From Methylomonas albis (GTDB taxonomy: Bacteria > Pseudomonadota > Gammaproteobacteria > Methylococcales > Methylomonadaceae), in contig NZ_JACXSS010000001.1 in assembly GCF_014850955.1 (NCBI RefSeq), forward strand, positions 2,170,001 through 2,234,000: 64,000 nt of DNA, written 5' to 3'. The position numbers and the translations under genes were made by a program. Position 1 is the stretch's first letter. Every line of letters starts with the position of its first letter. Of the stretch, positions 1 through 64,000 are shown one piece after another. A model generated the notes under the pieces. The model did no database searches and was not told the origin of the DNA. It saw only the letters and a list, made by a program, of their open reading frames with translations.

Positions 1-1
1 G

Positions 2-214
2 ACCTGCTGCCTGGATTATGAGGCAGACCGGGTGCGGGTGACGGATTTGTTGCAGATTAAAACGGAGAACGGCTGGCAGCAAACAGTGAGTTCCTACTAT
101 AAAGTCCGTGTCTCTCCAGACGATGTCGCGAAAATCCTTGCCGATTTTGGCTTAAGGGTGACGTTTAACGAAGTCGTCAACCGCATGACGACCATCATAG
201 CGATTAAACCCTAA
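2..214 (+). CDS. C-terminal end of a probable SAM-dependent methyltransferase (partial)
   Basis: The reading frame is open from the first base of the window, so only the last ~70 residues are present. The tail has the shape of the last strands of class I methyltransferases: a segment ending in Y-K-V-R-V-S, then a helix, then a GLRV strand, then a final beta hairpin ending in I-I-A-I-K-P. An internal GTG at 32 is probably not the start, because the frame continues upstream without a stop. The substrate cannot be told. It ends 14 bases before the GFA gene on the same strand. Confidence 0.5.
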   Translation, partial: TCCLDYEADRVRVTDLLQIKTENGWQQTVSSYYKVRVSPDDVAKILADFGLRVTFNEVVNRMTTIIAIKP

Positions 215-228
215 CTTCGAGAGATTGT

Positions 229-630
229 ATGAGCGAATTTAAAGGCGGTTGCATGTGCGGCGCGGTTCAATACGCAGTGAAATCCGAGCCGCGTTTGTCT
301 TTTTTATGCCAATGCAGGCAGTGTCAACGAATCACCGGCACAGGCCATTCGGCCGAATTTGTGGCATTGGCAAAAGACACAATGATTTCAGGAGAGCTGA
401 AATTTTACGAACTGACTGCCGATAGCGGCAATACCGTTACTAGCGGCTTTTGTCCGACTTGCGGCAATCCGGTTTTAAAGAAATCGTCGGGTTATCCGGG
501 CATGCTGTTTTTCCATGCTGCCTCCTTAGACAATCCTGGTTTGTTTAAGCCGCAAACGGTTTTTTGGCACGCAAGCCATCCGCCCTGGGACTTTGTAGAT
601 CCAAGTCTTGAATTAAAAGAACACGTCTAA
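229..630 (+). CDS. GFA (CENP-V/GFA domain) family zinc-binding protein
   Basis: A 133-residue protein of the glutathione-dependent formaldehyde-activating enzyme family, a small zinc-binding fold. The zinc ligands are visible in order: C8-M-C10, then C27-Q-C29-R-Q-C32, then C75-P-T-C78. Family members were proposed to help glutathione react with formaldehyde, but many have no proven activity, so the substrate is not assigned. A formaldehyde link would suit a methylotroph; that is inference. A second, diverged GFA gene lies at 9010. Confidence 0.85.
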   Translation: MSEFKGGCMCGAVQYAVKSEPRLSFLCQCRQCQRITGTGHSAEFVALAKDTMISGELKFYELTADSGNTVTSGFCPTCGNPVLKKSSGYPGMLFFHAASLDNPGLFKPQTVFWHASHPPWDFVDPSLELKEHV

Positions 631-647
631 CTTGAGGAAACACCGAA

Positions 648-1148
648 ATGAGCATGATGAAACGCGCACTCCTGGTCTTTATTGTGTTGGTGTCCTGCGT
701 CGGTTGCGACCAGGTCACCAAGTCGGTAGCCCAATCGTTTTTATCCGAGACCGACGTCTGGTCATTTTGGGGAGATACTGTGCGCTTACAGTTGGCCCAC
801 AACCACGGTGCATTTTTGGGACTGGGTTCCTCATTGCCGGAAACCGTGCGCGACGGCATATTTTCGTTTGGTATCGCCGGGATGTTAATGGCTTTGCTAT
901 TCCTTACGCTGTTTTCAAAATCGGCCTCGCCGGCCTTGATCCTGGCATATGCGCTGTTGTTGGCAGGTGGATTGGGTAATCTGATCGATAGATTGATATA
1001 CAGCGGATATGTGGTGGATTTCATCAACATCGGCATTGGGCCAATCCGCACCGGCGTGTTCAATGTCGCCGATGTGGTGGTGGTCGTTGGCGCGTTGATG
1101 TTGTTTACCGGCATTCCCCGTGCTAACAAACGGCTGCATGAGCAATGA
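648..1148 (+). CDS. lspA: Signal peptidase II (lipoprotein signal peptidase), possibly a second copy
   Basis: A 166-residue integral membrane aspartic protease that removes signal peptides from diacylglyceryl-modified prolipoproteins. Conserved features are D21-x-x-T-K at the end of the first helix, N52-H-G-A-F, G-N111-L-I-D114-R, V-V-D124-F, and F-N139-V-A-D142. The last two motifs hold the catalytic aspartates. It is not beside ileS as in most gammaproteobacteria, so it may be an accessory paralogue. The first helix ends in L-V-S-C, a lipobox-like sequence that is unusual in LspA. Its stop overlaps the next start (ATGA at 1145), suggesting translational coupling with the amidase. Confidence 0.85.
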   Translation: MSMMKRALLVFIVLVSCVGCDQVTKSVAQSFLSETDVWSFWGDTVRLQLAHNHGAFLGLGSSLPETVRDGIFSFGIAGMLMALLFLTLFSKSASPALILAYALLLAGGLGNLIDRLIYSGYVVDFINIGIGPIRTGVFNVADVVVVVGALMLFTGIPRANKRLHEQ

Positions 1149-2641
1149 ATCCGTTCAGCGAATATCCGCAATACGATGCCTTGGGGCTGGCGCAGTTGGT
1201 GCAATCCGGCGAGGTTACGGCTGGGGAATTGCTGAAGGCTGCTCAGGTGCGTTTGGCTGAGTTCAATCCGTTACTGAATGCCGTCGTCACGCCGATGGAT
1301 GAATTGGCGGAATCGCTGGTGAAAAACCTAGGCAATCGTGGACCGTTTACCGGCGTGCCGTTTCTGGTCAAGGATTTGATGCTGCGTTTCGCTGGCGTCA
1401 CTATGTCGAACGGCAGCGTGGCGATGAAGGATTATCGTCCCGCTGCCGATAGCGAAATGGCCGCCCGGCTCAATGCCGCCGGTTTGATTACCTTTGGCAA
1501 GACCAACAACTCCGAGCTAGGCGCATCGGGGCTGGCCAACAACGCCGTGTTCTGTAGCACCTGCAACCCCTGGGATTTAAGCCTCAATTCGGGCGGCTCC
1601 AGCGGCGGTAGCGCCGCTGCTGTGGCCACACGCATCGTGCCTATGGCCTATGCCAGCGACGGCGGTGGATCGATCCGGCTGCCGGCTTCCTATTGCGGCA
1701 TTTTCGGTTTCAAACCGTCCCGAGGCTTGAACCGCTTCGAAGATTTATCGAAGGCGTGGGGCGGGGCTGTGGTCAGCCATGTCTGCACGATCAGCGTCCG
1801 CGACAGCGCCGCCTATCTGGATTGGGTGTCCGGCAACACCGACCAAGCTTACTCCGCGACCAAGCCGCCGCCCCAGTCTTATCTATCTGCCGCCACGCAG
1901 CCAGCGAAACGGCTGAAAATTGCGCTGATCAAGCAAGCGCCTGTCGAAACCTTAATACACCGCGACTGTCTCTCCGCTGCAGCCAAAGCCGCCAAACACT
2001 GCGAAGCACTCGGCCATGTGGTGGAGGAGGCGGTCTGGAATTTCGACGGCCGCGAATTGATGCGCGCCTTTCTAACCGTGATTTTTTACTATACCACGCG
2101 GGATGTCGCCAACATGGCGCAACTGCTGGAGCTGACCGAGCCCGAACTGGCCATCGAGTTGAACACCCGGCTGCTAGCAGCCATCGGCAAAGGCGTGAGC
2201 GACGAACAGCTGCAGCAGGCCTTGGTTGTCTGGCAACGGATCGCCGCACGGTTGGCGGATTTTCATCGCCGCTACGACATTATCCTGACGCCGACGGTAG
2301 CCAAGCCGCCGTTGGCGTCTGACGCCCTCGATCCCAATGTTGTGGAACGATGGCTGATGCTCGGACTGCTGGCAACCGGATTGGCCGACAAGCTATTCTC
2401 CGACCGCTTGCTGGATGCGATCATCAGCAAAGCCGTGCAGCAAACGCCGTTCACGCCGCTTGCCAACATCACCGGCCAACCGGCCATGTCGGTGCCGCTG
2501 TATTGGAGCGGCGACGGCTTGCCGCACGGCGCGCAGTTCATGGCCGCCGCCGGTCACGACCGGCTATTGTTGCAACTGGCCGCCCAGCTTGAACAGATCG
2601 AGCCTTGGAAACACAGGATACCGCCGTTATGCCATCCGTAA
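1145..2641 (+). CDS. Amidase, amidase-signature family
   Basis: A 498-residue enzyme that hydrolyses amide bonds; the substrate is unknown. The Ser-cisSer-Lys triad is readable: K76 in F-L-V-K-D-L, the cis-Ser in the glycine/serine-rich loop around 150-155 (GGSSGG), and nucleophile S176 in D-G-G-G-S-I-R-L-P. Length is normal for the family. The start overlaps the lspA stop by four bases, and its own 3' end overlaps the next hydrolase start. A GatA role is unlikely because no gatB or gatC is nearby. Confidence 0.85.
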   Translation: MNPFSEYPQYDALGLAQLVQSGEVTAGELLKAAQVRLAEFNPLLNAVVTPMDELAESLVKNLGNRGPFTGVPFLVKDLMLRFAGVTMSNGSVAMKDYRPAADSEMAARLNAAGLITFGKTNNSELGASGLANNAVFCSTCNPWDLSLNSGGSSGGSAAAVATRIVPMAYASDGGGSIRLPASYCGIFGFKPSRGLNRFEDLSKAWGGAVVSHVCTISVRDSAAYLDWVSGNTDQAYSATKPPPQSYLSAATQPAKRLKIALIKQAPVETLIHRDCLSAAAKAAKHCEALGHVVEEAVWNFDGRELMRAFLTVIFYYTTRDVANMAQLLELTEPELAIELNTRLLAAIGKGVSDEQLQQALVVWQRIAARLADFHRRYDIILTPTVAKPPLASDALDPNVVERWLMLGLLATGLADKLFSDRLLDAIISKAVQQTPFTPLANITGQPAMSVPLYWSGDGLPHGAQFMAAAGHDRLLLQLAAQLEQIEPWKHRIPPLCHP

Positions 2642-3453
2642 AATTCAGCCAATTCGGCGCCGCCGACGGCCAGCCGGTGATTTATTTCCACGGCACGCCG
2701 GGTTCGCCGGACGAATGCGAAATTTTTGATCATCTTGCCAAACAACATCGGCTTACCATCATTTGTTACGACCGCTCGACCATAGCCCCTCGCTTGCAAG
2801 GCGATGCTTACTATCAATGCATTGCCGATGAGATTGCCAAGAAGGTTGGCGATAAACCCGTCGATTTTATCGGCTTTTCAATCGGCGCTTTCATTGCCTT
2901 GCAAGTTTGCCGGGCAATGAACGGCAAAGGGCGCAGTTTGCATTTGGTTTCCGCCGCTGCGCCGCCGGATGCCGGCAACTTTATCGACGCGGCGGCGGGA
3001 AAAGCCGTTTTCCGGCTGGCTCAAAATCATCGCTCCGCATTTCTGTGGTTGGCTCGGATGCAAGGGTGGCTGGCGAATAGATTTCCCCGCCTATTGTTGC
3101 GAATGTTATTTTCCAGCGCGTCCGGCGAAGACCAAGTGTTGCTGGCCGATCAGGCATTTCGGACCACCATGACCCGAACGCTCAAAACTTGTTTCAAGAG
3201 CGATACGCTAGGTTACGCTCGCGACGTCATTGCCTACGTGCAGCCCTGGAAAGCGGCGCTGGCCGATATCAACGTCGATACTCAGATCTGGCACGGCGCG
3301 GAAGACAATTGGTCGCCGCTTCCCATGGCGGATTATTTGGCATCGGCGTTACCGGGCTGTTCGAAAATCACGGTACTGGACGGACTTTCCCATTATTCTT
3401 GTCTGTATCGAACCGCACAGGCGATCTGTCGATCAATCGAAACCCTAAATTAA
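2629..3453 (+). CDS. Alpha/beta hydrolase
   Basis: A 274-residue alpha/beta-hydrolase-fold protein. The oxyanion motif H-G-T-P-G-S is near residue 21, the nucleophile elbow G-F-S84-I-G near 82-86, a probable acid in H-G-A-E-D-N-W, and a C-terminal catalytic His in G-L-S-H-Y. I chose the ATG at 2629 rather than an upstream in-frame TTG at 2605, because homologous sequence begins just after it. It overlaps the amidase end by 13 bases, so the two are probably co-transcribed. The substrate cannot be inferred. Confidence 0.8.
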   Translation: MPSVKFSQFGAADGQPVIYFHGTPGSPDECEIFDHLAKQHRLTIICYDRSTIAPRLQGDAYYQCIADEIAKKVGDKPVDFIGFSIGAFIALQVCRAMNGKGRSLHLVSAAAPPDAGNFIDAAAGKAVFRLAQNHRSAFLWLARMQGWLANRFPRLLLRMLFSSASGEDQVLLADQAFRTTMTRTLKTCFKSDTLGYARDVIAYVQPWKAALADINVDTQIWHGAEDNWSPLPMADYLASALPGCSKITVLDGLSHYSCLYRTAQAICRSIETLN

Positions 3454-3472
3454 CCAAGAAACTGACCCAGCC

Positions 3473-4162
3473 ATGACTTTATCAATCGCCTTGCTCGGCG
3501 AATATACGCCGACATTTCCACCGCATCTGGCGACCAATGCCGCCATCGAGCATGTCAAAGCGGCTTCCGGTTTGGATATTAACGCCGACTGGATTTCAAC
3601 TGAAGACATCGACCAAACCCTGTTCGAACGTTACGCCGGCATCTGGGTGGCGCCCGGCAGCCCGTACCGGAATCTGGACAAAACCCTGGCGGCGATTCGT
3701 TACGCCCGTGAAAACGGCATTCCATGCTTTGGCACTTGCGGCGGTTTTCAACACATGATTTTGGAATACGCCCGCAATGTGCTGGGATTTAAAGACGCGC
3801 AGCATGCCGAGTACGATCCCTATGCCTCCGATCTTTTCATTTCGAAGCTGGCTTGTTCTCTGGCTGGGCGGCAGTTGCCGCTGACTTTCGAACCCGGCTC
3901 GCGCGTCGCCGACATCTACGGTGCGTTGACCGCAACCGAACAGTATTACTGCAATTTCGGCATCAACCCGGAATTTATTGAGGTATTGAAACAAGGCCCG
4001 TTGCGTATCACCGCCGCCGATGCCGAAGGCGAAATTCGGGTCATCGAATGGCCGGATCATCCCTTTTTCATCGGTACGCTGTTCGTGCCGCAAGCCCGAT
4101 CCACGCCGGAGCAGCCGCATCCTTTGGTTGAGGCTTTTTTAAGAGCCGTGGCAAAACTATGA
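3473..4162 (+). CDS. Class I glutamine amidotransferase-like protein (CTP synthase C-terminal-related family)
   Basis: A 229-residue stand-alone homologue of the CTP synthase glutaminase domain. The nucleophile elbow G-T-C89-G-G-F-Q-H is intact, and the end resembles CTP synthase (H-P-F-F-I-G-T, later P-H-P-L). The catalytic His-Pro-Glu expected after H-P-F-F is replaced by V-P-Q, so glutamine hydrolysis is doubtful. Some members of this uncharacterised family are annotated as selenoproteins; here the position is an ordinary Cys codon. The stop overlaps the next start by four bases. Confidence 0.75.
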   Translation: MTLSIALLGEYTPTFPPHLATNAAIEHVKAASGLDINADWISTEDIDQTLFERYAGIWVAPGSPYRNLDKTLAAIRYARENGIPCFGTCGGFQHMILEYARNVLGFKDAQHAEYDPYASDLFISKLACSLAGRQLPLTFEPGSRVADIYGALTATEQYYCNFGINPEFIEVLKQGPLRITAADAEGEIRVIEWPDHPFFIGTLFVPQARSTPEQPHPLVEAFLRAVAKL

Positions 4163-4449
4163 ATGCTTATCTCATTTTGGATCTAACGGTTCATGATTTC
4201 GATCGATTCCAAGAATACATCTTGAAAATACCGGCATTGATAGAAAAACATGCCGGAAGGTACGTGGTTCGAGGCGAACAGCCTACCGTGATTGAGGGTG
4301 ATTGGCAGCCTGAACGGGTCGTTGTCATCGAGTTTCCATCACGAGAACAAGCGAATGGCTTTCTTCAAGACCCCGAAGCGCAAGCGCTATTTTTATTACG
4401 CCATCAAACGACCACCAGTAAACTCGTTTTAGTGGATGGATGTTTGTAA
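4159..4449 (+). CDS. DUF1330 family protein
   Basis: A 96-residue protein with the ferredoxin-like dimeric alpha/beta-barrel pattern of DUF1330. It begins with a strand (Y-L-I-L-D-L), has G-R-Y-V-V-R-G in the middle, then the E-R-V-V-V-I-E-F-P strand and a helix with D-P-E-A-Q. The function of the family is unknown. The start overlaps the amidotransferase-like gene (ATGA), so the two are probably translated together. Confidence 0.75.
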   Translation: MNAYLILDLTVHDFDRFQEYILKIPALIEKHAGRYVVRGEQPTVIEGDWQPERVVVIEFPSREQANGFLQDPEAQALFLLRHQTTTSKLVLVDGCL

Positions 4450-4490
4450 CGCACCAGTAAAGCCCAACATAACAACGGTTAGATTATCAA

Positions 4491-4880
4491 ATGGCACAAA
4501 TCAAAATCTACGGAATTAAAGACCATCTCAATCCCATCAAGCGGCAATTGTCCGATGTGATTCATGACTGCGTGGTGGAAGCCTTGCAGTTTCCGCAAGA
4601 CAAGAGGGCGCACAGATTCTTTCCGCTGGAAAAAGACGACCTGTTCGCACCCATCGGCAGGACCGACGCCTATACAATCATCGAGATCAGCATGATCACG
4701 GGGCGGGAAGTCGCCACCAAGAAAAAACTCATTCGTTTACTGTTCGACCGCATTCAGGAAAAAATCGGCATCGCCCACCAGGACATCGAAATTTGTATCT
4801 ATGAAAGTTCCGCCTGCAATTGGGGATTCCGCGGCATGCACGGCGACGAAGTGGTCTTGAATTACAAAATCAATGTCTAG
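4491..4880 (+). CDS. Tautomerase-superfamily protein lacking the N-terminal proline
   Basis: A 129-residue protein of the tautomerase (4-oxalocrotonate tautomerase) superfamily, in the longer ~130-residue group. Supported by the first strand I-K-I-Y-G, the helix with K-K-L-I-R-L-L-F-D-R, and the C-terminal segment with N-W-G-F-R-G. The superfamily uses Pro1 as catalytic base after Met removal; here the second codon is Ala (M-A-Q). The chemistry is therefore likely changed or absent. The gene at 9805 is a paralogue with the same C-terminal N-W-G-I-R-G motif that keeps Met-Pro. Confidence 0.75.
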   Translation: MAQIKIYGIKDHLNPIKRQLSDVIHDCVVEALQFPQDKRAHRFFPLEKDDLFAPIGRTDAYTIIEISMITGREVATKKKLIRLLFDRIQEKIGIAHQDIEICIYESSACNWGFRGMHGDEVVLNYKINV

Positions 4881-4909
4881 CGGCATCAGCATTTAAACGG
4901 CAAGCATCA

Positions 4910-5542
4910 ATGTATATCCCCAAACATTTCGACGAACCCAGAATCGAGGTTATGCAAGCCTTGATGCGCGACTATCCGCTGACGACCTTGGTTACCTTGT
5001 CCGCCAGCGGCCTGAACGCCAACCACATTCCGCTGCATTGGGTGGAGGAGGACGGTTCGTCTTACGGCGGCTTGCGGGGCCACATCGCCCGCTCGAATCC
5101 GCTATGGACGGACTTTGATCCGCAAACCGAAGTACTGGCGGTGTTTCAAGCCGAAAATGCTTACATCTCGCCGTCCTGGTATGCGAGCAAACCGCAAACC
5201 GGCAAGGTGGTGCCCACCTGGAACTACGCCGCCGTGCATGCTTACGGCAAGCTACGGATTATCGACGACCCGGCCTGGATTCGCCGGCAATTGCAGGCCA
5301 TGACGGATGAGTTCGAAGCCGGTTTCCCAGAACCTTGGTCGGTAGCGGACGCGCCGGCTGATTTTACCGAACGCTTGCTCACGCAGATTGTCGGTATCGA
5401 AATTAGCGTAACTCGGCTGCAAGGCAAGTGGAAAGTTAGCCAAAACCAGCCGCCGGAAAACCGCAGCTGCGTGATCGAAGCGTTGCGCGAATCGGGCCAG
5501 CAGGCTATGGCCGATTTGGTGGCTGATGCTGCTAAACACTAA
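4910..5542 (+). CDS. PaiB-type FMN-binding negative transcriptional regulator
   Basis: A 210-residue protein of the PaiB family, a flavin-reductase-like split-barrel protein. Recognisable by the start M-Y-I-P-K-H-F, the H-I-P-L-H-W strand, and the central S-P-S-W-Y-x-S-K and V-P-T-W-N-Y motifs. The frame is open upstream to 4820, but the family begins exactly at the ATG at 4910. In Bacillus, PaiB works with a GNAT protein, PaiA; here a GNAT acetyltransferase follows 24 bases downstream, a similar pairing. Regulatory targets are unknown. Confidence 0.85.
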   Translation: MYIPKHFDEPRIEVMQALMRDYPLTTLVTLSASGLNANHIPLHWVEEDGSSYGGLRGHIARSNPLWTDFDPQTEVLAVFQAENAYISPSWYASKPQTGKVVPTWNYAAVHAYGKLRIIDDPAWIRRQLQAMTDEFEAGFPEPWSVADAPADFTERLLTQIVGIEISVTRLQGKWKVSQNQPPENRSCVIEALRESGQQAMADLVADAAKH

Positions 5543-5566
5543 CGCCAACTATTGATGGAGGCCGTC

Positions 5567-6040
5567 ATGAAGCCATTTTCCGTTCGCCAAGCCACGCTGT
5601 CCGACCTGGATGCACTCGTTCCGTTATTCGACGCTTACCGCCGGTTTTACGGTAAATCTAGCGATCCGCATGCGGCGAAATCGTTTTTGCGGGATCGATT
5701 CGAACACGGCGAATCGGTATTGTTCCTGGCCGAGCAGGACAATAGAGCCACCGGCTTTGTTCAGCTTTACCCCAGCTTTTCGTCCGTCTCGCTGGCTCGA
5801 ACCTACATTCTCAACGATCTATTTGTCGATGCCGGATTTCGTAGACAAGGTATTGCCGGTCGGCTCATGGCTGCGGCAGTCGAATATGCAGCCGCCTTAG
5901 GGGCAGTCCGCCTGAGCTTGTCGACGGCAGTAATCAACACCGAGGCACAGGCACTTTATCGAAGAACCGGTTGGACGCGTGACGAACAGTTTTATGTCTA
6001 TCATTTGCCGATACCGGCCATTGAACCTTTAAACGACTAA
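5567..6040 (+). CDS. GNAT family N-acetyltransferase
   Basis: A 157-residue acetyl-CoA-dependent N-acetyltransferase. It has the R-Q-A-T-x-x-D-L-D N-terminal helix, motif A with R-R-Q-G-I-A-G-R-L (acetyl-CoA pyrophosphate loop), and the C-terminal N-T-E-A-Q-A-L-Y-R-R-T-G-W motif B. The start at 5567 is set by GGAGG at 5557-5561, five bases upstream; a TTG at 5552 is in frame but has no ribosome site. It follows paiB closely and may share its transcript. Substrate unknown. Confidence 0.85.
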   Translation: MKPFSVRQATLSDLDALVPLFDAYRRFYGKSSDPHAAKSFLRDRFEHGESVLFLAEQDNRATGFVQLYPSFSSVSLARTYILNDLFVDAGFRRQGIAGRLMAAAVEYAAALGAVRLSLSTAVINTEAQALYRRTGWTRDEQFYVYHLPIPAIEPLND

Positions 6041-6206
6041 GTCGGGAATGGTTTATATGATGGATTTGGTTTGAATCGGGAAATTTTTATCGTGGTCAGT
6101 TGCTGGCAAGGTCCCTTCAACGATTCATTGATGCGGACTGGTACAGAATTAGCCGGGATGCTGGTTAATGTTGTTCCTTACACTTATTAGGTAGGAGAAG
6201 AGTTCT

Positions 6207-6362
6207 ATGAAACATCACATCATCACCGCAACGATTTTAGTGTTGGCTGTGGCGTGTTATCTGGCCGGTTATTCCGGTATCGGTAACGCCGCTTTCATCG
6301 TTGGTGCAGGCTTCGAGACGTGGTTTTGGATTCGGCTGTTGATCAAACGTCCGTCCGCTTAA
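6207..6362 (+). CDS. Small membrane protein, 51 aa (copy A of a paralogous pair)
   Basis: A short gene of 51 codons. The N-terminus is M-K-H-H-I-I-T-A-T-I, followed by a hydrophobic helix (L-V-L-A-V-A-C-Y-L-A-G-Y), a G-I-G-N turn and a second hydrophobic stretch ending W-F-W-I-R-L-L-I-K-R-P-S-A. An AGGAGAAG site at 6193-6200 lies upstream. The gene at 9519 encodes a close paralogue with the same layout, which argues that both are real. Two short transmembrane segments are likely; function unknown. Confidence 0.65.
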   Translation: MKHHIITATILVLAVACYLAGYSGIGNAAFIVGAGFETWFWIRLLIKRPSA

Positions 6363-6456
6363 AGCTGCTTCATGTTGGACGCTGATTGACAGACGGATAG
6401 TTGACCGGTCGGCACCAGCTGAAGTGCCTCTTACTAATTGCTAAAACAGAGCCCCG

Positions 6457-7062
6457 ATGCATCACTCAAACGAAACCTTAAGCCAGGAACTGGTGGCGAT
6501 GGCAAAAAACGACCTGTCGGTACGCGAGGCGTTGGTCGCCGATGGCTCGCTGGGCCGAGCTCTCTACCATCCGCGCATGGAAGCCGTACATATCGGTAAT
6601 GCCGCTCGTCTTGCGGACATTATCGAAGAATATGGTTGGCCCGGAAACCATCTTGTCGGCGAGGAGGGGGCGTGGGCCGCTTGGTTGATCGCGCAACATG
6701 CCATCGGCAATCCGCCATTGATGCGGCATTGCCTGACTTTGCTGAAGCAAGCCGCCGCCAGCAACGACGTGATGCCTTGGCAAGCGGCGTTTCTGGAAGA
6801 CCGTATTCGCATGTACGAAGGAAAGCCGCAAATTTACGGAACCCAATTTCAACCGAGTCAAAACGGGCAACTCGAACCTTATCCGATTGAGCATCCGGAA
6901 TCCGTCAACGATAGACGGCTTGCGGTCGGCTTGAATACCCTCGAGGAACGAACCGCCGACTTAACCGCGCAAAGCGCTCGCGAGAATATGCCGACACCGC
7001 CCGATTTGGATCAGCAATATCAAACATGGCTTTATTCCGTGGGCTGGAGGATCGCAAGTTGA
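6457..7062 (+). CDS. DUF6624 family protein
   Basis: A 201-residue soluble protein. Signature motifs of DUF6624 are visible: Y-G-W-P-G-x-x-L-V-G-E-E-G-A-W-A-A-W near residues 58-77, then I-A-Q-H-A, then E-D-R-I-R-M-Y-E-G-K-P-Q-I-Y-G-T-Q near 119-133. The biochemical function of the family is not known. It is followed by an alpha/beta hydrolase starting 35 bases beyond its stop. Confidence 0.75.
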   Translation: MHHSNETLSQELVAMAKNDLSVREALVADGSLGRALYHPRMEAVHIGNAARLADIIEEYGWPGNHLVGEEGAWAAWLIAQHAIGNPPLMRHCLTLLKQAAASNDVMPWQAAFLEDRIRMYEGKPQIYGTQFQPSQNGQLEPYPIEHPESVNDRRLAVGLNTLEERTADLTAQSARENMPTPPDLDQQYQTWLYSVGWRIAS

Positions 7063-7097
7063 AACCCAGCAACCGGCTTGGGCATTGTTCGCATGGC

Positions 7098-8201
7098 ATG
7101 AACCATCCAACTTTTCGGCGGTGTTTACGCTACTGTTTTTTCGGCTCGGCCATCGTCAGTCTCACCGCACTTGCGGGAGCCGTTTACCAAACCGGAACAA
7201 CCGTAGCCGACCTGGCCGCATTCCCACCGCCAGGGCAGATGATTGCGGTCAACGGCTTGAATCTCCATCTTTACTGCCTGGGTTCCGGTTCGCCAACGTT
7301 GATTCTCGAAGCGGGCCTAGGCGAAAACGTGTTGAGCTGGTATCCGGTTCACGCCAAGCTTGCCCAGACTATGCGCGTTTGCGCCTACGACCGCCCAGGC
7401 CTGGGCTGGAGCGACCCCGTCGACGCCGCCATCCAGCCGGAAGAAGTGGCTGAAAACCTGAAGGCCTTATTGCACAACGGCGGCATTGCGCCACCGTTTG
7501 TGCTGATCGGCCATTCGCGGGGCGGAATTTACGTGCGTGCTTTCTATCACCGGTTTCCCGAGCAGACGCAAGGTATCGTCCTCGTGGATTCGACGCATGA
7601 ACAAAGCCCCATGCATCAGTATCCCTACGCCGTCTGGGATTATCGGAAACAAGCCCTGCAAATTGCAATTGCGGAACCGTTGTCGCGGCTTGGTATCGTC
7701 AGGCTGCTGGGCATCGTAGACGCTGACCGCAGGCCATCTCCGCTACCGGCTGAAATCCTGGCCGCGAAAACCGCAATACAAAACCGCACCGATACCGCTC
7801 ATGCGGTGGTCAATGAAATTGCCGTGATGCGCCAAGGGCTCGATCCAGCGACTCCGCCGCCAGGCAGTTTAAGCAATCTCCCGTTATTGGTTCTAACCGC
7901 CGGCAACCTGGTGAATTTGGCTATAGTCGCGCGCGAAGCGGTGAGATCGGGCAAAGATGTCGAAACGGAAAAGGCGCTTGCCGAAATTCAACAGGCCGAA
8001 CAAGATGACTTGGCCCGACTGTCCAGCCATTCGCGGCATATCATCGTCAGCAACAGCGGCCATTTCATCATGCAGGATCGAGCCGATGAATTTGTCGGCG
8101 TGGTGCGCGAATTCGTGAAAGCGTTCAATTTGACATCGGGTAGCAACCGCCAACACCATTCTTCCGCCGGGCTTATACCGACCGGCAAAATAGATGGTTA
8201 A
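7098..8201 (+). CDS. Membrane-anchored alpha/beta hydrolase
   Basis: A 367-residue alpha/beta hydrolase. An N-terminal hydrophobic segment at about residues 13-31 suggests a signal anchor. The oxyanion region is G-L-G-E-N near 73-77, the nucleophile elbow is G-H-S140-R-G-G, and the likely catalytic His is in N-S-G-H-F-I-M near the C-terminus. I start at the ATG at 7098; the frame is open to 7026, but the upstream part overlaps DUF6624 and is not needed for the fold. Substrate unknown. Confidence 0.8.
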   Translation: MNHPTFRRCLRYCFFGSAIVSLTALAGAVYQTGTTVADLAAFPPPGQMIAVNGLNLHLYCLGSGSPTLILEAGLGENVLSWYPVHAKLAQTMRVCAYDRPGLGWSDPVDAAIQPEEVAENLKALLHNGGIAPPFVLIGHSRGGIYVRAFYHRFPEQTQGIVLVDSTHEQSPMHQYPYAVWDYRKQALQIAIAEPLSRLGIVRLLGIVDADRRPSPLPAEILAAKTAIQNRTDTAHAVVNEIAVMRQGLDPATPPPGSLSNLPLLVLTAGNLVNLAIVAREAVRSGKDVETEKALAEIQQAEQDDLARLSSHSRHIIVSNSGHFIMQDRADEFVGVVREFVKAFNLTSGSNRQHHSSAGLIPTGKIDG

Positions 8202-8224
8202 CAAACCAAGGAGAGCTATCGCTC

Positions 8225-8914
8225 ATGTTCGAACTCTACATCGCCAATAAAAATTACTCGTCATGGTCGCTACGGCCCTGGATACTGATGCGCGAACTCG
8301 GCATTCCGTTTATCGAAAAGCTCGTCCCGTTTGCCGGAACGAATCAAGCCAACGCCTTCCGCCATTTTTCGCCAACCGGAAAAGTGCCCTGTCTGATCGA
8401 CGGCGAAACCGTCGTTTGGGATTCGTTGGCCATTACAGAATACTTGGCGGAGCGAAGCCCGGCGGTTTGGCCGGCCGATGCAATGGCTCGTACCTGGGCA
8501 CGTTGCGCGGTTGCAGAAATGCACTCCGGGTTTCAGGCGTTGCGGGAGTGTTGCACCATGAATTGCGGATTACGGATTCGCTTGGCATCGCCTTCGCAGG
8601 CCTTGGCAAAGGATCTGACGCGGCTGAATGAATTATGGCAAGAGGGCCTAACTCGCTTTGGAGGACCCTACCTGGCCGGGCCGGTGTTTACCGCCGTGGA
8701 CGCTTTCTTCGCGCCCGTCGCGTTTCGCGTCCAAACCTACGGCTTGGAAATGGATCCGCCTGCGCGCTCGTATGTCGACCATTTGCTATCCTTGCCGGCC
8801 ATGCGTGACTGGTATGCCTCGGCACTCAACGAGACATGGCGCGACGAAGAGCATGACCAGATGGCCCGAAACGCCGGAACTTGGCTGAACGACTTTCGCG
8901 TCGTTGGTCAATAA
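8225..8914 (+). CDS. Glutathione S-transferase family protein (YfcF-like)
   Basis: A 229-residue glutathione S-transferase. The thioredoxin-like N-terminal domain starts N-K-N-Y-S-S-W-S-L-R-P-W, the pattern of YfcF-type bacterial GSTs, with a Ser-rich active site. The cis-Pro motif G-K-V-P-C-L and the glutathione-binding W-D-S-L-A-I-T-E-Y-L follow at about 57-78. The remainder is the helical domain. The start has AAGGAG at 8209-8214. A second GST lies at 10735. Confidence 0.85.
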   Translation: MFELYIANKNYSSWSLRPWILMRELGIPFIEKLVPFAGTNQANAFRHFSPTGKVPCLIDGETVVWDSLAITEYLAERSPAVWPADAMARTWARCAVAEMHSGFQALRECCTMNCGLRIRLASPSQALAKDLTRLNELWQEGLTRFGGPYLAGPVFTAVDAFFAPVAFRVQTYGLEMDPPARSYVDHLLSLPAMRDWYASALNETWRDEEHDQMARNAGTWLNDFRVVGQ

Positions 8915-9009
8915 CTTCGGCTGCACGAATTTAGCAAGTTCTTGAAAGACGCGAATCGGCCCAGCCGAAGGCATTAGAACCATCCCAAAAAACCAACAGG
9001 CAAGACGAC

Positions 9010-9411
9010 ATGATCAAAAAAGTAGGCAACACCATCATCAACGCCAAACACAGCGCCACCTGCCATTGCGGTGCGGTGGAACTCGAACTCGATCTTCCCG
9101 ACGGCATCGTCGATCCGCGCCGTTGCGATTGTTCGTTATGTCGGCGCAAAGGCGCAATTATGGCGTCGGTGCCGCTTTCGGGATTAAAGGTCGTTAAAGG
9201 TCAAGAGTTCTTGAAGCTTTACCAATTCAACACCATGAGCGCCAAGCATTATTTTTGCTCGATTTGCGGAATTTATACCCACCACCAACGCCGATCCGCG
9301 CCTAGCTTGTACGGTTACAACGTCGCCTGCCTGGAAGGTGTTAATCCCTTTGAACTGGGGGAAGTGCGAACCGGTGATGGTATAAATCATCCTGCTGATA
9401 GGCAGAGATAA
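9010..9411 (+). CDS. GFA family zinc-binding protein (second copy)
   Basis: A 133-residue CENP-V/GFA-domain protein with the zinc ligands C-H-C-G-A-V near residue 18, R-C-D-C-S-L-C-R-R near 39, and F-C-S-I-C-G near 80. It is clearly diverged from the copy at 229, so this is not a recent duplication. Possible roles are glutathione adduct handling or simple metal binding; neither can be shown here. It is the last gene before a 107-base spacer leading to the small membrane protein at 9519. Confidence 0.85.
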   Translation: MIKKVGNTIINAKHSATCHCGAVELELDLPDGIVDPRRCDCSLCRRKGAIMASVPLSGLKVVKGQEFLKLYQFNTMSAKHYFCSICGIYTHHQRRSAPSLYGYNVACLEGVNPFELGEVRTGDGINHPADRQR

Positions 9412-9518
9412 TTAAGTCTTATCGCCATGGCGTTTGAAAATGCTGAAAGCAAGGCCGTCGTAAGTCGGCTAAAAGGTTATTGTTGTTCGTTAAGCGTAAT
9501 ACGGAGGAGAACTAGGAT

Positions 9519-9695
9519 ATGAAACACATCATCACCACAACAATTTTAGTGTTAGCCGTGGCGTGTTATCTGGGCGGCTATTCTGGCGTCGGCAACATTG
9601 GATTTGCGATTGGTGCAAGCTTGGAGACTTGGATTTGGATTCGGATTCTTATCAAGCGGCCTTCCGCCAAATCGGATTCATCGTCGACGATTTGA
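9519..9695 (+). CDS. Small membrane protein, 58 aa (copy B of a paralogous pair)
   Basis: A 58-codon gene with a strong ribosome site (GGAGGAG at 9503-9509). The protein is nearly collinear with the one at 6207: M-K-H-I-I-T-T-T-I, the same L-V-L-A-V-A-C-Y-L helix, G-Y-S-G-V-G-N, and E-T-W-I-W-I-R-I-L-I-K-R-P-S-A. It ends with a short Ser-rich tail that copy A lacks. DNA identity in the first 60 bases is also high. It is probably an inner-membrane miniprotein with two hydrophobic segments; function unknown. Confidence 0.7.
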   Translation: MKHIITTTILVLAVACYLGGYSGVGNIGFAIGASLETWIWIRILIKRPSAKSDSSSTI

Positions 9696-9804
9696 TAATG
9701 GTCTTTCGTCTCGTTTTTTGGAAGGGTATCGTTACCCTTTTGATCAATCATTGCAACCAGACAAGACGTCGGTTGCCAAATCGCTGAAAAGCCAAGGAGT
9801 AGAA

Positions 9805-10200
9805 ATGCCAAGTGTGCTGATTGAAGTCCGTCGCCAATATACGCCAGCGCAAGGAATTGCCCTGATGGAAGCCGTGCACATGGCTTTACGCGAAGCGTTC
9901 AAAATTGTCCCGGGTGATAAGAATGTTCGACTTATTGTGCATGAACCGCATCGCTTCGCCTATCCGCCTGCGAGAGAGCAAGCGGATTTTTATACCCATA
10001 TCAGCATAGACGCCTTTGCAGGCCGCTCGCTTGATGCCAAGCGAAATCTGTACAAAGCCATAGTGACCAATCTCGAGCCATTTGGCATACCTCCTGATCA
10101 TGTGAAGATTTTGCTGAGAGAAATCCCCACAGAGAATTGGGGTATTCGAGGCGGGCTAGCGGGTTGCGATGTTGATCTGGGTTTTAAAGTTGACGTGTAA
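9805..10200 (+). CDS. Tautomerase family protein
   Basis: A 131-residue tautomerase-superfamily member that starts Met-Pro, so catalytic Pro1 is available after Met removal. It has the V-L-I-E-V-R-R first strand, a helix with E-A-V-H-M-A-L-R-E-A-F, and the C-terminal E-N-W-G-I-R-G. The ORF is open upstream to 9598, but AAGGAG at 9794-9799 and the homology place the start at 9805. It is a diverged paralogue of the gene at 4491, which has Ala in place of Pro1. Natural substrate unknown. Confidence 0.8.
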   Translation: MPSVLIEVRRQYTPAQGIALMEAVHMALREAFKIVPGDKNVRLIVHEPHRFAYPPAREQADFYTHISIDAFAGRSLDAKRNLYKAIVTNLEPFGIPPDHVKILLREIPTENWGIRGGLAGCDVDLGFKVDV

Positions 10201-10271
10201 CAAATCCTCAACGCCGATCCAAACCTCAGCGAATTACTTCAACGTGTTACGTATACAGGCGACTTTCGCTA

Positions 10272-10742
10272 TTGAATAACCCCATTGAAGCTGAAAACGT
10301 TTATCATGTATTCGACTGGCTTTGGTGTTCCGCACAGCTGTCAGAGAGCGACATAGCCACACTGCCGGCGATTGGCATAGAGGCAGTGATCAACTTGGCG
10401 CCGCCAACGGCCAGCAACGCATTGCCAGGCGAAGCCGAATTGGTTGCGAACCAAGGCATCACTTATATTCAAATTCCCGTGGCGTGGGAACACCCCAGGC
10501 TTAGCCAGCTGGAACAATTCTTTGCTGTCCTCAAGGCATTTAAACGACATAAGGTCTGGGTGCATTGCGCAAAAAATAAACGGGCGTCCGCTTTTATTTA
10601 TCTCTATCGCCGGTTGTGCCTGGCGGAAGAGGAGGGGGCTGCATCTTATCCGATGAGCGAAATCTGGACGCCGAATCCCGTCTGGCAAGCATTCATTGAC
10701 CAGGCTATTCAACACATTAAAGGGCCATCGGCGCATGATTAA
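10272..10742 (+). CDS. Protein tyrosine phosphatase-like protein with shortened signature loop
   Basis: A 156-residue protein of the dual-specificity-phosphatase-like group. The order is strand I-E-A-V-I-N-L-A, strand I-T-Y-I-Q-I-P-V, helix, then V-W-V-H-C-A-K-N-K-R-A-S-A-F. The signature is Cys followed by Arg after four residues, not the five of classical Cys-x5-Arg phosphatases, so activity is uncertain. No ATG is available and the start is a TTG at 10272. It overlaps the next gene by eight bases. Confidence 0.7.
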   Translation: MNNPIEAENVYHVFDWLWCSAQLSESDIATLPAIGIEAVINLAPPTASNALPGEAELVANQGITYIQIPVAWEHPRLSQLEQFFAVLKAFKRHKVWVHCAKNKRASAFIYLYRRLCLAEEEGAASYPMSEIWTPNPVWQAFIDQAIQHIKGPSAHD

Positions 10743-11379
10743 AATTTGGGGAAGACGCAGCGCGTACAATGTGCAAAAGGTGTTATGGACTATTGGTGAG
10801 CTAGGTTTGGCATATCAACATATCGATGCCGGCGGCAGCGCGGGCGGTCTCGATCAGCCCGATTTTCTGGCGATGAATCCGCATGGCCGTATTCCGGTAT
10901 TGGTCGATGGTGACCTGACAGTCTGGGAGTCCAACAGCATTGTCCGCTATTTGTGCGCCAATTACAGTCGCGGTAATTTGTGGGCCGAAGCGCCGGCAAA
11001 ACGCTCGTTGGCGGAGCGCTGGATGGACTGGGAGCTGGCAACACTGCAGCCCGATTTTCTGGATTTGTTTTGGGGATTTTACCGGACCCCGGAAGCACTG
11101 CGGGATCAGAAGAAAATTCAGCATGCCTCGTTGCGCTGCCAAAAACATTTTGCCCTCTTGGATACGCATCTTGCCGAACAGGCTTTCGTGGCGGGCGATG
11201 CGTTCAGTATGGGCGATATTCCCGTCGCCACCTCGCTTTATCGATATTTTGAAATGGGGATTCCGACGCCGGAAATTCCGAATGTTCGCAGATGGTACTC
11301 TACTCTGTGCGAACGTAAAGCTTTCCGCGAGCATATCATGACGTCGTTCGATGAGCTGTATGCTCGGCAAACGTTTTAA
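10735..11379 (+). CDS. Glutathione S-transferase family protein
   Basis: A 214-residue GST. The N-terminal thioredoxin-like domain has I-W-G-R-R-S-A-Y-N-V-Q-K, the cis-Pro loop G-R-I-P-V-L-V, and the glutathione-binding W-E-S-N-S-I-V-R-Y-L near residues 62-71. A C-terminal helical domain contains the N-capping box region F-S-M-G-D-I-P. The frame is open upstream to 10696, but the family begins at the ATG at 10735, which sits inside the end of the phosphatase-like gene. Translational coupling is likely. Confidence 0.85.
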   Translation: MIKIWGRRSAYNVQKVLWTIGELGLAYQHIDAGGSAGGLDQPDFLAMNPHGRIPVLVDGDLTVWESNSIVRYLCANYSRGNLWAEAPAKRSLAERWMDWELATLQPDFLDLFWGFYRTPEALRDQKKIQHASLRCQKHFALLDTHLAEQAFVAGDAFSMGDIPVATSLYRYFEMGIPTPEIPNVRRWYSTLCERKAFREHIMTSFDELYARQTF

Positions 11380-11402
11380 TGACGCTGGCAAGTAGAGAAA
11401 AA

Positions 11403-11693
11403 ATGATTTTGGAAATTGCAATACTCAACGTCATCGCCGGACGGGAGTTGGAGTTTGAGGCCAGCTTTCGTCAGGCGTCAGGCATTATCGCCTCAATGAA
11501 AGGCTATGTTTCGCATCAATTACAGCGCTGCATCGAACATCCCAACCGATATGTATTGTTGGTCAATTGGGATTCGCTGGAGGATCATACCGAAGGCTTT
11601 CGAGGTTCCGTCCAATACGACGAATGGCGTGCCTTACTGCATCACTTCTATGAGCCGTTTCCAATGGTAGAACATTACTCGTTGGTGATGTAG
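11403..11693 (+). CDS. Antibiotic biosynthesis monooxygenase (ABM) domain protein
   Basis: A small protein of about 96 residues with the dimeric alpha/beta-barrel ABM pattern. It starts M-I-L-E-I-A-I-L-N-V and continues with E-L-E-F-E-A-S-F, G-Y-V-S-H-Q-L, R-Y-V-L-L-V-N-W-D-S-L-E-D-H and F-Y-E-P-F. An alternative ATG at 11379 overlaps the GST stop and would add eight residues, so the start is not certain. Members range from quinol monooxygenases to haem-degrading enzymes; no haem ligand can be argued here. Confidence 0.75.
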   Translation: MILEIAILNVIAGRELEFEASFRQASGIIASMKGYVSHQLQRCIEHPNRYVLLVNWDSLEDHTEGFRGSVQYDEWRALLHHFYEPFPMVEHYSLVM

Positions 11694-11762
11694 AACTCGT
11701 GGTAGATAACGGAAAATTATTTATTTCTTTATTCGAAGGAACACGGAGAAAGGTTTAGCATT

Positions 11763-12134
11763 ATGAGAGTAGTTGGTATCGACCACGTGCAGCTAGCTAT
11801 ACCTCCAGAAGCAGAATCAATAGCTCGTGCGTTCTACGGAGGGCTTCTTGAATTGAGTGAGATTCCCAAACCTGCCCAAATTGCTTTGCGTGGAGGCGTG
11901 TGGTTTCAATGTGGAAGCTTGCAGATCCACCTTGGGATCGATAGGAATTTCAATCCCGCTAAGAAATCGCATCCGGCATTGTTGATCGAGGGTTACGAAA
12001 AACTCTTGAAAAAGCTCGCAGACGCGGGCTGCGAGGTGCGGAAGGATACTTCGATTCGTGACGTTACTCGCTGTTTCACGTCCGATCCATTCGGTAACCG
12101 AATTGAACTGATTTCAGCTGATACAGGCTTCTAA
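11763..12134 (+). CDS. VOC family protein (glyoxalase/bleomycin-resistance fold)
   Basis: A 123-residue single VOC module pair. The first half opens with I-D-H-V-Q-L-A-I-P, where His is a usual metal ligand, then A-R-A-F-Y. The second half has H-P-A-L-L-I-E and closes with the characteristic D-P-F-G-N-R-I-E-L-I, where Glu is the last metal ligand. Substrate unknown; VOC proteins include glyoxalases, fosfomycin-type resistance proteins and dioxygenases. Confidence 0.8.
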   Translation: MRVVGIDHVQLAIPPEAESIARAFYGGLLELSEIPKPAQIALRGGVWFQCGSLQIHLGIDRNFNPAKKSHPALLIEGYEKLLKKLADAGCEVRKDTSIRDVTRCFTSDPFGNRIELISADTGF

Positions 12135-12138
12135 CACT

Positions 12139-12753
12139 ATGCATATTTTCGAAAAACTCGGCGGCATCGCCATCATCGTGGGATCGCTATTGCTCAGCGC
12201 CTATGCGGTCTTGTTCCCAATATTATTGCCGTTAGGAACAGGAGGCATCGACTATGCCGAGATGGTGCGCAGTCCAGGCTGGGTGCCTTTAGCGCTGGTC
12301 GCCTTCGCTGGCGTGTTAGCCTTGCAGGTCGGATTCTATGCGGTTTATGCCAAGATGCGTGACACGGCCGGCGTGCAGGGCGCCGTCGGTTTTTTGTTCG
12401 TCGAGGCGGCTTATTTGCTGCAAGTCTGCAAGGTGACTTGGGAGCTGTTTCTTTATCCCGTCATCGCCCGCTATCCAGAAACGGCCTTTCTGCTGCGCGA
12501 CGCCGTCATCAAAAACGATCCGGCGGTGTTGGCGTTTAGAGTTTCGGCTTCCGTGACCATATTGATCGGCATCGTGCTGTTTTGCCTGGCTATCTACCGT
12601 TCGGCGATCTATCCCAAGTCGGCAGCGGCATTGATCTTCGTTGGCGCCGTGGTTTATGCGCTGGGGCCGATGATTTCGGTATTTGTGTCTGTCGCCGGGA
12701 TTTTTACCTTTGCCGTGGGCTGTATGCTACTCGGAGTGCGCTTGCTGCGCTGA
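12139..12753 (+). CDS. Integral membrane protein of unknown function
   Basis: A 204-residue protein with about six hydrophobic segments, near residues 8-32, 49-70, 82-100, 133-153, 160-178 and 180-200. It starts four bases after the VOC stop, so the two probably share a transcript. The general style resembles DUF4386-like or other uncharacterised bacterial membrane proteins, but I cannot assign it to a family. No catalytic motif is evident. Confidence 0.6.
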   Translation: MHIFEKLGGIAIIVGSLLLSAYAVLFPILLPLGTGGIDYAEMVRSPGWVPLALVAFAGVLALQVGFYAVYAKMRDTAGVQGAVGFLFVEAAYLLQVCKVTWELFLYPVIARYPETAFLLRDAVIKNDPAVLAFRVSASVTILIGIVLFCLAIYRSAIYPKSAAALIFVGAVVYALGPMISVFVSVAGIFTFAVGCMLLGVRLLR

Positions 12754-12934
12754 CTGCGAACGTGGCCGTCCCGTAGAAATAAACGCAGAAAGCATGACGC
12801 GTGGCGGCGACAGGCATATCGACTTCCTTCAATTGCGCTTCAATCAAACCCCGCATCTTGATTGGCAAATTTGCTAGGGCAACTGCGGCGCCGGTGCTAA
12901 CCTGCCGCCTTCATGGCTTGCAGGAGTTTTTACG

Positions 12935-13546
12935 ATGAACGATATTCGCGACCCGGTTTACGCGCGTCTGCTCAAGGCGGCGCTGGACTGTTTCCTCGCC
13001 GACGAATACCACAAGGTCACCACCCGCGCCATCGCCGACCAGGCGGGCGTCAACATCTCGATGATCCGCTATTACTTCGGCAATAAGGAAGGTCTCTACG
13101 AAGAAATGATACGCGAGACGCTCAAGCCCCTCCTGGACATGCTCGACAGCGATACGCTGTCCGAGGCCGGGGGCCTAGCGGGCTTTCTGCGCCTGTATTA
13201 CGACACCATGCGCAAGCATCCCGAATTCCCCAAACTCATCCTCAAAGTGTTGGCCCTTAACCACGGGCCGGGCCGGCGTTTCATCCTGCAATTACTGGAA
13301 CGCGGCCGCAGCGGTGGCGCACGGCGGCTGGAACAACTGAAGGCAAGCGGGCAGGTCGATAAGGCGATCAATCCCGACGCGGCGCGCATGGCTTTCGTCA
13401 GCCTTGCCATGATGCCGATGCTGCTGAAAGATATTTTCGAGGAACAGATGGGCGGGCAGATGGACGAAGCCTTCCTCGACGAACTTGCCGCGCTCAACGG
13501 CAAACTATTGGCAGCTGGCATGGCTGCCGCACAGCTAGGAGCGTGA
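12935..13546 (+). CDS. TetR/AcrR family transcriptional regulator
   Basis: A 203-residue regulator. The N-terminal helix-turn-helix is clear at about residues 28-56: V-T-T-R-A-I-A-D-Q-A-G-V-N followed by I-R-Y-Y-F-G-N-K-E-G-L-Y. The C-terminal ligand-binding half is helical and resembles the CerR-type domain. An AGGAG at 12921-12925 precedes the ATG. The methyltransferase starts one base after its stop, so the regulator probably controls, and is co-transcribed with, that gene. Ligand unknown. Confidence 0.85.
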   Translation: MNDIRDPVYARLLKAALDCFLADEYHKVTTRAIADQAGVNISMIRYYFGNKEGLYEEMIRETLKPLLDMLDSDTLSEAGGLAGFLRLYYDTMRKHPEFPKLILKVLALNHGPGRRFILQLLERGRSGGARRLEQLKASGQVDKAINPDAARMAFVSLAMMPMLLKDIFEEQMGGQMDEAFLDELAALNGKLLAAGMAAAQLGA

Positions 13547-13547
13547 C

Positions 13548-14681
13548 ATGACATTGCAAAAGAATGCTGGCGCGGTGCGCCGTTTCGCCGGACTCGCTCG
13601 ATTCGGCGCTTGGCTGCAAAATCTGCCCAACAAATTCGTGCCGCCGCCGTTCCGCCTGATGCAGATCGGTTCGGCCTATTGGCAATCGCGGGCGCTGTAT
13701 GTCGCCGCGCGGCTGGACATCGCCGGCACGCTGGCCGACGACGAATTAAGCGCCGAAACCCTGGCCGAACGCGTCGCCGCCGACGCCGATGCACTCTACC
13801 GTTTGCTGCGCATGCTGGCGGCGATAGGCGTGTTCGAGGAAGCGGCCGACAGGCGCTTCAAAAACAACCCGCTTTCGTCCTGCCTGCGCCCGGATCATTC
13901 CCAAAGCGTGCGGGCGATGGTGCTGATGCACAACTCGCCGGAAATGAGCCGGCCGTGGTTCGAGACACTGGAGCAGGGCGTGCGTAACGGCGGCGTGCCG
14001 TTCGAATCGGCGCACGGGGAGGCATTTTACGATTACTTGGACGCTAATCCGGAATTCGACCAGCTGTTTGCGCAGGCGATGGATAGCGTGGAAGCCTTGG
14101 CCGGGGGCAGCTTTGTTACCGATTTCGATTGGTCGCGCTTCGAGCGCATCATCGACGTTGGCAGCTCCAAGGGGGCAAAATCGCTCGCTATTCTCAAACG
14201 CCATCCGCACCTGACGGCGCTGGTGGCCGACCGCGAACAGGTTATTCGCGGCGCGGCGCAGTTCTGGAAGGAAAAAGGCGTGGGCGCCGCGCTGCAACGC
14301 ATGAGCTTCGAAGCCTGCGACCTGCTGCAAGCGGTGCCCAAGGCGCACAGCGACAAGGACATTTACCTGCTGAGCGCGGTGCTGCACGGCTTCGACGACG
14401 ACACCTGCGTCGCCGTGCTGCGCAACGTCGCGCAAGCCGTCACAGATAGCGATGCTACCATTGCCGTGTTGGAGATGGTAATGCCTGACAGCCGGGCCGA
14501 CATCGCCACGGCCTCGTTTGACATGCAGATGTTCGTCAACACGCGCGGCCGGGAAAGGACGCTGGCCGAATGGCGGCGGCTGTTCGATGCCAGCGGATTG
14601 GTACTTCAAGAGGTGGTGAGCTTGCGAACGTTCGGGAAAATTTTGGTGCTGCGAGCGGCTCACTGCGCCAGCCCGGTATGA
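13548..14681 (+). CDS. Family 2 O-methyltransferase-like protein
   Basis: A 377-residue protein with the two-domain layout of plant-type and antibiotic-pathway O-methyltransferases. Residues ~40-115 form the winged-helix dimerisation domain (A-L-Y-V-A-A-R-L-D-I-A, then L-Y-R-L-L-R-M-L-A). The SAM-binding domain begins with I-I-D-V-G-S-S-K-G near 200-208, where most homologues have D-V-G-G-G-x-G. L-S-A-V-L-H-G-F-D-D-D follows as the expected catalytic segment. The acceptor substrate is unknown. It is paired with the upstream TetR gene. Confidence 0.8.
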   Translation: MTLQKNAGAVRRFAGLARFGAWLQNLPNKFVPPPFRLMQIGSAYWQSRALYVAARLDIAGTLADDELSAETLAERVAADADALYRLLRMLAAIGVFEEAADRRFKNNPLSSCLRPDHSQSVRAMVLMHNSPEMSRPWFETLEQGVRNGGVPFESAHGEAFYDYLDANPEFDQLFAQAMDSVEALAGGSFVTDFDWSRFERIIDVGSSKGAKSLAILKRHPHLTALVADREQVIRGAAQFWKEKGVGAALQRMSFEACDLLQAVPKAHSDKDIYLLSAVLHGFDDDTCVAVLRNVAQAVTDSDATIAVLEMVMPDSRADIATASFDMQMFVNTRGRERTLAEWRRLFDASGLVLQEVVSLRTFGKILVLRAAHCASPV

Positions 14682-14715
14682 CTCTGGAATCCGCGTGGCG
14701 AGAGTTCGCTTACAC

Positions 14716-14847
14716 TGGTATCCGGATCAATCCCGGCAGGCTGCGTCGTTTTACGACGGGACGGCGAACTGGATGTTCGGCTGGTTGCTGCGGATTTTAC
14801 CGGTAAGGCTGGCTGATCATATTGAACAAACAGCAAAAGGGGCGTAA
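14716..14847 (+). pseudogene. Possible C-terminal remnant of a decayed gene
   Basis: Just after the methyltransferase an open stretch without a start reads W-Y-P-D-Q-S-R-Q-A-A-S-F-Y and then W-L-L-R-I-L-P-V-R-L-A-D-H-I before a TAA at 14845. The composition is protein-like and loosely recalls the tail of a short-chain dehydrogenase. No start codon or N-terminal domain is present. The rest of 14682-15010 holds no other gene; it contains the promoter listed at 14944. Confidence 0.25.
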
Positions 14848-14943
14848 ATGACACTATTCGCACAAACATCCCTTTGCCGGCCCCCGCATAGCGTTGACTT
14901 GCTGTGGGCTATATGAGTTTTCGCTATCGCCTCTTTTAAGTGT

Positions 14944-14969
14944 TAAAAAAAATAACCGTATGCCGCTAA
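14944..14969 (+). promoter_or_regulatory. Sigma-28 (FliA)-like promoter upstream of the gene at 15011
   Basis: TAAA at 14944-14947, a 14-base spacer, then GCCGCTAA at 14962-14969. The flagellar sigma-28 consensus is TAAA-N15-GCCGATAA, so there is one mismatch in the -10 and a one-base ambiguity in the spacer. It lies ~40 bases before the start codon at 15011, a sensible distance. Confidence 0.5.
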
Positions 14970-15010
14970 GCTATGGATCTAGAGTTTTTCTCGAAATAGG
15001 AGAAATGAAT

Positions 15011-16000
15011 ATGACCAGTATCAATGCATCGAACACCACGCTATCTCCTTCGGCCATTTCGCAGAAACGAATGGCTTCGCAAGCGAATGAAATACAAGGC
15101 AACAATAGTGCGGTAATATCCAAAAGCACCACTGACAAGGCGACTTTTAGCGGTCACGCATTATTGTTGTCGAGGTTGTTCCATACTAACGATCCGAATG
15201 CCAGTCCCGAGGTGGCAACGGCATTTACTATGAATAATCTGAGTGGCAATTCCGCCAGTTTCCTCACACAGGCGGATAGAAAACTGATGGAGCGCGCCTA
15301 TGACTATGCGCAATCCAGCGGCATGGATTTGGAACAAGTCGATAATTTGGCTTTTGATTTGGCAAACTATCGTTTCCTACAGGTCACGGGTAATAACACC
15401 GAGGAAATAGCCGGACAATCGGGTATTTATGATGCGGAAGGCAATCCTTGGGTAGGCAAATACAATTCCCAAGACGCCGAGCAAGTCAAGCGGATATTGA
15501 CCGATCCCTCGGTCGAATCGACCGACATCGATAAAGGCTTTCTGGCCTATTTGCTGAACCCGCAAATCAGCGGTTTGACACATGCCGTTAGCTTTGCCGC
15601 GTTGGTAAAATTCGTTCCTGCATTGACCTCACAAGATAATCCATCGGCGGATAATGCGGCAGCCCGAACCGAGCAAGTCTTTACGCCATCCGATCCAGGC
15701 CTGGCTCAGGCCTTGTACCGTATTGATCATCCCTACCAAGGCGCAAAATGGCAGACCGGGGCCAGCGGCCAAAAAAATACCACTGATCAGCCTTGGCAGC
15801 ATCTCAGTAAAACAGAGCGTAAACAAATCATGGAAGCCTATCAACTGGCATTACTGCATTCGGCCGACGGTAATCTCAATCTCATAGAGCAGATGTCTCG
15901 TTTGTCCGGCATCGCCAACATGCAGCGAGATCCAAATACCGCCTCCACCGTGCTAAAGCAATTGCTTGCCGAAACGACAGCGATCGACATGCGAGCCTAG
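15011..16000 (+). CDS. Unknown protein, first of a four-gene tandem cluster
   Basis: A 329-residue protein I do not recognise. The first ~45 residues are rich in Ser, Thr, Asn and Ala with no classical signal peptide; the rest is mainly helical (M-E-R-A-Y-D-Y-A near 100, L-A-F-D-L-A-N-Y-R near 120, K-T-E-R-K-Q-I-M-E-A-Y near 280). The start at 15011 is chosen because AGGAGA at 14998-15003 is seven bases away; ATGs at 15005 and further upstream fit less well. The promoter in front is sigma-28-like, and N-terminal disorder without Sec signal is common in flagellar export substrates. Secretion by that route is only an inference. Confidence 0.65.
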   Translation: MTSINASNTTLSPSAISQKRMASQANEIQGNNSAVISKSTTDKATFSGHALLLSRLFHTNDPNASPEVATAFTMNNLSGNSASFLTQADRKLMERAYDYAQSSGMDLEQVDNLAFDLANYRFLQVTGNNTEEIAGQSGIYDAEGNPWVGKYNSQDAEQVKRILTDPSVESTDIDKGFLAYLLNPQISGLTHAVSFAALVKFVPALTSQDNPSADNAAARTEQVFTPSDPGLAQALYRIDHPYQGAKWQTGASGQKNTTDQPWQHLSKTERKQIMEAYQLALLHSADGNLNLIEQMSRLSGIANMQRDPNTASTVLKQLLAETTAIDMRA

Positions 16001-16039
16001 CATCCCGGCAACAGGTCAACGTTAGGTTTTTGCCTCTTC

Positions 16040-16061
16040 CGGCAAATTATTGCCGTTTTTT
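16040..16061 (+). terminator. Intrinsic terminator after the gene at 15011
   Basis: CGGCAA (16040-16045), loop ATTA, TTGCCG (16050-16055), then six T residues to 16061. It lies 40 bases after the stop codon on the same strand and separates this gene from the next one, which has its own promoter. Confidence 0.7.
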
Positions 16062-16117
16062 CGATGGTCTGATGCTGAAGTTCCTTCGCCGCTGCGGTAA
16101 TTGGGGTAATTGTTAGA

Positions 16118-16133
16118 TGGCATAAGCATTGCT
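16118..16133 (+). promoter_or_regulatory. Sigma-54-like promoter upstream of the gene at 16164
   Basis: TGGCATAAGCATTGCT. The -24 GG and -12 GC are separated by exactly 10 bases, and the flanks fit the TGGCAC-N5-TTGC consensus with one mismatch. Transcription would begin near 16144, which makes the ATG at 16146 an unlikely start and favours 16164 or 16170. Confidence 0.5.
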
Positions 16134-16163
16134 TATCCTAAGAGCATGCCGCTTTGCCAGAAA

Positions 16164-16745
16164 ATGACCATGACTTCGACCATCCCTGCCGTATCCAATT
16201 TCGCATCCAATTACACCACGCTCAGCGCCCGGCGCGGTGCGCAATCGCAGGATAGCCAGCCCAGCCAGACGGCTACGCAAGACACCGTTACGATCAGCAC
16301 AGCCGGCCGGCTAGCGTTGACAGCCGATAGCGCAACTCGAGCAGATACCACGTTCCGGCAGATCATCGCCGAAAAAACTGCCGGAATAAACTTTCTGCGC
16401 AGCAGCGCATTGGCCAACCCCGATTCAAGTGATTTTGCGAAACTCGCCTACGACCTGGCGCACGACGAGTTGTCGGATGGTCAAGGCGGAGGCGGCTTGC
16501 TTAGCTTGGGTGCTTCGCCCAGCGATCCGTTGCATTTCACTAGCGGCGAGTTGGTTACCGAGGAGAGCAAAGCCTATTTCACGCAACAGGCCAGCAAGTA
16601 TAGGCAAGCAGCCGTTCGGCTTTATGACGAGGCTAAAGCCGCGGGCGTCAGCGCCGGCGAAAGCGTCAATCGTTTGTACGATTTACAAGGCCGGCAACCC
16701 GACCGCTTCCGAGCCGTGATGATGTGGCCTGCAGCGACCGGTTGA
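16164..16745 (+). CDS. Unknown protein, second of the tandem cluster
   Basis: A protein of about 193 residues, not recognised. It begins M-T-M-T-S-T-I-P and has a Ser/Thr/Gln-rich N-terminus including D-T-V-T-I-S-T-A-G-R, followed by helices (F-A-K-L-A-Y-D-L-A-H-D-E-L near 93-103; Y-R-Q-A-A-V-R-L-Y-D-E-A-K near 150). A Gly-rich turn follows the first helix. No signal peptide or transmembrane segment. In-frame starts exist at 16110 (TTG), 16146, 16164 and 16170; I use 16164, compatible with the sigma-54-like promoter. Function unknown. Confidence 0.55.
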   Translation: MTMTSTIPAVSNFASNYTTLSARRGAQSQDSQPSQTATQDTVTISTAGRLALTADSATRADTTFRQIIAEKTAGINFLRSSALANPDSSDFAKLAYDLAHDELSDGQGGGGLLSLGASPSDPLHFTSGELVTEESKAYFTQQASKYRQAAVRLYDEAKAAGVSAGESVNRLYDLQGRQPDRFRAVMMWPAATG

Positions 16746-16819
16746 CTTGAGCCGTCCGAATCTATGCAAACGCCAACCATCTATATTCATTGAAGCCTGC
16801 TATTTGCAAGGAGTTCGCC

Positions 16820-17602
16820 ATGAGCATACAAAACGTCAATAACGTCACGCCAACCGCGATTCAGCAACGCCACTTGATACAAATTCCGGACGCGAATTTT
16901 TTCTCTGACTTTAAAACTGCGTATGCCCATTACCAATCCGCTTCGCCAAGCAACCCATCGACGGATGCCAAGCAAAGCCCATCCACGACCAGTTTGTCGG
17001 ACGTGATGGGGCTGACCTACACCGAAATGGCCGCCGTCCGAGGAACCAGTGCCAACGATCAAACGGCGTATGCCGCCATTTTGAATCGAGCCTATAGCCA
17101 AGGCGGCATGAAAGATCCCGTGGCGTTTTTACAGAGCCTGACGCCGCAAGAACAAGGTATCGTACAACGGGCGCATTGCTTGGCTGATCCGATTAACCCG
17201 GCGACGATGAGCAAGGAAGGCGCTTACAATCTGTTGCTGCCGGACGGCTACCAGGTGGATTTCGATCATGACGGTATTCAAGAGGTCGGTGCCGGAAAAA
17301 GTGTCACCTTCCCACCCCTTGATGCGCCGGAGCAAGTCAAACAAGCTTGGCTGACGGCAACGCAAAACATGGACGAAGGTGAAATGATGACGTATCAACT
17401 TCGAATGCATACCATGCTGTACGGCATTAACGTCAACGATCAAACCGGCAAGTCCTTGGCACCGACCGACCAAATCGACAGCTACCGCGAGGGCGTCGAT
17501 AAATTCCTGGCGTGGCTGGAATACACCAAAGCCTCGACACCCGCGGATCAGTATGCCCGCGACAAGGCTTTTTTCAGCGACATGAAACGGTTATTGGCGT
17601 AA
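16820..17602 (+). CDS. Unknown protein, third of the tandem cluster
   Basis: A 260-residue protein, start fixed by AAGGAG at 16808-16813, six bases before the ATG. It is not recognised. The N-terminal ~60 residues are Ser/Pro/Thr-rich and lack a Sec signal. Near residue 152 there is a D-F-D-H-D-G-I-Q-E segment that fits the DxDxDG calcium-binding loop pattern. The C-terminal part is helical (E-Q-V-K-Q-A-W-L-T-A-T). It lies 74 bases after the preceding gene; I see no separate promoter, so co-transcription is likely. Confidence 0.6.
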   Translation: MSIQNVNNVTPTAIQQRHLIQIPDANFFSDFKTAYAHYQSASPSNPSTDAKQSPSTTSLSDVMGLTYTEMAAVRGTSANDQTAYAAILNRAYSQGGMKDPVAFLQSLTPQEQGIVQRAHCLADPINPATMSKEGAYNLLLPDGYQVDFDHDGIQEVGAGKSVTFPPLDAPEQVKQAWLTATQNMDEGEMMTYQLRMHTMLYGINVNDQTGKSLAPTDQIDSYREGVDKFLAWLEYTKASTPADQYARDKAFFSDMKRLLA

Positions 17603-17696
17603 GCGGCATCAACGTAAATTAACGATCTTGCCGGCGAGACTTTGGATGAGCGGTTCGATCCACGTCAAGCTAGCGGACCAGCTAATGATTTTCGAC

Positions 17697-17723
17697 TCAA
17701 TCATTCGTCGCTCCTGCCGATAA
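17697..17723 (+). promoter_or_regulatory. Sigma-28 (FliA)-like promoter upstream of the gene at 17752
   Basis: TCAA at 17697-17700, exactly 15 bases, then GCCGATAA at 17716-17723, a complete match to the -10 of flagellar sigma-28 promoters with a common -35 variant. The ATG at 17752 with its AAGGAG site follows 28 bases later. This also supports 17752, not 17881, as the original start. Confidence 0.65.
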
Positions 17724-17751
17724 TGTTCACGCGAAATTAAGGAGTGTATAT

Positions 17752-18249
17752 ATGCAGATCGGCGCAAATTCATCCCAGCATAACTATCGATTCTTGGAAA
17801 GCGTCGATCCCATGCCTTAGCAAAATCGATTAAAGACCACCGATAGCACACCAATTGGTCAGAAATTCAATGCAAAACAAATGGCATTGATACCGTATGA
17901 GCTGAAACAGGCATTGGCAAGCGCGGATTTGCGGCATATTTCGCCGCATGAGCTCGCTAAGTTGGGCGGTTATTTGAATTTCAATGGTGAGATTTCCGAC
18001 AATGCCGCCGGTGAATTCCTGGTGTTAACGGTCAACAATGACCAATACGACTTGAACCCGGACGTGCCAATAGATGCCATCAAGGAATACGAAAGGCGCT
18101 ATGCGCTCATTAACCAAGCGATCGACAGCGGCGAACAAGGCATGGAAGATGCCAGACGCTATTTAGGTGACGTGCTTCACACGCTTTACAATCTGGACAA
18201 TGCCGCAACGTCGTTAAGAGTCGGTTCGCAAATCGACACCAAGGCGTGA
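17752..18249 (+). pseudogene. Unknown protein, fourth of the tandem cluster, interrupted by an in-frame TAG
   Basis: From the ATG at 17752 (AAGGAG at 17739-17744) the frame reads 22 codons, meets TAG at 17818-17820, and then continues open in the same frame to the stop at 18249. Without the amber codon the product would be about 165 residues. The downstream ORF from the ATG at 17881 gives 122 residues but has no ribosome site. Readable features are an I-S-P-H-E-L-A-K-L-G-G-Y-L motif and a helical tail. Possible explanations are a nonsense mutation, sequencing error, or suppression. Function unknown. Confidence 0.6.
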
Positions 18250-18362
18250 AATAAGACAATTAGCTGAGGCGGCCCTAAAAAAATGAAGTCAATGGCTGGT
18301 GGCACGTGGGGGTTAGCAGGCTGTTGAATTTTAAATTTAATCTGTACTTTTTCAATAACCTG

Positions 18363-18995
18363 TTAGACCCGCTTTTGCGTATTGGCCAACAAAACGTTAA
18401 CGGCGTAGGCAACGGCAAGGACGCTCATAGGGATGGCTTGTGGCGGAATCGGGAACGGCAAGGTCAAACTGACCAGCAACAGATACAACACGCCCAGAAT
18501 CAGGTAAAGGCTGTAGCGATGAGCCATGGGACTTGGGTAATCGAAATTGGTTTGGCTGATCTTGCGCCGTACCAGTCCGTCGATGACAAACGGCAACAAG
18601 GCGGCTGTTAGGTATGGCAACCAAATGCAGGCGGTGGTTAGACGCTTGATCATTTGAAAGATGGTGTCCCACAGCACGTTGAGCCGGCTTTCGATGAAGG
18701 GAAACAAATCGTGCCGTCTCACATCCTCGAAGCCTTTGGACATTTGGCGTTCGCACGCGGTCGGGATGAAATAGCGGAACACGCTTTCTCGGATGCCGGT
18801 GCTGACGAACAAGCGATCAAACCAGCGCTGCGCGGTATGACTGATCTGAGATTCTTTTTCAATACCAAAATAGCCGATCATCATCCGGTCTTCGGCGCGC
18901 TGCAGTTCAGGCGTCCAGCGGTCGGAAACGAAGCTGGCTACCAGGATCATTTCCAGTAGCCAAAGCATCAGGCTGAACAACAGATTGCGTGTCAT
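18363..18995 (-). CDS. DUF4400 family integrative-conjugative-element membrane protein
   Basis: A 210-residue protein with hydrophobic segments at the N-terminus (~4-22) and in the C-terminal half (~118-140, 162-183, 184-202). This arrangement and the D-R-M-M-I-G-Y-F-G segment match the DUF4400 membrane proteins found in conjugative elements, where they accompany the type IV secretion genes. Its start codon lies only three bases from the end of a transposase fragment, so its native promoter has probably been lost. Likely a relic of a conjugative element. Confidence 0.65.
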   Translation of the reverse strand: MTRNLLFSLMLWLLEMILVASFVSDRWTPELQRAEDRMMIGYFGIEKESQISHTAQRWFDRLFVSTGIRESVFRYFIPTACERQMSKGFEDVRRHDLFPFIESRLNVLWDTIFQMIKRLTTACIWLPYLTAALLPFVIDGLVRRKISQTNFDYPSPMAHRYSLYLILGVLYLLLVSLTLPFPIPPQAIPMSVLAVAYAVNVLLANTQKRV

Positions 18996-18998
18996 GAG

Positions 18999-19199
18999 CT
19001 AGCGCCTCGACGGTCTTGTGCCGACCGTATCCGTCGGTGCCACGTTGCTCATCCAGGTTTTTAAGGTATGTATGCTGAGGTTAGATTCGTCGGCAATGTC
19101 TTGAATGGTTCGTGTTCCACGATTGTAGACTTTCGCCAGGGCTTGCTCTCTGAACTCGTCAGAATACCGCTTCTTCGGGGTGATCATTTTTTGTCTCAA
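18999..19199 (-). mobile_element. Truncated transposase fragment (helix-turn-helix part)
   Basis: A 66-codon piece beginning M-R-Q-K-M-I-T-P-K-K-R-Y-S-D-E-F-R and containing a transposase-type HTH (I-Q-D-I-A-D-E-S-N-L-S, then H-T-L-K-T-W). It resembles the first ORF of IS3-like or similar two-ORF insertion sequences. It ends after R-P-S-R-R next to the DUF4400 start, and no DDE catalytic domain follows. It separates DUF4400 from the TraG 3' fragment. Confidence 0.65.
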
Positions 19200-19224
19200 A
19201 TTTAAAGGGGTCTAAAAATTTGAG
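19195..19224. repeat. Inverted repeat at the transposase-fragment/TraG junction
   Basis: CTCAAATTT (19195-19203) and AAATTTGAG (19216-19224) form a perfect 9-base inverted pair with a 12-base spacer. It lies exactly between the transposase start and the broken end of traG, so it may be the terminal region of the insertion sequence. Confidence 0.45.
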
Positions 19225-19737
19225 GCGACAACTATTCTGACGCTGGGGGATGCACCGCAAGCCGATCAAAGCTGGGATGCCAGCCGGAACGAATTCTTGA
19301 AGTCCAATGCACCGGAAACAGGCAAGGTTCAGGCGTCAGTCGAACAGGCTCAACTTAAAGACCCACGGGCTGAAACTGAATCGCTAAATCAGCGTGCTCA
19401 GGCACAGATTGGTTCAGCGACGGGGAAAATAGCCGGCGGCGAAGCCCGTATCGAAGCACAACATGATCGTGATTTGGCCGAGCGTGAACAAAATTCAAGA
19501 GAAGGCTTTGGGCAATTGGCGAATGTCAAAGCCGAGCATTTTAGGCAATCGATTGCGGCAGCTGCCAACGAAACGCCTTCAGTTGCTGAGGTAACTTACG
19601 ATTACTTAGGCGGGAGTATTTACAATACTGCTAAGAATATCGAGGCTGCAGGCGTTGCTGGAAACGAGTATGTAAAAAAATATAACGGCATTATGAACAA
19701 GCTAGAGCGAAAGATGTTGGAATTTGGGATTCAATAA
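19216..19737 (+). pseudogene. 3' fragment of a TraG-type conjugal transfer gene
   Basis: The frame is open from 19216, right after an in-frame stop, without an ATG. It reads I-L-T-L-G-D-A-P-Q-A-D, then S-N-A-P-E-T-G-K-V-Q, V-E-Q-A-Q-L-K-D-P-R and a charged helical tail. This is the style of the hydrophilic C-terminal tail of TraG (mating-pair stabilisation) proteins of conjugative elements. The membrane N-terminal domain and all upstream sequence are missing, cut at the transposase fragment. A TTG at 19297 could start a short peptide but is probably irrelevant. Confidence 0.55.
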
Positions 19738-20065
19738 AATCCGCGCATCATTTTCCTATACCGGTTTTAAACAAGTGACGGATGCTTGGGTAGACCAACG
19801 AATGACTGAAGTTGCCGAACGTATCACTCCATGTCAGCAAGCCTATTATCGCGCCGCTATGTTCGAGGCATTTGCTGGGTTCGATGTGGCGGGATCTAGT
19901 CAAGGTGCTCTTGATGGGCTAAAACAGCGTTTGATTGATGAGGAAGGCGAGCAGGAAGGAAACAATATCGCCAAATTACTGATTAGCGCAGTTGGTCAAA
20001 ACAGAGCAGATTTAGTCAATCAGATTGGAAACTATAATCGGGCTCTCGGTAGAATTAATTACTAA
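19724..20065 (+). CDS. Hypothetical protein following traG
   Basis: A 113-residue ORF starting at a TTG that overlaps the end of the traG fragment by 14 bases. It is soluble and helical, with Q-Q-A-Y-Y-R-A-A-M-F-E-A-F near residue 38 and N-N-I-A-K-L-L-I near 83. I do not recognise it. In SXT-type elements the gene after traG is an exclusion protein, but this one has no membrane segment, so that role is not supported. Confidence 0.4.
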   Translation: MGFNKIRASFSYTGFKQVTDAWVDQRMTEVAERITPCQQAYYRAAMFEAFAGFDVAGSSQGALDGLKQRLIDEEGEQEGNNIAKLLISAVGQNRADLVNQIGNYNRALGRINY

Positions 20066-20087
20066 GCGGCCTCAATCATTGGAAGAA

Positions 20088-20420
20088 TCACAGGGCCTGT
20101 ATTAGCCTCGAGATTGTCGCACGAAGCAATAAAGCCATGAAAAATCCGCCAGCATAGCCAAGAAGACTCGGGTTTTGTATGGCAGCTATAGCTATTAATG
20201 CAATTAATGACGCCCAATAGTAGTTGCTTTCATGAGAGAGTTTGACTGCTGTAAATTCAATGCTTTGATAAAGCAACTCGGCCAAACAAGTTATACCAAA
20301 AATTACAGTAGCATAAAAAACGTATAGTCCTATTGGGTCGGGTAGTTTTAGCCAATCACTCAGAGAAAGTAACGCCATACAGCCAAGTGTAATTAATGTC
20401 GTTATCCTTAAAACGGTCAA
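20088..20420 (-). CDS. Hypothetical membrane protein
   Basis: The frame is open from 20711, but only the C-terminal ~110 residues look like protein: four hydrophobic segments (I-T-T-L-I-T-L-G-C-M, Y-V-F-Y-A-T-V-I-F-G-I, A-S-L-I-A-L-I-A-I-A, G-G-F-F-M-A-L-L-L). I use the TTG at 20420 as a tentative start; a GGAGGAG lies about 15 bases upstream of it. The part upstream overlaps the zinc-ribbon ORF and has an Arg/Ser-rich composition typical of non-coding sequence. Function unknown. Confidence 0.35.
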   Translation of the reverse strand: MTVLRITTLITLGCMALLSLSDWLKLPDPIGLYVFYATVIFGITCLAELLYQSIEFTAVKLSHESNYYWASLIALIAIAAIQNPSLLGYAGGFFMALLLRATISRLIQAL

Positions 20421-20583
20421 TGATAATTTCTGATTTTCACTCCTCCGCTGAAAATCTTGGAAACGGAGCGCAAGCGAAGTGAAGATTTTTAGTCCCCGAT
20501 AGCCGTAGCGCCGGGCGGGTATTCGCAGCGAAGCGGAGAAAACCTGCAAGGCATCGCGACACGGCGTCAAGTCATGCGAGAGC

Positions 20584-20991
20584 CTAAGTTTCGACCCCTT
20601 GCTGGGTCGGAACGAGGTGGCGCGGACGAATCGGGGCGCCGCAGGCATAAGTGGTCGCGTAATTTTTGCCGATTTTTTCCTGCTGGGAAGCTCGAAAAAA
20701 TCTTTTGGCAAAAATAGCGACTCCCCGGGTTAAAAACCTTTTGATGCCGCTCGGAAACCGCGCAAACGTCGCACCACAAAAAGGACAAATCGATTTTGTT
20801 GGTTGCCCGTAATAGGTAATGACGCGCGGCACCATGATTCGATGGCAATCAGGGCAGTCGACAGTTGCATGATGGCCATTAAACACCGAATGATTTGATC
20901 GGGATTGAATCGATTGGTTGGACCTTTTGAATCGATTTGAGAGTGATGACTGTGTCGGCATAGCGTTCTCCATGCTTAAGCGGTTGGGCAA
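20584..20991 (-). CDS. Hypothetical protein with a zinc-ribbon-like Cys motif
   Basis: A 135-residue ORF with C-P-D-C near residue 46 and C-P-F-C near 70, a spacing of about 24 residues that fits a zinc ribbon. The N-terminus is Ser/Asn/Gln-rich. An alternative ATG (M-P-T-Q-S-S) lies ten codons inside. Not recognised beyond the ribbon. It sits in the conjugative-element relic between unknown ORFs. Confidence 0.4.
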   Translation of the reverse strand: MPNRLSMENAMPTQSSLSNRFKRSNQSIQSRSNHSVFNGHHATVDCPDCHRIMVPRVITYYGQPTKSICPFCGATFARFPSGIKRFLTRGVAIFAKRFFRASQQEKIGKNYATTYACGAPIRPRHLVPTQQGVET

Positions 20992-21083
20992 TCCTACTGC
21001 GAATGAACTAACGTTCCAAGTCGGTTTGTTAAATCAAAACGATTTCAACAAGGCAAAGAAAGATGACCTGCATATCGAGCGGT

Positions 21084-21572
21084 TTACTCGCCGACACTCG
21101 CCAGAATCTTGTTGATTACAGTCGCTGAAATTCGAAAATCCGAGCGGTGCAAAACTTCAAAAGCAGACCGAGCCGACGCAATCAAACCTCGCTTTTTGGC
21201 TAATCCGATCACGGCGGCAGTGCCGACAATTTGCAATTCATATTCTTTGGCCACCGCCCGTCCGGCACGTTCGTCCATGATCAGCAAATAGTTTTCGGGC
21301 GATGATAGCGCAATGTTAATGCAATCCGTTTCGCCAGCGTCCAGATCAATGTCCAAACAGGATATGATAATTTCCGGCCATACCGTTAACCAACCTGAGT
21401 CGAATGCTTGGGCCAATGCTTGTTCACCTGGCGCCAATTTGCCTGGTAAAACTTCTTGTTTAACCGTTTCGGGAACGAAAACCTGGCCAAATAACTGGGG
21501 TAGCCAGGTTAAACCGTCTACTAACGCCAGTCCGATCAATGGACTCGCATCGACAATCACTTTTTGGGTCAT
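21084..21572 (-). CDS. DUF3368 family PIN-domain toxin-like protein
   Basis: A 162-residue PIN-fold protein. Acidic residues expected for a PIN nuclease are present: D8 in I-V-D-A-S-P-L-I, E40, E81 in A-G-E-T-D-C-I-N, and D100 in L-I-M-D-E-R-A-G-R. DUF3368 proteins are regularly encoded beside UPF0175 proteins as probable toxin-antitoxin pairs, and the UPF0175 gene is six bases upstream here. RNase activity is inferred from the fold only. Confidence 0.8.
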   Translation of the reverse strand: MTQKVIVDASPLIGLALVDGLTWLPQLFGQVFVPETVKQEVLPGKLAPGEQALAQAFDSGWLTVWPEIIISCLDIDLDAGETDCINIALSSPENYLLIMDERAGRAVAKEYELQIVGTAAVIGLAKKRGLIASARSAFEVLHRSDFRISATVINKILASVGE

Positions 21573-21578
21573 CAGCGG

Positions 21579-21923
21579 TCAGACTTGGTTGAGCCACTGG
21601 TCCAGAGTGTCCAAATCATCCTCAACTTCATCAGCCGTTTGATCGATGACGGAAATACCCAAGCGCGAGACGTGCGCAATAAAGTTTGCCAACGGCATAT
21701 CGGCGAGTTTAGCGGAGCGAGCAAGGGACAGATTGCCGTCTTTGAATAAGGCCGTAGCCAGGGCTTTACGCACACCTGGCATACCGATGATTTTGGCGGC
21801 TTTGAGGCCAACCATCACCGCGTCAGGTTCGTTTCGATTCATGACCAGAACCATATCCTCGTGGGCCATGCGCAAGGCTTCGCTGGGATTGTTCTTTAGA
21901 CCACTGACATTCACGGTTTTCAT
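21579..21923 (-). CDS. UPF0175 family antitoxin-like protein
   Basis: A 114-residue protein starting M-K-T-V-N-V-S-G-L-K-N-N-P-S-E-A-L, a Phd/YefM-like segment, followed by a UPF0175 part with A-L-F-K-D-G-N-L-S-L-A-R-S-A-K-L-A and F-I-A-H-V-S-R-L-G-I. It precedes the DUF3368 gene in one operon. Likely DNA-binding antitoxin and autorepressor, inferred from family and context. Confidence 0.75.
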   Translation of the reverse strand: MKTVNVSGLKNNPSEALRMAHEDMVLVMNRNEPDAVMVGLKAAKIIGMPGVRKALATALFKDGNLSLARSAKLADMPLANFIAHVSRLGISVIDQTADEVEDDLDTLDQWLNQV

Positions 21924-22067
21924 AGCCTGATTACATAGGAAGATAGGATGGGTGGATTATAAGCCTCTGAATGAAAATTGATGCAACAATGTGAAGTGGG
22001 ATCGACCTGCCTTGACAACGCATCGACCGCTATGGGACTAAGTAACTAAGTTTGACTGCTCCTAGGA

Positions 22068-22625
22068 TCAGTTACTCGTTGATCGCTCTCTGGATTTAGG
22101 GATTTGGTTTAGCATGCACATTTGGCAGACCTGTTGGTATTTACAGCCATGAATAACCAAATAGGGTATATGGCAGGTCGTACAGTAAGGTAATTCAGTG
22201 AGTCCGTCTCTCAAGGCTTCGACGATAATCCAGGCTTCATCGAAATTAGCTGGCCGTATGCGGCCAAACGGTCGGCGTTCTTGAATATGGTTTGGATAAA
22301 ATGCACAAAATGTGTCCCAGGCAAACACCATGGCATTCAGGTCAATTTCTGCCCTGATAGCGCCTGAGCAAGCGCTTCGATAGATTGAAGCAAATAGGGC
22401 CATGTAAAGAAACGACTCGCGTGACTGCGGTATTGTCATAATGCTGGGGACGAGCCCCGCCACTGGGCTTTCGTGGTGCAGCGAAAAGTAAAGATTACAC
22501 AATTCTTTAGGGCGCAGCGTTTTGATGACCCGGCTGGCCAATTTGGTACGCAACTTTCGTTTCAGTAATTGATAGGCCCAATACTGATCTTTGAGTCGAG
22601 CAGCAAAAGCGCAATGGTTGCTCAT
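22068..22625 (-). CDS. FlhC-like transcriptional activator (SetC-type)
   Basis: A 185-residue homologue of FlhC. The C-terminal zinc site is readable: C148-T-T-C151 and C167-Q-M-C170, with an extra C161. The frame is open to 22763, but the ATG at 22625 overlaps the stop of the FlhD-like gene (ATGA), which sets the start. In SXT/R391 elements FlhD/FlhC-like SetD/SetC activate conjugation genes, and the neighbouring traG and transglycosylase remnants favour that role over chromosomal flagellar control. Confidence 0.75.
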   Translation of the reverse strand: MSNHCAFAARLKDQYWAYQLLKRKLRTKLASRVIKTLRPKELCNLYFSLHHESPVAGLVPSIMTIPQSRESFLYMALFASIYRSACSGAIRAEIDLNAMVFAWDTFCAFYPNHIQERRPFGRIRPANFDEAWIIVEALRDGLTELPYCTTCHIPYLVIHGCKYQQVCQMCMLNQIPKSRERSTSN

Positions 22626-22933
22626 GACTCTGCTGAATGGGTGGACAAAAGCATCAGGAGTTCGATGGCTCGTGAGTCGATTACATCCGGCACTTCGGTT
22701 TTTTGGGCGTTTAGGAATTTGCTCCATTTGTGCGAGTTGAAACGGGGAACAAAGGTGAGACAATCGCTTCGAGCCAGACTCTTCAACTGTTCGAGCGGCA
22801 TCTTTCGGAGTAATGAAACCGCTTCGGTCGTTAGACCTAAGCAGAACATGGCTTTTTGTTCGCTCTCGGAAAAAATTAAGGATTGAGCGACGATGAGGTA
22901 GTCGAGATTGAGTTTGTAAAGATTTTCATCCAT
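22622..22933 (-). CDS. FlhD-like transcriptional activator (SetD-type)
   Basis: A 103-residue FlhD homologue: helical N-terminus L-D-Y-L-I-V-A-Q-S-L-I, then E-Q-K-A-M-F-C-L-G-L, then L-L-R-K-M-P-L-E-Q-L-K-S-L-A, as in the FlhD dimerisation core. It is translated just upstream of, and overlaps by four bases with, the FlhC-like gene, giving the usual D-then-C order for a heteromeric activator. Its targets were probably the lost transfer genes of the element. Confidence 0.75.
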   Translation of the reverse strand: MDENLYKLNLDYLIVAQSLIFSESEQKAMFCLGLTTEAVSLLRKMPLEQLKSLARSDCLTFVPRFNSHKWSKFLNAQKTEVPDVIDSRAIELLMLLSTHSAES

Positions 22934-22951
22934 TCAGAAATCCTCGATGGA

Positions 22952-23590
22952 CTAAAGAATCGCTCGGATCTGATCGGCCAAGGCAATCACTTTCTGCCCA
23001 TACTGGATGGCGGCGGGCTCGTTTTTCCAACTGTAATATCGGCCGATGCCATGCGCGAGATTGCCAGGCGCCGATTGGATGGCCTCGGAGAGTACGCTTG
23101 CGCCAATTTCGAGATTAGTGCTCGGTATCAAGAGTTGCTCAGGTTTCGCAACACGGTGGCCATGCCACCGTAGATTTACTTGCATAATGCCAATATCGAT
23201 ATTGCGTTTACCTTGATCCATCAATTGATAAAGCAACGCTTTGGCTTCCTTCTGGCTGCGAGGAATAAAGGCGTTGCCAGCGTTATTGATGGCCCAGGGC
23301 GAAGGTATGACACGATTCTGTCCATCGTTTTTTCGCGACTCCGTGAGCGCAACGGCATACAGAATGTAGGGGTCAATACCATGTCTCCCAGCAACTTGCC
23401 CCCAAAGCGTGTTCCGTAATTTGGTTTTTGATGGCGGAGACGGATGGCTGTTGCTATGGGTTTGAATGGATTCAGCAGCCATGGATTCCATGGTTTGGCT
23501 GATGATGCAAAGGCCACCAAGAATGCCAAGCCGAAGGTGCTTAACAATAGGAAACTTAAGCTTAAGATTTTTTGAAGGAATAATGAACAT
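22952..23590 (-). CDS. Lytic transglycosylase of the conjugative element (SLT domain)
   Basis: A 212-residue protein. The ORF opens at 23731, but the ATG at 23590 begins a plausible signal or anchor (basic start, then L-G-I-L-G-G-L-C-I-I). The SLT domain follows: H-G-I-D-P-Y-I-L-Y-A-V-A-L-T-E-S-R around residues 68-84 with the catalytic Glu, then D-I-G-I-M-Q-V-N and the C-terminal I-G-R-Y-Y-S. Such enzymes open the cell wall for type IV secretion. It lies 18 bases upstream of the FlhD-like gene. Confidence 0.8.
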   Translation of the reverse strand: MFIIPSKNLKLKFPIVKHLRLGILGGLCIISQTMESMAAESIQTHSNSHPSPPSKTKLRNTLWGQVAGRHGIDPYILYAVALTESRKNDGQNRVIPSPWAINNAGNAFIPRSQKEAKALLYQLMDQGKRNIDIGIMQVNLRWHGHRVAKPEQLLIPSTNLEIGASVLSEAIQSAPGNLAHGIGRYYSWKNEPAAIQYGQKVIALADQIRAIL

Positions 23591-24530
23591 CGCAAGCTCG
23601 CCGTAATGGTGTTGAGGCGAGTTTACGATGATGCCGAAAATTCTATATGTTGGAAAAACGCTTGTTTTGGCTCTTTTACCTTGATTTGTCAACTTTGGCA
23701 GGTGTAACAACAAATGTTCGCTTGGCATCACGTTAGGATGTCAAGCCAAAAATTAGCGCTTAGATTAATTGGAATGTTTGACGGAGTATCTTTATGAAGA
23801 CAAGCCGAGCTGATCACGCCGGTTCACAAGGTTAACTCAAACACGATTTTCAAGTAATTAAGCCCGCCTTCGGCAGTTGTTGCTTGGTATAGGATTTAGT
23901 ATAAGTATGAATTTGCATATATAAAAATCCCTTTAAAAACAATGAGCACGCTCTGCTGCATCATCGGTGTGTGTTGCATGGTGTTGCCGTTCTTGCTGTC
24001 TTGAGATTTATCGATGTTCATTTATGAGCAAATTTGTCTTGAGTTCTAAATCGAGTTTAACTTGTCGATTCGTCAAACAATCGTATTTAAAACGCCCTTA
24101 CATGCCTGCATAGCGAACGATTGTAGACTGTCGGATTTAGCGCGAGTTTTGTATCAACAGGTTGCAACGATTGGGGCATTAATCCGGGTTAATCCTGGAT
24201 GGACAGCTGTCCGCGGGCATAAATTAGCCGCTTCCGTCGGGACTTTATCTGATGCTATTGTCGCTTGGGACGCCTTTAAAAACCAGCTCGAATCAAGACA
24301 AGGCTTTTGAGCTGCAGGCGGAACAAGTAAATTAAGGCATAAGATTTGGTAATAGCGGCGTCGGATAAACATCCGCTGGCCGAGCTATCCGGTAAGCAGG
24401 TAGTTCTTCAGCTTATCTGAAAGAGAGGGCTATCAAAAATGAAATGGACTGTAATAATGGCTTCTCGGTCATGGGCGAATAAGCCATATCGTTAGGGTAA
24501 GAAATCTATTGTATTTCAAGCAAGAGTATT
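23591..24530. other. 940-base stretch at the edge of the conjugative-element relic
   Basis: No well-supported gene. One ORF of 82 codons (TTG start at 24062) is listed separately. I looked for an integrase end, tRNA 3' end or direct repeat marking an attachment site and found none. Base composition is more AT-rich than the flanks around 23860-24060. Confidence 0.4.
24062..24310 (+). CDS. Small hypothetical ORF (doubtful)
   Basis: An 82-codon ORF with a TTG start and no clear ribosome site. The translation is moderately protein-like (L-S-D-L-A-R-V-L-Y-Q-Q-V near residue 23; A-I-V-A-W-D-A-F-K-N-Q-L near 65). It matches nothing I know. It could be a remnant of a gene lost when the element decayed. 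Confidence 0.25.
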   Translation: MSIRQTIVFKTPLHACIANDCRLSDLARVLYQQVATIGALIRVNPGWTAVRGHKLAASVGTLSDAIVAWDAFKNQLESRQGF

Positions 24531-24559
24531 TGAGGTCAAGGCTTAAAGCCTTGACCTCA
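24531..24559 (-). terminator. Large hairpin just beyond the cysteine desulfurase gene
   Basis: TGAGGTCAAGGCTT and AAGCCTTGACCTCA are perfect complements of 14 bases around a single A. It lies six bases past the stop codon of the minus-strand sulfur operon, so it is probably its transcription end. The T-tract on the minus strand is weak (AATACT), so efficiency is uncertain. Confidence 0.6.
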
Positions 24560-24564
24560 AAATG

Positions 24565-26214
24565 TTAACCCAAAAATCGCCGTGTGGTGCACTGCAGGCG
24601 CTTCAGGGTTGCCGATAACCTATCGATTTCCTCATAGGTGTTATAAAACGCCAAAGAAGGCCGAACGGTCGTTTCCAGACCGAAGCGGCGCAGTATTGGT
24701 TGTGCGCAATGGTGGCCGGACCTTACGGCGATACCGACCTCATTCAAGGTTTTGCCAATGTCTTGAGTGCTATGACCATCCATTACAAACGAGACCACAC
24801 TGGTCTTTTCCGGCGCGGTGCCGATCAAACGCACACCAGGGATGGCTTGCAAGGCATGCATGGTGTAAACCAGCAGTTCATGCTCGTAGCGGGCCACATT
24901 TTCGATGCCGATCTTATTCAGATATTCCAGCGCCGCTCCCAAGCCCACCGCGTCGGCAATATTGCCGGTGCCGGCTTCGAATTTGGCGGGTGCCGGTTGG
25001 TAGACGGTTTTCTCGAAGGTGACGTCTTCGATCATATTCCCGCCGCCTTGCCAAGGCTGGGTAGCCTCCAGAACTTCCGCTTTACCGTACAGCACGCCGA
25101 TACCGGTCGGGCCGAAGATTTTGTGACCGGAAAACGCCAGCCAATCGCAATCCAAGGTCTGTACATCAACCTTCAAATGCGACACCGATTGCGCGCCGTC
25201 TAAAAGTACCTTAGCGCCTGCCCTATGAGCCAGTTCGATCATTTCCTGCGCCGGTGTGACAGTACCCAAGGCATTCGAGACCTGCGTAAACGACACCAAT
25301 TTGGTTTTGGCACTCAGCAGTTTTTGATACTCGGACAAAATCACTTGGCCGTTATCATCGACAGGAATCACTCTGAGTACCGCACCGGTTTCCGCGCACA
25401 GTTGCTGCCAGGGCACGATGTTGGCGTGATGTTCCAGCCAGCTGATGACGATCTCGTCGCCCGCGCCAATGTTTTGCTTACCCCAACTTTTGGCTACCAG
25501 ATTGATGGCTTCAGTAGCGCCACGCACGAAGACCACTTCATCGGCGGACGAGGCATTGATAAAACGCGCGACGATTTGCCGCGCGCCTTCATAGGCATCG
25601 GTCGCACGTGCCGCCAATTCATGCGCGGCGCGGTGAATGTTGGAATTTTCGTGCTGATAAAACTCGGAAATCCGATCAATCACCACCTGCGGCTTTTGCG
25701 TGGTCGCTGCGTTATCCAGCCAGGCCAGCGGGTAACCATTCACGCGCTCTTGCAAAATTGGAAAGTCTCGCCGCACAGCATGCACATCAAATGGCGGATG
25801 CGCAGAGCCTAAACCGGGTATTTGCGCCGCGCGAGCCAATTCCGATACGTCGTTTAAAAAATAAAACGATGAAGCGCTGGGCGTGGTGGGCTGACTCTTA
25901 CCAAACGGTGTGGCAAGGGCGGTTTGCAAATCCGCTGTGCCGGGCAACGCAAAACTGCGCTGCACCAAGGCCGAAATAGCCGAGTCGTCGATACCAGGCC
26001 GGGAGTCGAAACCGGAACTGACGTTGTTAAAAGGTACGGCAGTTGCCGCCGAGACCGGCTCGGTATCGATGGCTTCGCCAGCATTAGGCACTTCCCGAAA
26101 AAACTGATTGGCCAGGCGCGTCAGTTCGGCGGTGTCCGGCAAGCCGTCGGGCACCGTGCCGCCGCTCAGCGCTTGCTGCGCCAAGCCAGCCAGGTCACTG
26201 TTATTGGTAGTCAT
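24565..26214 (-). CDS. Encapsulin-cargo cysteine desulfurase with long N-terminal targeting region
   Basis: A 549-residue PLP enzyme converting cysteine to alanine plus persulfide sulfur. The SufS-like domain starts near residue 142; PLP Lys is K365 (S-G-H-K), the catalytic Cys is C503 (S-G-H-H-C-A-Q-P). The first ~140 residues are extra relative to SufS (~400 aa), of low complexity, with short repeated amphipathic motifs (L-A-G-L-A-Q-Q-A-L, L-T-R-L-A-N-Q-F-F, I-S-A-L-V-Q-R-S-F). Family 2A encapsulins load cysteine desulfurases through such disordered N-termini. It overlaps the shell gene by 14 bases. Sulfur storage inside the shell is known for related systems and inferred here. Confidence 0.92.
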   Translation of the reverse strand: MTTNNSDLAGLAQQALSGGTVPDGLPDTAELTRLANQFFREVPNAGEAIDTEPVSAATAVPFNNVSSGFDSRPGIDDSAISALVQRSFALPGTADLQTALATPFGKSQPTTPSASSFYFLNDVSELARAAQIPGLGSAHPPFDVHAVRRDFPILQERVNGYPLAWLDNAATTQKPQVVIDRISEFYQHENSNIHRAAHELAARATDAYEGARQIVARFINASSADEVVFVRGATEAINLVAKSWGKQNIGAGDEIVISWLEHHANIVPWQQLCAETGAVLRVIPVDDNGQVILSEYQKLLSAKTKLVSFTQVSNALGTVTPAQEMIELAHRAGAKVLLDGAQSVSHLKVDVQTLDCDWLAFSGHKIFGPTGIGVLYGKAEVLEATQPWQGGGNMIEDVTFEKTVYQPAPAKFEAGTGNIADAVGLGAALEYLNKIGIENVARYEHELLVYTMHALQAIPGVRLIGTAPEKTSVVSFVMDGHSTQDIGKTLNEVGIAVRSGHHCAQPILRRFGLETTVRPSLAFYNTYEEIDRLSATLKRLQCTTRRFLG

Positions 26215-27118
26215 AGTAGTTGCCTATTTCGACATTCTCCAATACGCCGATGGCATCTTCGGTCAACACGGCCAGCGAGCAATACAGGGATACTAGGTAG
26301 GACGCGATAGCCTTGTGGTTGATGCCCATGAAACGCACGGACAGGCCCATGCTCAGTTCGTCGGTCAGATTGGGTTGATACAAACCGACCACGCCTTGCC
26401 GGCTTTCGCCGGTGCGCAACAGCAGAATGTTGGTTTTGCCGTTGGTTATTTTCAGTTTGTCGGTCGGAATCAAGGGCAGGCCGCGCCAGGTTAAAAATTG
26501 GGAACCGAACATGGAAATGGTTGGCGGCGGTGTACCACGGCGAGTGGCCTCGCGGCCGAACGCGGCGATGGCGCGAGGGTGGGCCAGGAAGAAAGCAGGC
26601 TCTTTCCAGACTCGGGCAATCAACTCGTCCAGGTCGTCCGGGGTTGGCGAGCCTTTGCGGGTTTGCACTTTTTGCGATGGCGCGACGTTGTTTAACAAGC
26701 CGTATTCGGTGTTGTTGATCAGCTCGCTTTCTTGGCGTTCTTTTACGGTTTCGATGGTCAATCGCAGCTGCTCGTGGATTTGGTTGTATGGGCTGCTGTA
26801 CAAATCAGCGACGCGGGTGTGAACGTCCAATACGGTGTTGACCGCGTTCAGGCGATATTCACGGCCCCATTCTTCGTAATCCACATAGGTTTGCGGCAAT
26901 ACTTTCTCATCCAGACTAGAACAGTCGACCGCGATGCTGGTTTCGCTTTTAACTTTGTTGACCCGGTAAATACCCGCTTCGACCGGGACCCAGTGCATCA
27001 AATGCACCAGCCAGCGCGGGGTGATAGTACCCATCATGGGCACGGTTTTGGTGGCGTTGGATAAGGTGCGCGCAGCGACGTCGCCTAACGCGGTATGGGC
27101 TTGATGGATGTCTGACAT
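26201..27118 (-). CDS. srpI: Family 2A encapsulin shell protein
   Basis: A 305-residue HK97-fold shell protein of the SrpI type. Recognised by the N-terminal H-T-A-L-G-D-V-A-A-R-T-L-S-N-A-T-K-T, the central W-V-P-V-E-A-G-I-Y-R-V-N and the C-terminal L-S-M-G-L-S-V-R-F-M-G-I-N-H-K-A. It self-assembles into a protein cage; related systems in cyanobacteria and Acinetobacter store elemental sulfur made by the enclosed cysteine desulfurase. That enzyme is encoded directly downstream and overlapping. Upstream, serine acetyltransferase and cysteine synthase supply cysteine, which makes a complete cassette. Confidence 0.93.
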   Translation of the reverse strand: MSDIHQAHTALGDVAARTLSNATKTVPMMGTITPRWLVHLMHWVPVEAGIYRVNKVKSETSIAVDCSSLDEKVLPQTYVDYEEWGREYRLNAVNTVLDVHTRVADLYSSPYNQIHEQLRLTIETVKERQESELINNTEYGLLNNVAPSQKVQTRKGSPTPDDLDELIARVWKEPAFFLAHPRAIAAFGREATRRGTPPPTISMFGSQFLTWRGLPLIPTDKLKITNGKTNILLLRTGESRQGVVGLYQPNLTDELSMGLSVRFMGINHKAIASYLVSLYCSLAVLTEDAIGVLENVEIGNYYDYQ

Positions 27119-27216
27119 GGTGATTTTCCTTTCTTAGTGGGTGGTGGTTTGTTAAACGTGTTTTTAGTTACGGATTAAGTGGGTGGCTTCAAAAATATCC
27201 GGATTGCTTTTGCCTC

Positions 27217-28146
27217 CTAAATCCCGCCGCCGCCGGCAAAGACTTCGGTTCGATTCTGACCCTGGCTGACCAGACTGTCGGGCGGGACGCTGTGGGTTAG
27301 CCAGACGTTACCGCCTATCGTCGAGCCGTGGCCGATGGTGATTCGGCCCAAAATGGTGGCGCCGGCGTAAATCACCACATCGTCTTCGACGATGGGATGG
27401 CGGGCGTGGCCCTTGACCAGAATGCCGTTGTCGTCCTTGTCAAAGCGTTTGGCACCCAGCGTGACAGCTTGATACAAGCGCACCCGACGGCCGATGATCG
27501 CGGTTTCGCCTATCACCACGCCGGTGCCGTGATCGATAAAAAAACTTTCGCCAATTTGCGCGCCCGGATGGATGTCGACACCGGTGGCGGAATGCGCCAC
27601 TTCGCTAATGACTCTCGCCACTAAAGGCATACCTAGCTCGTACAGCGCATGCGCCAAGCGATGATGGATCACGGCGGTAATGCCGGGATAACAAACCAAC
27701 ACTTCGTCGGAGCAACGCGCTGCCGGGTCGCCTTCGTAGGCGGCTTGAATGTCGCTGTCGATCAACTTCCGCACGCTGGGTAGCAGTGCTGCGAATTGAC
27801 GCGTGATGTCTGAGGCCTGACTATGCGTATCTAGGGACAGGCCGTGCTGTTCGGCAATGAATTGCAATTCCAGGCTAATTTGTCGGTGCAATTGGCGGAG
27901 CAGTGAGTCCAGCGTATGGCCGACGAAATAATCGATGCCTTCGTCGGTGAGGTCGGGCATCCCCAGCCGATTGGGGAAAAGCGCCGCGCCCAGATTGTCG
28001 ACGATTTGACTCAACACCTTGCGCGATGGCAATTTGGGCGGATGTTCGCGGCGATGGCGATTTTCCAGGGATTGCAGACGCAATTCGCGCAATTCGGCGA
28101 CCAATGCATCTATTTCCCAGCGTTGGCCGTTTTCGCTTGAGGTCAT
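27217..28146 (-). CDS. epsC: Serine O-acetyltransferase (EpsC/SrpH type)
   Basis: A 309-residue enzyme making O-acetylserine from serine and acetyl-CoA. The C-terminal left-handed beta-helix hexapeptide repeats are clear: [37 protein letters not shown]. The catalytic His is in D-H-G-T-G. The N-terminal helical domain is longer than in E. coli CysE, as in the EpsC group. The start overlaps the cysK stop (ATGA). There is a 98-base gap before the encapsulin gene. Confidence 0.9.
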
Positions 28147-29120
28147 AGCGCTACACCTTGCGGGTCGAATAGGCCTTCAAACAAGGTCGAACTCAAATAA
28201 CGCTCGCCGGAATCCGGCAAGATGACGACGATGGTTTTGCCTTCGTTTTCCGGACGCTTTGCCACGCGGACGGCCACGGCCACTGCTGCGCCACAGGAAA
28301 TGCCGGCCAGAATGCCTTCCTCGCGCGCCAGCCGCCGGGCGTAGTTAATGGCATCGTCGTTGCTCACCAGGGCGATCTCGTCCACTAGCGACAAATCCAA
28401 TACCTCCGGTACGAAACCAGCGCCTATCCCTTGAATTTTGTGAGGCGCCGGTTGCAGCGGCTCTCCGGCGCGAAACTGAGTCAATATCGGACTGGCCTCG
28501 GGTTCTACTGCAATAGAAACGATGGGTTTGCCTTGTGTAAATTTGATATACCGCGAAATGCCGGTAATCGTGCCGCCGGTGCCGACGCCGGACACTAAAA
28601 TGTCGATGGCACCGTCGCTGTCGGTCCAGATTTCCGGGCCGGTGGTGAGTTCGTGGATGCTGGGGTTGGCGGGGTTTTTAAACTGTTGCAGCAATACATA
28701 GCGGTCCGGATCGGATGCGGCAATTTCTTCGGCTTTGGCAATCGCGCCTTTCATGCCTTTGGCACCCTCGGTGAGGATCAGTTTGGCGCCGTATGCCACC
28801 AATAATTTGCGCCGTTCCAGACTCATGGTTTCCGGCATGGTCAGGGTCAGTGGAATACCGCGCGCGGCGGCCACGAAGGCTAGGGCGATGCCGGTATTGC
28901 CACTAGTGGGTTCTATCAGTTCTTTGCCGTCGGTGAGCAGACCGCGCTGCTGGGCGTCGTTGATCATGGCCACACCGATGCGGCATTTCACGGAATAGGC
29001 TGGATTGCGGCCTTCGATTTTGGCTAGCAAAGTCACTGGTGCGCCGTCGGTAATGCGGTTTAGCCGGACTAAAGGCGTATTACCTATCGATTGCGAGTTG
29101 TCTGGATACCAATGTGTCAT
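28143..29120 (-). CDS. cysK: Cysteine synthase A (O-acetylserine sulfhydrylase)
   Basis: A 325-residue PLP enzyme converting O-acetylserine and sulfide to cysteine. PLP Lys is K45 in P-A-Y-S-V-K-C-R; the substrate loop T-S-G-N-T-G and the PLP phosphate loop G-T-G-G-T follow. The ORF opens at 29156, but the ATG at 29120 with AGGGAG upstream and the usual N-terminus ([10 protein letters not shown]) set the start. It is first in the cassette and is preceded by the terminator-containing leader. The expected K-S-V-K-D-R is K-to-Y and D-to-C altered, a common variant. Confidence 0.92.
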
Positions 29121-29154
29121 GGCGGTATTACTCCCTTTTGGTTTTCTGCGGGCC

Positions 29155-29191
29155 AAAAAAAAGCCAGCAGCCTGCTTAGGCGTACTGGCTT
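29155..29191 (-). terminator. Intrinsic terminator inside the cysK leader (attenuator candidate)
   Basis: On the minus strand AAGCCAG, GTA-type internal loop, GCCT paired with AGGC around a 4-base loop, CTGGCTT, then eight T (A run at 29155-29162 on the plus strand). It ends only 34 bases before the cysK start codon, too close for another full promoter. A 4-base stem (CCGG-ACCA-CCGG) lies immediately upstream in the RNA. No start codon is found for a leader peptide, so control would act on the RNA itself. Confidence 0.65.
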
Positions 29192-29217
29192 CCGGTGGTC
29201 CGGTCAGCGATTTTTTT

Positions 29218-29247
29218 AAAATACTTGGTTTAAACGAAGGCTGTCAA
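29218..29247 (-). promoter_or_regulatory. Sigma-70-like promoter of the cysK-encapsulin operon
   Basis: Minus strand: TTGACA (29247-29242), 18-base spacer, TATTTT (29223-29218). The -35 is perfect and the -10 has good core bases. Transcription would begin near 29211, placing the terminator hairpin within the first ~55 bases of an approximately 90-base leader. The rest of 29248-29452 is AT-rich and could hold CysB sites; none can be defined. Confidence 0.6.
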
Positions 29248-29452
29248 TACAGGTACGGGCAGCTTAGGTTTACTTAATGCTTATTTGAGATATATAAATC
29301 TAAAAATATGATTTACCTCGTTGCTCAGCGCGTATTGCGGTTGTATGGGTATCTATAAGTCTTTGTTTTTGTGGGGAAGGCCGCATAATTAAGCTTCTTG
29401 CGTTCGCTCTTATGATAAATATAGAAATTGAAACGCAAATTCCTGCTTGATT

Positions 29453-30355
29453 TTAATATGCTTGTTCTTTGGCGGCTTTGGAAAGCAGCTCGTTAATGAA
29501 ATATTGCAAATACGTCGGTAGATATAATTGCTTCAAATAGGCGATCTTCGTTACCGAGCGCGGAATCAGGTGCGACAAATCCCTGGCGACCAGATCGTTG
29601 TCGTTGCGCGATTCATAAGAGGTGCCGGCGATAATCCCCACTCCCAAGCCCAGCCTGACATAGGTCTTGATAATGTCGGAATCAGCGGCGGACAAGGTAA
29701 TATCCAGTTCTTTACCGGCGCTCTTAAAAGCTTTTTCGATAGTCGAGCGGCCGGTATAGCCTTGCGAGTAAGTCAAAATCGGAAACGCGGCCAGCCGACC
29801 CAGCGTCACATCGCCTTGCGCCAAGGGATGATGACGCGGCACCACCGCAATGTGTTGCCATTCGTAGCAGGATTTGACGACTAATTTCTCGTCTTCGTCC
29901 AGTTTTTCGGTACAGATGGCGATGTCGGCTCGATGCTGATGGAGTTGCTCTATTAATTCCTGTGGCGAGGATTGCACCATGTAAATGGTGATGCCCGGAT
30001 ATTTCTCCCGGAATTTTTGCACAGGTCCCGGGAGCAAATATTTGGCTTGAGTATGGGTAGTGGCGATGTGTAAGGCGCCGTTGCGATTTTCACGAAAATC
30101 GTCGGCTATGGACAGGATGTTTTTTTTGGCTTGATTGATTCTATCCACCTGTTCCATAACCTGCTCGCCAAGCGGCGTCAAGCCCAGCAACTTTTTGCCG
30201 TGTCGTTCGTACAGCGGCGAGCCCAATTCCTCCTCCAGCATCTGCAACTGCCGGCTGGCGGCAGACTGCACCACATGCATAATTTCCGCTGCTTTGGATT
30301 GGTTGAACTGGGTGTCTTTGAGGACGCGCAATAATTCAAGCTGATTGAGATTCAT
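29453..30355 (-). CDS. cysB: CysB-type LysR family regulator
   Basis: A 300-residue LysR regulator. The N-terminal winged helix has N-L-N-Q-L-E-L-L, F-N-Q-S-K-A-A-E-I-M-H-V-V-Q-S-A-A-S-R-Q. The effector domain carries the CysB hallmark A-T-T-H-T-Q-A-K-Y near residue 98 and I-I-A-G-T-S-Y. CysB proteins activate sulfur-assimilation genes in response to O-acetylserine or N-acetylserine; here it sits between the transporter genes and cysK, and both are likely targets. It is somewhat shorter than the ~324-residue E. coli protein. Confidence 0.9.
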   Translation of the reverse strand: MNLNQLELLRVLKDTQFNQSKAAEIMHVVQSAASRQLQMLEEELGSPLYERHGKKLLGLTPLGEQVMEQVDRINQAKKNILSIADDFRENRNGALHIATTHTQAKYLLPGPVQKFREKYPGITIYMVQSSPQELIEQLHQHRADIAICTEKLDEDEKLVVKSCYEWQHIAVVPRHHPLAQGDVTLGRLAAFPILTYSQGYTGRSTIEKAFKSAGKELDITLSAADSDIIKTYVRLGLGVGIIAGTSYESRNDNDLVARDLSHLIPRSVTKIAYLKQLYLPTYLQYFINELLSKAAKEQAY

Positions 30356-30461
30356 ACCGAGCTTTCCGTGGGGTGATGTGAGCGATCAATGCAAGGCACG
30401 CGAAGCGTGCTTACTGCTGCTTGGCTATACTGCCGATAGCCAGAACTTGTCGGGTTTTCTG

Positions 30462-31505
30462 TCAATTGAACCAGTGAGCCTGCTTGATATGCACCGCCAC
30501 CCGGTCACCCTTGGTTAAATTCAGTTCTCTGAAGCGTTCGTTGGGCATTTCCGCATACAGCGTCGCACCGGAGCCGTTGTGCTGCGGGTTGAACAGCTCC
30601 ACCCGAATGGTTGCCCCCAGATGTTGCCAGTCTTTCAAAGTCACCGGTGAGCCGGAAGCGTCTTCGGCTTTAACGATGTCGATATGATGCGGGCGGACGT
30701 GCGCGAAGATGCCTTGCGGTTTTTCCGCCAGAATACCGGCACGTTGCAGCCAGTTACTTTCGGTTTCCGAGAGGTCGAAGATATTGGTTTGGCCGATGAA
30801 TTTGGAAACAAAGGCATTGGCCGGATGATCGTAAATATCGGCCGGCGCGCCTTGTTGTTCGATACGGCCTTGATTCAATACCACCACCTGGCTGGCTACT
30901 TCCATCGCCTCTTCCTGATCGTGGGTCACAAAAATACTGGTGACATGCAATTCCTGATGCAAATTTCGTAGCCATTGCCGCAGATCTTTACGCACACTGG
31001 CGTCCAACGCGCCGAACGGTTCGTCCAGTAACAATACGCTGGGTTCCACCGCCAGGGCTCTAGCTAAAGCTATCCGCTGCCGCTGTCCGCCCGACAATTG
31101 ATCCGGGAAGCGGTCGGCCAGCCAATCCAGTTGCACCAACTCCAGCAAGGAGTGCACTTTTTTGCTGATAAAGGCTTCGGTAGGCCGTTCTTTGCGCGGC
31201 TTGACCCGCAACCCGAAAGCGATGTTGTCAAACACCGTCATATGCCGGAACAAGGCGTAGTGTTGAAACACAAAACCGATGCCGCGCCGGCTGACATGTT
31301 GTTCAGTCTTGTCTTCGCCGCTGAGCAGCACCCGGCCGAAATCCGGGGTTTCCAGGCCTGCGATGATGCGCAGCAAGGTGGTTTTGCCGCAGCCGGATGG
31401 GCCCAATAAGGCCACCAGCTCGCCTTCCGGAATTTCCAAGTTGACGTCGTACAAGGCGGCAAATTTGCCGAAATTTTTGCTGATATTGTTAAGCAGAATA
31501 CTCAT
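30462..31505 (-). CDS. cysA: Sulfate/thiosulfate ABC transporter ATP-binding protein
   Basis: A 347-residue ABC ATPase of the CysA type. Walker A is G-P-S-G-C-G-K-T-T near residues 34-42, ABC signature L-S-G-G-Q-R-Q-R, Walker [13 protein letters not shown]-loop [11 protein letters not shown]-terminal TOBE-like regulatory domain follows. It energises the CysT-CysW permease for sulfate uptake. No strong ribosome site is seen before the ATG, and the 96-base gap to cysW contains a tandem repeat. Substrate-binding protein (sbp/cysP) is not in the window. Confidence 0.92.
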
Positions 31506-31550
31506 GTTTTTGTCTCATAAAGGCTGTGAATCGGACGCGAGAACGCCTAG

Positions 31551-31606
31551 TCTTTTCGTCTTTTCGTCTTTTCGTCTTTTCGTCTTTTCGTCTTTTCGTC
31601 TTTAGG
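31551..31606. repeat. 8-bp tandem repeat between cysW and cysA
   Basis: Six perfect copies of TCTTTTCG (31551-31598) followed by one imperfect copy (TCTTTAGG). On the coding strand it reads CGAAAAGA, purine-rich, starting at the cysW stop codon and ending ~45 bases before the cysA start. Unit number could vary by slippage and would alter the spacing and the mRNA structure between the two genes. Confidence 0.95.
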
Positions 31607-32465
31607 TCCTGGCCTGTTTCCATTCCAAAAAGCTTTTTAAAACCAACGTGACGATGGCCAGGCAGGCTAATATCGAGGCGCTGGAAAATGCGCCGATCAC
31701 GTCGTAGTCGTTGTAACTGACCTCGACATGCAAGGGCAGGGTGTTGGTCACGCCGCGAATATGGCCGGACACCACCGATACCGCGCCGAATTCGCCCATT
31801 GCTCTGGCGTTGCATAGCAATACGCCGTACAGCAAAGCCCATTTGATATTGGGCAAAGTGACTTTGAAGAAGGTCTGCCAGCCGCTGGCACCCAGCGACA
31901 GCGCCGCTTCTTCTTCCTCGTTGCCCATTTCCTGCATTAGCGGAATCAGTTCGCGTGCGACAAAGGGGAAGGTGATAAAGATGGTTGCCAGCACGATGCC
32001 GGGCACCGCGAATATCACTTTAATATCATGTGCGGAAAACCAATGTCCGAACCAGCCTTGAGCGCCAAACATCAGCACAAAAATCAGTCCCGAAATAACC
32101 GGCGATACCGAGAAGGGCAGATCGATCAAGGTGGTCAATAAGCTTTTGCCCCAAAACTCGAAGCGGGTGATGGCCCAAGCCGCGGCGATGCCAAATACGG
32201 TATTCAGCGGTACAGTGATAAGTGCCACCAGCAAGGTCAGCTGCATCGCGGCGATGGCATCCGGTTGTGCCAGCGCCGTCCAATAGGCTTGCCAACCTTT
32301 GGAGAACGCCTGATACAACACCAAACCCAGCGGGACACAGAGAAACAACACAATAAAACCTACCGCGACGCCGACCAGGCCCCAGCGCACCCAAAACGGA
32401 TCGTGCAGTGCTTTGAAGTGTGCTTGGCCGGTGGCGTCGCTAATCACATGAACATTGGCGTGCAT
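31602..32465 (-). CDS. cysW: Sulfate ABC transporter permease CysW
   Basis: A 287-residue inner-membrane permease with about six transmembrane segments. The EAA-type coupling loop is around residues 187-205 ([17 protein letters not shown]). [15 protein letters not shown] is typical of CysW. It starts eight bases after the cysT stop, so the two are one transcription unit. Confidence 0.92.
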
Positions 32466-32473
32466 GATGCCTC

Positions 32474-33301
32474 CTAAATTTGCCCGGAGCGGCGGCGCGC
32501 CCAGAGTTGTAATAAGTTAACGAACAACAGCAACAGGAAAGACACCAGCAGCATCGTCAATGCAATCGCCGTCGCGCCGGCATATTGGTACTGTTCCAGT
32601 TTGGTGATGATCAGTAACGGGACGATTTCCGAGACATAAGGCAGATTGCCGGCGATAAAGATCACCGAACCGTACTCGCCAACCCCACGGGCAAACGCCA
32701 GCGACACGCCGGTCAACAGCGCCGGGAAAATGTTGGGAAAGATCACCTGGGCAAACACTTGCAAGCGGGTGGCGCCCAGACTGGAGGCCGCTTCTTCCAT
32801 GGTGGTGTCGAATTCTTGCAACACCGGCTCGATGGTCCGCACCACAAACGGAATGCCGATAAAAATCAACGCCACCACAATACCCAAGGGCTTATAGGCC
32901 ACCTGTATGCCAAAGGAGGTCATCAACCATTTACCCAGCATGCCGCTGGGCTGAAAGATGGTTGCCAAGATCACGCCGGCCACTGCCGTCGGTAAAGCAA
33001 ACGGCAGGTCGATTAAGGCATCCAGAAAACGCTTGCCGGGAAAGGGATAACGCACCAACACCCAAGCAATCACAAAACCAAATAGGCCGGCCACCAAGGC
33101 GGCGATCAACGACGTACCGAAACTGACTCGAAACGACGACAACACCCTATTATTGGTAATGATGTCCACATACTCGCCCCAGCCCAATTGCAAACTCTTA
33201 AATACCAGGGTGCTCAAGGGGATCAGTACTACCAGTGCCAGGTAGAACAAGGTGAAGGCCAATGCCGGTCGAAAGCCCGGCATGATGTTGCTTTGGGTCA
33301 T
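32474..33301 (-). CDS. cysT: Sulfate ABC transporter permease CysT (CysU)
   Basis: A 275-residue permease, partner of CysW. About six hydrophobic segments; the EAA loop has [16 protein letters not shown] near residue 167, and [16 protein letters not shown] is a CysT signature. First gene of the minus-strand transporter operon; its promoter must be in the divergent region 33302-33607 shared with oscA. Confidence 0.92.
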
Positions 33302-33607
33302 GGCGTTTCTCTGGAAACAGTCAGTAGGTGCTGACAGGATAGAGAATCCTGAATGCCAACGGAAATGATATAAATTGAATTAATAATCTTATATTTAGAT
33401 AATCAATGGTTGAGTTTCGGCTGTTACGGTCAGGATGGGAGGGTAAATATTCGCAATCTTATATATCCAATTAACAGATATACATTTCTGTTTATATCGT
33501 TTTCAATCGCTTTGTGGTTTTCTTACCATTTGTCCAACGATCATGGGTAATTAACCGTGAGATATATGCAGAACAGCACGATAACCCACCATACTCCAGG
33601 AGGCTAT
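33302..33607. promoter_or_regulatory. Divergent control region between cysT and oscA
   Basis: A 306-base AT-rich spacer between two divergent sulfur-starvation genes. The decamer AATCTTATAT occurs twice in direct orientation, at 33385-33394 and 33455-33464, 70 bases apart. CysB operators are AT-rich and poorly conserved, so these are only candidates. The oscA ribosome site AGGAGG is at 33598-33603. Confidence 0.45.
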
Positions 33608-33793
33608 ATGGCGATTGAACTTAACAGCCATGCGTTAAAGCAAGGCGACAACAAAGAAATTGCACTGCAAATTGCCGCGATTTTGCAGGATATCCGCTTC
33701 GGCTCGGTCGAAGTCGTGATTCACGACGGCCGGATTGTCCAAATCGATAAACGCGAGCGGTTTCGACTCGGTCAGCAAAAAGCGTCCGCGTAA
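33608..33793 (+). CDS. oscA: OscA-like small protein (DUF2292/YezD family)
   Basis: A 61-residue protein starting at the ATG after AGGAGG; the frame is open further upstream to 33557 but that part is not conserved in style. The core L-Q-D-I-R-F-G-S-V-E-V-V-I-H-D-G-R-I-V-Q-I-D-K is the DUF2292 signature. In Pseudomonas, oscA is induced by sulfur limitation and needed for organosulfur use. The position divergent from cysT agrees with that. Molecular function unknown. Confidence 0.85.
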   Translation: MAIELNSHALKQGDNKEIALQIAAILQDIRFGSVEVVIHDGRIVQIDKRERFRLGQQKASA

Positions 33794-33931
33794 CAATCAG
33801 CACGATTTAGCTGACGGATACGCCGCTTAGACCGGTTAACCGTCAGTCAAACGCGACCAATGGAAGGGCGTGTGAATCCAAGACTTGTTTTTAGACAAGA
33901 AACCAAAACCCTAAAACCCCAAAATAACAAT

Positions 33932-35419
33932 ATGAAACGTCACTCATTGAATAAGTTGTCGACATCGGGCGCCCTGGGCCTGTTGTTGGTGTGGTCAGGC
34001 TCGGTAGCCGCCGAGGATTATTACGCAAAAACCAAAGGCTACCGAGTCGAGCCGGAGCCCGATCCACCCAGCTATGTGCGCAATTTGAGCAAAACCCAGT
34101 TCGAGCAATTTCGTGACGTGAAATGGCTGGATGTTGGTCTGGATTTTCGGAGCCGATACGAATACCGCGAGAACGACTATCGGCCTACCGGCAGTCGCTT
34201 CAAAAACGACCCGGACAATATCTGGTTGCTGAGAACCCGCGCTTATATCGGTATTCATGACATCCTGGACCCGTTTCGCTTTGTGGTAGAGGCGCAGGAC
34301 TCGCGTAGCTATAACAGTTTGTATCCGAAAACCAATTCGGAAGTGAACGAATTTGACCTGATTCAGGGTTACGGCGAACTGTATTTCGATAATGCCTTGG
34401 GCCATAACCGCCCTCTGAGTATTCGAGCGGGCCGACAAAGTTTGGAGTTATTGGACCGACGCTTGATTGGTAACAACCAGTTCCGTAACACCACCAATAA
34501 CTTCGAAGGCTATCGGGTCCGCTTCGGTAAAAAGCAAAACAACTGGGATTTGGATACCTTTGCCTTGCAGCCGGTGGATCGGATTATGAACGAATTCGAC
34601 CAGCCCGACGAAGACACCTGGGTTTATGGTGCGGTGTTGAGCATTAAGCAATGGTCGGATTTCATCACTATCCAGCCCTATTTTTTGGGCCGTAAAGTGG
34701 ATGGTGATCCGTTGAATCGCGTAGTCGCCAACCGTAAAGCCGACATGGACATCTATGCGCCTGGTTTGCGGGTGTACGGCGTGATACCTGATACCGGTTT
34801 CGACTACGATACCGACATCAATAAACAGTTTGGCCGTTCAGGCAAGCTTGACGCAACGAAACAAAGTGGGGAGGTCTTGCAGCAGCATGATGCCATTGCC
34901 TACTCTTTGGAGTTGGGTTACACCTTTGATCATGACTGGAAACCCAGAGCCAGCGCTTATTACGGTTACGGCTCCGGCGACAAGAGTACCCGGGATAACA
35001 GCAATCAGCGTTTCGATACGTTTTACGGTTTTAACCAACCTTGGTCGCGCAACGACTATTTCTCCTGGGACAACATTCACGCACCCAAGGTGCGGATGGA
35101 GTTTACCCCCTATAAAAACGTACAGATCGACACCGGTTACAACGCCTATTGGATGGCTAGTGATGGCGGCGGCTGGAATCGTGCCGGTTTAACCGGGGTG
35201 AATGGCAAAACCTTCCTGGGTCACGAGTTCGACATTCGTCTGCGGCACAAGTTGAATCCTTATGTGGATTGGAGCTTGAGCTACGCCCGTTTCACGCCAG
35301 GCGACTACACCACCTCCCAAGCCACGCCTACCGGGCCCTTCACTACCGAGCCCAGCAACTTCTTCTTCTTTGAAGTATCGCTGAATGCCTTTGGTGACGG
35401 CAAGCCAAGCTATAAGTAA
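33932..35419 (+). CDS. Alginate-export-family outer membrane porin
   Basis: A 495-residue outer-membrane beta-barrel. A Sec signal peptide begins at the ATG at 33932 (basic start, L-G-L-L-L-V-W, cleavage likely after S-V-A-A). The body has the alternating aromatic strands of the alginate_exp family (R-S-R-Y-E-Y-R, L-R-T-R-A-Y-I-G, S-I-R-A-G-R-Q-S-L, and a C-terminal half typical of these barrels). An upstream ATG at 33860 would hide the signal. In the sulfur locus it may admit sulfur compounds; that is only contextual. Confidence 0.8.
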   Translation: MKRHSLNKLSTSGALGLLLVWSGSVAAEDYYAKTKGYRVEPEPDPPSYVRNLSKTQFEQFRDVKWLDVGLDFRSRYEYRENDYRPTGSRFKNDPDNIWLLRTRAYIGIHDILDPFRFVVEAQDSRSYNSLYPKTNSEVNEFDLIQGYGELYFDNALGHNRPLSIRAGRQSLELLDRRLIGNNQFRNTTNNFEGYRVRFGKKQNNWDLDTFALQPVDRIMNEFDQPDEDTWVYGAVLSIKQWSDFITIQPYFLGRKVDGDPLNRVVANRKADMDIYAPGLRVYGVIPDTGFDYDTDINKQFGRSGKLDATKQSGEVLQQHDAIAYSLELGYTFDHDWKPRASAYYGYGSGDKSTRDNSNQRFDTFYGFNQPWSRNDYFSWDNIHAPKVRMEFTPYKNVQIDTGYNAYWMASDGGGWNRAGLTGVNGKTFLGHEFDIRLRHKLNPYVDWSLSYARFTPGDYTTSQATPTGPFTTEPSNFFFFEVSLNAFGDGKPSYK

Positions 35420-35526
35420 GTAAATGCCCGAGGCCGCTAGCGCTAACCGCAAAGGGGTGAACGGATTCACCCCAAACAGCCGATACCGGTTGCGAATGGA
35501 TGGCTGGTGTCGGAGTTAGTCAATCT

Positions 35527-35552
35527 AAGCCCGCTATATCGCGGGCTTTTTT
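35527..35552 (+). terminator. Intrinsic terminator after the porin gene
   Basis: AAGCCCGC, loop TATATC, GCGGGCTT followed by TTTT. The hairpin is perfect over eight pairs. The A residues on its left could also let it act for the opposite-strand gene ending at 35570. Confidence 0.85.
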
Positions 35553-35569
35553 GTGCCGGTTGCTTTGAG

Positions 35570-36418
35570 TTAGCCGTTGGCTGCGGTTAATTCGACGCTT
35601 TGTTCGAAATAATCGCCTTGTACCAGGTTGAAGCCGGTGTTGCGGGCCAACGCCGCGGTTCGTTTATCGTCGATGTTCAGCATAAAGCTTTGGCTGTCGA
35701 TGGATTTTGCCAAACTACTTAAATGTTGGAGTTTTTCCGGTAGTTTGTTGTCGCGGATATGCTCTAACTCCATGGCTGTTATGCCGACAAAATTGGGAGC
35801 GGCGCGAGTGATTAGCTCGAAGGCTGGTTTGTCTAGCGTTTGATAATCAAACTTCAAGGCCAATTGGTAGCCGCGCCGTTGATAGTTTTGCAGACCTCTC
35901 AACAACAATTGATAAAAACCGGCATAGGCGTTGTTTACCGTCAATGTAATGGCGACGTTGGCGGTTTGCAGGCCGCAGGCTACTATCACCTCTTCAAAAT
36001 AGGCGCCATGGTCTTCTTTGACACCGAGAATATGCCGCGGGTCGACTTCCAGAAACAATAATTCCTCAAGATGCGCTTGCGGCAGATAGTTCAGCATATG
36101 CACGGCTCGCGACATCCGATCAAAGTTGATGATGGATTCGACATTGGCTTGTTTGGCTTGAGGCAAGGCCAGGTATTGTTCCAGTTCGCTGCTTTGAATG
36201 GACTGTTTGTTGATAGCGGATACGCTCAGTTGCGCGATGTGGCCGATAACATTTGCTGTTCGCAAAGTCTGGCGCAGCGGCGACAATCTGCTGCCGATGC
36301 AGATGGGGCCGAATACGCCGTGCACCGCGTCCTTGTCGAGCACAAACGGTCGTAAGCCGTTATTGTGTTCCTGCTCCAGTCTATCGTTAAAATATTCGAC
36401 TAATTGTTGTAAAGGCAT
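35570..36418 (-). CDS. Degenerate EAL-domain-like protein
   Basis: A 282-residue protein whose fold pattern recalls EAL phosphodiesterases: F-L-E-V-D-P-R-H near residue 123, V-A-I-T-L-T-V-N-N, L-A-L-K-F-D-Y-Q-T-L-D near 186, F-V-G-I-T-A-M-E-L, and G-F-N-L-V-Q-G-D-Y-F near the end (Q-G-D-Y-F resembles the Q-G-Y-x-F/G end motif). The EAL triad and metal ligands are not evident, so c-di-GMP hydrolysis is unlikely; a binding role is possible. Assignment is by fold pattern only. Confidence 0.55.
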   Translation of the reverse strand: MPLQQLVEYFNDRLEQEHNNGLRPFVLDKDAVHGVFGPICIGSRLSPLRQTLRTANVIGHIAQLSVSAINKQSIQSSELEQYLALPQAKQANVESIINFDRMSRAVHMLNYLPQAHLEELLFLEVDPRHILGVKEDHGAYFEEVIVACGLQTANVAITLTVNNAYAGFYQLLLRGLQNYQRRGYQLALKFDYQTLDKPAFELITRAAPNFVGITAMELEHIRDNKLPEKLQHLSSLAKSIDSQSFMLNIDDKRTAALARNTGFNLVQGDYFEQSVELTAANG

Positions 36419-36716
36419 GAGTATCTGTCCAGTAAGTCCCTAATAACTGTTGGTTTGCTAATAAACGCAGAGGGTAGCGAAACTAACTCATTAAATAAAA
36501 CGATAATAATTGAAGTTTATATGTCTGGATTAGAAGTTAAGCCCTAAAGCCAGCTTAGGAAAGTGGTGAAGCCCTATTCGAAAATTACCGAACCGGTGTG
36601 CGTACGCGTCGTTCAGGAGGAAGCTTGTCCGAATCGTTTCGGACAAGCTTCGCTAAGTTGAGTTGCTAGAAACGCCTTAAAGCATCAAGGATTTTTGGCT
36701 TTACTAAGCGCTTGAA
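36419..36716. other. Spacer with a long perfect hairpin
   Basis: 298 bases without a gene. AAGCTTGTCCGAA (36621-36633) and TTCGGACAAGCTT (36638-36650) form a 13-base perfect stem with a 4-base loop. No T-tract follows on either side, so it is not a classical terminator; it may still end the cytochrome transcript or stabilise its 3' end. Confidence 0.6.
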
Positions 36717-37178
36717 TTATTCGCGCACCCGAATCAAATCGTGGCAGCTTTTGCAAGACGCACCGACTTTGCCGAACTGAGCTTTAACCTCTGCCGCATC
36801 GCCATTGGCTGCCACTTTTTGCAATTCGTTGGCTTCCTTGATGAATGTGGCTTCAATTTCTTTCACTTCATCCTGTTTTTCGAAGAATTCGGGCTTCAGA
36901 CGCGTTGCTTTCCAGCCGGTGCCTTTATCGGTGCCTGGCCCGTACAGGCTGAGTAGGCCGGAATTGGCAACAGCAGCCACGGCATTTGCGGCAGCGATCA
37001 CTTGATCCTTGTTAAAGGTTTCCGGATGGTCGGCAGCCTGGGCTTTGATTTTTGCGGTATTCCAGCCCAAAAACGAGTAGGCGGATTGGCGGAAGCGGAT
37101 CTGGTCTTCCACTTCGCCGGCCATGGCCGTCGTCGTGGCAGCGCCCAGCGCCAGCGCGATTATCAGTTTCAATTTCAT
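36717..37178 (-). CDS. Cytochrome c'
   Basis: A 153-residue periplasmic haem protein. Sec signal peptide at residues 1-20 (cleavage after T-A-M-A). The four-helix-bundle pattern starts with E-V-E-D-Q-I-R-F-R-Q-S-A-Y and ends with the haem site C-K-S-C-H close to the C-terminus, as in cytochromes c'. These bind NO and in methanotrophs have been proposed to detoxify NO. The b-type cytochrome gene 38 bases upstream probably delivers electrons to it. Confidence 0.9.
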   Translation of the reverse strand: MKLKLIIALALGAATTTAMAGEVEDQIRFRQSAYSFLGWNTAKIKAQAADHPETFNKDQVIAAANAVAAVANSGLLSLYGPGTDKGTGWKATRLKPEFFEKQDEVKEIEATFIKEANELQKVAANGDAAEVKAQFGKVGASCKSCHDLIRVRE

Positions 37179-37216
37179 GGGGTTAGCTCCTTGTGGTGTT
37201 GTAGAAAAACTAAGGT

Positions 37217-37927
37217 TTAGGTTTTAGGATTGGCCGTAGCCGTTTGGAAACTGGCCAACGGCGCCAGATAATTCACAAAACCGCCGCTCCAAACGCTCCA
37301 GACCACCGTCGCCGCGATCAACAAGGTGATCACGAAACGGAACGGACCGACCGGCTTGATCGGGGAGGGCGCCAGGGATTTGGGCAATTGTTTTTTGCCG
37401 GTCAGCATCGCACCGACCAGATTGGTTTTTTGCAGGCGTTGGTACAGGACAATCGCGCTGACATGCACCGCTACCAAACCCAGCAGGATATTCACCGCAT
37501 AAATATGCCAGCCGCTGAGTTTGTCGCTGAGCTCTTTATCGATGACATGAAACAGCGGGCCTTCAAAAGCAATATCGTCGTTGGCGAACAAGCCGGTGAC
37601 GGCCAGAAAACTCAATGCAGCCAGCAAGGCGATAATTGCTATCGCACCGGCCGGGTTGTGGCCGACGCCTTGCCATTCGCCTTTGACGTAGTCCACCAGC
37701 CGAGAAAAGGTCGGAAAGAAACTGGCGAAGCGCGCATGTGTGGTGCCGATAAAACCCCAGATCAATCTGAATACCAGCAAACCCAGAATCAAACTGCCGA
37801 AGCGGGCATGCCAGTCGGTCAGATTGCCGCCCAGTTTGCCGGTGGCGTAAGCGCCGACCACGGCTATGACCAACAACCAATGAAACAGGCGTAATGGCCA
37901 ATCCCAAATATGCACTTCCACTTTCAT
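37217..37927 (-). CDS. Cytochrome b561-type (Ni-hydrogenase b-subunit-like) membrane protein
   Basis: A 236-residue membrane protein of the cytochrome b/b6 (b561, bacterial) group. It starts V-H-I-W-D-W-P-L-R-L-F-H-W, with His as a haem ligand; other candidate ligands are H40 in D-W-H-A-R and H143/H156 in G-W-H-I-Y and A-V-H-V-S. About four or five transmembrane helices. It lies in one operon with cytochrome c', for which it is a likely quinol-linked electron donor. Confidence 0.85.
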   Translation of the reverse strand: MKVEVHIWDWPLRLFHWLLVIAVVGAYATGKLGGNLTDWHARFGSLILGLLVFRLIWGFIGTTHARFASFFPTFSRLVDYVKGEWQGVGHNPAGAIAIIALLAALSFLAVTGLFANDDIAFEGPLFHVIDKELSDKLSGWHIYAVNILLGLVAVHVSAIVLYQRLQKTNLVGAMLTGKKQLPKSLAPSPIKPVGPFRFVITLLIAATVVWSVWSGGFVNYLAPLASFQTATANPKT

Positions 37928-37945
37928 TGAAATCCTCCCGATGAT

Positions 37946-38839
37946 TTAACTGTCGCGTAGATAAGCGTTGAAAAAACTGATGGTTCTGTCCCAGGCCAGC
38001 TTGGCGGTGGCGGCGTCATAGCGTGGGGTGGTGTCGTTATTAAAGCCGTGTTGCACGCCCGGGTAGGTGTGGGCTTCGTAATTGACGCCGGCTTTTTGCA
38101 AGGCCGCTTCATAGGCCGGCCAGCCGGCATTGATGCGGTCGTCGACGCCGGCGTAATGGATCAGTAATGGTGCTTTGATTTTTGCAGCTTGATCGGCGGC
38201 CGGTTGGGCACCGTAGAACGGTACACCAGCGCCCAGATCCGGTAGCCGTGTAGCCAGGAAGTTGACAATGCCGCCGCCGTAGCAAAAGCCTACCGCGCCG
38301 AGCTTGCCGTTACCTTGCGGCAATTTTTTAATGAATTGCGCCGCCGCCAAAAAGTCGGCCTGGGTTTTCTCTTTATCCAGTTTTTGGAACAATTCGCGAG
38401 CCTTGTCTTCGTCGCCCGGATAACCGCCCAAGGTAAACAACGCGTCCGGTGCGAACGCGATGAAATTATCCAGTGCCAGGCGCCGGGCGATGTCTTGGAT
38501 ATGCGGATTCAAGCCCCGGTTTTCGTGGATAACCAGCACCACGGGCAGTTTGCCGGCGGCTTTGGCCGGTTGTGCCAAGTAACCGCGAATCTTGCCGTTA
38601 CCATGCGGGGATGGGTATTCCACATAGGTGGCTTTGATACGTGGATCGTCGTCGGCGACTTGCTTGGCTTCGGCGAAATGCGGGTTAAGCGCTTCCAGCA
38701 AGGCTTCGGCGGTCAGGCCGAGTAGGGCGTATTTGGGTACCGACGATAAAAAGTCCCGACGGGAAATGTCGCCGTGTACATATTTATCAAAAGCTTGTAA
38801 GGCTTCCGGATGAAAATCTTGAGCGGTTTTGCGCGCCAT
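37946..38839 (-). CDS. Dienelactone hydrolase family protein with Tat-type signal
   Basis: A 297-residue alpha/beta hydrolase. The ORF opens at 38905, but AGGAGA eight bases before the ATG at 38839 sets the start. A Tat signal is visible at about residues 26-48: S-R-R-D-F-L followed by Y-A-L-L-G-L-T-A-E-A-L-L. The nucleophile is Cys in G-F-C-Y-G-G-G, as in dienelactone hydrolases; acid D in Y-A-G-V-D-D-R and H in G-V-Q-H-G-F-N. It is probably periplasmic. It lies 18 bases upstream of the cytochrome b gene. Confidence 0.88.
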   Translation of the reverse strand: MARKTAQDFHPEALQAFDKYVHGDISRRDFLSSVPKYALLGLTAEALLEALNPHFAEAKQVADDDPRIKATYVEYPSPHGNGKIRGYLAQPAKAAGKLPVVLVIHENRGLNPHIQDIARRLALDNFIAFAPDALFTLGGYPGDEDKARELFQKLDKEKTQADFLAAAQFIKKLPQGNGKLGAVGFCYGGGIVNFLATRLPDLGAGVPFYGAQPAADQAAKIKAPLLIHYAGVDDRINAGWPAYEAALQKAGVNYEAHTYPGVQHGFNNDTTPRYDAATAKLAWDRTISFFNAYLRDS

Positions 38840-39008
38840 CTTGGCTGTCTCCTGAAAAAGTAAGTTCATAAACGCAAACAAAACCCGGACGCGGAATCTC
38901 CGCATCCTTGGTTTTGCCGCATTGTGTTATTCCGCTTGAGCTTGTACCGCAGTGTCTGGCGCCACGGTGGCCTAGCCGGGTAACTCGGTTACCCGGCTAG
39001 GCCGAGGT

Positions 39009-39419
39009 TTATTGCGGAACCGTCAGAACCGACAGCTTGGTCACGCCGGCCCGTTCGATGGATGACATCACTTTGGCAACGATGCCGTATTGCACCGCGT
39101 CGTCCGCGTTCAAATTCAGCGCGAACTCGGGATTGGTAGCCAAACGGTTTTTCAACTCGCCTTCGATAATTTCCAACGGAAATTCTTGTTTATCGATGTA
39201 AATTTTGCCCTGCGCATCCACACTCAAATAAGACGCCTGTTTGTCATCCGGTGGCGCGGTTTCCGCGGTTTTCGGTAAGTTGACGTGTACCGCCTGAGTT
39301 AATAAAGGCGCCGTGACGATAAACACCACCAGCAGCACCAACATCACATCCACCAAGGGGGTGACGTTAATTTCGCCCATTACGTCATCGCCGCCGTCTT
39401 CTTTAGTATTGAATGCCAT
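39009..39419 (-). CDS. exbD: Biopolymer transport protein ExbD
   Basis: A 136-residue ExbD/TolR protein: one transmembrane helix near residues 18-40 beginning I-N-V-T-P-L-V-D-V-M-L-V-L-L, containing the proton-path Asp, then a periplasmic domain. With ExbB and TonB it energises outer-membrane TonB-dependent receptors. The start overlaps the exbB stop by one base (TAATG). Confidence 0.92.
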   Translation of the reverse strand: MAFNTKEDGGDDVMGEINVTPLVDVMLVLLVVFIVTAPLLTQAVHVNLPKTAETAPPDDKQASYLSVDAQGKIYIDKQEFPLEIIEGELKNRLATNPEFALNLNADDAVQYGIVAKVMSSIERAGVTKLSVLTVPQ

Positions 39420-40195
39420 TACGCGTGCGCCTCTTTCGCGATCAATTCTTCATGGTTGTCTCTGATGTTGGGCTTTTTACCGCCACTGACCTCGGTCAAA
39501 CGTGCGGAAGCTGCCGCCGAGGCCGGTTTGCTGCCGGCGCGTTCGATGATGAACGAGCTTTTCAGGGCCAAGTGCACAAAGTCGATGGCAAAATCATCCA
39601 AAAAGGCCCAAACCACTTTATTGCGACGGATATAAAAGTTGTAACCCACTACCGCCGGCACCGCGACCGCGATACCCACAGCAGTGGCGATCAACGCTTC
39701 ACCGATAGGACCCGCAACCACTTCCAGGCTGGCCGAGCCGGTTTTGCTGATATTGGTCAAGGCACCCATGATGCCCCACACAGTACCGAATAAGCCGACG
39801 AATGGGGAAATACTGCCGATGGTGGCCAGCACCGCCAGACCGCTTTCCAGTGAGCCGCGCTCTTTTTGCATTTGCTGACGCAGGCGTCTGTCCAGCAGCT
39901 CCTGTCTGTCCCAGATGTGTTCCAGGTCGTGAGTAGAGGCGCCGCCGGCGGTTTCGATTAATGTCGAAAAACCGATGCCGGCGACTCGGGCGGCCGGACC
40001 GTCCTGATTTTCCAGATGGGCTGCGGCCTGGATATTCGGAGCGCTCCAAAATTCCTTGTTGTAACGGCGGTTGTGATACGAAATACGCAGGTGTTGCACG
40101 CCTTTGATGAGTATTAAGCCCCAGGTCACTACCGAAGCGGCGATTAAGGTGTTCAGGGTGCCATCGACGATGACGTTGGTTGCGATATCAGACAT
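39419..40195 (-). CDS. exbB: MotA/TolQ/ExbB proton channel family protein
   Basis: A 258-residue ExbB. Three hydrophobic segments: near 18-36, then around L-A-T-I-G-S-I-S-P-F-V-G-L-F-G-T-V-W-G-I-M, and near A-L-I-A-T-A-V-G-I-A-V-A-V-P-A-V-V-G. The last two are ExbB/TolQ signatures. Order tonB-exbB-exbD on one strand is typical of a dedicated TonB system. No TonB-dependent receptor is adjacent in this window. Confidence 0.92.
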   Translation of the reverse strand: MSDIATNVIVDGTLNTLIAASVVTWGLILIKGVQHLRISYHNRRYNKEFWSAPNIQAAAHLENQDGPAARVAGIGFSTLIETAGGASTHDLEHIWDRQELLDRRLRQQMQKERGSLESGLAVLATIGSISPFVGLFGTVWGIMGALTNISKTGSASLEVVAGPIGEALIATAVGIAVAVPAVVGYNFYIRRNKVVWAFLDDFAIDFVHLALKSSFIIERAGSKPASAAASARLTEVSGGKKPNIRDNHEELIAKEAHA

Positions 40196-40214
40196 TTTTG
40201 ATCCTCAAAAATAA

Positions 40215-41024
40215 TTACAATTTAAAAGTGAATGGAACCGTGGTGTAGCGGGCAATCGCCGTATCGCCGCGTTTGGCCGGCACGAAAGACCACTTGAGAA
40301 CGGCTTTGACGGCAGCATCGTCCAGGACTTTCTGGCCGCTGGATTTGCTGACGGTCACACTATCGGTGGAGCCGTCGGGCAGCACATGAACTTTCATCAC
40401 CACTTTGCCTTCCCAGCCGCGTTCTTGAGCAATTTCCGGATATTCGGGCAGCGGGTTGTGCAGGTAGGCCGCATCGGCTACCGGCTCGGTGATTTTTTCT
40501 TCAACCACCGGAGCGGGAGGTGCGGGCGGAGCCGGTGGGGCGTTGTCTACCACCGGCCCTTCAACAGGCGCCGGCGTCGGCGCTTCCTCAACGACTTTGG
40601 GCACGGGTTGAATTTTTGGCGGCTTTAGCGGTACGACCTTGGGTTTGGGCGGTTGTGGTTTAACTTGTGGCGGCGGTGGCGGCACCGGTTTCGGCTGCGG
40701 CCGAGTTAGCGTGATTTGGATTTTGGTCTCCGGTTTAATCGGTTCGGCAATTTCCTGCTCCAGCGCCGCGCCGCTAAAATGATTGACGACCGTGTTGTGG
40801 ATAAAAATTGTCAGTACGCCGATTAATAGAAAATCGACCCATTTGTGATCGCGCGTTTCGGTGACGTACTTAAAATCCCCCAAGGCCACCGCAACGCGCG
40901 AATGCGTCAAACCTTCGGTCAACTGAGCAACAGACGGTTTTAACGAAACAAGGTCTGCCGCTTCCCAATCTGCGGGAGCTCCTGCCGGTGCCAGTTTATT
41001 GAACGTCGCTAAAGGACTACTCAT
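40215..41024 (-). CDS. tonB: TonB energy-transducing protein
   Basis: A protein of about 269 residues. One transmembrane helix near residue 60 (F-L-L-I-G-V-L-T-I-F-I), a long Pro/Lys/Val-rich periplasmic stretch (P-P-P-P-P, K-P-Q-P-P-K-P-K-V), and the C-terminal TonB domain from Y-P-E-I-A-Q-E-R-G-W-E-G to the end. The N-terminal cytoplasmic part before the helix (~55 residues) is longer than usual. An ATG at 41039 is also in frame; I prefer 41024, which has GGGGA upstream. Confidence 0.9.
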   Translation of the reverse strand: MSSPLATFNKLAPAGAPADWEAADLVSLKPSVAQLTEGLTHSRVAVALGDFKYVTETRDHKWVDFLLIGVLTIFIHNTVVNHFSGAALEQEIAEPIKPETKIQITLTRPQPKPVPPPPPQVKPQPPKPKVVPLKPPKIQPVPKVVEEAPTPAPVEGPVVDNAPPAPPAPPAPVVEEKITEPVADAAYLHNPLPEYPEIAQERGWEGKVVMKVHVLPDGSTDSVTVSKSSGQKVLDDAAVKAVLKWSFVPAKRGDTAIARYTTVPFTFKL

Positions 41025-42117
41025 GCCAATGTTCCCCATTTCTTAAATATAAAGGCCATATTCTCTGTTGTGTCGCGTAAAGTGGGCGACTGTCTAATTC
41101 GGTAAGTAGGCTTTGTTCGGTGCTATTGATTTCTAATAAAGCACGAGCTATACCAGATTGGCGGAAGACGCCGCAATGTCGGGCATTGAGGGCAGGGAAG
41201 AGTGCTAAGTGGTTTATTTATATATTGTTTTTCAGGGAAAAAGTCGGGCACTGCGCTCGCGGATAGCCAGGGACTTCAGCTGGGATTAAATGCCGCATTG
41301 CTTGCTGAGCACCAATTTCCCTGGTCTTATGTTTAGGAGGTGTTCGTAGGGCAACAGTTGTTGAGTAGTCGAGTTACCGTGCCCGCAGACGTCAACTAAC
41401 GCTGAGTGCGGGAGAGGCCTAAATAAGCCGGGGAGAGCAAAAATCGGATTGATGGGAGCGAGTGTCGGTACTTGGTTCGAGCTTGCTAGCGTCGATTTGT
41501 CGGCCAAGGTCTTGTCCTTATTGCAAGTAGTTTGAGCTATTTGCACGCTAAGGTGTGAAACACTAGCTTGGTCGATAACTGAAAATATTTTTGTATTGCA
41601 CAAAATGTGGTTGGACAAGCAACAGGGAAATCGGGTGTGCTGTGCAAAACAGGGTTGAGATTGTTGATTTACCGCAATCGACCCTTTGCCGTAAATCGAT
41701 CCGTCTGATGCAATGGCCGCAATTTGAACTTTACCGGCCACTATTACCTGTTGTCGATGATATACAGAAAAGAAAATATATTTTGATTAAAAACTTATTG
41801 TATAGGAGAAGATTTACCGGTAGGTATACTGTTAACCATCTAATTCCTTGTTAAGTCCACGGAAACATGAACGAAACAAAATCACCCAGAATTCCGACCT
41901 GTATTTATGGCGCAAAAAATAAGAGTAAGAGGAATGAGCCTTCGTTATGTCTCAGAAACGGAAACTCACAACACCCTTAGCCCTCTTTCGGCTGGACATT
42001 TACCGCTGATGGCCGAAACCTGCATGATAACAATGTGGCTTTGCCAATAGCACCCCGCATTGGGGAGCGGCAAAACCGGCAATGTTAACGAGCGGCGTCG
42101 AGCATTCCACGGGTGGG
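41025..42117. other. 1.1-kb stretch without a convincing gene
   Basis: ORFs exist on both strands (151 codons on minus at 41286-41741, 87 codons on plus at 41591-41854), but neither has a ribosome site, domain pattern or recognisable family. The region must hold the promoter of tonB-exbB-exbD near 41040-41150; I could not recognise a Fur-type box. No repeats of note. Confidence 0.4.
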
Positions 42118-43437
42118 CTAGTTCTTACCTAGCGTTCCCTGTAAATATTGATTGATCTGCTCCAGGTCTTGTTCATTCAGGCTGCCGGCAGCTTCTTTGA
42201 GTTTGATGCCGTTGATCAAATAGTCGTAGCGGCTTCTGGCGTAATCGCTCTTGGCTTTATATAAATTACGCTGCTCGGTGAGCACGTCGACCATGGTGCG
42301 GGTGCCCACTTCAAAACCGGCTTCGGCGGCTTCCACAGCCATTTCCGCCGATTTGCTGGTGGCATCTAATGCTTTGACTCTGCTGATGCTGGAAACCACT
42401 CCGCGAAATGCGTCTTTTACGCCGCGATTGATGCTGCGTTTTACTTTAGTCAAATCTTCCTTGGCAGCTTCATACTCGTAGGCAGCTTGGCGGCTGCGGG
42501 AAGAGGTGCCGCCGCCTTCATACAAAGGCAGGTTGAGTTGCAATCCGAAACTTTCATTATCGCCGCGCAATCCGTAGCGGTTACCGGTGTCCATTTCGCT
42601 ATATTGGGCGACGATGTCGAGAGTGGGCAGATGTTTGGATTGTTGTAATTCGATGTTTTTGCGGACGTATTCGGCTTGATTAATTTGCGCGACGATAGAG
42701 AAATTATTGTTCTCCGCCGTATTCGACCAGGAAGCCAAATCCTCGGGTGCGGGTGGGCTGAGCGGGATTTGCGCCTGTAAACTGTTCAGTTCGGCGGCAT
42801 TCTCGCCGATGATTTCCCGCAAGGCTTCCTTGCTGTTATCCAAAAGGTTTTGTGCTTCGATCTCGCTGGCCAGAGCCCTATCATAGCCGGCTTGGGCTTC
42901 ATAAACATCGGTAATCGCTATGATACCGACGTCGAAACGCTGTTTGGCCTGTTCCAATTGTTTTTCGATGGATTTTTTTTCCGAGTTGGCGAATTCCAGA
43001 TTGTCTTGCGCGGCCAGTATATTGAAATACGCTTCGGCGGTTCTGCGGATCAAACTTTGTTGTTTGGCCTGGAATTGCGCTTCTGCTTGAGCAATTTTGT
43101 TATCGGCCTGATCGAGCTGTACCCAATGATCCCAATGGAACACCGGTTGTTTCAAATTCATACCAAATTTGCTGTCCCAGTAATGCTGCAAGGTGGTTCC
43201 CAAAAAGCTGGTACTTTCCAGACGATTGCGGCTGCTGTTGGCGCTAAAGGAAAGATTCGGCAACATCTGCGCGATGCTTTGCGACTTGGTCTCGGCGATG
43301 GCTAGTTTATTGATGTCCGAACTTTTAAACTCCGGATCATTTGCTTTCGCCAGCTGATAGGTTTCCAGCAAGTCCTGACTAAAAGCCAGTTTTACCGGTA
43401 TCAATGCTACCAAAAAGGTGCATAACAGTCTTATCAT
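42118..43437 (-). CDS. TolC family outer membrane protein
   Basis: A 439-residue outer-membrane channel of the TolC type-I-secretion group. Sec signal at residues 1-20. Two repeats of the outer-membrane efflux domain follow: the first has Y-Q-L-A-K-A-N-D-P-E-F, the second ends V-G-T-R-T-M-V-D-V-L-T-E-Q-R-N-L-Y, a TolC signature. It forms the exit duct for secretion or efflux pumps. It stands alone here without inner-membrane partners. Confidence 0.9.
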   Translation of the reverse strand: MIRLLCTFLVALIPVKLAFSQDLLETYQLAKANDPEFKSSDINKLAIAETKSQSIAQMLPNLSFSANSSRNRLESTSFLGTTLQHYWDSKFGMNLKQPVFHWDHWVQLDQADNKIAQAEAQFQAKQQSLIRRTAEAYFNILAAQDNLEFANSEKKSIEKQLEQAKQRFDVGIIAITDVYEAQAGYDRALASEIEAQNLLDNSKEALREIIGENAAELNSLQAQIPLSPPAPEDLASWSNTAENNNFSIVAQINQAEYVRKNIELQQSKHLPTLDIVAQYSEMDTGNRYGLRGDNESFGLQLNLPLYEGGGTSSRSRQAAYEYEAAKEDLTKVKRSINRGVKDAFRGVVSSISRVKALDATSKSAEMAVEAAEAGFEVGTRTMVDVLTEQRNLYKAKSDYARSRYDYLINGIKLKEAAGSLNEQDLEQINQYLQGTLGKN

Positions 43438-43579
43438 TGCTATATCTCGTGCTGAGAGTTGGAAATAAACTTACATTATCGCCTAAATTAAACACCTTAC
43501 AGTGCTTATTTGATTTTGCCATAAGGTTTGGCACACATCATCCGTTCGTCAAAGTAAAACCTTAACCAATAGAGACATT

Positions 43580-43699
43580 ATGAGTCAGAAAATTACTAAA
43601 GCTGTTTTTCCGGTTGCCGGTCTGGGCACTCGTTCGTTACCTGCAGTGATCCCCGCCATCAAAAACGGACAGTTCAACAAGCGAGTGATTGATAAGTAG
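43580..43699 (+). pseudogene. galU: 5' fragment of galU (UTP-glucose-1-phosphate uridylyltransferase)
   Basis: The first ~22 codons are a perfect GalU beginning: M-S-Q-K-I-T-K-A-V-F-P-V-A-G-L-G-T-R, then S-L-P-A. After about position 43645 the sequence departs from GalU and stops at TAG 43697. The missing part (about residues 23 to 200) is absent from the window, and the 3' end reappears at 45875. The enzyme cannot be made from this locus. Confidence 0.85.
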
Positions 43700-43942
43700 A
43701 CCAAAGCGGAATTTATATGGTGATGTGTATTCTATATACCTTGATCATCCTCACCGATACGGAGAGGAAAATAGCAACAGCAGGTTCAAGAAAGATCGCG
43801 CACTTCACTTTTAAATTTGCCATGTTTCCAAAGAAACTGCATCGAGAAAATAAGTATGCAGATAACAAAGCTCATTACAAATATTATGATAAACCTTTTG
43901 AATAAATATGATTAAATAATTTTAATTAGAAAAAAAATTATC

Positions 43943-45463
43943 TTATTTTTGATGTTCAGGACGAAGCAAATCGTTCACTGTTTTTACCGGATTAAATGTT
44001 TCGATGGGAACTTCAACAAAAATTGTATTCCAATCGCTCATGGCCCCATTCCAAAGTCCGGGCAACTCTAAAGCTTTCAATTCTTTACCACCCTTGGATT
44101 TCGATGAAATAAATCCGGTTTGGTTGTCGACATAATGTAAAAGATTAAATTTTTCGCCTTTATAGTTTTTCACTCCACATACCAAATCAACAGGATTAAA
44201 ATGTGTTGAATTCATCATTTTAGCTTTTTCAGCAGGATTTGATAAATCAATTTGCGAACTTTCGAGAATTTGAGTAGACACGGTTCTATCTGCATTTACA
44301 GTAAGAAAAGGACCACCACCAGGCTCTCCGGTATTTTTAACCATACCACAAACCCTAATCGGACGATTTAGTTTTGATTTCAGATACTGTTTTAATTCAC
44401 TTTCATTCAATTTATCAATTTCAGGGTGAATGTTGTTAAGTTCCTTTTCGCAAAACAGTGCAATTTCATGTAAGCTTGAAATAGAAATATTCTCTTCATT
44501 CAATAATTGAAGATTTTCAAACGCTTTTTGTTGAAGTTTAATCAATAAACCTGCAATAGCTTTCTTATATTTAACTGTTTGGTTTTTAAGATAATCAGGA
44601 ACCACATTATCAATATTTTTAATAAAAATCACATCTGCATTCAAATCGTTCAGATTTTCAATAAGAGCGCCATGTCCTCCGGGACGAAAAACTAATTTGC
44701 CATTTTCGCGAAATGGTTGATTTTGTTCGTCGACAGCTATAGTGTCAGTCGATGGCTTTTGTTCTGAGAAACTGATGTTGAATTTTTTACCCAGTACATT
44801 TGCGTATTCAGAAAGTGTATCATTTACATGTTTTTCAAACAGTTGACGGTGTTCAGTTGAAACTGTGAAATGAATATTTACTTCATTCGATGCATTAGAA
44901 GCATACAATCCACCTTCCACCAAATGCTCCTGTAGCGAAGTACGTGTTTCGTTATTATATGTGTGAAATAAAAGTAAGCCTTTAGGCAACGCACCATAAT
45001 TCAAGCCATTACTGTTTAATAAATTAGACACAATAGCTTTCGTCTCTCCATTTTCAATCAAATCATCAATGCTTTTATTATTATTTTTCAAACAACATTC
45101 GTTCAAAGCATTGTAAAACGCGAAGTTTTTAATTTCAGTAATAAATTTAATTTCAGCAGGTTTTGTTGGTTCGGCATAATCGGCATCCAAAAACTCATAT
45201 AAATCTTTAAACATACGACTGGCCGCACCCGATGCCGGAACAAACTTTAGTATTGAAGCATTGGTTTTCAAATAAGAATCCCATGTTTCCAACAAATCAT
45301 TGATTTGTGAGTCCGAAGCAATGGTAATACCACGCTCTGGTGATGCAGCATTAATGATTTTCAAAAACGGGAAACCGGTTTCAAAACTTTTAAGCTGATA
45401 AATAATTTGTGATTCTGAAATACATTTTTCGCTAATTTGCTGTAAATCGTTGATTGAAAGCAT
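43943..45463 (-). CDS. DUF4301 family protein, Bacteroidota-like, inserted in galU
   Basis: A 506-residue intact ORF of the DUF4301 family, known mainly from Bacteroidota. Readable segments: F-V-P-A-S-G-A-A-S-R-M-F-K-D-L near residue 97, with the G-A-A-S-R-M of a nucleotidyltransferase-like loop, F-R-P-G-G-H-G-A-L near 263, C-G-M-V-K-N-T-G-E-P-G-G-G-P-F near 373. Codon use is strongly AT-rich (many AAA, AAT, TTT), unlike all neighbours. A TAnnTTTG element is 60 bases upstream. Function unproven; the loop suggests a sugar-nucleotide or NTP-transferase fold. Confidence 0.85.
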   Translation of the reverse strand: MLSINDLQQISEKCISESQIIYQLKSFETGFPFLKIINAASPERGITIASDSQINDLLETWDSYLKTNASILKFVPASGAASRMFKDLYEFLDADYAEPTKPAEIKFITEIKNFAFYNALNECCLKNNNKSIDDLIENGETKAIVSNLLNSNGLNYGALPKGLLLFHTYNNETRTSLQEHLVEGGLYASNASNEVNIHFTVSTEHRQLFEKHVNDTLSEYANVLGKKFNISFSEQKPSTDTIAVDEQNQPFRENGKLVFRPGGHGALIENLNDLNADVIFIKNIDNVVPDYLKNQTVKYKKAIAGLLIKLQQKAFENLQLLNEENISISSLHEIALFCEKELNNIHPEIDKLNESELKQYLKSKLNRPIRVCGMVKNTGEPGGGPFLTVNADRTVSTQILESSQIDLSNPAEKAKMMNSTHFNPVDLVCGVKNYKGEKFNLLHYVDNQTGFISSKSKGGKELKALELPGLWNGAMSDWNTIFVEVPIETFNPVKTVNDLLRPEHQK

Positions 45464-45523
45464 GATATTATAATTTTGATGTTGAAAATTCTGTAATATT
45501 TATCTGCACAGTTAATTATACGA

Positions 45524-45531
45524 CAAAAGTA
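45524..45531 (-). promoter_or_regulatory. Bacteroidota-type -7 promoter element
   Basis: Minus strand TACTTTTG, matching the TAnnTTTG -7 box of Bacteroidota primary-sigma promoters, about 60 bases upstream of the DUF4301 start. The -33 TTG part is weak. Short motifs occur by chance, so this is supporting evidence for foreign origin only. Confidence 0.35.
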
Positions 45532-45711
45532 CAGCTACATTTGGGTGCCTCGAAAAAATCATCAGATGAGAAAATAGCCGCAACCCAATGCTGCAGATAA
45601 CCGCCATGATCAAAGAAATCCTCTTTGCCGCCGAAGAAGGGCATTGATCTGCCCATAGTAGGGATTGTGGTTGTGGTATCCGACTCCGTAGCCTTTACCA
45701 AAATTATCCCC

Positions 45712-45849
45712 ACGTTTCGTGAATCAATCCGGCAGGCCGTATTTGAATCTATCGAAACGGATTACAATCCCATCAGGTTACATTCAACCAACCGCTTTTT
45801 AAGTCCGATAGATTTTGAAACCCATTTTTATCAATCACTCGCTTCTTGA
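45712..45849 (+). mobile_element. 3' remnant of an IS3-family transposase
   Basis: The frame reads F-R-E-S-I-R-Q-A-V-F-E-S-I-E, then Y-N-P-I-R-L-H-S-T-N-R-F-L-S-P-I-D-F-E before a stop. This is the C-terminal end of IS3-family orfB transposases (F-x-Y-I-E-x-x-Y-N-x-x-R-x-H-S and Y-x-S-P-x-x-F-E). The catalytic part is missing. It lies 25 bases before the galU 3' fragment, so insertion-sequence activity probably made the junction. Confidence 0.75.
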
Positions 45850-45874
45850 TCTGTCCATTTTTGACGGTGGAGAT

Positions 45875-46159
45875 CAGCCGCCTAACATCGCCGTTGTTGG
45901 TCGCTATATTCTGACTCTGGCGATTTTCGAAAAAATCGAAAATACCGGTCGTGGTGCCGGCGGCGAAATTCAATTGACCGATGCGATTGCTGCGTTGATG
46001 AAAGACGAGCAAGTGTTGTCTTACGAATTTGAAGGCAACCGTTACGATTGTGGATCAAAATTCGGTTTCTTGTTGGCTAACGTCGAGTACGGTTTGCTGC
46101 ATGAGGAAATTAAAGCCGAATTCGCCGCGTATCTGCAACAACGCGTCAGCAAGATTTAG
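45875..46159 (+). pseudogene. galU: 3' fragment of galU
   Basis: The last ~95 codons of GalU: N-I-A-V-V-G-R-Y-I-L, then E-N-T-G-R-G-A-G-G-E-I-Q-L-T-D-A-I, then G-N-R-Y-D-C-G-S-K-F-G-F, ending L-Q-Q-R-V-S-K-I. An ATG at 45815 gives an ORF through it, but the first 20 residues are not GalU. It lacks the nucleotide- and sugar-binding residues encoded by the lost middle. Confidence 0.88.
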
Positions 46160-46181
46160 TTCTCAGACGGCGGAATGGCGA

Positions 46182-47072
46182 TTACCCGCCATTCCGTTGT
46201 TGTCGGCGATTGACGACTTCGTAAATCAACAGCGCGCACATAATCAGCGCGGTGCCTGCCATGGTTTTCAACGTCAATGGCTCATGATTTACCGTGTAGC
46301 CAAGCCCCAATGACATGACAGGCGTCATCAGATTCATCATCGCCACATTGGTGGCTTGCATGTTGGCCAACACAAAATAATACAAAGCAAAACCCAGAGT
46401 TGTGGCAATCACACCGAGATATGCAATTGAATACAGGGTTTGCGGTGGAATATTTTCAGGCAAGTTTCCGCCATCCAGCCAATACCAGGTACCGATATAG
46501 CATGGCACCGCGATTAACAATCCGCCCGTAACCAATTGTAAAGCCGATAAACGCGCGTCAATCTGCTTGACCCACACCGCGCTGGACGCATGGATAAAGG
46601 TAGCCACCAGCACGCCAATCACGCCTTGTAGTGCTAGTTCATCCAATTCCAGCGCCGAGCTGAACATTACCACTAGTCCGCCCATACCCAAACTATAAGC
46701 GAATAACTTACCCCAGCCCAGACTATGTTCTTTCAGATACGCGGCCGCCATGAAAGCGGTCATGAACGGGCTTAAACCGAAAATCACCGAAATCCAGCCG
46801 GACGGCACGAATTGTGCGGACCAATAGGTCACCAACATGCTGCCGTAAAGCTGAATCGCTACCGCCAGATAAGTCATTAACGCCCGGCGATTGAGGGGTA
46901 TACGCCGGCGCAATAACAGCAATAGCAACAGCAGACAGGCCAAGCCCGTGGACATCCGTGCCATCGCCCCGAACACGAAGCTGACGCCTATGCTGCTCCA
47001 TTTAATTGCCAGTGGCGTAGTGGTCCAGACCAGAATGACACTGAAATAGGCAAAAGCCAGGCGGGTTTTCAC
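46182..47072 (-). CDS. DMT superfamily (EamA) transporter
   Basis: A 296-residue membrane protein with ten predicted hydrophobic helices in two EamA repeats: repeat one includes W-T-T-T-P-L-A-I-K-W-S and V-P-S-G-W-I-S-V-I-F-G-L-S-P-F, repeat two includes L-G-V-I-A-T-T-L-G-F-A-L-Y-Y and M-M-N-L-M-T-P-V. Likely exports a metabolite; substrate unknown. It is immediately downstream of acs on the same strand (one base apart). Confidence 0.85.
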   Translation of the reverse strand: MKTRLAFAYFSVILVWTTTPLAIKWSSIGVSFVFGAMARMSTGLACLLLLLLLLRRRIPLNRRALMTYLAVAIQLYGSMLVTYWSAQFVPSGWISVIFGLSPFMTAFMAAAYLKEHSLGWGKLFAYSLGMGGLVVMFSSALELDELALQGVIGVLVATFIHASSAVWVKQIDARLSALQLVTGGLLIAVPCYIGTWYWLDGGNLPENIPPQTLYSIAYLGVIATTLGFALYYFVLANMQATNVAMMNLMTPVMSLGLGYTVNHEPLTLKTMAGTALIMCALLIYEVVNRRQQRNGG

Positions 47073-47073
47073 C

Positions 47074-49014
47074 TTAAGGCAATTTCAGACGGTTGGCAAT
47101 TAATTGCTCCACTACGGAAGGATCGGCCAAGGTTGAGGTATCGCCGAGATCGTGAAATTCGTTGGCGGCGATTTTACGCAGGATGCGGCGCATGATTTTG
47201 CCGGAACGAGTTTTCGGCAAGCCGGGTGCCCACTGAATGAGATCGGGCAGGGCGATAGCGCTGATTTCTTCGCGAACCAGATCCTTCAATTCGCCTTTCA
47301 GACTGCTGTTGCCTTCGATGCCGACGTTTAAGGTGACGTAAGCATAAATCCCTTGGCCTTTAATCGGATGCGGAAAACCGACTACCGCAGCCTCGGCTAC
47401 CAGGTCGTGCAATACCAATGCGCTTTCGATCTCTGCGGTACCCAAACGGTGGCCGCATACATTTAGAACGTCGTCGATGCGGCCGGTAATCCAGTAATAA
47501 CCGTCCGCATCGCGCCGCGCGCCGTCACCGGCGAAATAATAGCCGGGGAATTTAGCGAAATAGGTGTCGACAAAGCGCGCGTGATCGCCGTAAATCGTAC
47601 GAGCTTGACCGGGCCATGGATAAGTCAGTACCAGAACACCTTCCGCTTCGCCTTCTAGGAGGTTTCCATCTGGATCGAGTATCGCCGGTTTTACGCCGAA
47701 AAACGGCAATGTGGCTGATCCGGGCTTTAATGGCGTCGAGCCAGGTAACGGCGTGATGAGGATGCCGCCGGTTTCGGTTTGCCACCAGGTATCCACTATC
47801 GGGCATCGTTTACTACCTACCACCTGGTAATACCATTCCCAGGCCTCCGGGTTGATCGGTTCACCGACGCTGCCCAGAATGCGCAATGAGCTGCGTTTGG
47901 TGCGGGTTACAAAATCATCGCCATGTGCCATCAGTGCGCGAATCGCGGTCGGCGCGGTATAAAAAATATTGACCTGATGTTTGTCGATGACTTGCCAGAA
48001 TCGGTCCGGATGCGGATAAGTCGGTACGCCCTCGAACATCAAGCTGGTGGCGCCATTGCATAACGGCCCGTACAGCACGTAGGAATGGCCGGTAATCCAA
48101 CCAATGTCGGCGGTACACCAGTAGACGTCGCCTTCCTGGTAATCGAACACATATTTGTGGGTCATCGCCGCGTACAGCAAATAACCGCCGGTGGTGTGCA
48201 GCACGCCCTTCGGTTGGCCGGTGGATCCAGAGGTATACAGGATAAACAAAGGATCTTCGGCGTCCATCATCACCGGCTCGCAGTCGGTTGATGCGGTTTG
48301 CATCGCTTCGTGGTAGCAAATATCGCGGCCTGCGGTCCAAGGGATGTCGTGGCCGGTATGCTTGATAACAATGATGGTATTCAGGTTGGGGCACTGATTA
48401 GCGGCTTTATCGACATTCAATTTGGAATGCACAACTTTGCCGCCGCGATAGCTTTCGTCGGCACAGATCAACAAGCGGCAATCAGCATCGATGACACGGT
48501 CACGTAACGCGTCGGCGGAAAAACCGCCGAAGACGATGGAATGCACCGCGCCTATTCGGGCGCAGGCTAAAATGACTATAGCCGCTTCGGCGATCATCGG
48601 CAGATAGATGCAGACTCTATCGCCTTTTTGTACGCCATTGGCTTTTAAAACATTGGCAAATTGGCAAACTTGGGTGTGCAGATCGCGGTATGTCAGTTTA
48701 CGGTCATGGCTTGGGTCGTCGCCTTCCCAAATCAGCGCGACTTGATCGCCGCGTTTTTCCAGGTGTCTATCCAGGCAATTGACGGTGACGTTAAGCTGGC
48801 CGCCTTTGAACCAATGAATTTCGCCTTTGGGGTAGTCGTACTGCAATACTTCTTGCCAAGGTTTATGCCAATCCAAAAATTCGGTGGCCTGTTCGGCCCA
48901 AAAAGTTTCCGGTTCGTTTATTGATTGTTGATAGAGTCGCTGATAGTTAGCGCTATCAATATGTGCGCTGGCGGCGATCTGCGGGTTAACCGGATAAATC
49001 TTTTGGTCTGACAT
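47074..49014 (-). CDS. acs: Acetyl-CoA synthetase
   Basis: A 646-residue AMP-forming acetate-CoA ligase. Motifs are [12 protein letters not shown] for ATP binding near residue 260, W-W-Q-T-E-T-G-G near 410, [13 protein letters not shown], and the acetylatable Lys in [10 protein letters not shown]. The ORF opens at 49113, but AAGGAGG in front of the ATG at 49014 and the family N-terminus fix the start. It activates acetate for central metabolism. Confidence 0.93.
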
Positions 49015-49040
49015 AACGTAACCTCCTTCTTTGAACGTTA

Positions 49041-49937
49041 TTAATTGTGTTGTAAGCCAGAGACGGCTTGGGTGTTCGTCAAGCGCTCGGCTTGCCAATG
49101 TTCGATGGCCCATTCCAGAATACTGTCGATTGCGGCCAGCCGCAAATTGAGCGGTGGATTTTGCTTGAGTAAGGTTAGCAGCAGAAACAAGGTTGGTCCG
49201 GCTTGATTTGGATTAACGGCTTCGGCGCGGGTTTGTTTGCTCAGCTTATGGCCCTCTCGGTCGACAATCAACGGAATATGCATGTATCGCGGCGACGGGT
49301 AACCCAGCAAACGCTGCAAATAGTGCTGCTTGGGTGTTGAATCCAATAAATCGCAAGCTCTTACCACTTGATTAATCGCTTGTCTTTGATCATCGACGAC
49401 ACAAGCCAATTGGTAAGCGATGATGCCGTCCTTGCGTTTGACGATAAAGTCGCCATACTCGCTGGCCAGATTTTGACTGATTTTACCTTGTAAGGCATCG
49501 CTAAAATCAATTGAAACATCAGTCGTTTTAACACGCAAGGCATGAGGTGCGTGGGCCGATTGTTCATTTGTCCGGCAATAGCCCGGATAAATCAGCGGCG
49601 AATTCGCCAACAAACTGCGGCTACAGGTGCAAGGGTAAAGCGCATGCTGGTTTTGCAATTGGACAATGGCTTGTTCATATTGCTCGAGATGATCGCTTTG
49701 GTAATCCACCTCGCCATCCCAATACAAGCCAAAGCTTTGCAGGCAATATAGGATTTCGTCACCGGCACCTGGCATATTGCGAGGCGTATCGAGATCGTCG
49801 ATTCGCAAAAGCCATCGCCCTTTATGACGACGGGCATCCAGATAGCTGGCGAGTGCGGTGTATAAAGAACCGAGGTGAAGCGGGCCGGTTGGCGATGGCG
49901 CAAACCGGCCGATATACGGTGCGGAATTGGGCAGAAT
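49041..49937 (-). CDS. gluQ: Glutamyl-Q tRNA(Asp) synthetase
   Basis: A truncated GluRS paralogue that attaches glutamate to queuosine of tRNA-Asp. A normal N-terminus is encoded: [17 protein letters not shown], then [11 protein letters not shown]. Later motifs are C-x-C...Y-x-x-x-C zinc ligands (P-C-T-C-S and P-G-Y-C-R) and H-K-L-S-K-Q. In this frame there is no ATG, GTG or TTG before the P-S-P-T-G-P-L-H signature; a TTG at 49808 would remove it. ATT at 49937 or CTG at 49934 must be the start unless there is a sequence error. The product would be ~298 residues. Confidence 0.85.
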
Positions 49938-50368
49938 TAACCCAATTGTTTTTCCCTGATTTCATCGAGTGTTTTGCAATCGATGCACAGGTTGGCGGTT
50001 GGACGGGCTTCCAGACGGCGAATGCCTATCTCTATGCCGCAGGTTTCGCAGTAGCCGTAGTTGCCGGATTCGATTTCCTTCAACGACTCATCGATTTTCT
50101 TGATCAATTTGCGTTCGCGGTCGCGGGTGCGCAGTTCCAGACTGAACTCTGATTCCTGCGTAGCCCGGTCGTTGGGATCCGGAAAGTTGGCCGCTTCGTC
50201 CTGCATGTGGTGGACGGTACGATCCACTTCAATCATTAACTCGGATTTCCATTTGTTTAAGATGGCGGAAAAATGGCTCAACTGCGCCTCGTTCATGTAC
50301 TCTTCGCCTTCTGTTTCTTCATAAGGCTTAAAAGTAAATTCCGATGCGGCAGGGTTAGAATTGTTCAT
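49937..50368 (-). CDS. dksA: RNA polymerase-binding transcription factor DksA
   Basis: A 143-residue DksA. The coiled-coil tip has D-P-N-D-R-A-T with the two acidic residues important for RNA polymerase secondary-channel function, and the zinc finger is C-E-T-C and C-I-D-C around residues 107-131. DksA with ppGpp mediates the stringent response. Gene order dksA-gluQ is common in gammaproteobacteria; here the two genes overlap or abut. Confidence 0.95.
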
Positions 50369-50478
50369 CCAATGACTCCTGGCGGTCTATAAAAAAATCG
50401 GGGCTTTTTAACAGAATAGCCGGGGGCAAGCAAGAAGTTTGTTATGATGAAGGCGCTTTTTACTAACGGATTTTGGAC

Positions 50479-51642
50479 ATGAAACACCACGTCGCCGAGC
50501 GAATGCGCGGCATCAGCTCATTTTATGTGATGGAATTATTACAACGCGCCAAGCAACTCGAACAGCAAGGTCGCGACATTATTCACATGGAAATCGGTGA
50601 GCCGGATTTCGAGACACCGCAGGCAATTTTGGACGCTGGTAAGGTGTTTATGCAGGGTAGAGAAGTCAAATATACCGCTGCGGCCGGATTGCCGGAATTG
50701 CGTCGCAGTATTGCCGATTACTACCAGACGCAATACGGGGTAAATTTGGATCCAAAACGGGTTTTCATTACGCCTGGCGCTTCCGGCGCGTTTTTGCTGG
50801 CGTTTGGTATCAGCCTAAATCCCGGCGAACAAATTTTGATGGCTGATCCTTGTTATCCCTGTAACGATAACTTTGTACAACTATTCGACGGTAAAACGCA
50901 GTTTGTGAATGTCGGCGCAGATACGGCTTATCAACTGAATGCCGAATTAATTCGACAGCACTGGCAGCCGGCCAGTAAAGGCGTATTAATTGCTTCACCG
51001 TCAAACCCTACCGGTACCCTCATAGGTAACGATGCGCTACGTGATGCGATTCAACAGACCCACGCCTTAGGAGGTTGTTTTTATTCCGACGAGATTTATC
51101 ACGGACTGGTTTATGGTGAAACAGTCAGCAGCGCGTTGGAATTCAGCGACGATGTGTTTGTGATCAATAGTTTCTCCAAATTCTTTGGCATGACCGGTTG
51201 GCGCATCGGTTGGTTGATCGTGCCGGAATATTTTATCGATGCTGTGGAAAAACTGGCGCAAAATATTTTTATTTCTACGCCTACCCATTCTCAATACGCG
51301 GCTTTGGCCTGTTTCAGCGCTGAAAATATGACCGAATTGCATAGCCGCCGCGACGAGTTTGAAAAGCGTCGGGATTTTCTTTACGACAACTTGCTGTGCT
51401 TGGGTTTTAAAATAGCCTGTAAACCACAAGGGGCGTTTTATATTTATGCCGATTGCAGTGCGTTTACCGACGACAGTTTTGAGTTTGCCAGGCAGCTGCT
51501 AGAACAAGAAGGGGTGGCGGTAACACCCGGCAAAGACTTTGGTCATTACCTGGCCAATCAGCACATTCGATTTGCATATACCGCCTCAATCGATAGAATG
51601 ACTGCCGCGCTTCAAAGACTGGAAAGATTCATATGCCCATAA
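50479..51642 (+). CDS. PLP-dependent class I/II aminotransferase
   Basis: A 387-residue fold-type I aminotransferase. E-I-G-E-P-D-F at ~35-41 is the usual N-terminal motif, S-P-S-N-P-T-G-T near 176, and the PLP Lys is in S-F-S-K-F-F-G-M-T-G-W-R-I-G near 235. The first ATG at 50479 is preferred over a TTG at 50473. Substrate specificity is not clear; Asp/aromatic/Ala aminotransferases share these motifs. Its end overlaps the rhodanese start by ten bases. Confidence 0.88.
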   Translation: MKHHVAERMRGISSFYVMELLQRAKQLEQQGRDIIHMEIGEPDFETPQAILDAGKVFMQGREVKYTAAAGLPELRRSIADYYQTQYGVNLDPKRVFITPGASGAFLLAFGISLNPGEQILMADPCYPCNDNFVQLFDGKTQFVNVGADTAYQLNAELIRQHWQPASKGVLIASPSNPTGTLIGNDALRDAIQQTHALGGCFYSDEIYHGLVYGETVSSALEFSDDVFVINSFSKFFGMTGWRIGWLIVPEYFIDAVEKLAQNIFISTPTHSQYAALACFSAENMTELHSRRDEFEKRRDFLYDNLLCLGFKIACKPQGAFYIYADCSAFTDDSFEFARQLLEQEGVAVTPGKDFGHYLANQHIRFAYTASIDRMTAALQRLERFICP

Positions 51643-51956
51643 GCCAATATACCCCGCAACAGCTACAACAGCGTTTACAGGACGACCCGTCGGTATTTTT
51701 ACTGGACGTTAGAGAGCCTCATGAGTTCGCCTACGCTAAGATTGCCGGTAGCGTGTTAATACCGCTACAGCAAATACCGGCACGCTTCGATGAGGTGCCT
51801 GCCGATCGAGATGTGGTGGTGATTTGCCATCACGGTATGCGTAGTCAGCAAGCTTGCAATTTTTTGCAGAACTCCGGATTTCAAAACTTGATTAATTTGA
51901 AAGGCGGTATCGATGCCTGGTCCGTCATTTGTGATCCGTCTGTTCCACGCTACTAA
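51633..51956 (+). CDS. Single-domain rhodanese
   Basis: A 107-residue sulfurtransferase domain: L-L-D-V-R-E-P-H-E-F, then the active-site loop V-I-C-H-H-G-M-R-S with the persulfide-forming Cys, then L-K-G-G-I-D-A-W. It may move sulfane sulfur. It starts inside the end of the aminotransferase gene, so the two are coupled. No direct link to the distant sulfur operon is visible. Confidence 0.9.
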   Translation: MPISQYTPQQLQQRLQDDPSVFLLDVREPHEFAYAKIAGSVLIPLQQIPARFDEVPADRDVVVICHHGMRSQQACNFLQNSGFQNLINLKGGIDAWSVICDPSVPRY

Positions 51957-51971
51957 ATAATATATAAATTT

Positions 51972-52700
51972 ATGTTTTTAAAAGAATACTATGCCATTCA
52001 GGATGGCAGTGTCGCTATCAGCGCCGCACAGGCCAGCATGTTTGCTAAGGAAGTTGCTCATGACTTCAACCCCTTGCACGACGAAGACGCCAAACGCTTT
52101 TGCGTGCCTGGCGATTTGTTGTTTTCGCTGGTGCTGGATAAATACGGTCTTAGTCAGAACATGCATTTCATTTTTTCCGGTATGGTCGGTCACGGCGTGT
52201 TGTTGAACTTTCCTGATGATGACGCCGAAAAAATCGATGTCACCGACAACCAAGGTAAGACCTATTTGCAGATTGAACGCTCTGGCGATGTGATCCGCGA
52301 TCCTGCTTTAATCGAGGCATTGATCCGCGATTATGTGGCTTTTTCCGGGCAGAATTTCCCGTATGTGTTGGTACCTTTATTGGCTAAAGAGCAAGTGATG
52401 TTCAATATAGATCGGCCTTTGGTGATCTATGAAAGCATGACCTTGACCTTAAACCGGATGGACTTTCACGAACCGCGCTTGGAAATGCTGGAGCCGAAAA
52501 TGGAAGTCAACGGCAAACGGGCCACAGCTTATCTTTATTTCCAAATCAAATGCGGTGAAGAAGTGGTTGGTTCTGGCTGCAAAAAATTAGCGGTCAGCGG
52601 TTTGCGCGATTATGAAGCCGAGCCGATGCAGGCATTCGTAGACGAATATCTGGCAAGAAAACATGGTTATTTAGGAGATCTTGCGGAAGCCACTGCTTAG
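51972..52700 (+). CDS. DUF3581 family protein
   Basis: A 242-residue protein of the DUF3581 family of gammaproteobacteria. Near residue 30 it has A-H-D-F-N-P-L-H-D-E-D-A, strongly like the hydratase motif of MaoC-type hot-dog proteins (D-x-N-P-x-H), followed by V-P-G-D-L-L-F-S. The rest repeats a hot-dog-like strand pattern. A hydratase-like or thioesterase-like fold is therefore likely; substrate unknown. Confidence 0.75.
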   Translation: MFLKEYYAIQDGSVAISAAQASMFAKEVAHDFNPLHDEDAKRFCVPGDLLFSLVLDKYGLSQNMHFIFSGMVGHGVLLNFPDDDAEKIDVTDNQGKTYLQIERSGDVIRDPALIEALIRDYVAFSGQNFPYVLVPLLAKEQVMFNIDRPLVIYESMTLTLNRMDFHEPRLEMLEPKMEVNGKRATAYLYFQIKCGEEVVGSGCKKLAVSGLRDYEAEPMQAFVDEYLARKHGYLGDLAEATA

Positions 52701-52746
52701 GCACGTATTCTGCCGTTCGATTAAGGCGCGGAAGTTTCGAGTTTTT

Positions 52747-52775
52747 CAGCCGGAACGTGTAGAACACTCCGGCTG
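52747..52775. terminator. Hairpin between convergent DUF3581 and moeA genes
   Basis: CAGCCGGA pairs with TCCGGCTG, and inside it GTGT pairs with ACAC around AGA, leaving a 2-base bulge. It is placed in the spacer between two convergent genes. No T-tract on either strand, so a terminator role is only probable. Confidence 0.4.
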
Positions 52776-52801
52776 GTACTGCATAAGTAGCGCTTTAGCG
52801 G

Positions 52802-54046
52802 TCATAGCACCGCGCTAAAAGGCTCCACTGTCACCATCTCACCCGCATCAATGCCGCTGCTGGCCGCATCCATTACAATAAAACAATTAGACTGACTGGC
52901 AACTTTCAATTGATGAGAGTCTTGTTGACCGGCAAGACGGACGACTAATTCACCGTCGGCTGATTGGCACAGGATGCCACGTTGATATTCTTGACGCCCG
53001 TGCGATTTTTTTAGCGGGCTGTCGCACCGGACTCGTAAACGCAACGCCTGCGTGGCTGGCGCACCAGCAAGCCTTTCCAAGCCTGGTTTTACGAATTTCT
53101 CGTAAGTGACTAAAACGGCGACAGGATTGCCGGGTAAACCGAAAAACCAGCACTCGCCGATTTTGCCAAAAGCCAGCGGTTTTCCGGGTTTTATTGCCAG
53201 TTTCCAGAAACTCACCTGTCCGCATTTTTCCAGAGTTTGTTTGACAAAATCCGCATCTCCAACCGATGCGCCACCGGTAGATATGATGACATCATGTTGC
53301 TGGGCTGCGTGCCTGAAGGTTTGTTCAAGTTTAAATTGATCGTCGACAACGATGCCCAAGTCGCTGACCATATGGTTTGGGTCGGACAGTAATCCTGCTA
53401 ACAAATAGCGGTTGCTGTCGTAGATTTGACCGGTGGCAAGCGGTTCCCCCAATGGTACCAATTCGTCGCCTGTCGAGAAAAAGCCTATTCTGAGTTTGCG
53501 TTTGACGCTGATTTTGTCGACGCCTGCTGCGGCCAGCAGGCTGAGGTCGCGAGCGGTAAGCTTTTTGGGTGCGCTAACTAACTCCTCATGCTGTTTAACG
53601 TCGCTGCCGGCCGCGCGTATATTCTTATACGGCTGCCAATCCAGGGGAAGTGATACAGTGTTACCATCCACTTCGATTTGTTCTTGAGTAATAACGCTGT
53701 CTGCGAATGAAGGGACCACAGCGCCAGTAAATATTCTGACACATTGGCCCGGCATCTGCGGCGCCAAGAACGGTTGTCCGGCCCAAGCGGTGCCTATCAA
53801 TTGCATTTTAGGCGGATGCCCGGCAGATATATCGCTCGCGGCAAACGCGTAACCATCCATCGCTGCGGTACGTTGTGGAGGAATGTCGATAGGTGAGACC
53901 ACGCTATCGGCAAGTATCCTGCCTAGCGCCTGGGGCAAAGCGATTACTTCCAGATCGGTGATGACCTCGATGGCTTTGCGGATTTCCAATAGCGCTTGTT
54001 GGACGCTTAATAAATTGTGTTTGTTGGGATAACAGATGTCAGTCAC
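52802..54046 (-). CDS. moeA: Molybdopterin molybdotransferase MoeA
   Basis: A 414-residue enzyme inserting molybdate into adenylated molybdopterin. Motifs: P-P-Q-R-T-A-A-M-D-G-Y-A-F near residue 58, I-F-T-G-A-V-V-P near 105, G-D-E-L-V-P near 195, S-T-G-G-A-S-V-G-D near 252 and F-G-L-P-G-N-P-V-A near 298. Its start overlaps the end of mobB by eight bases, so the two make a molybdenum-cofactor operon. Confidence 0.93.
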   Translation of the reverse strand: MTDICYPNKHNLLSVQQALLEIRKAIEVITDLEVIALPQALGRILADSVVSPIDIPPQRTAAMDGYAFAASDISAGHPPKMQLIGTAWAGQPFLAPQMPGQCVRIFTGAVVPSFADSVITQEQIEVDGNTVSLPLDWQPYKNIRAAGSDVKQHEELVSAPKKLTARDLSLLAAAGVDKISVKRKLRIGFFSTGDELVPLGEPLATGQIYDSNRYLLAGLLSDPNHMVSDLGIVVDDQFKLEQTFRHAAQQHDVIISTGGASVGDADFVKQTLEKCGQVSFWKLAIKPGKPLAFGKIGECWFFGLPGNPVAVLVTYEKFVKPGLERLAGAPATQALRLRVRCDSPLKKSHGRQEYQRGILCQSADGELVVRLAGQQDSHQLKVASQSNCFIVMDAASSGIDAGEMVTVEPFSAVL

Positions 54047-54563
54047 GTTGGCGCTTTAGAAAGATTTCGATAATGTATTCGGCGATGGCCTGCGGATCGT
54101 TTAGGTCAAGGCATGGCAAAGCCGCCGTTATAGATAAAGGTTGATCGCTCGCTATTGCGATAATCGACGGATCTTTTGGATAAAGTAACGGTTTGCCCAG
54201 GCTAGGTCTGCAGAGTTCTATTTTCGGGTAGCTCTCGTGCCTAAACCCTTCTACCAAAATCAAGTCCAGACCCGCTTTGGGAAATAGGGCAATTTGTTCA
54301 GCTAGCGAAATGTCAGCATCAGCAGGCAGTTCGCTAATTATCGCACGCCGGTATTGGGAGATAAGCATAACAGGAGTGGCGCCCGCTTCGCGCAGCCGAA
54401 AACTATCTTTGCCGGGTTGATCAATCTCGAAGTCGTGATGACTGTGTTTGATCACACCGATTTGCAGATTATGTGCTTTCAGTATCGGGATAAGTTTTGT
54501 CAATAAACTGGTTTTACCGGTGCCGCTAGCGGCCGCGAAGCCGAGGACTGGTGGGGTGAACAT
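54039..54563 (-). CDS. mobB: Molybdopterin-guanine dinucleotide biosynthesis protein MobB
   Basis: A 174-residue GTP-binding protein. The P-loop is A-A-S-G-T-G-K-T-S-L near residues 12-21, followed by I-G-V-I-K-H-S-H-H-D-F and later D-L-I-L-V-E-G-F-R-H. It assists MobA in forming the dinucleotide cofactor. The canonical first Gly of the P-loop is in G-F-A-A-A-S-G-T-G-K. Coupled to moeA. Confidence 0.92.
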   Translation of the reverse strand: MFTPPVLGFAAASGTGKTSLLTKLIPILKAHNLQIGVIKHSHHDFEIDQPGKDSFRLREAGATPVMLISQYRRAIISELPADADISLAEQIALFPKAGLDLILVEGFRHESYPKIELCRPSLGKPLLYPKDPSIIAIASDQPLSITAALPCLDLNDPQAIAEYIIEIFLKRQRD

Positions 54564-54640
54564 GAGTATCTCTACGATTGTCGAACTGCCAGTATTCTAA
54601 GTTATTATGATGTGCATTGGTTGAAGCGTTTGGAGAGTCG

Positions 54641-55132
54641 GTGATACGCATAGTGATGTTGTTGGTAGCGCTAGTGGCAATTTTAATGCTGCCTGGGTTT
54701 ATGAAGGCCCCCGCCGAATTGCGTAGCAAACGTCTTAAACAACTAGCCTGGGCCGCCGCTGCGCTGATTTTCATCGTCTTGATGCTTAGTGGAAAGCTTA
54801 GTGGTCTGCTCGCATTATTCGGCGTAATCTTCGCATTTTTGCTGCGCTCGATGCCTCTCATATTGAGGTATGCTCCGCAACTTCATAGCATTTGGCGGCG
54901 ATTCAAATCTGGCAGTCCACAAGATGGTAAGTCAGCTCCAGGGGGCGCTCGAAAAGCCAGCATGACAAAAGCTGAAGCTTTAGGGGTTTTGGGGCTTAGG
55001 CCCGGCGCAACGGAAGAAGAAATTATTCAGGCGCACCGGAAACTTATTTCGCGGTTTCATCCTGATCGAGGTGGTTCAGATTATTTGGCGGCCCAAATTA
55101 ATCAAGCCAAAAAAACATTGTTAGTCCGGTGA
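54641..55132 (+). CDS. Membrane-anchored J-domain protein
   Basis: A protein of about 163 residues. Two N-terminal hydrophobic stretches ([13 protein letters not shown] and [11 protein letters not shown]), a third near 60-72, and a C-terminal J-domain with H-P-D at [10 protein letters not shown]. The layout resembles TIM14/DjlA-type membrane J-proteins that recruit DnaK to the membrane. A GTG at 54641 after GGAGAG is my preferred start; TTG 54617 and ATG 54656 are alternatives. Confidence 0.75.
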
Positions 55133-55600
55133 AAAGATATGGCCTGAAATTTGTCTCAGAATTATGAATACTTATAATTCTTTAAATATATGTGATGGGT
55201 ATCACTTTCTTATTTTCATAATTTAGAAGTGGCTCATATTTTGGTTTCATTTTGCTGATTTTAGCCTTTAAACGGCTAGGTAGGGCGTTATGAATAAAAC
55301 TCAAAAAAGAGATGTGGACCACAAAAATATGAGTAAATTCAATTTATAAGATAAATCTTTTAAAGTTATACTGGCACTCGCCGTTAAGGTCTGTGTCCTC
55401 GGGTTGAATAGAACGGAAACTGGAAAAAAGAGGCATGATGTTCTTAAGATTTTTTCTGTTGGCTGAGGTGGTTTAGACAGCTAACAGGGCAGGCTCCATT
55501 GTTGGGTTTCAATCTTATACGCATTTGAATAGTTATACGGCGAGACACTTACCAATAAAAATAACAGAATCAGCAAGCCAAAATACCTGGGAGATTAATC
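55133..55600 (+). other. Long leader/promoter region of rpoS
   Basis: A 468-base AT-rich stretch without a supported ORF between the J-domain gene and rpoS. A long untranslated leader is usual for rpoS and may bind regulators. I could not define the promoter or an sRNA target. GGGAG at 55589-55593 is the rpoS ribosome site. Confidence 0.4.
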
Positions 55601-56581
55601 ATGATGGAAGAAACGATAGATGTAATTAAAGATATGGATGTTCCAGATTTCATTTCTTTTGATGATGTCGATGACGAAGTTGTAGAAATCGATCCGAATG
55701 AAACGTTTAAGCTGGTCGAGATAGAAAGTAACGAATCGCAAAACGAAAGTACTTTTGATGCTACGCGAGCATATCTAAATGAACTTAGTAAATCCCAACT
55801 GTTAACTGCTGACGAAGAGAAAATTTACGGCAGACGCACTCAGCAAGGCGATCCACAAGCCCGAAAAATCATGATTGAAAGTAATTTACGTCTGGTTGTG
55901 AAAATTTCCAGGCGCTATTTAAACAGAGGCCTGCCTCTGCTTGATCTGATTGAAGAAGGTAATTTGGGATTGATCCGAGCGGTAGAAAAATTCGATCCTG
56001 ACCGTGGCTTTAGATTTTCAACGTATGCAACGTGGTGGATCAGACAGACCATAGAACGAGCCATTATGAACCAGACCCGTACCATTCGTCTGCCGATTCA
56101 TATTGTTAAGGAAATGAACATTTATTTGAAAGCGCAGCGCAATTTAGCACAACAGCTTGATCATGAACCAACTGTCGATGAAATAGCGCGGCATCTGGAT
56201 AAGCCCGCTAAAACCGTCAGTAAAATGCTTAAACTTAACGAACGGGTCACATCCGTTGATGTTTCTTTCGGTAAGGATTTTGATAAACCTCTGTTGGAAA
56301 CCATTTCCGAAGAAGAAAGCCGTAATCCAGCTGAAATTTTGCAAGATGACTTCATCCAAAATAATGTCACTTATTGGGTTTATCAACTTGCCGAGAAGCA
56401 GCGTGAAGTTATTTGCCGCAGATACGGTCTTTGTGGTTTCGAAAACGCAACTCTGGAGCAAGTTGCGCTTGAGCTGGGTGTAACTCGCGAAAGAGTTAGA
56501 CAGATACAAATGGACGGTTTGAAACGCCTCAAAGAAATTCTTGAAAGCAGCGGCTATTCGTTCGAATCAATTTTTAGCTAA
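55601..56581 (+). CDS. rpoS: RNA polymerase sigma factor RpoS
   Basis: A 326-residue group 2 sigma factor. Short acidic N-terminus, then region 1.2 (T-R-A-Y-L-N-E-L), region 2 ([38 protein letters not shown]), region 3, and region 4 ([19 protein letters not shown]). R-Y-G-L-C-G-F and the overall length fit RpoS rather than RpoH or RpoD. General stress and stationary-phase regulator. Confidence 0.9.
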
Positions 56582-56601
56582 TAGTAAAATCTAGCCCATA
56601 G

Positions 56602-56638
56602 CAAACCAGAGTAGTGTGGCGTTGTCAGATCTGGTTTG
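56602..56638. other. Inverted repeat between convergent rpoS and the gene at 56657
   Basis: CAAACCAGA (56602-56610) and TCTGGTTTG (56630-56638), nine perfect pairs with a 19-base loop. It sits between the ends of two convergent genes; possible weak bidirectional terminator, without a T-tract. Confidence 0.35.
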
Positions 56639-56656
56639 GGTGCTGGGTATTAAAAA

Positions 56657-57901
56657 TTAAGACCCCATTATTCGATATAGCGGCAAGGCTGAAATCCTCG
56701 CATCAATTTGTTGGATGAGTTCGTTGTATGCGGAACTTCCTATGGACTGAAATTTGCTCGTGAACGTTTGTTCATCCATATTCTCGGGTAAATCCTGTAC
56801 TTCCGGGATGATGGACGAATAATCTTTAGTGCTAGACATTATTTTCTGTAATTCTCTGGCTTTTGTGATTGATGCAACGGCTATTTGACCGAATCGGGTT
56901 CCCGCCCGATCCGCAGTCAGATCGACGAAGCTGAAGCCGCTACCTTTTTGCGCATCTCCCAATTCTTTATCTATGCCGATTTGCTCGCCTAGCAATGAGG
57001 AATCTATGATCGCCAATAGTGCCGAAGCAATAAAATGCTGAGGTATATCCACTCGTTTATATGCAAATACGGGATATTCCTTACTGTATACCAAGCCCAG
57101 AGGCAGATAACGGCGTAAGTCGTGTTTATAGATATAACTGCCAACCGCAATGATAATCGCCCGATTTTCTTGAATCGCATCGTCCTCCGGGGTTTGTTGA
57201 TACGCCGTTAGAAACAGTGGTTGTAGCAAATCAGTTAACGACAGGCGCCAATTGGGATCATGTTGGCCAACGATTTCGTTAATTTGCTGTTGATAGCGAT
57301 GCAGATTTGGATAATCCCGATGTTTTTGGATAGCCAATTGCTTGGCCGCATCGACAATGGAGCCTAGATAACTAATTTCCAGGGCTTGTGGGCTAATGCG
57401 TACTTTCTTGACGTATTGGCTCAGTAGTTGCCAATGTTGTTCGAGCGGTGTGTGATGAACGATAGCGGGAATCAGGATATTTGCTGCCGGATCGGGAATG
57501 GAGATTTCGCCAATTTTCAAGGACTTGATAGTGATGGAGTCGTCCACTTGACGGAGACTGAAACTAAAATCGAGATACCTACCCCAGGGGCTTTTGGGTA
57601 CAAATATCGCTATTTGTATCATTAATCTGTCATTAATAATCTGAATTTGCGTTGTATTTTCCGCAAAGTGGTTTAGCAGATAACTTACTGCAATATTCAA
57701 GTCCTTTTGATCCAGACTAACTATTTTAAGTTGACCTCTTTCCTCCGGCGCTACATGCAATAGCAGTTTCGCGCGCTGAATATCATCACGGTTCAAGCCA
57801 TGATGGATTTTTAACAAAGGCGTATCGTCGATTGCGAAAAACAATAGTCCTACGAACAATATTGCTAGTGAAAGTAGGGTGTATAGCAGGAGTTTCAGCA
57901 T
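56657..57901 (-). CDS. Membrane-anchored protein of unknown function
   Basis: A 414-residue protein with one N-terminal transmembrane helix (residues ~4-25), the remainder probably periplasmic. No recognised catalytic motif. The C-terminal half contains S-Y-I-Y-K-H-D-L-R-R-Y, P-Q-H-F-I-A-S-A-L-L-A, D-K-E-L-G-D-A-Q-K-G-S-G-F-S-F-V-D-L, which looks like a well-conserved globular domain (H-F-x-x-S and D-x-E-L-G are reminiscent of unannotated gammaproteobacterial proteins). It overlaps the ppx stop by seven bases and so is coupled to polyphosphate metabolism by position. Confidence 0.6.
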   Translation of the reverse strand: MLKLLLYTLLSLAILFVGLLFFAIDDTPLLKIHHGLNRDDIQRAKLLLHVAPEERGQLKIVSLDQKDLNIAVSYLLNHFAENTTQIQIINDRLMIQIAIFVPKSPWGRYLDFSFSLRQVDDSITIKSLKIGEISIPDPAANILIPAIVHHTPLEQHWQLLSQYVKKVRISPQALEISYLGSIVDAAKQLAIQKHRDYPNLHRYQQQINEIVGQHDPNWRLSLTDLLQPLFLTAYQQTPEDDAIQENRAIIIAVGSYIYKHDLRRYLPLGLVYSKEYPVFAYKRVDIPQHFIASALLAIIDSSLLGEQIGIDKELGDAQKGSGFSFVDLTADRAGTRFGQIAVASITKARELQKIMSSTKDYSSIIPEVQDLPENMDEQTFTSKFQSIGSSAYNELIQQIDARISALPLYRIMGS

Positions 57902-59397
57902 TGATCGAAGATAAGATTAAAGCGGGCCTCCTTGAGGTAGTACATTTCTTGTTTCAGATCGGCATGTGTCAGCGGTGCTTGTTCAAGCCAAGGCCCCGGA
58001 AAGTCTATTTTTATATCCTGACCATCTATCATGATAGTAAAGTCAGGGCGCTTACTATTGCGATTGCGATGCAGCAACGTGGCCAGCCGAAACACCACAG
58101 CCATAATCGGCGCATGCTGCCGCCAGGGCGGTGGTAAATCCGCAAATCGGCTCAAACTAAGTTTTTTGCGGTGACTACGCACCAGTTTCGATAGCAGCAA
58201 CTGATCTTGTTTGGAAAAGCCCGCCAAATCGCCATTCGCAATAATATAGGCGCTGTGTTTGTGGTATTGGCTATGGGCAATCTCGAAGCCAATCTCATGC
58301 AATTCCGCGGCCCATTCCAAGAACTGTAAGCTGGCTGGATTGTCGTTAAAGCAAGGGAAACTATCCAGTTGCTGAACAATGTAACGCAAGGTTTCTTTGA
58401 GTTGTTCGCTGTGGAAGGTGTCGGTGTGGTAACGGGCGGCAATGGTTTGGGCAGTCTGCGAACGGACGTCATCATTGTAAATTCTGCCCAGCAGGTCCTG
58501 CACCAAACCTTCCCGCAATGCCCCATCTGAAACCGTCATTTGCTGGATGTTCAAGTTTTTGAACGTGGCATAGACAATTGCTACCGCACCGATAAACACC
58601 GGTCGCCGTTCGATGCTCAAGGCCGGAAAGCTGATCTCTTCGATTCGATTATATTTCAATAGGTGCGCGACCAACTGTTCCAGTCCTTCGTTGGTAATGC
58701 CGTTATTACTCCACCCCATGGTTTGTAGGACATTACTGATAGCTTTCAGGCTGCCGGAGGCACCGATGGCTTCGTCCCAGTTTTTGGAGTTGAAAGTGTT
58801 TAGAAAAGGTTCCAGATGTTGCTCTGCATGTAGCATCGCCTTACGGAAGGATTTTTTAGACAGCGCACCGTTTTTGAAAAAGTTCTGGCTGACTGTGACA
58901 CAACCCATGTTCAGGCTTTCTTTGGTATGGGCAATATCATCGCGGCCGATAATGTACTCCGTGCTACTGCCGCCAATGTCCATCACAAAGCGGTTATTGG
59001 CATTGCTGCCCAGACTGTGGGCCACACCTTGGTAAATTAACCGCGCTTCTTCAATGCCCGAAATGATATGGATCGGATGCCCTAAGGCTTTTTCAGCCTT
59101 ATTAATGAATTGTTGTGAGTTCCTAGCGATGCGCAAAGTATTAGTACCGACAATCGCGACACTGTTGGGCGCGAAATCACGGATGCGTTGACCGAAACGC
59201 TCCAGGCAGGCTAGAGCCCGCTCTTGCGTGATGGGGTCTAGATTTTTGTGTTGATCCAGTCCGGCGGCCAGCCGCACCATTTCTTTCAAGCGGTCGATAG
59301 TTTGTAATTTGCCGTTCTGTAAACTGCATATGATCATGTGAAAACTGTTGGAACCAAGATCGACGGCAGCAACACTGGTCGGTATTTGATGTGGCAA
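57895..59397 (-). CDS. ppx: Exopolyphosphatase / GppA family phosphatase
   Basis: A 500-residue Ppx/GppA phosphatase of the ASKHA fold. The phosphate-binding loop is V-D-L-G-S-N-S-F-H near residues 12-20, E115-E in S-G-I-E-E-A-R is the catalytic acid region, and D-I-G-G-S-S-T-E near 141. The C-terminal HD-like helical domain is present (E-L-H-E-I-G-F; H-K-H-S-A-Y-I-I), giving the long Ppx form. It hydrolyses polyphosphate or pppGpp. Confidence 0.9.
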   Translation of the reverse strand: MPHQIPTSVAAVDLGSNSFHMIICSLQNGKLQTIDRLKEMVRLAAGLDQHKNLDPITQERALACLERFGQRIRDFAPNSVAIVGTNTLRIARNSQQFINKAEKALGHPIHIISGIEEARLIYQGVAHSLGSNANNRFVMDIGGSSTEYIIGRDDIAHTKESLNMGCVTVSQNFFKNGALSKKSFRKAMLHAEQHLEPFLNTFNSKNWDEAIGASGSLKAISNVLQTMGWSNNGITNEGLEQLVAHLLKYNRIEEISFPALSIERRPVFIGAVAIVYATFKNLNIQQMTVSDGALREGLVQDLLGRIYNDDVRSQTAQTIAARYHTDTFHSEQLKETLRYIVQQLDSFPCFNDNPASLQFLEWAAELHEIGFEIAHSQYHKHSAYIIANGDLAGFSKQDQLLLSKLVRSHRKKLSLSRFADLPPPWRQHAPIMAVVFRLATLLHRNRNSKRPDFTIMIDGQDIKIDFPGPWLEQAPLTHADLKQEMYYLKEARFNLIFDQC

Positions 59398-59515
59398 GAG
59401 TCTATTCCTGTTCAGGCTGCTGAGGGTTGGCGAATTCTGATAGAATCGTAAAGCTTTGTTGGCGTATTTTTAAAGAACGCGTCAATTTCTTTGCCCAAGA
59501 TTATAACATTAGAGC

Positions 59516-60421
59516 ATGACGGCTTTATCCATCCAAAACCTAAAAAAGACCTATAACAATGGCTTTCTGGCCTTGATAGGCGTGGATCTCGATGTCCAGC
59601 GCGGCGACTTTTTCGCGTTGTTGGGTCCCAATGGCGCCGGCAAATCGACCTTGATCGGCATCATCAGTTCGCTGGTCAACAAAACCAGCGGATCGGTCAG
59701 CATCTTCGGTCACGATTTGGATAAAGATAATGTTGCTGCCAAAACCTGTATTGGCGTGGTACCTCAGGAAGTCAACTTCAATCAGTTCGAAACCAGCATG
59801 AGTGTGGTGATGAACCAAGCCGGCTATTATGGCATTCCGCGCAAGCAAGCCTTGCAGCGCACCGAACAATGCTTGCGGCAAATGGAGTTGTGGGATAAGC
59901 GCGATGTAGTGTCTCGGCGTTTGTCCGGCGGTATGAAGCGGCGCTTGATGATAGCCAGAGCGATGGTACATTCGCCGCGCTTGTTGATACTGGACGAACC
60001 TACCGCCGGCGTTGATATCGAGATCCGTCGCTCGATGTGGGAAATGATGCAGGAGGTAAACAAGCAGGGCACCACTATCATTTTGACTACCCATTATCTG
60101 GAAGAAGCCGAAAGCCTGTGCCGGAATATCGCCATCATCAATAACGGCCAAATCATCGAGAAATCGGCGATGAACAGCTTGTTGAGTCGCTTGCATACCG
60201 ATCATTTCGTATTGGATATTGCCCGCCCGCTGAGCGTCGCGCCGATGATAGAGGGGTACGACATTGCTCTGAATGCCGACACCGTATTGGATGTGGCTGT
60301 ACCGAAAAGCCTCGGTCTAAACCGATTATTTCAGGCGCTATCTGAGCAACATATCGAAGTCCTCAGCCTGCGGAACAAGTCCAATCGACTGGAACAATTA
60401 TTTTTGGATTTGGTGCAATGA
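59516..60421 (+). CDS. ABC exporter ATP-binding protein (YadG-like)
   Basis: A 301-residue ABC ATPase: Walker A G-P-N-G-A-G-K-S-T near residues 38-46, signature L-S-G-G-M-K-R-R, Walker B L-L-I-L-D-E-P-T-A-G-V-D, H-loop T-T-H-Y-L-E-E-A-E. It overlaps the permease start by four bases. The pair matches the YadG-YadH type of ABC-2 exporters, whose substrate is unknown. Confidence 0.88.
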   Translation: MTALSIQNLKKTYNNGFLALIGVDLDVQRGDFFALLGPNGAGKSTLIGIISSLVNKTSGSVSIFGHDLDKDNVAAKTCIGVVPQEVNFNQFETSMSVVMNQAGYYGIPRKQALQRTEQCLRQMELWDKRDVVSRRLSGGMKRRLMIARAMVHSPRLLILDEPTAGVDIEIRRSMWEMMQEVNKQGTTIILTTHYLEEAESLCRNIAIINNGQIIEKSAMNSLLSRLHTDHFVLDIARPLSVAPMIEGYDIALNADTVLDVAVPKSLGLNRLFQALSEQHIEVLSLRNKSNRLEQLFLDLVQ

Positions 60422-61182
60422 ATTATTCGGTCGCATTTTTTACGATTTTAATCAAAGAAATCCGCCGTTTCACCCGGATTTGGCCGCAAACCTTATTGCC
60501 GCCGGCCATTACCACGGCGCTGTATTTTCTAATCTTCGGCAAGTTGATCGGTGACCGTATCGGTTTGGTGCACGGCGTCAGCTATATGGATTACATCGTA
60601 CCCGGCATTATTCTGATGTCAGTGATCAGTCATTCGTACTCCAATGTGGTGTCCTCGTTTTATTCCACTAAATTTCAGCGCCATATCGAAGAGCTCTTGG
60701 TGGCACCGGTGCCGAACTACGTGATTTTGGCCGGTTACGTTTGCGGGGGTATCGTTCGCGGGGTGTTGGTTGGCGTGGTGGTCGCGGGTATTTCTATGCT
60801 GTTTACCCAGACTACGATTCTGCATTGGGACGTCGCGGTCATAGTGTTTGTGCTGACTGCAACCTTGTTCGCACTAGCCGGTTTCATCAATGCAGTGTTC
60901 GCCGATAGTTTCGACGATATTTCCATCATCCCCAACTTTGTACTGACGCCGTTGAGCTATCTGGGCGGCGTATTTTATTCGGTAGAGATGCTGCCAGGGA
61001 TTTGGCAAAAAATCGCACAGGCTAACCCGATTTTATACATGATCAACGCCTTTCGTTACGGCATGATTGGCGTAAGCGATGTGGGCATCGAACTGGCTTT
61101 CGCGATGACGGGCGGGTTTATTGTGTTCTTAACCGCACTTAGTTTGCTGCTGCTGCATAAAGGTATCGGTATTAAAAACTGA
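60418..61182 (+). CDS. ABC-2 type permease (YadH-like)
   Basis: A 254-residue inner-membrane protein with about six helices. Characteristic ABC-2 segments are R-F-T-R-I-W-P-Q-T-L-L-P-P-A-I-T-T, M-D-Y-I-V-P-G-I-I-L-M, and L-T-P-L-S-Y-L-G-G-V-F-Y-S near residue 180. It partners with the preceding ATPase. Its stop is only three bases from the convergent fnr stop, so transcripts overlap. Confidence 0.88.
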   Translation: MNYSVAFFTILIKEIRRFTRIWPQTLLPPAITTALYFLIFGKLIGDRIGLVHGVSYMDYIVPGIILMSVISHSYSNVVSSFYSTKFQRHIEELLVAPVPNYVILAGYVCGGIVRGVLVGVVVAGISMLFTQTTILHWDVAVIVFVLTATLFALAGFINAVFADSFDDISIIPNFVLTPLSYLGGVFYSVEMLPGIWQKIAQANPILYMINAFRYGMIGVSDVGIELAFAMTGGFIVFLTALSLLLLHKGIGIKN

Positions 61183-61185
61183 TTT

Positions 61186-61920
61186 TTATTCCAGAGGCAG
61201 CAACATATTGCGTAAAGCGACAAGATCTTTGATCGCAATAAAGCGATTTTGCACCACGATTAAGTTGTCGTCCTGAAATTTTTTCAGCAACCTGCTCACC
61301 GTTTCCAAGGCCAAACCCAGGTGATTTCCGATTTCCTGACGGGTGAGCGACAGTTTGAATTCCGACGACGAAAATCCACGCCGCTTCAGCCTTTCTGACA
61401 AGCTGATCAAAAAATAAGCCAAGCGTTCTTCCGCCGGTCTTTTGCTTAGCACCAGCTGATTTTTGTCTTCCAGCATTTTCTCGCCGGTATGCCGGAACAA
61501 TTCGCGCGTCAGGCTGGGCATGTTCTTGAACAAGTCTTCCATATTGTCGGCCGGTAGGATGCAGAAACTCATAGTTTCCAAGGCAATCGCCGCGCAGCCG
61601 TGCTTTTCGGCGGATAGACCGTCGAAGCCCAGCAATTCGCCGGGCAACAGAATATTCAAAATATGCTCGTTGCCATGGCTATCGTTAGCCACCAGTTTGG
61701 CACTGCCGGACTTTATAGCCAGAATGCCGCGGAAATTGTCGCCTTCACGGTAGATAAAGTCGCCGCGCTGTAACGTCTTGCGGGCTTTGACCACTTGGCT
61801 GATGTTATTGATCTCGGCTTGCGACAGGCCGCGTGGTAAACAAATATTATCCAGACTGCAATTAATGCAACTGACTTGGTTTTTACTCGGTGCGACCGCT
61901 TGAGTTTTTGATGAAAGCAT
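61186..61920 (-). CDS. fnr: FNR-type Crp/Fnr regulator
   Basis: A 244-residue oxygen-sensing regulator. N-terminal C-I-N-C-S-L-D-N-I-C (Cys spacing x2 and x5) plus a Cys in H-G-C-A-A-I near residue 109 are the four ligands for the oxygen-labile 4Fe-4S cluster. The C-terminal HTH reads T-R-Q-E-I-G-N-H-L-G-L-A-L-E-T-V-S-R, with E-x-x-S-R of the FNR recognition helix. Activates genes under low oxygen, a usual condition for methanotrophs. Confidence 0.9.
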   Translation of the reverse strand: MLSSKTQAVAPSKNQVSCINCSLDNICLPRGLSQAEINNISQVVKARKTLQRGDFIYREGDNFRGILAIKSGSAKLVANDSHGNEHILNILLPGELLGFDGLSAEKHGCAAIALETMSFCILPADNMEDLFKNMPSLTRELFRHTGEKMLEDKNQLVLSKRPAEERLAYFLISLSERLKRRGFSSSEFKLSLTRQEIGNHLGLALETVSRLLKKFQDDNLIVVQNRFIAIKDLVALRNMLLPLE

Positions 61921-61982
61921 AGGTTTTGGCTTGATAGTTTACCGTTTCACAAGGAAACGGCGAAATTGCAAAGGGCTGCTGG

Positions 61983-62987
61983 TTAATCTTGCTGGTGATA
62001 GCCAATTATCCGTTCTACTTCGGTTTTAGAACCTAAAATCAACGGCACCCGTTGATGAATACTGCTGGGTTTTAGGTCCAAAATCCGTTCGCGACCGGTT
62101 GAACACATCCCGCCGGCTTGTTCGATGATAAATGCCATCGGGTTAGCCTCGTACATCAGACGCAGCTTGCCGGGTTTGGATGGATCGCGTAAATCGTGCG
62201 GATACAGGAATATCCCGCCGCGTGTGAGTATGCGATAGACCTCAGCCACCAGTGAAGCGACCCAACGCATATTGAAGTCCTTGCCGCGCGGACCGTCGGT
62301 GCCGGCCACGCATTCGTCTATATAACGTTTTACCGGCGGCTCCCAGAAGCGTTGGTTGGACATGTTGATAGCAAATTCGCTACTTTCCTCTGGAATTTTC
62401 ATATTGCAATGGGTCAGGATGAACTCGCCGATATCCTGATCCAGCGTGAAGGCATTCACACCCTTGCCCGTGGTTAATACCAACATGGTGGATGGGCCGT
62501 ACAACACAAAGCCGGCGCACACTTGTTCGGTGCCTTTGCGCAAAAAATCCTCGGTTTCCGGCTCGACACCTTCGCGGCAACGCAGAATCGAAAAGATAGT
62601 GCCGACGGTCAGGTTAATATCGATATTCGACGAGCCGTCCAGCGGATCGAACAGCACCAGATATTTACCCTTCGGATACTGTTTCGGGATTTTGATCGGA
62701 TCGTCGATTTCCTCCGATGCCATGCCACCCAAGGAGCCGCTCCAGTCCAGGGCGTTAACCATGATGTCGTTGGTAATAATATCTAGCTTTTTTTGCACTT
62801 CGCCCTGGATGTTTTCCGATTCGGCACTACCTAACACCCCAATCAACGCACCGCAATTGACGCGGTGAGAAATCTGTTTACACGCAGTCACAATATTATT
62901 CAGTAGCAGCGTGAAAGTACCGGAAGCATCCGGCAATCCGCGCTGCTGTTCAATGATGAACTGGGTCAGGGTCACTTGGTGGGTCAT
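61983..62987 (-). CDS. fbp: Fructose-1,6-bisphosphatase class I
   Basis: A 334-residue enzyme removing the 1-phosphate from fructose-1,6-bisphosphate. The metal-binding signature is [10 protein letters not shown] near residues 113-122; E-E at the preceding metal site lies in S-E-E-I-D-D-P; the substrate region includes G-G-I-F-L-Y-P and L-R-L-M-Y-E-A-N-P. It supports gluconeogenesis or the ribulose monophosphate cycle rearrangement. It precedes fnr by 62 bases. Confidence 0.93.
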
Positions 62988-63141
62988 GCGTTAATTCTCC
63001 ATGGCGTCGGCTAGAGTAATAAGGTTGTTCGGCAAACGAAGTAGTGCTATGCCTGGTTTATCGACTAAATGTATTTTGGTGAACCAAGATTCCGCTCGTT
63101 CGTGGCTGGTTTGCTTGTCCAAATGTGCATTCGGCCCAGTA

Positions 63142-64000
63142 TCAGACTTTTTCACTCAACAGACTTTGCGGCGGCAGGGTTTGCGGATTGGCTTGTGTAG
63201 GCTTTCCTTGTTGAACATCCATAAATCCTGGTTTCAATCCCTTTTGTTCGAATTGCTGTCTTAGATAATCCAGACTCGTATTGATTTTATCCACGGTGCT
63301 GGTGGATTCGCTCCAGAACCGGGTGTTAACACTACCGTCGTAACAGGAGACTTTGCAGCGTATTGTAGCAAGTTCGGGAGGGGTAATGGTAATGCTCACT
63401 ACCCAGTTTTTTTGGCTGCTCTCACTGTTGGCTTGTTTGTCTTGTTCCACCACGAGTTGCAGTGTCTCGGGATTGGTTTTATTAAAGAACGGTAATTCCA
63501 GTATCCAGACCTGTTTGGGTGAGTCGTCCCTGGGTAGCGAATTGAGCTGATCCAAGGTGAGTTTGGCCAGATTGCCTTGGGCTTTTTGCAGGGTTTCCTT
63601 TAATAAATCACTGGGCGTCTGCTGTGCCGAGCTTTCGTCTTTAGGGGCCGCCAGTTCCAAGCCTAACTGAGCAATCAACTTGCTCAGTTTTAATTTAAAA
63701 TCGTCTTGCAGCACGAGCGATTGCGGATTCGTCTCGGCCTCGACCAAATGTCGTTCCATAAACAGCCCGGACTGGGCGATGGCTTGTTTTAGCGTGGTCG
63801 GTTCGAACAGCTTGGTTTTGTCCGGAATTTGCTGCAATATTTCGTGCGCAAGCTGTTTGAGTAGTTCGCCTACAGTTTTATCGCTGGCAGTGGGCCGTAG
63901 CAAAGGGCCGAGTTGCGCCAATAATTGCGCTGGAGGTACTTGCAGCGGCAACAACTGTTTGAATACTGTCGCTATGTGTTCTTCAGTTGATGGGGCCGAT
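63142..64000 (-). CDS. FliK-like flagellar hook-length control protein, C-terminal part (partial)
   Basis: The frame is open to the right edge of the window, so the N-terminal part is outside. A TTG at 63954 is not the start. The C-terminal region has the flg_hook pattern: W-V-V-S-I-T-I-T-P-P-E-L-A-T-I-R-C-K-V-S, then V-N-T-R-F-W-S-E-S, then L-D-Y-L-R-Q-Q-F-E-Q-K-G-L. The upstream Leu/Gln/Pro-rich helical region is typical of FliK. It ends in a Gln/Pro tail. Medium certainty, as the family is poorly conserved. Confidence 0.6.
   Translation of the reverse strand, partial: SAPSTEEHIATVFKQLLPLQVPPAQLLAQLGPLLRPTASDKTVGELLKQLAHEILQQIPDKTKLFEPTTLKQAIAQSGLFMERHLVEAETNPQSLVLQDDFKLKLSKLIAQLGLELAAPKDESSAQQTPSDLLKETLQKAQGNLAKLTLDQLNSLPRDDSPKQVWILELPFFNKTNPETLQLVVEQDKQANSESSQKNWVVSITITPPELATIRCKVSCYDGSVNTRFWSESTSTVDKINTSLDYLRQQFEQKGLKPGFMDVQQGKPTQANPQTLPPQSLLSEKV

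What the first reader, a model, noticed from the sequence alone, without database searches (positions are those of the whole stretch)
43580..46159. galU broken by Bacteroidota-like DNA carrying DUF4301
The first 22 codons of galU (43580) and the last 95 (45875) flank ~2.2 kb of foreign DNA. The central 180 codons of galU are lost. The insert is markedly AT-rich, encodes a full-length DUF4301 protein typical of Bacteroidota, has a TAnnTTTG promoter element, and ends in an IS3-type transposase tail. Either this is cross-phylum transfer mediated by an insertion sequence, or a chimeric assembly; both matter. Loss of GalU would affect UDP-glucose unless another copy exists.
Basis: partly seen in the sequence, partly recalled or inferred. 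Interest (0 to 1): 0.75.

Follow-up and report, generated by a model that had tools for sequence, protein, structure and literature searches.

The report
Foreign gene replacing a sugar-activating enzyme
In one group of related bacteria the gene that normally makes the sugar donor UDP-glucose has been knocked out and replaced on the spot by a gene of unknown function from a distant phylum, which probably makes the same compound and so may reveal what a large unannotated protein family does.

Summary
galU is cut to its first 22 and last 93 codons around an AT-rich insert with an intact 506-codon DUF4301 gene. It is no assembly artefact: 9 of 37 genus genomes carry DUF4301, all at this site with a decaying galU remnant. 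None of the nine has a galU over cut-off; 27 of the other 28 do. The gene nests inside Bacteroidales; flanking-gene trees fit one acquisition. All nine copies are open, dN/dS about 0.13. GalE, a UDP-glucose user, is in 37 of 37. No other UDP-glucose pyrophosphorylase was found in this genome.

DUF4301 looks like a remote branch of the UDPGP superfamily: UDPGP is its commonest secondary Pfam match (25 of 48; 14 of 32); one profile's three PDB hits are UDP-sugar pyrophosphorylases; hhalign P is 9.7e-5 against 0.15-0.47 for four controls. All of this lies below curated cut-offs, and the window's own protein does not match.

Best reading: in-place displacement of galU by a new UGPase-like family. 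Activity is inferred; no structure could be predicted.

The parts
43580..43645 (+). 5' remnant of galU (residues 1-22)
   Evidence: tblastn with an intact GalU of the genus
43647..43695 (.). left 49-base inverted repeat, begins TGATC (IS3-like by recall)
   Evidence: blastn self-match 87.8%; letters
43823..43927 (-). 3' flank of DUF4301 carried along from a Bacteroidales donor (73% to the bases downstream of the gene in L037)
   Evidence: blastn E 1e-11
43943..45463 (-). DUF4301 gene, 506 codons; proposed UDP-glucose pyrophosphorylase that displaced galU
   Evidence: Pfam PF14134 755.8 bits; remote UDPGP homology of the family; open in 9 of 9 genomes
45464..45716 (-). upstream region conserved with the gene in the relatives; TACTTTTG (Bacteroidota -7-like, label recalled) at 45531-45524
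   Evidence: blastn (ends 12 bases earlier in G010; split by about 1.1 kb of other DNA in G024)
45727..45849 (+). possible C-terminal remnant of an IS3-type transposase
   Evidence: Pfam rve_2 E 0.0038-0.0072, below cut-off
45828..45876 (.). right 49-base inverted repeat
45878..46159 (+). 3' remnant of galU (residues 201-293 and stop)
   Evidence: TIGR01099 82.9 bits against a cut-off of 326.8

Best explanation
A DUF4301 gene with its own upstream and downstream DNA moved from a Bacteroidales donor (Porphyromonadaceae/Paludibacter-like) into galU of an ancestor of nine genomes of this genus, probably on or beside an IS3-like element. It encodes a remote member of the UDP-sugar pyrophosphorylase (UDPGP, eukaryote-type UGPase) superfamily and makes UDP-glucose from UTP and glucose-1-phosphate, so galU became dispensable and has been decaying since. 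Shown: the insertion, the donor group, the shared locus in nine genomes, the lack of any other galU, selection to keep the gene, and a weak but consistent remote homology of the family. Inferred: the enzymatic activity, its sugar specificity and the role of the IS.
For: Site and clade: DUF4301 in 9 of 37 genus genomes, all at the galU site with a galU remnant; galU over cut-off in 27 of the other 28 and in none of the nine. Trees: the nine DUF4301 are one clade (SH-aLRT 99) beside L037, inside Bacteroidales (38 rows, quick method); TolC and Acs (99) and EamA (91) also join the nine, against only 5, 2 and 2 galU-bearing genomes. Selection: no stop in any of nine, mean dN 0.026, dS 0.195. Need: galE over cut-off in 37 of 37. 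No alternative: the other galU-like hits of the own genome are RfbA, glucose-1-phosphate cytidylyltransferase, MurU, GlmU, GlgC and one NTP transferase with no family over cut-off among those listed; no PF01704 hit (whose 14 controls also rang nowhere). Homology: UDPGP is hit by 25 of 48 and 14 of 32 DUF4301 proteins, next family 7 and 3; all three PDB hits of profile A2 are UDP-sugar pyrophosphorylases, in two separate regions in the expected order; hhalign P 9.7e-5, 0 of 100 column shuffles as high; a UGPase piece from 2i5k finds a Prevotella DUF4301 as one of only three hits in the plasmid collection, E 0.7 (position compared). The PVK...DL lysine is invariant in 32 sequences and aligns with PVKT.SDLL of two UGPases.
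Against: The loss in nine genomes is one inherited event, so the complementarity within the genus counts once. The window's own protein and its nearest donor relative L037 do not reach UDPGP in Pfam, and 23 of 48 and 18 of 32 members do not; the matches seen are below the curated cut-off. hhalign probability is 58% for the 32-row profile, 16% for the 48-row profile and 14.5% against a single UGPase. The 48-row profile's best PDB hit is an unrelated polymerase subunit at E 0.47, level with the UGPase at 0.5. The Gly-rich loop differs (PASGAASRM against LNGGLGTSMG). No structure could be predicted. No second displacement in 369 genomes of the class. Bacteroidota lack galU in general (147 of 148 under cut-off), so its absence from DUF4301 carriers there says little. 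In 5 of 26 Bacteroidota carriers the open frame is 733-800 residues, and in three that were read it begins with a NadR-like kinase beside a PnuC-like gene, which points elsewhere. Recurrent neighbours in Bacteroidales loci are not sugar-nucleotide genes.
Confidence: 0.7

Rival explanations
1. DUF4301 is a nucleotidyltransferase of the UGPase superfamily but with another substrate (another sugar-1-phosphate, or a step near nicotinamide riboside salvage); UDP-glucose is made in these genomes by a promiscuous enzyme such as RfbA.
For: Fusion behind a NadR-like kinase beside a PnuC-like gene in some Bacteroidota. RfbA is present (TIGR01207 528 bits). The best PDB hit of profile A2 is a UDP-GlcNAc pyrophosphorylase (E 0.018).
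Against: The gene sits exactly in galU and all nine genomes keep it open without galU. RfbA and most other nucleotidyltransferases of the own genome match families for other products. 21 of 26 Bacteroidota carriers have no such long frame, and in the nine genomes of the genus the open frames are 510-591 residues, too short for the extra domain.
Confidence: 0.2
2. galU was broken by a mobile element, its loss is tolerated, and DUF4301 is kept for an unrelated function.
For: Inverted repeats and a weak transposase tail bound the insert. One event, so site and function could coincide by chance. One further genome, G032, has neither gene.
Against: GalE kept in 37 of 37, remote UDPGP homology of the family that replaced galU, purifying selection. 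G032 is 2.3 Mb in about 320 contigs and may simply miss galU.
Confidence: 0.09
3. Chimeric assembly or contamination.
For: Change of GC at both edges.
Against: Same gene at the same site in eight other genomes, five of them in one to five contigs, with different decay of the galU remnant and a change of orientation. The own assembly has two contigs and 0.07% contamination.
Confidence: 0.01

Closest known systems
GalU (TIGR01099), bacterial UDP-glucose pyrophosphorylase
   Same: Occupies the same locus in other genomes of the genus and is the proposed functional equivalent.
   Different: No detectable sequence relation: hhalign of DUF4301 against GalU P 0.24, like unrelated controls.
UDPGP family PF01704 (eukaryote-type UGPase and UAP; solved 2i5k, 7ppr, 3oc9)
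   Same: Collinear motifs GHG, NxDN, (L/I)(L/V)E..Q, FN, PVK...DL.
   Different: Below the family's cut-off (best 20.9 bits against 22), different Gly-rich loop, separate Pfam family.
GalY, predicted GalT replacement of gut bacteria (PMC5583593, passages seen)
   Same: Also a predicted non-orthologous displacement in UDP-sugar metabolism.
   Different: Belongs to NTP_transferase PF00483, replaces galT, and was inferred from phyletic patterns, not from an in-place swap.
Insertion-sequence cassettes carrying a passenger gene (recalled class)
   Same: Gene between terminal inverted repeats with a transposase-like remnant.
   Different: No intact transposase in the insert; other copies were sought only in plasmid records, not genome-wide.

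Membership tests
DUF4301 (PF14134) | match over the family's cut-off along the whole model | tested here: met
   755.8 bits against 27, model 3-507 of 507
UDPGP (PF01704) | score over Pfam gathering cut-off of 22 bits | tested here: not met
   window protein no match; best DUF4301 member seen 20.9 bits, E 1.7e-4
UDPGP (PF01704) | conserved GHG, NxDN and PVK...DL motifs in order | tested here: met
   GHG, KNxDN and PVK...DL invariant in 32 DUF4301 sequences, aligned to UAP and UGPase chains
UDPGP (PF01704) | LNGGLGTxMG nucleotide loop | tested here: not met
   PASGAASRM in its place (UGPase letters); the equivalence of place is inferred
UDPGP (PF01704) | GT-A nucleotidyltransferase fold | not testable with these tools
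   structure prediction switched off
UDP-glucose pyrophosphorylase (EC 2.7.7.9) as a function | UTP + glucose-1-phosphate to UDP-glucose | not testable with these tools
   needs an enzyme assay
GalU (TIGR01099) | score over 326.8 bits | tested here: not met
   best in own genome 82.9 bits, the 3' remnant
IS3 element | terminal inverted repeats | tested here: met
   49 bases, 87.8%; that they are of IS3 type is recalled
IS3 element | transposase genes | tested here: not met
   only a sub-threshold rve_2 tail

The most novel reading that the evidence does not exclude
DUF4301 is an unrecognised, deeply diverged family of UDP-glucose (UDP-sugar) pyrophosphorylases that serves Bacteroidales, which lack galU, and which can drop into a proteobacterial genome and take over from galU in place.
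Probability: 0.62. Interest if true: 0.72.

Novelty: new variant of a known kind. Interest (0 to 1): 0.62.

Why it matters
DUF4301 is present in Bacteroides, Prevotella and Parabacteroides, among others, has no function in Pfam, and no NCBIfam model matched the window protein at E 0.001. In-place replacement of a housekeeping gene by it is a natural complementation experiment that says what to assay. If right, it supplies a UDP-glucose pyrophosphorylase for Bacteroidales, where 0 of 17 DUF4301-bearing genomes tested have galU over the cut-off, and shows a non-orthologous displacement across phyla caught with the old gene still decaying.

Tried and rejected
Assembly chimera: rejected by eight relatives. 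A second galU or a PF01704 UGPase in the own genome: none. The PF01704 search rang in none of its 14 controls, so it is weak; it did ring in 6 of 148 Bacteroidota (4 over cut-off). One of the six, G328, is the DUF4301 gene itself (E 5.5e-4), yet when the translated gene (L159) was scanned with Pfam, UDPGP was not reported. A second displacement elsewhere: order search 9 of 301, in one of 50 genera; class search 1 of 369, only the own genome. DUF4301 on plasmids: 4 records, all Bacteroidales. The IS-like right end in plasmids: no match. Phyletic complement in Bacteroidota: a 335-residue NTP-transferase with E below 1e-80 is in 0 of 26 DUF4301 carriers and 76 of 122 others, counted by hand; this is confounded by kinship and leaves 46 genomes with neither, so it is not used as main evidence. 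Gene neighbours in the 80 Bacteroidales loci: a RelA/SpoT-like gene in 41 and a PurT-like gene in 17 (both named by eye), uninformative. One search, a first version of that count, was swamped by antisense frames and is not used. Literature, 8 searches: DUF4301 is in 1 paper, a rumen proteome table (one passage seen); PF14134 in none; searches for a missing or alternative UGPase in Bacteroidota or for galU in Methylomonas gave 0 papers or listings in which nothing pointed to DUF4301; of those listed only PMC5583593 was looked into (passages).

DUF4301 dS is lower than that of TolC and of Acs in 36 of 36 pairs; not explained. Against EamA it is not always lower. The Acs means came out infinite and are not used. 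My last notebook entry says five control families for hhalign; there were four, as.

Full report
What is there. The window (part of a 5.40 Mb genome in two contigs, 100% complete, 0.07% contamination) carries galU only as residues 1-22 (43580-43645) and 201-293 (45878-46156, stop to 46159). Between them lie about 2.2 kb at 32-38% GC by 500-base windows, against about 45-55% just outside, with one intact gene on the minus strand, 43943-45463, that matches PF14134 DUF4301 over the whole model (755.8 bits). The insert is bounded by 49-base inverted repeats, 43647-43695 and 45828-45876, 87.8% alike. Beside and overlapping the right repeat is a short frame with a sub-threshold match to the rve_2 integrase core (E 0.0038). 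About 105 bases below the gene are 73% identical to the bases downstream of the gene in L037, a Porphyromonadaceae MAG, so donor flank came along. No tRNA and no Rfam family above threshold lies in the window.

It is not an artefact. In the genus (37 genomes) DUF4301 occurs in nine: G000, G002, G010, G011, G018, G019, G020, G024, G025. In all nine it lies between the same TolC-like gene and the same EamA-Acs pair, and in all nine a piece of the galU 3' end remains, from 98 residues down to 23, two in two frames and three with a stop. Only the window's genome keeps a 5' piece that tblastn sees at E 0.01. galU over its cut-off is found in 27 of 37 and in none of the nine; G032 (2.3 Mb, about 320 contigs) has neither gene. 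In 301 genomes drawn from the order DUF4301 is in these nine only, 1 of 50 genera, and in 369 genomes drawn from the class only the window's own genome matched.

Origin and history. The best relatives in GTDB species genomes are Bacteroidales: 72% to L037 and 68% to a Paludibacter MAG; 580 stretches encode relatives, of which the best 80 were kept. In a quick tree of 38 proteins the nine form one clade (SH-aLRT 99) beside L037 (95) and then L038 (95), within Bacteroidales; the tree warns of two long branches (L150, L158) far from this group. Trees of TolC (14 genomes), Acs and EamA (11 each) also group the nine (99, 99, 91), but with only 5, 2 and 2 galU-bearing genomes for contrast. So one acquisition, then inheritance, is the simplest history. 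DUF4301 runs with galU's direction in five genomes and against it in four; the four are one clade (98) in the DUF4301, TolC and EamA trees, though not in the Acs tree, so one inversion fits. A core, 43921-45716, is shared by the relatives, 12 bases shorter in G010 and split by about 1.1 kb in G024. The nine genes have no stop, mean dN 0.026 and dS 0.195, against dS 0.60 for TolC and 0.72 for EamA. One oddity: dS of DUF4301 is below that of TolC and Acs in 36 of 36 pairs, which I cannot explain; spread by recombination inside the genus is not excluded.

What the protein is. In the held library DUF4301 occurs in one paper, in a proteome table, and PF14134 in none. Among secondary Pfam matches of 48 members (47 Bacteroidota loci and the window) UDPGP (UTP-glucose-1-phosphate uridylyltransferase) leads with 25, best E 8.5e-4, next family 7; among 32 diverse members it is 14, best 1.7e-4 (20.9 bits, cut-off 22), next 3. 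The window's own protein and L037 are not among them. The whole-genome search with PF01704 also rang on a DUF4301 gene, in G328 (E 5.5e-4, position as), though the Pfam scan of that protein did not report it. A profile of the 32 against 177,635 PDB sequences gives three hits up to E 10: a UDP-GlcNAc pyrophosphorylase, 3oc9 (0.018; GHG to NxDN region), and two UGPases, 7ppr and 2i5k (0.35 and 1.7; C-terminal region). The profile of the 48 gave two hits, a polymerase subunit (0.47) and 2i5k (0.5). The window protein alone gave one unrelated hit at E 1.5. hhalign of the 32 against four UGPases gives P 9.7e-5, probability 58%, score 43.5, over the C-terminal region only; 100 column-shuffled UGPase profiles reach at most 31.9; GalU, TolC, Acs and EamA profiles give P 0.24, 0.37, 0.47 and 0.15. 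With the 48-row profile P is 0.0016, and with one Leptospira UGPase 0.0019. A 104-residue piece of 2i5k, searched by tblastn in 7.3 Gb of plasmid records, hits two Leptospira UGPases and, at E 0.7, the DUF4301 gene of Prevotella F0039 (inside H4). Invariant motifs of the 32 run in the UGPase order: GHG (263-265), KNxDN (282-286), QI.E..Q (398-404), FNPV (422-425), PVK...DL (492-499). That the lysine of PVK is catalytic in UGPases is recalled.

Why it probably makes UDP-glucose. GalE is over its cut-off in 37 of 37 genomes, so UDP-glucose is still used. The other GalU-like hits of the window's genome are RfbA (528 bits), glucose-1-phosphate cytidylyltransferase (477), MurU (315), GlmU (617), GlgC (509) and an NTP transferase, probably with CBS domains (by eye), with no family over its cut-off among the 25 listed of 41. 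No PF01704 protein was found there, but that search rang in none of its 14 controls. A gene of the right superfamily replacing galU at its own site, kept under selection while galU decays, is what a functional swap would leave.

What speaks against it. The swap is one event. The homology seen is under the curated cut-off, absent for about half of the members, and the Gly-rich loop is different. No fold could be predicted. Bacteroidota as a whole lack canonical galU: 1 of 148 over the cut-off, so 0 of 17 among DUF4301 carriers says little. Five of 26 Bacteroidota carriers have open frames of 733-800 residues; in three that I read the N-terminal part is NadR-like (two confirmed as AAA_28) and a PnuC-like gene is adjacent (one confirmed as PF04973). 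This may hint at a different substrate there.

Verdict. Observation confirmed; artefact excluded; transfer from Bacteroidales and in-place displacement of galU shown; UGPase function inferred at about 0.7.

Noticed in passing
L144, L147, L157 (Bacteroidota genomes G387, G344, G376): DUF4301 is fused behind a NadR-like kinase domain (AAA_28 in L147 and L157; L144 by eye) beside a PnuC-like gene (PF04973 in L147; the others by eye); two more long frames (L145, L146) look alike by length.
   Followed up: partly
window 43943-45463 and the eight relatives: Synonymous divergence of DUF4301 is about a third of that of the flanking TolC and Acs genes and lower in 36 of 36 pairs.
   Followed up: partly
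148 Bacteroidota genomes: A 335-residue NTP-transferase (query from G324) at E below 1e-80 never co-occurs with DUF4301 (0 of 26 against 76 of 122), a candidate for the UGPase of other Bacteroidota; 46 genomes have neither.
   Followed up: partly
G032 (genus): 2.3 Mb genome, 99% complete, with neither galU over cut-off nor DUF4301.
   Followed up: no
Bacteroidota genomes G333, G352, G358, G397; L173: A frame of 1,113-1,134 residues with a UDPGP-like stretch lies within a few kb of a GalU-like gene.
   Followed up: no
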